DNA from: Thermoplasmatota archaeon
GTDB lineage: Bacteria > Pseudomonadota > Gammaproteobacteria > Burkholderiales > Thiobacillaceae
Length of the DNA: 8,760 nucleotides
Direction: 5' to 3'
Assembly (NCBI GenBank): GCA_023475455.1
Contig: JAMCVR010000152.1
Span: 1 to 8,760 of the forward strand
A program made the translations under genes and the position numbers. Shown here one piece after another: positions 1 to 8,760 of the stretch (within the stretch, counting starts at the first letter, position 1; the number at the start of each line of letters is the position of its first letter). The notes under the pieces were generated by a model. That model ran no database searches and had not been told where the DNA came from. It worked only from the letters and a program-made list of their open reading frames with translations.

Positions 1-125
1 GCTACCTGTCCAATTACCTCGGATGGCGCAGACTCATCGAACGTGAGCATAACGCTCCGCAGCCACGAGCCATCCTGCTCGCAGCGCTGGGGATGAAATA
101 TGATCAACAATTAACAGTGACATAG
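1..125 (+). CDS. C-terminal tail of an IS1595-like transposase (5' part outside window)
   Basis: An open frame enters from the left edge (codons from base 3) and ends at TAG 123-125, giving about 40 residues. The segment YLSNYLGWRR followed by a short helix and ALG resembles, from memory, the C-terminus of IS1595-family DDE transposases, where a YLxNYLGWRR motif closes the protein. The catalytic residues lie upstream of the window and cannot be checked. No terminal inverted repeat is recognisable after the stop, so the right end of the element is not placed. Its last codons overlap the open frame of the next gene. A mobile element here fits the integrative-island reading of bases 1-1355. The family assignment is moderately sure; that this is the C-terminal end of a coding region is more secure. 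Confidence 0.55.
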   Translation, partial: YLSNYLGWRRLIEREHNAPQPRAILLAALGMKYDQQLTVT

Positions 126-163
126 CCTTATCAAATGATCTTGAGCCGGAACATTCCGATGAT

Positions 164-1150
164 GTGGTGCAAGCGATTGCTGACCTTGTTGCTCAAGAAG
201 TCGACGATCACACCTTTGCCGTTCCGCTGCTTGGCATTGAACTGGCCGGCGTCGACTCATTTGCCCTTGGGGCAGTGACGATCTTGCGCATGTCGGTGGA
301 TGTGCTTAATTCCGCTGGGGTAAAGCATGACCACGCGGACGTTCCGCATCTCCTCGAATTAAACAAACACTACTTGTGGCTAATAGGCTCTACGCGTGGC
401 ACACCGAGCGCGGCGCAAAAAAGGTTTTCGGAACAGGCAACTTTGGCGGTTGGGATGTTAGCAATTACTGCAGCATCGATGCATGAGTGGGGGGCAAGCA
501 CTTTTCGAATTGGCATCGTCATGACGCCAGAAGAAGCTACCGGGCGATCTGTCTGGTTCTCATGGCATGAAAGGGGTCGCGGTCTCATCACTCACTATGC
601 CTTCCCAAGTGGACAGCTGTTCCCCGTGAATACGGCTCTTGGGGACGAATCCGACATGGTTCGGATGATTTTTCATGCGTTCGCGATTTTGCAAGCGAGC
701 GACAGGACGCAACTTGAGGACGCAATAGCAAGGGCGGTCTACTGGTATTCGGACGCGCACCGTGACCCAGTGCTCGTGATGAAGCTGGTCAAGTATTGGA
801 GCTGCGTTGAAGCTTTCTTCTCATTCGAGAAGGATGAGGTGATCACGCATGCCGTTGCGGCTGGCCTGGCGAGTATCCTTGTGTTCGGTGGCTTTCAATT
901 CGTGCCGCCATCCGGGTACAGTGCGCTCAAGAAGCAAATCGTGGACCTCTATAGCCTCCGCTCGCGGGCCGTTCACCAGGGCTCTCACCAGCACACCACG
1001 GAACATCAGATCGCGCAGTTTAGCCAGTGGGTGGCCTGGATGATCATCAACATGGTGGGGCTAGTGGAGCAGGGTTATACGACCCTCAAAGAGGTCAAGG
1101 CGCAAACGGACCGCCTCGACGGCCTAGAAGAACGGAAGGGGAAGAAGTGA
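164..1150 (+). CDS. Hypothetical protein with C-terminal HEPN-like (Apea-type) domain
   Basis: The product is 328 residues from GTG 164, soluble, with no signal peptide and no clear membrane segment. The C-terminal third (about 195-310) is helical. It carries the segment YWSCVEAFF and then R266-x4-H271 (RSRAVH), the R-x4-6-H motif of HEPN nucleases, in a setting typical of the Apea-like HEPN group. HEPN proteins often act as RNases in defence or toxin systems; that role here is inference. The N-terminal two thirds match nothing I recognise. The start is uncertain: GTG 164 has a weak ribosome site, and the same frame is open back to TGA 101-103 with protein-like sequence. An ATG at 100 with GGGGA six bases upstream lies one base out of frame, so a 5' frameshift or a lost N-terminus is possible. 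Base composition is less GC-rich than the genes to the right, consistent with acquisition together with the neighbouring transposase and att site. Confidence 0.7.
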   Translation: MVQAIADLVAQEVDDHTFAVPLLGIELAGVDSFALGAVTILRMSVDVLNSAGVKHDHADVPHLLELNKHYLWLIGSTRGTPSAAQKRFSEQATLAVGMLAITAASMHEWGASTFRIGIVMTPEEATGRSVWFSWHERGRGLITHYAFPSGQLFPVNTALGDESDMVRMIFHAFAILQASDRTQLEDAIARAVYWYSDAHRDPVLVMKLVKYWSCVEAFFSFEKDEVITHAVAAGLASILVFGGFQFVPPSGYSALKKQIVDLYSLRSRAVHQGSHQHTTEHQIAQFSQWVAWMIINMVGLVEQGYTTLKEVKAQTDRLDGLEERKGKK

Positions 1151-1310
1151 GGCGGCGGTTCTAAATCTGAACGTCTACAGGTGACTCCTTCCAGTTGTGC
1201 CTCTCCGACATTGGGCATCATACGAGTGAGGTTTGATGCAGTTGCTACATAAAGTTGGCAAGCGCTGTAAGTTGCTGTTTTTAATCAAAACAATAAGTTA
1301 CAAGCAGCCC

Positions 1311-1355
1311 CTACGAACCAAGGGGTCAGGAGTTCGAATCTCTTCGGGCGCACCA
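1311..1355 (+). repeat. 3' fragment of tRNA-Arg(ACG): probable attR of an integrative element
   Basis: The 45 bases read as the 3' half of a tRNA. They comprise an anticodon loop CTACGAA (anticodon ACG, arginine), the 3' anticodon strand CCAAG, a variable loop, a T-arm AGGAG-TTCGAAT-CTCTT that pairs over five positions (one G-T), the 3' acceptor strand CGGGCGC, the discriminator A and an encoded CCA. The bases before the loop (CAGCCC) cannot pair with CCAAG, and no D-arm or 5' acceptor strand (expected GCGCCCG) is present, so the gene is incomplete. Tyrosine integrases commonly cross over in the anticodon loop and leave such a 3' tRNA copy at the far end of the element. Because the probable native terminator follows, the island should lie to the left, with the intact tRNA at its other end. 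The exact left limit of the duplicated core cannot be fixed from one copy. Confidence 0.8.
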
Positions 1356-1371
1356 TTATTATGTAGCGATG

Positions 1372-1405
1372 CTGGGCACTCCGGTTGTCAACGGGTGCCC
1401 AGTTT
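1372..1405 (+). terminator. Intrinsic terminator behind the tRNA-Arg fragment
   Basis: CTGGGCACTC (1372-1381) pairs with GGGTGCCCAG (1393-1402) over ten positions, one of them G-T. The loop is 11 nt and can itself fold (GTT/AAC), and TTT follows. It lies 16 bases after the tRNA CCA, where a native tRNA terminator is expected. The short T-tract makes it a moderate call. Confidence 0.65.
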
Positions 1406-1511
1406 CCATTCCGATACAGCGCGGCCAGAATCAATTGTTCCCGCTGATCCAGGCAACATCCCCCATGACCACCGACGACGTGAGAAAACAGGTCGCAGAA
1501 AGGCGCTTCGC
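1406..1511. other. Non-coding gap between tRNA terminator and glgC remnant
   Basis: No gene, RNA or clear repeat is recognisable here. Together with 1151-1310, which is AT-richer and also without a recognisable gene, it surrounds the tRNA fragment. An open frame running 1233-1520 crosses the tRNA fragment and terminator and is not regarded as real. Confidence 0.5.
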
Positions 1512-1778
1512 CTATTCTGAATAGCCGACGCCGATGCGATATCCTCCGCGGGAGTAATAGCAGACGTCGCCCAGCGGAACCACGACGAGCCCGCCTTACG
1601 TGACGTGATAACCGGCCGCGTGGTCTCTGTCGTGATCGTAGCCGACCTGCGCGCCCGGCTCGATCTTGTTGTGCCGATCGATGCGGTAGCGGCTGCCTAA
1701 CGGTGCCGCCGGCTTGCAGCGGTCTAGCGTCAGGGGCCGCAGCCGCGAGCCCTCGCCCCCTGCCATTACGAATGCCAT
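1512..1778 (-). pseudogene. glgC: glgC remnant: N-terminus fused to C-terminus, internal stop
   Basis: Intact GlgC (ADP-glucose pyrophosphorylase, about 420 residues) makes ADP-glucose from glucose-1-phosphate and ATP for glycogen synthesis. Here ATG 1778 opens with [16 protein letters not shown] and then [12 protein letters not shown], the N-terminal nucleotide-binding signature. At about 1680-1685 it jumps directly to [15 protein letters not shown] and YHVT, which belong to the extreme C-terminus. More than 300 residues, including most of the catalytic domain and the beta-helix, are missing. After YHVT a TAA (1598-1596) interrupts, but the same frame continues with GGLVVVPLGD to a final TAG at 1514-1512, like the normal C-terminal tail. 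The lost middle and the premature stop make this a dead gene. It is divergent from the glgX remnant, and the 1779-1894 gap would have been their shared promoter region. Confidence 0.85.
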
Positions 1779-1836
1779 GATCTTTTCGCGTCCCCGCCTT
1801 TCAAGCGTCGCGTTTCTCCATCAGCCTCTCCGTGTG

Positions 1837-1853
1837 GGCCATTCGAAATGGCC
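1837..1853. promoter_or_regulatory. Perfect 7-bp inverted repeat between the glgC and glgX remnants
   Basis: GGCCATT (1837-1843) and AATGGCC (1847-1853) are perfect inverted repeats separated by CGA. They sit in the 116-base gap between the divergent starts of the glgC and glgX remnants. The position would suit an operator for a divergent promoter, but no factor is recognised and no convincing -35/-10 pair accompanies it. Any function is probably obsolete because both genes are broken. Confidence 0.35.
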
Positions 1854-1894
1854 TATTCTCTGTTTATAGCCGATGAAACAGTGCAACCACGAAC

Positions 1895-2393
1895 ATGACA
1901 GTCTGGCCCGGCACCCCCTACCCGCTCGGCGCCACCCATGACGGCGCCGGAACCAGCTTCTCGCTGTTCACCGAGGTGGCCCAGCGCGTCGAGTTGTGCC
2001 TGTACGACGATGAATTCAGGCAGATGGTGAAAGCCCTTGCACCAGGCCGGCATCGAGGTCATTCTCGACGTGGTCTGCAACCACACCGCCGAAGGCAACG
2101 AGTTCGGCCCCCTGCTCAGCTTCAAGGGCATCGACAACGCCTATTACTACCGCCTGATGGAGGATGACCGGCGCCGCCACATCGACTACACCGGCACCGG
2201 CAACAGCCTGCACATGCGCCAGCCGCACGTGCTGCAGCTCATCATGGATTCGCTGCGCTACTGGGTGCTGGAAATGCACGTCGACGGCTTCCGCTTCGAC
2301 TTGGCCGCCACCCTTGCGCGCGAACTGCACGAGGTGCATCGCCTCTCGGCCTTCTTCGACCTCATCCAGCAGGACCCGGTGTGCAACTCGTAG
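1895..2393 (+). pseudogene. glgX: glgX remnant: internal deletion, frameshift and 3' truncation
   Basis: GlgX, the glycogen debranching enzyme (GH13, about 700 residues), hydrolyses alpha-1,6 branches. ATG 1895 opens with [19 protein letters not shown] and continues to VELCLYDDE, the GlgX N-terminus. At about 2012 it jumps to FRQMVKAL of the catalytic barrel, skipping more than 100 residues. One extra base in CCCTTG (2034-2039) shifts the frame. The next frame then reads [17 protein letters not shown] (GH13 region I; the usual Y of DVVYNH is C), then [33 protein letters not shown] and VDGFRFDLA (region II, with the expected Asp nucleophile), and ends in [10 protein letters not shown]. Homology stops near 2380, where a treS fragment on the other strand begins, and a chance TAG follows at 2391-2393. 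The acid/base Glu region and the rest of the barrel are missing. Clearly a pseudogene. Confidence 0.88.
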
Positions 2394-2443
2394 ATGATTG
2401 CATCCTTGTACCAAAGCGGGTCTTCTTCCATAGGCCCCTGCAT
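2381..2443 (-). pseudogene. treS: treS 5' remnant (trehalose synthase, about 17-21 codons)
   Basis: Reading the minus strand from ATG 2431 (or ATG 2443, which adds MQGP) gives [17 protein letters not shown]. This is the characteristic start of trehalose synthase (maltose alpha-D-glucosyltransferase, GH13), which interconverts maltose and trehalose. Intact TreS continues VRAFFDSNGDG; here homology ends at H, at about 2381, where the glgX fragment begins on the opposite strand. The remaining more than 500 codons are absent. The open frame runs on antisense to glgX and is not meaningful. Because TreS and GlgX often lie in one glycogen/trehalose cluster, the piece is best read as debris of that cluster after deletion and inversion. 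The match is short but very distinctive. Confidence 0.75.
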
Positions 2444-2576
2444 TCCGCGCTGAAGCGCCAGGCATCCCTGCTGCCGGGCGGGTGGTTGTCCATGTATAAG
2501 AATAGATGCTAATGCGCGTCGTATTTGAGCGTGCAACCGCGACCTCGACGACGGCTGTGAGCGCTTGGGGCGGCAA

Positions 2577-2597
2577 CCGGATTCGGCTTTTATCCGG
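2577..2597. repeat. Hairpin CCGGAT / ATCCGG
   Basis: CCGGAT (2577-2582) and ATCCGG (2592-2597) form a perfect 6-bp stem with a 9-base loop. The T-run lies in the loop rather than after the stem, so it is not a standard plus-strand terminator. It could be an operator or part of a leader fold; no family is recognised. Confidence 0.35.
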
Positions 2598-2638
2598 ATC
2601 CAGACAGCCAACCGGCTTTCAGCATGAATTTTCGGCGC

Positions 2639-2660
2639 CGGGACGGCTTTTTTTGTCCCG
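2639..2660 (+). terminator. Weak terminator-like element with T7 run
   Basis: A 4-bp stem GCCG (2637-2640) / CGGC (2644-2647) is directly followed by seven T (2648-2654). The alternative stem CGGGAC (2639-2644) / GTCCCG (2655-2660) would place the T-run in its loop. The two folds are mutually exclusive, which recalls an attenuator, but both stems are short. As it lies 145 bases before the transporter start it could end stray transcription from the remnants or belong to the operon leader. Confidence 0.35.
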
Positions 2661-2804
2661 ATCTTCAGGCCATCCCCTAAGATACCGTCCGCGATAGCGC
2701 CAGCCGCCTGTCCAGTCAGTTAAAGAAGCCAGGCCAAAAACCGTTAAATACGCCATCAAATCGACCATTCCAGGGCTGCGAGCCAAGCTTGCCGTAGAGT
2801 CATC

Positions 2805-5006
2805 TTGAACAACAATCCAGCGATTCAGGACGCTTCGGACGTCATCACGCCTGCCGGGAACCCCCGTGATGACGCTTCCTTGTCTGCCGCGGTGACTGAC
2901 TCCCTGCTCGAATGCCTGCTCGTGGTGGTGCATGCGCACGGCGGCACGCTGAGCCGTCAGGCCGCCATCGACGGCCTGCCGCTGGTCGACAACCGCCTCA
3001 CCCCTTCCCTGTTTCGCCGCGCCGCCAAGCGCGCCGGCTTCACCAGCAATGTGGTGAAGAAACCGCTCGAAGGGCTCAACCCCGCCCTGTTTCCCGCGGT
3101 GCTGCTGCTCGACGGCGAGGAAGCCTGCGTGCTGCTGGGCTGGCAGGACGACGGCCGGACCGCCCGGCTGATCTTCCCCGAACTGGGCAAGGCCGAGGCC
3201 TTGCTGCCCCGCGACGAACTGGCGGCACGCTATTCCGGCCACGCGATCCTGGCACGCCCCGAATTCCGCTTCGACGCCCGCACCCCCGAAGTGGGCCGGG
3301 TCAAGCAGCGCCACTGGTTCTGGGGCACCCTGGCCGACAACGCGCCGCTGTACCGCGACGTGCTGCTGGCGGCGTTCATGATCAACCTGTTCGCCATCGC
3401 CCTGCCGCTGTTCACCATGAACGTGTACGACCGCGTGGTGCCCAACCGCGCGATCGAAACCCTGTGGATGCTGGCGATCGGCCTGGTGATCGTGCTGGTG
3501 GCGGACCTGGTGCTGCGCACGATGCGCGGCTATTTCCTCGATCTGGCCAGCAGCCGGGTGGATGTGCGGCTTTCCGCCTACATCATGGAGCGCGTGCTGG
3601 GTCTGCGCCTGGAAAACCGGCCGCTGTCCGCGGGCTCGTTCGCCGCCAATCTGCGCTCCTTCGAGACGATCCGCGACTTCATCACCTCGGCCACGGTGAC
3701 CGCCTTCATCGACCTGCCGTTTGCGCTGATCTTTCTGGTCGTGATCGGCTGGATTGCATGGCCGCTGATCCTGCCCATCCTGTTCGGCATCCTGCTGGTG
3801 GTGGCCTATGCACTGACCGTTCACAGCAAGATGCACGAACTGTCGGAAACGACTTACCGTGCCGGCGCGATGCGCAACGCGACGCTCGTCGAATCGCTGG
3901 TCGGACTGGAAGCGATCAAGGCGCTGGGCGCCGAGAGCGTGATGCAGCGCAAATGGGAATCGAGCGCGGCCTTCCTGTCGCGCGTGGGGGCCCAGCTGCG
4001 GCTGCTGTCGTCGTCGACCATCAACGGCGCGATGTGGGCCCAGCAGCTGGTGAACGTGATGGTCGTGGTGGTCGGCGTATACCTGATTTCAGACGGCCTT
4101 CTGACGCTCGGCGGACTGATTGCCAGCACCATGCTGGCGTCGCGGGCGATGGCGCCGATCGGCCAGATTGCCGGCCTGCTCACCCAGTACCACAACGCGG
4201 CGACCGCGCTGAAGTCGCTCGACGACATCCTGCAGCAGCCGGTCGAACGGCCGGCGGACTCGAATTTCGTGACCCGCCGGCATTTCACCGGCGACATCGA
4301 GTTCAAGGACGTCGACTTCAATTACCCCGGCCAGGACCATGCCACGCTGCGCAATGTCTCGCTGAAGATCCGCGCCGGCGAGCACGTGGCGATCCTCGGC
4401 CGCGTCGGCTCCGGCAAGACCACGCTGGAAAAGCTCATCCTCGGCCTGTACCAGCCGACATCGGGCGCGGTGCTGGTGGATGGCGCCGACCTGCGCCAGC
4501 TCGACCCGGCCGAGCTTCGCCGCAACATCGGTTATGTGCCGCAGGATGTGATGCTGTTCTACGGCAGCCTGCGCGACAACCTGACCATCTCCGCGCCGAC
4601 CGCCGACGATGCCGTCGTGCTGCGCGCCGCGCAGGTGGGCGGCCTGCTCGAATTCGTCAACAGCCACCCCAGGGGCTTCGACATGACCGTGGGCGAACGC
4701 GGCGAATCGCTTTCGGGCGGCCAGCGGCAGGCGGTCGCCATCGCGCGCGCCACCATCAACGACCCGCCGATCCTGCTGATGGACGAGCCGACCGGCTCGA
4801 TGGACCATTCCAGCGAAGAGGAAATCAAACAGCGGCTGCGCGCGTTTGCCGCCGGCAAGACCCTGCTGGTGGTCACGCACCGCACCTCGCTGCTGGATCT
4901 GGTCGATCGCATCATCGTGATCGATGCCGGCAAGGTCGTGGCGGACGGTCCCAAGGCCCAGGTGGTCGAGGCCCTGCGCCAGGGCCGCATCGGGAAGGCC
5001 GCATGA
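2805..5006 (+). CDS. lapB: Type I secretion ABC transporter with C39-like domain (LapB type)
   Basis: This 733-residue inner-membrane ATPase would energise export of the adhesin encoded downstream, working with the membrane fusion protein and a TolC/LapE-type pore. The order is normal for the family: an N-terminal C39 peptidase-like domain (about 27-150); a transmembrane domain (about 185-440) beginning with the conserved LPLFTMNVYDRVVPNRA; and the nucleotide-binding domain (about 490-725). In the latter, Walker A is GRVGSGKT (532-539), the signature LSGGQRQ (636-642), Walker B ILLMDEP (656-662), and the H-loop His is at 692. In the C39-like domain the DCG catalytic triplet appears as D32-S33-L34, so the protease Cys is absent and the domain should only bind substrate, as in LapB/HlyB types. 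The start is TTG 2805 with a weak AGAG upstream; GTG 2892 is an alternative. Its stop overlaps the next ATG (ATGA). Length and motifs are intact. Confidence 0.93.
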   Translation: MNNNPAIQDASDVITPAGNPRDDASLSAAVTDSLLECLLVVVHAHGGTLSRQAAIDGLPLVDNRLTPSLFRRAAKRAGFTSNVVKKPLEGLNPALFPAVLLLDGEEACVLLGWQDDGRTARLIFPELGKAEALLPRDELAARYSGHAILARPEFRFDARTPEVGRVKQRHWFWGTLADNAPLYRDVLLAAFMINLFAIALPLFTMNVYDRVVPNRAIETLWMLAIGLVIVLVADLVLRTMRGYFLDLASSRVDVRLSAYIMERVLGLRLENRPLSAGSFAANLRSFETIRDFITSATVTAFIDLPFALIFLVVIGWIAWPLILPILFGILLVVAYALTVHSKMHELSETTYRAGAMRNATLVESLVGLEAIKALGAESVMQRKWESSAAFLSRVGAQLRLLSSSTINGAMWAQQLVNVMVVVVGVYLISDGLLTLGGLIASTMLASRAMAPIGQIAGLLTQYHNAATALKSLDDILQQPVERPADSNFVTRRHFTGDIEFKDVDFNYPGQDHATLRNVSLKIRAGEHVAILGRVGSGKTTLEKLILGLYQPTSGAVLVDGADLRQLDPAELRRNIGYVPQDVMLFYGSLRDNLTISAPTADDAVVLRAAQVGGLLEFVNSHPRGFDMTVGERGESLSGGQRQAVAIARATINDPPILLMDEPTGSMDHSSEEEIKQRLRAFAAGKTLLVVTHRTSLLDLVDRIIVIDAGKVVADGPKAQVVEALRQGRIGKAA

Positions 5007-6280
5007 AAGCCGGCCTGTTCGCCTCCATCGCCCGTTTCGCCGACAGTTCATCGGCCTGGTCTCGACATGCGCGGCCGCTGCTGGACCGCCTGTTCGCCCG
5101 GTGGATTCCGCCGCGTCCGGACGAGTCGCTGGGCTGGGCGGCGGATGCCGACTGGGCACGGCTGGACCAGGAGCCCCTGCGCGCGCGCTACCTGCTGCGC
5201 CTGATCGGCGTGATTCTGCTGGTGCTTGTGCTGTGGGCGGCGTTCGCCACGGTGGACGAAGTCACGCGCGGAACCGGCAAGGTGATCCCCTCGCGCCAGG
5301 TGCAGGTGGTGCAGGCGGTCGACGGCGGCGTGATCGCGGAAATCCTGGTGCGCGAAGGCCAGGCGGTCGAGGCGGGGCAGTTGCTGTTTCGCATCGACAA
5401 GACGCGCTTCGTTTCCTCGCTGCGCGAAAACCGCGTGCAGTATCTGGCGCTGCTGGCCAAGGCGGCGCGCCTGCGCGCACTCGCCGAAAACATGCCGTTC
5501 CGGCTGCCGGCCGAGGTGGTGCAGGAAGACCCCCGGCTGGTCGAGGAAGAGCGTAGCATGTACGACGCCCGACGCCGGGAACTGGAAACCCAGATCGGCA
5601 TCGCGCGCCAGCAACTGGCCCAGCGCCAGCAGGAACTGGTCGAAGTGCGCTCGCGCCGCGAACAGGCCGCGCAGGCCTACGACCTCACCACCCGTGAACT
5701 GACGATGACCCGGCCGCTCGCGGCCTCCGGCGCGGTCTCGGACGTCGAACTGCTGCGCCTTGAACGCGATGTGAGCCGCTATCGCGGCGAACGCGATCAG
5801 GCGTCCGCCCAGATCATGCGCCTGCAGTCCGCCATCGCCGAAGCGTCGCGCAAGGTGCAGGAACAGGAAATCAGCTTCCGCAACGAAATGCGCAACGAAC
5901 TGGCGGAGACCATGGCCAAGCTCAACAGCCTCTCCGAAGGCAGCACGGCGCTGTCCGACCGCGTCGAGCAGGCCAGCGTCAAGTCGCCGGTGAAGGGCAC
6001 CGTCAAGCGCCTGCTGGTCACGACCGTGGGGGGCGTGCTGCAGCCGGGCAAGGAAATCGTGGAGATCGTTCCGACCGACGATGCCCTCCTGCTGGAGACG
6101 CGGATTTCGCCCAAGGACATCGCTTTCCTGTGGCCGGGACAAAAGACGACGGTGCGTTTCACCGCCTACGACTTCACTGGCCAAGGCGGCGCGCCTGCGC
6201 GCACTCGCCGAAAACATGCCGTTCCGGCTGCCGGCCGAGGTGGTGCAGGAAGACCCCCGGCTGGTCGAGGAAGAGCGTAG
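5003..6280 (+). pseudogene. lapC: HlyD-family membrane fusion protein (LapC type), 5' part, truncated by a tandem duplication
   Basis: LapC-type proteins link the ABC transporter to the outer-membrane pore. ATG 5003 overlaps the transporter stop by 4 nt. The protein has a cytoplasmic N-terminus, one membrane helix (about 66-82, IGVILLVLVLW), then VDEVTRGTGKVIPSRQVQ and a lipoyl half (GGVIAEILVREGQAVEAGQ). A long coiled-coil hairpin follows (about 150-320), then the second lipoyl half SPVKGTVKRLLV and the start of the beta-barrel up to F391. There, at 6176, one extra A and a second copy of the preceding 723 bp push the ribosome out of frame. Thirty-four unrelated residues follow to TGA 6278-6280. 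The normal C-terminus of the barrel is missing, so the 425-residue product is probably non-functional. Removing one 724-bp unit would give an intact 471-residue protein of normal length. Whether the duplication is natural or an assembly error is unknown. Confidence 0.88.
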
Positions 6281-6899
6281 CATGTACGACGCCCGACGCC
6301 GGGAACTGGAAACCCAGATCGGCATCGCGCGCCAGCAACTGGCCCAGCGCCAGCAGGAACTGGTCGAAGTGCGCTCGCGCCGCGAACAGGCCGCGCAGGC
6401 CTACGACCTCACCACCCGTGAACTGACGATGACCCGGCCGCTCGCGGCCTCCGGCGCGGTCTCGGACGTCGAACTGCTGCGCCTTGAACGCGATGTGAGC
6501 CGCTATCGCGGCGAACGCGATCAGGCGTCCGCCCAGATCATGCGCCTGCAGTCCGCCATCGCCGAAGCGTCGCGCAAGGTGCAGGAACAGGAAATCAGCT
6601 TCCGCAACGAAATGCGCAACGAACTGGCGGAGACCATGGCCAAGCTCAACAGCCTCTCCGAAGGCAGCACGGCGCTGTCCGACCGCGTCGAGCAGGCCAG
6701 CGTCAAGTCGCCGGTGAAGGGCACCGTCAAGCGCCTGCTGGTCACGACCGTGGGGGGCGTGCTGCAGCCGGGCAAGGAAATCGTGGAGATCGTTCCGACC
6801 GACGATGCCCTCCTGCTGGAGACGCGGATTTCGCCCAAGGACATCGCTTTCCTGTGGCCGGGACAAAAGGCGACGGTGCGTTTCACCGCCTACGACTTC
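5453..6899 (+). repeat. 723-bp direct tandem duplication within lapC
   Basis: Bases 5453-6175 reappear at 6177-6899 at a constant offset of 724. By eye the copies differ only at 6146 (A) versus 6870 (G). Base 6176 (A) sits between them and matches neither the base before copy 1 (G 5452) nor the base after copy 2 (G 6900). The unit length (723 = 241 codons) would keep the frame; the extra A destroys it. Near-identity means the event is recent or maintained by recombination, or is an assembly fault. No insertion sequence or longer repeat flanks the unit. Confidence 0.95.
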
Positions 6900-7142
6900 G
6901 CGATCTACGGCGGCCTGGAAGCCGTGATCGACCAGATTGCAGCGGATACCGTCACCGACGAGGACGGCAATGCCTTCTACCTGGTGCGCGTCCGCACCCT
7001 GAAATCGTCGCTGGGGAAAGACATGCCGATCCTCCCCGGGATGGTCGCGGAAGTGGACATCATGACCGGCCGCAAGAGCGTCCTGGCCTATCTGCTCAAG
7101 CCGGTGATCCGCGCCAAAACCCACGCCTTCACGGAGCACTAG
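6177..7142 (+). pseudogene. lapC: Second copy and genuine C-terminus of the membrane fusion protein
   Basis: From CTG 6177 the frame reads a second time through residues 151-391 of the fusion protein (LAKAARLRAL to AYDF) and then continues past the duplication. It gives the true C-terminus: AIYGGLEAVIDQIAADTV, DEDGNAFYLVRVR, the conserved ILPGMVAEVDIMTGRKSVL and YLLKPV, ending at TAG 7140-7142. It lacks the membrane helix and first lipoyl half. An open frame extends back to ATG 6081, but that ATG lies out of frame inside copy 1 and has no biological sense. An internal ATG (in ENMPFRLP) has no clear ribosome site. It therefore has no credible independent start and is the detached 3' part of the gene beginning at 5003. 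At 6870 copy 2 has G (Ala codon) where copy 1 has A at 6146 (Thr). Confidence 0.85.
7133..7136 (+). promoter_or_regulatory. Ribosome binding site for the LuxR-type regulator
   Basis: GGAG ends nine bases before ATG 7146 and lies inside the last codons of the membrane fusion protein frame. It supports ATG 7146 as the start and shows translation tied to the upstream gene in the same transcript. Confidence 0.6.
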
Positions 7143-7145
7143 CCG

Positions 7146-7796
7146 ATGACGCGCCACGTATTCGTGACCGCACGGCCGCAGCCGATCCCCCGCTGGCTGG
7201 AGGCGTTTCCCGACGCCCCGCTGGTGCGCGACCAAGGCCCGGACGAGACTGACTTTACCCAACTGGCGGGGGCATCCGTGATATGGCTGCACGTTACGGG
7301 AGACGCCCCCGCGGTATCGGCCTGGGTGGGCACGGTGCGCGCTGCCGCACCGCATGTGCCGATCGTGGTGCTGTCGAACGTGCCGGAAGACGATCAGGGC
7401 ATGGCGGCGCTGGCGGCCGGAGCCTCCGGCTATTGCAGCGCGCTCACCTTGCCGGCGGTCCTGCGCCAGGTTGCCGGCGTCGTCGAGCACGGCGGCCTGT
7501 GGGTGGGTCCGCAACTCATGCGCCGGCTGATGCGGGGCCTGGCGGCACGCAACAGCGAGCCCCCGGAGCCGGCTCTCGACAGGCTGAGCCAGCGTGAACG
7601 CCAGGTTGCCGTGGCGGTTGCGCGCGGCGCGACCAACAAGGAAATCGCGCGCGTCCTGGGCATCACCGAGCGCACGGTGAAAGCGCATCTGGCGGCCGCT
7701 TTCGAGAAACTCGGCGTGCGCGACCGCATGCAGCTCTCGCTTGTCGTCAACGGTGTCGAGGACTCGACACCCCGCTCCCAGAAAATCCCTGCCTGA
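7146..7796 (+). CDS. LuxR/NarL-type transcription regulator with degenerate receiver domain
   Basis: The 216-residue protein begins 3 bases after the membrane fusion protein stop. Residues about 1-125 have the length and alternating pattern of a response-regulator receiver. The phospho-acceptor position, normally Asp in a hydrophobic strand, reads VIWLHVTG with H49, and the usual conserved Lys near GYL-LK is lost (GYCSAL). It is therefore unlikely to be switched by phosphorylation in the usual way. Residues about 146-203 are a complete LuxR-type helix-turn-helix: LSQRERQV, then ARGATNKEIARVLGITERTV and KAHLAAAFEKLGV. Its place between secretion genes and the adhesin suggests it controls this locus, possibly the adhesin promoter in the 100-base gap that follows; this is inference. 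The DNA-binding domain is sure, the target is not. Confidence 0.88.
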   Translation: MTRHVFVTARPQPIPRWLEAFPDAPLVRDQGPDETDFTQLAGASVIWLHVTGDAPAVSAWVGTVRAAAPHVPIVVLSNVPEDDQGMAALAAGASGYCSALTLPAVLRQVAGVVEHGGLWVGPQLMRRLMRGLAARNSEPPEPALDRLSQRERQVAVAVARGATNKEIARVLGITERTVKAHLAAAFEKLGVRDRMQLSLVVNGVEDSTPRSQKIPA

Positions 7797-7896
7797 CTGT
7801 ACTTCGGTCCAATACGGAAACCGGGGATCACGCCGTTAAGTCTTTCAGAACGCCCCGAATGGGGCACCCAAACCATTACTGAAGAAGATCAGCCCC
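7797..7896 (+). promoter_or_regulatory. Intergenic leader of the adhesin gene with short hairpin
   Basis: This 100-base gap is the only sizeable break between the secretion genes and the adhesin, so it may hold a separate adhesin promoter. GCCCC (7852-7856) and GGGGC (7861-7865) form a 5-bp hairpin with loop GAAT and no T-tract, so it is not a good terminator and could be an operator or leader fold. GAAGAAG at 7881-7887 is a suitable ribosome site, ending nine bases before ATG 7897. No sigma-70 or sigma-54 promoter is convincing. Confidence 0.45.
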
Positions 7897-8760
7897 ATGG
7901 ACGCGAGCGTATCCACCCCCCAGGCAGTCGCCACAGTCATCGCGGTAGAAGGCCAGGCCTTTGCCCGCGACCCGGCCGGCCAGATGCGGCCGCTGAAGCC
8001 CGGCGACGTCCTGCTGGAAGGCGACACCATCGTGACCCTGCCCGGCGGACAGGTCCAGCTGGCCTTCCTCGATGGGCAGATGCTGACCCTGCTGCCCAAC
8101 GAAAGCTTCCGGTTCACGGCCGAGACCTCGCCGACCTCGCGTCCCGAAGTCGCCGAGGCCGCCCTGCCGGCGGGCGAAGCCGAGCGCATCATCCAGGCAC
8201 TGGAGCGTGGCGAGGACATCGACGATCTGCTCGACCCCACGGCTGCCGGCCTTGATGGCGGCGGTGGCGGCGCCGGCAATGGCTTCGTACGCCTGCTGCG
8301 GATTGTCGAGGGTACGGGTGACGCGGCCCCGCTCGAATTCGGATTCACCGAACCCGCAGCCAAGGGGCCTTTCGATGAAAAGGAAGACCTGGCGGCAGGC
8401 ACTGCCAACCTGACCCCGCCTGCAGGCGGCGCGGCCAACACGGCGCCGGCCGCGAACCCGGACACGGTCACGGTCAACGAAGATTCCCCGGTGACGATCG
8501 ATGTACTGGCAAACGACACCGATGCAGACGGCGATGTCCTGGCCGTGGACTCCGCATCGGCATTCAACGGCACAGTCGTGGTGAATCCCGACGGGACGAT
8601 CACCTACACGCCGAATCTGGACTTCAGCGGCTCGGACAGCATCGCCTATACGGTAAGCGACGGCCGTGGTGGCGCCACCACGGCCACGGTGGACGTCACC
8701 GTCACCCCCGTGAACGATCCGGCCATCATCGCCGGCCAGACCACGGGAGCCGCGAACCCG
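7897..8760 (+). CDS. lapA: Giant surface adhesin, N-terminal part with LapA-type retention module (3' end outside window)
   Basis: The frame runs from ATG 7897 to the window edge (288 codons) without a stop. Residues about 1-110 form the retention module of LapA-like RTX adhesins (VIAVEGQAFARD, GDVLLEGDTIVTLPGGQVQLAF), which folds in the periplasm and holds the adhesin in the outer-membrane pore. A helix (EAERIIQALERGEDIDDLLD) leads to P-T-A-A-G at 114-118, the LapG protease site, followed by a Gly-rich linker and FVRLLRIVEG, conserved in the family. From about residue 179 an extracellular Ig/cadherin-like repeat of the tandem-95 type begins (NPDTVTVNEDSPVTIDVLAND, with the acidic DTDADGD, then DGTITYTPNLDFSGSDS). 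A new domain opens at VNDPAI. The C-terminal RTX and secretion signal must lie outside. The protein should promote biofilm attachment and be released when LapG is active. The lapA symbol denotes family, not proven orthology. Confidence 0.9.
   Translation, partial: MDASVSTPQAVATVIAVEGQAFARDPAGQMRPLKPGDVLLEGDTIVTLPGGQVQLAFLDGQMLTLLPNESFRFTAETSPTSRPEVAEAALPAGEAERIIQALERGEDIDDLLDPTAAGLDGGGGGAGNGFVRLLRIVEGTGDAAPLEFGFTEPAAKGPFDEKEDLAAGTANLTPPAGGAANTAPAANPDTVTVNEDSPVTIDVLANDTDADGDVLAVDSASAFNGTVVVNPDGTITYTPNLDFSGSDSIAYTVSDGRGGATTATVDVTVTPVNDPAIIAGQTTGAANP
8239..8250 (+). other. Predicted LapG cleavage site (TAAG) in the adhesin
   Basis: Codons ACG GCT GCC GGC encode T115-A116-A117-G118, the di-alanine motif cut by LapG proteases between the two Ala. 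Its place directly after the retention module and a charged helix, and before a Gly-rich linker, is as in Pseudomonas LapA, where cleavage is near residue 108. In that system c-di-GMP-bound LapD sequesters LapG; no such genes are in this window. Confidence 0.8.

Follow-up and report, generated by a model that had tools for sequence, protein, structure and literature searches.

An adhesin exporter operon with a duplicated segment

The window considered here is a Thiobacillus-like contig of 8,760 bp, apparently taken at its full length, whose right-hand part carries genes for the export of a large adhesin. Within the gene for the membrane fusion protein (MFP), the stretch 5453-6175 is repeated directly at 6177-6899, with a start-to-start distance of 724 bp. 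The features of this region are as follows.

2805-5006, + strand: type I secretion ATPase/permease of the LssB/LapB type, an open frame of 733 aa (TIGR03375, 996.7 bits against a cutoff of 693.1)
5003-6280, + strand: truncated MFP gene of the LapC/HlyD type, 425 aa, made of 391 native and 34 out-of-frame residues (TIGR01843, 306.6 bits, model positions 4-344 of 422)
5453-6175, + strand: copy 1 of the tandem duplication, MFP residues 151-391 (repeat search, alignment)
6146, + strand: sole position at which the two copies differ over 723 bp, with A here and G at 6870 in copy 2
6176, + strand: the joint base, an A, where both native flanks (5452 and 6900) have G (alignment)
6177-6899, + strand: copy 2 of the tandem duplication, identical to copy 1 at 722 of 723 bases (repeat search, alignment)
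6177-7142, + strand: detached 3' portion of the MFP gene, encoding residues 151-471 and the stop, in another frame than 5003-6280 (frame 6081-7139: TIGR01843, 297 bits, model positions 94-421)
7146-7796, + strand: LuxR/NarL-type response regulator, 216 aa (domain/profile search)
7897-8760, + strand: beginning of a large adhesin of the LapA-like kind, with a retention module and a tandem-95 repeat, that runs off the contig end (NF033682, 111.5 bits against a cutoff of 50)

The first-pass annotation had described two direct copies with an offset of 724 and one mismatch in 723 bp, and both the repeat search and the alignment agree with this description. The pair is the sole family of direct repeats of at least 30 bp reported in the window, and a near-identical repeat of this length cannot have arisen by chance. 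The event can also be written as the duplication of a 724-bp unit, in which case the joint base counts as another G-to-A difference. In either notation, the native flanks are joined to both copies without loss, and the two G-to-A differences (6146 and 6176) both fall within the last 31 bases before copy 2. By simple arithmetic, a mismatch lying as near to the joint as that at 6146, which is 30 bp away, is expected in about 8% of cases (60 of 723 positions), provided that mutations are evenly distributed. The joint sequence at 6164-6177 also resembles positions 6399-6412 of the same gene (13 of 14 bases), and thus the A at the joint could have been templated there.

The assignment of the interrupted gene to an adhesin exporter, likewise made in the first-pass annotation, is borne out by profile matches, given that the LapC-like gene adjoins a LapB-type ATPase gene and a LapA-like adhesin gene. 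The locus resembles LapB/LapC-type exporters in that its ATPase and both pieces of its MFP score above the respective TIGR03375 and TIGR01843 cutoffs (208.65 for the latter) and in its LapA-type retention module. It differs from them in that the MFP is split by the duplication and in that no LapE-, LapD- or LapG-like genes were found among the frames of the window.

Because the offset is 724, the reading frame is broken, and translation ends 34 residues past copy 1, as had been predicted. An in-frame product with a longer coiled coil is ruled out, since 724 is not divisible by three. The truncated product lacks the last 80 residues of the MFP (392-471). These follow the second lipoyl half, which is matched by HlyD_3 at residues 326-388, and solved relatives align over the corresponding part (5nen up to residue 466, 8dck up to residue 468). 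The truncated MFP is presumably inactive. An internal reading of 308 aa (P0002) was also considered as a working MFP and rejected, in that it starts at residue 164 and so misses both the N-terminal membrane segment, as judged by reading the sequence, and the first lipoyl half.

The left part of the contig

The DNA upstream of the operon is unusual. Positions 1311-1355 comprise the 3' 45 bases of a tRNA-Arg(ACG) without its 5' half, and they are identical to the 3' end of a complete tRNA located upstream of the same operon in four related loci (L001, L002, L004 and L008). The spacing between tRNA and operon is approximately 0.1 kb in L002, L004 and L008, more than 6 kb in L001 and 1.4 kb in the window. 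The partial tRNA is probably an attachment-site remnant of an integrated element. Further to the left, a 328-residue open frame (164-1150) lies in DNA of lower GC content and gives a marginal PADLOC match (E = 0.011, 12.9 bits) and no Pfam match up to E = 1. An RxxxxH sequence in its C-terminal part resembles the motif of HEPN proteins.

Between the tRNA remnant and the operon, positions 1513-2530 hold a chain of pieces of glgX and of an opposite-strand gene that is presumably treS-like; in relatives, these pieces are colinear and share one orientation. Missing from this chain are approximately 0.97 kb (relative to genomes G005 and G010), 0.63 kb (G003, G009 and G010) and 11.8 kb (G009 and G010), and the glgX piece carries a 1-base insertion. 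A search of plasmid DNA with the left part returned only glgX homologues in other bacteria. The glgX-treS junction at 2381 recurs in protein P0127, which is encoded on a contig of 17,438 bp, with 117 of 118 residues identical and the same three residues after the junction; P0127 is the only one of the best 120 listed proteins to have these end residues. This junction is therefore probably inherited. A chimeric origin of the contig as a whole was considered on account of the large segments missing from glgX and treS, and is weakened by this recurrence, and by the colinear, same-orientation pieces found in relatives. The other two junctions of the left part, and the duplication, are without a second witness contig.

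Copy number and selection among relatives

Comparison with the orthologous gene in related genomes, which the first-pass annotation had proposed as a check, showed a single copy wherever the unit could be aligned. Scanning genome contigs gave 48 loci, with the top-ranking ones in Thiobacillus metagenome-assembled genomes. Of these loci, 43 can be aligned as DNA, and none of them has the unit more than once: 42 have one match of more than 450 bp, and one (L041) has two colinear, non-overlapping matches. The remaining five, which are distant loci (L044-L048), gave no DNA match to the unit. Within the family of genome G004, there are 35 matches to a one-copy MFP (P0001) in 34 of 117 genomes (E <= 1e-100), none with an internal stop. 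All but one of these matches extend to residue 470, the exception being the partial match in G082 (residues 1-213). The two surveys overlap, in that ten of the family genomes (G001-G010) are also behind some of the 48 loci. Both sample one genome per species, and therefore a switch that is mostly ON could be missed.

P0001 itself is a near-identical one-copy protein of 471 residues encoded on another contig (6,930 bp). The product of 5003-6175 differs from it by Thr for Ala at residue 382, and that of 6177-7139 by Pro for Gln at residue 434. A protein search returned 5,253 relatives, and 320 at E <= 1e-150; the best 120 of each set, with one per 90% cluster, amount to 126 different proteins, 119 of which have 471 residues. 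At residue 382, where copy 1 has Thr, 115 of these 119 listed relatives have Ala and the other four have Val. The residues formed at the joint are absent from all 126 listed proteins, although clustering at 90% could hide a duplicated form, and the window's own 425-aa protein is itself not among the relatives listed. An exact 13-mer of the joint is absent from 64 loci, which is a weak test in relatives that are approximately 10% diverged, and an exact 26-mer is absent from viral contigs.

Both copies retain a low dN/dS. Measured against L001-L004, dN/dS is 0.086-0.12 for the two copies, 0.065-0.109 for the first part of the MFP gene, 0.063-0.117 for the ATPase gene and 0.149-0.208 for the regulator gene. 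The low values of the copies, similar to those of the gene start and the ATPase gene, point to purifying selection on the MFP gene until recently, and thus the lesion is either recent or not real.

Origin and possible fates of the duplication

The endpoints offer little that could have guided the duplication. In register, they match over at most 2 bp (GC) at the joint, and this only if 6176 is a mutated G, with a shared GGCGGC located 9 bp further on. The GGCGGC match was obtained in one of the two registers tried, the other giving a run of 1, and 1.6% of random pairs do as well by having a run of at least 6 within 20 bp. Its position beside the joint is faintly suggestive of a microhomology-assisted duplication. 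When the surroundings of the endpoints were examined for repeats, nothing longer than the 6-bp match in register was found to link one endpoint to the other. The nearby sequence does contain direct repeats of 11-12 bp that are exact, as well as short palindromes that are imperfect, including one at 5467-5484 that lies 14 bp inside the left end, but none of these connects the endpoints. The loss of one unit thus poses no difficulty, whereas a frequent re-formation of the duplication is hard to account for in the absence of repeats that link the endpoints.

With these observations in mind, we consider it somewhat probable that the window records a real, recent and one-off tandem duplication of 724 bp that arose spontaneously within the MFP gene of an adhesin exporter of the LapB/LapC type. 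Under this explanation, the duplication would be present in the DNA of the cell, the truncated MFP would be inactive, and the adhesin would consequently not be exported by the LapB/LapC-type system. Loss of one unit through recombination or template switching would then bring back the one-copy gene. The allele is presumably revertible, as such tandem duplications generally are. Since no dedicated repeats were found for the forward event, the lesion has the character of a mutation and not of a programmed switch.

Two other accounts of the same sequence need to be weighed against a recent duplication. The repeat could be an artefact of library preparation or assembly, in which a chimeric molecule or a wrongly traversed loop doubled the stretch while in the cell the unit is present once and the gene is functional. 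We regard this as a serious possibility, albeit one that we lean against. Near-exact tandem repeats of 723 bp are hard for short-read assemblers to resolve. The duplication is found on a single contig, seemingly a whole record given that the window's own protein P0002 comes from a contig of 8,760 bp, and no second contig carries the joint, whereas the near-identical P0001 on another contig and all of the alignable relatives are single-copy. Moreover, the mismatch and the changed joint base are so close together that a chimeric read bearing errors would give the same result, and the Thr at residue 382 is unseen in the 119 listed full-length relatives. However, the copies meet their native flanks without loss, and the recurrence of the odd glgX-treS junction indicates that the record is not simply chimeric, even if P0127 may come from the same sample.

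Alternatively, the duplication could be real and fixed as a pseudogene in a decaying region, where the operon is disappearing together with the glgX and treS remnants. This account assumes the same event as a recent spontaneous duplication with a different fate for the allele, and therefore the probabilities that we attach to the various explanations do not sum to one. The shrunken chain at 1513-2530, with its three missing segments and its insertion in glgX, speaks for such decay. The operon itself speaks against it, because the frames of the ATPase, of the regulator and of the adhesin start are all open, and the dN/dS values of the ATPase and regulator genes are low. The near-identity of the two copies likewise gives no sign of long decay. 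We therefore judge fixation as a pseudogene to be unlikely.

The first-pass annotation had gone further, in proposing that recombination between the copies would restore a 471-residue protein and that this could serve as a reversible switch. The former part is reasonable: established genetics of tandem repeats predicts the loss of one unit, and one-copy alleles of 471 residues exist, including the near-identical P0001. The latter part is unsupported. It would require a contingency switch in which adhesin export is OFF in two-copy and ON in one-copy cells, kept by selection for both attachment and dispersal. An adhesin exporter gene is a plausible target for such selection, and a survey of one genome per species is compatible with a switch that is mostly ON. 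Yet no repeat that would often regenerate the duplication was found at the endpoints, which have no more than 2 bp in common at the joint and 6 bp close to it, and the duplicated form is absent from the 43 alignable loci and from the 35 matches in 34 of 117 genomes (again one genome per species). We therefore consider a selected switch very unlikely, and slightly less credible still is the specific claim that the MFP gene is a contingency locus where the 724-bp duplication arises and is lost so frequently that a mixture of attached and dispersing cells is maintained.

Nor is the general principle new, although such switching of a Lap secretion gene had been put forward as not being a standard described mechanism. 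We know of no such duplication switch in an adhesin exporter. Reversible duplications inside pneumococcal capsule genes (the type 3 capsule locus, cap8E and tts) were reportedly described by Waite et al. in 2001 and 2003. Passages in PMC4243769, citing both reports, refer to spontaneous and reversible sequence duplication in these genes, which provides the precedent in favour of a switch. Both are also cited in PMC4022640, and the later one in PMC13410964. PMC4022640 describes serotype 8 strains that are acapsular and have wchA interrupted by a tandem duplication, as well as acapsular variants with a tandem duplication that appeared during continuous culture on sorbarods. A review (PMC4235727) counts the homologous recombination of tandem duplications as one mechanism of localised hypermutation. 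For capsule genes of pneumococcus, phase variation through duplications within a gene has thus been described before. The pneumococcal cases resemble the present one in that an intragenic duplication inactivates a surface-related gene and is described as reversible. They differ in that loss and reversibility were reported there from cultured cells, whereas here there is one contig, a different gene and a different phylum.

Two other systems bear on particular steps. In a tetA gene with 101-bp tandem repeats, as recounted in PMC8378479, one unit is deleted without RecA, which is explained there by template switching; these constructs share with the MFP gene an internal tandem duplication, but are plasmid-built and involve 101 bp in place of 724 bp. 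In Burkholderia thailandensis, PMC11661271 describes a 208.6-kb duplication that favours biofilm growth and forms in a RecA-dependent manner between two insertion sequences. There too, attachment within a population changes with the number of copies of a duplicated stretch, but whole genes are carried and the gain of a copy favours the biofilm, whereas in the window the gene is broken and no such flanking repeats were found. Among titles and the beginnings of abstracts in the open-licence literature, no Lap-type or adhesin example of a switch by intragenic duplication was recognised.

As a mutation, the event would be an ordinary one, given that tandem duplications within genes appear spontaneously and may later be lost. 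Before a switch is proposed, a conspicuous tandem repeat on a single metagenome contig should have the support of reads. If both forms were present in sizeable proportions within one population, then export of the large adhesin would be a trait that is heritable and yet revertible.
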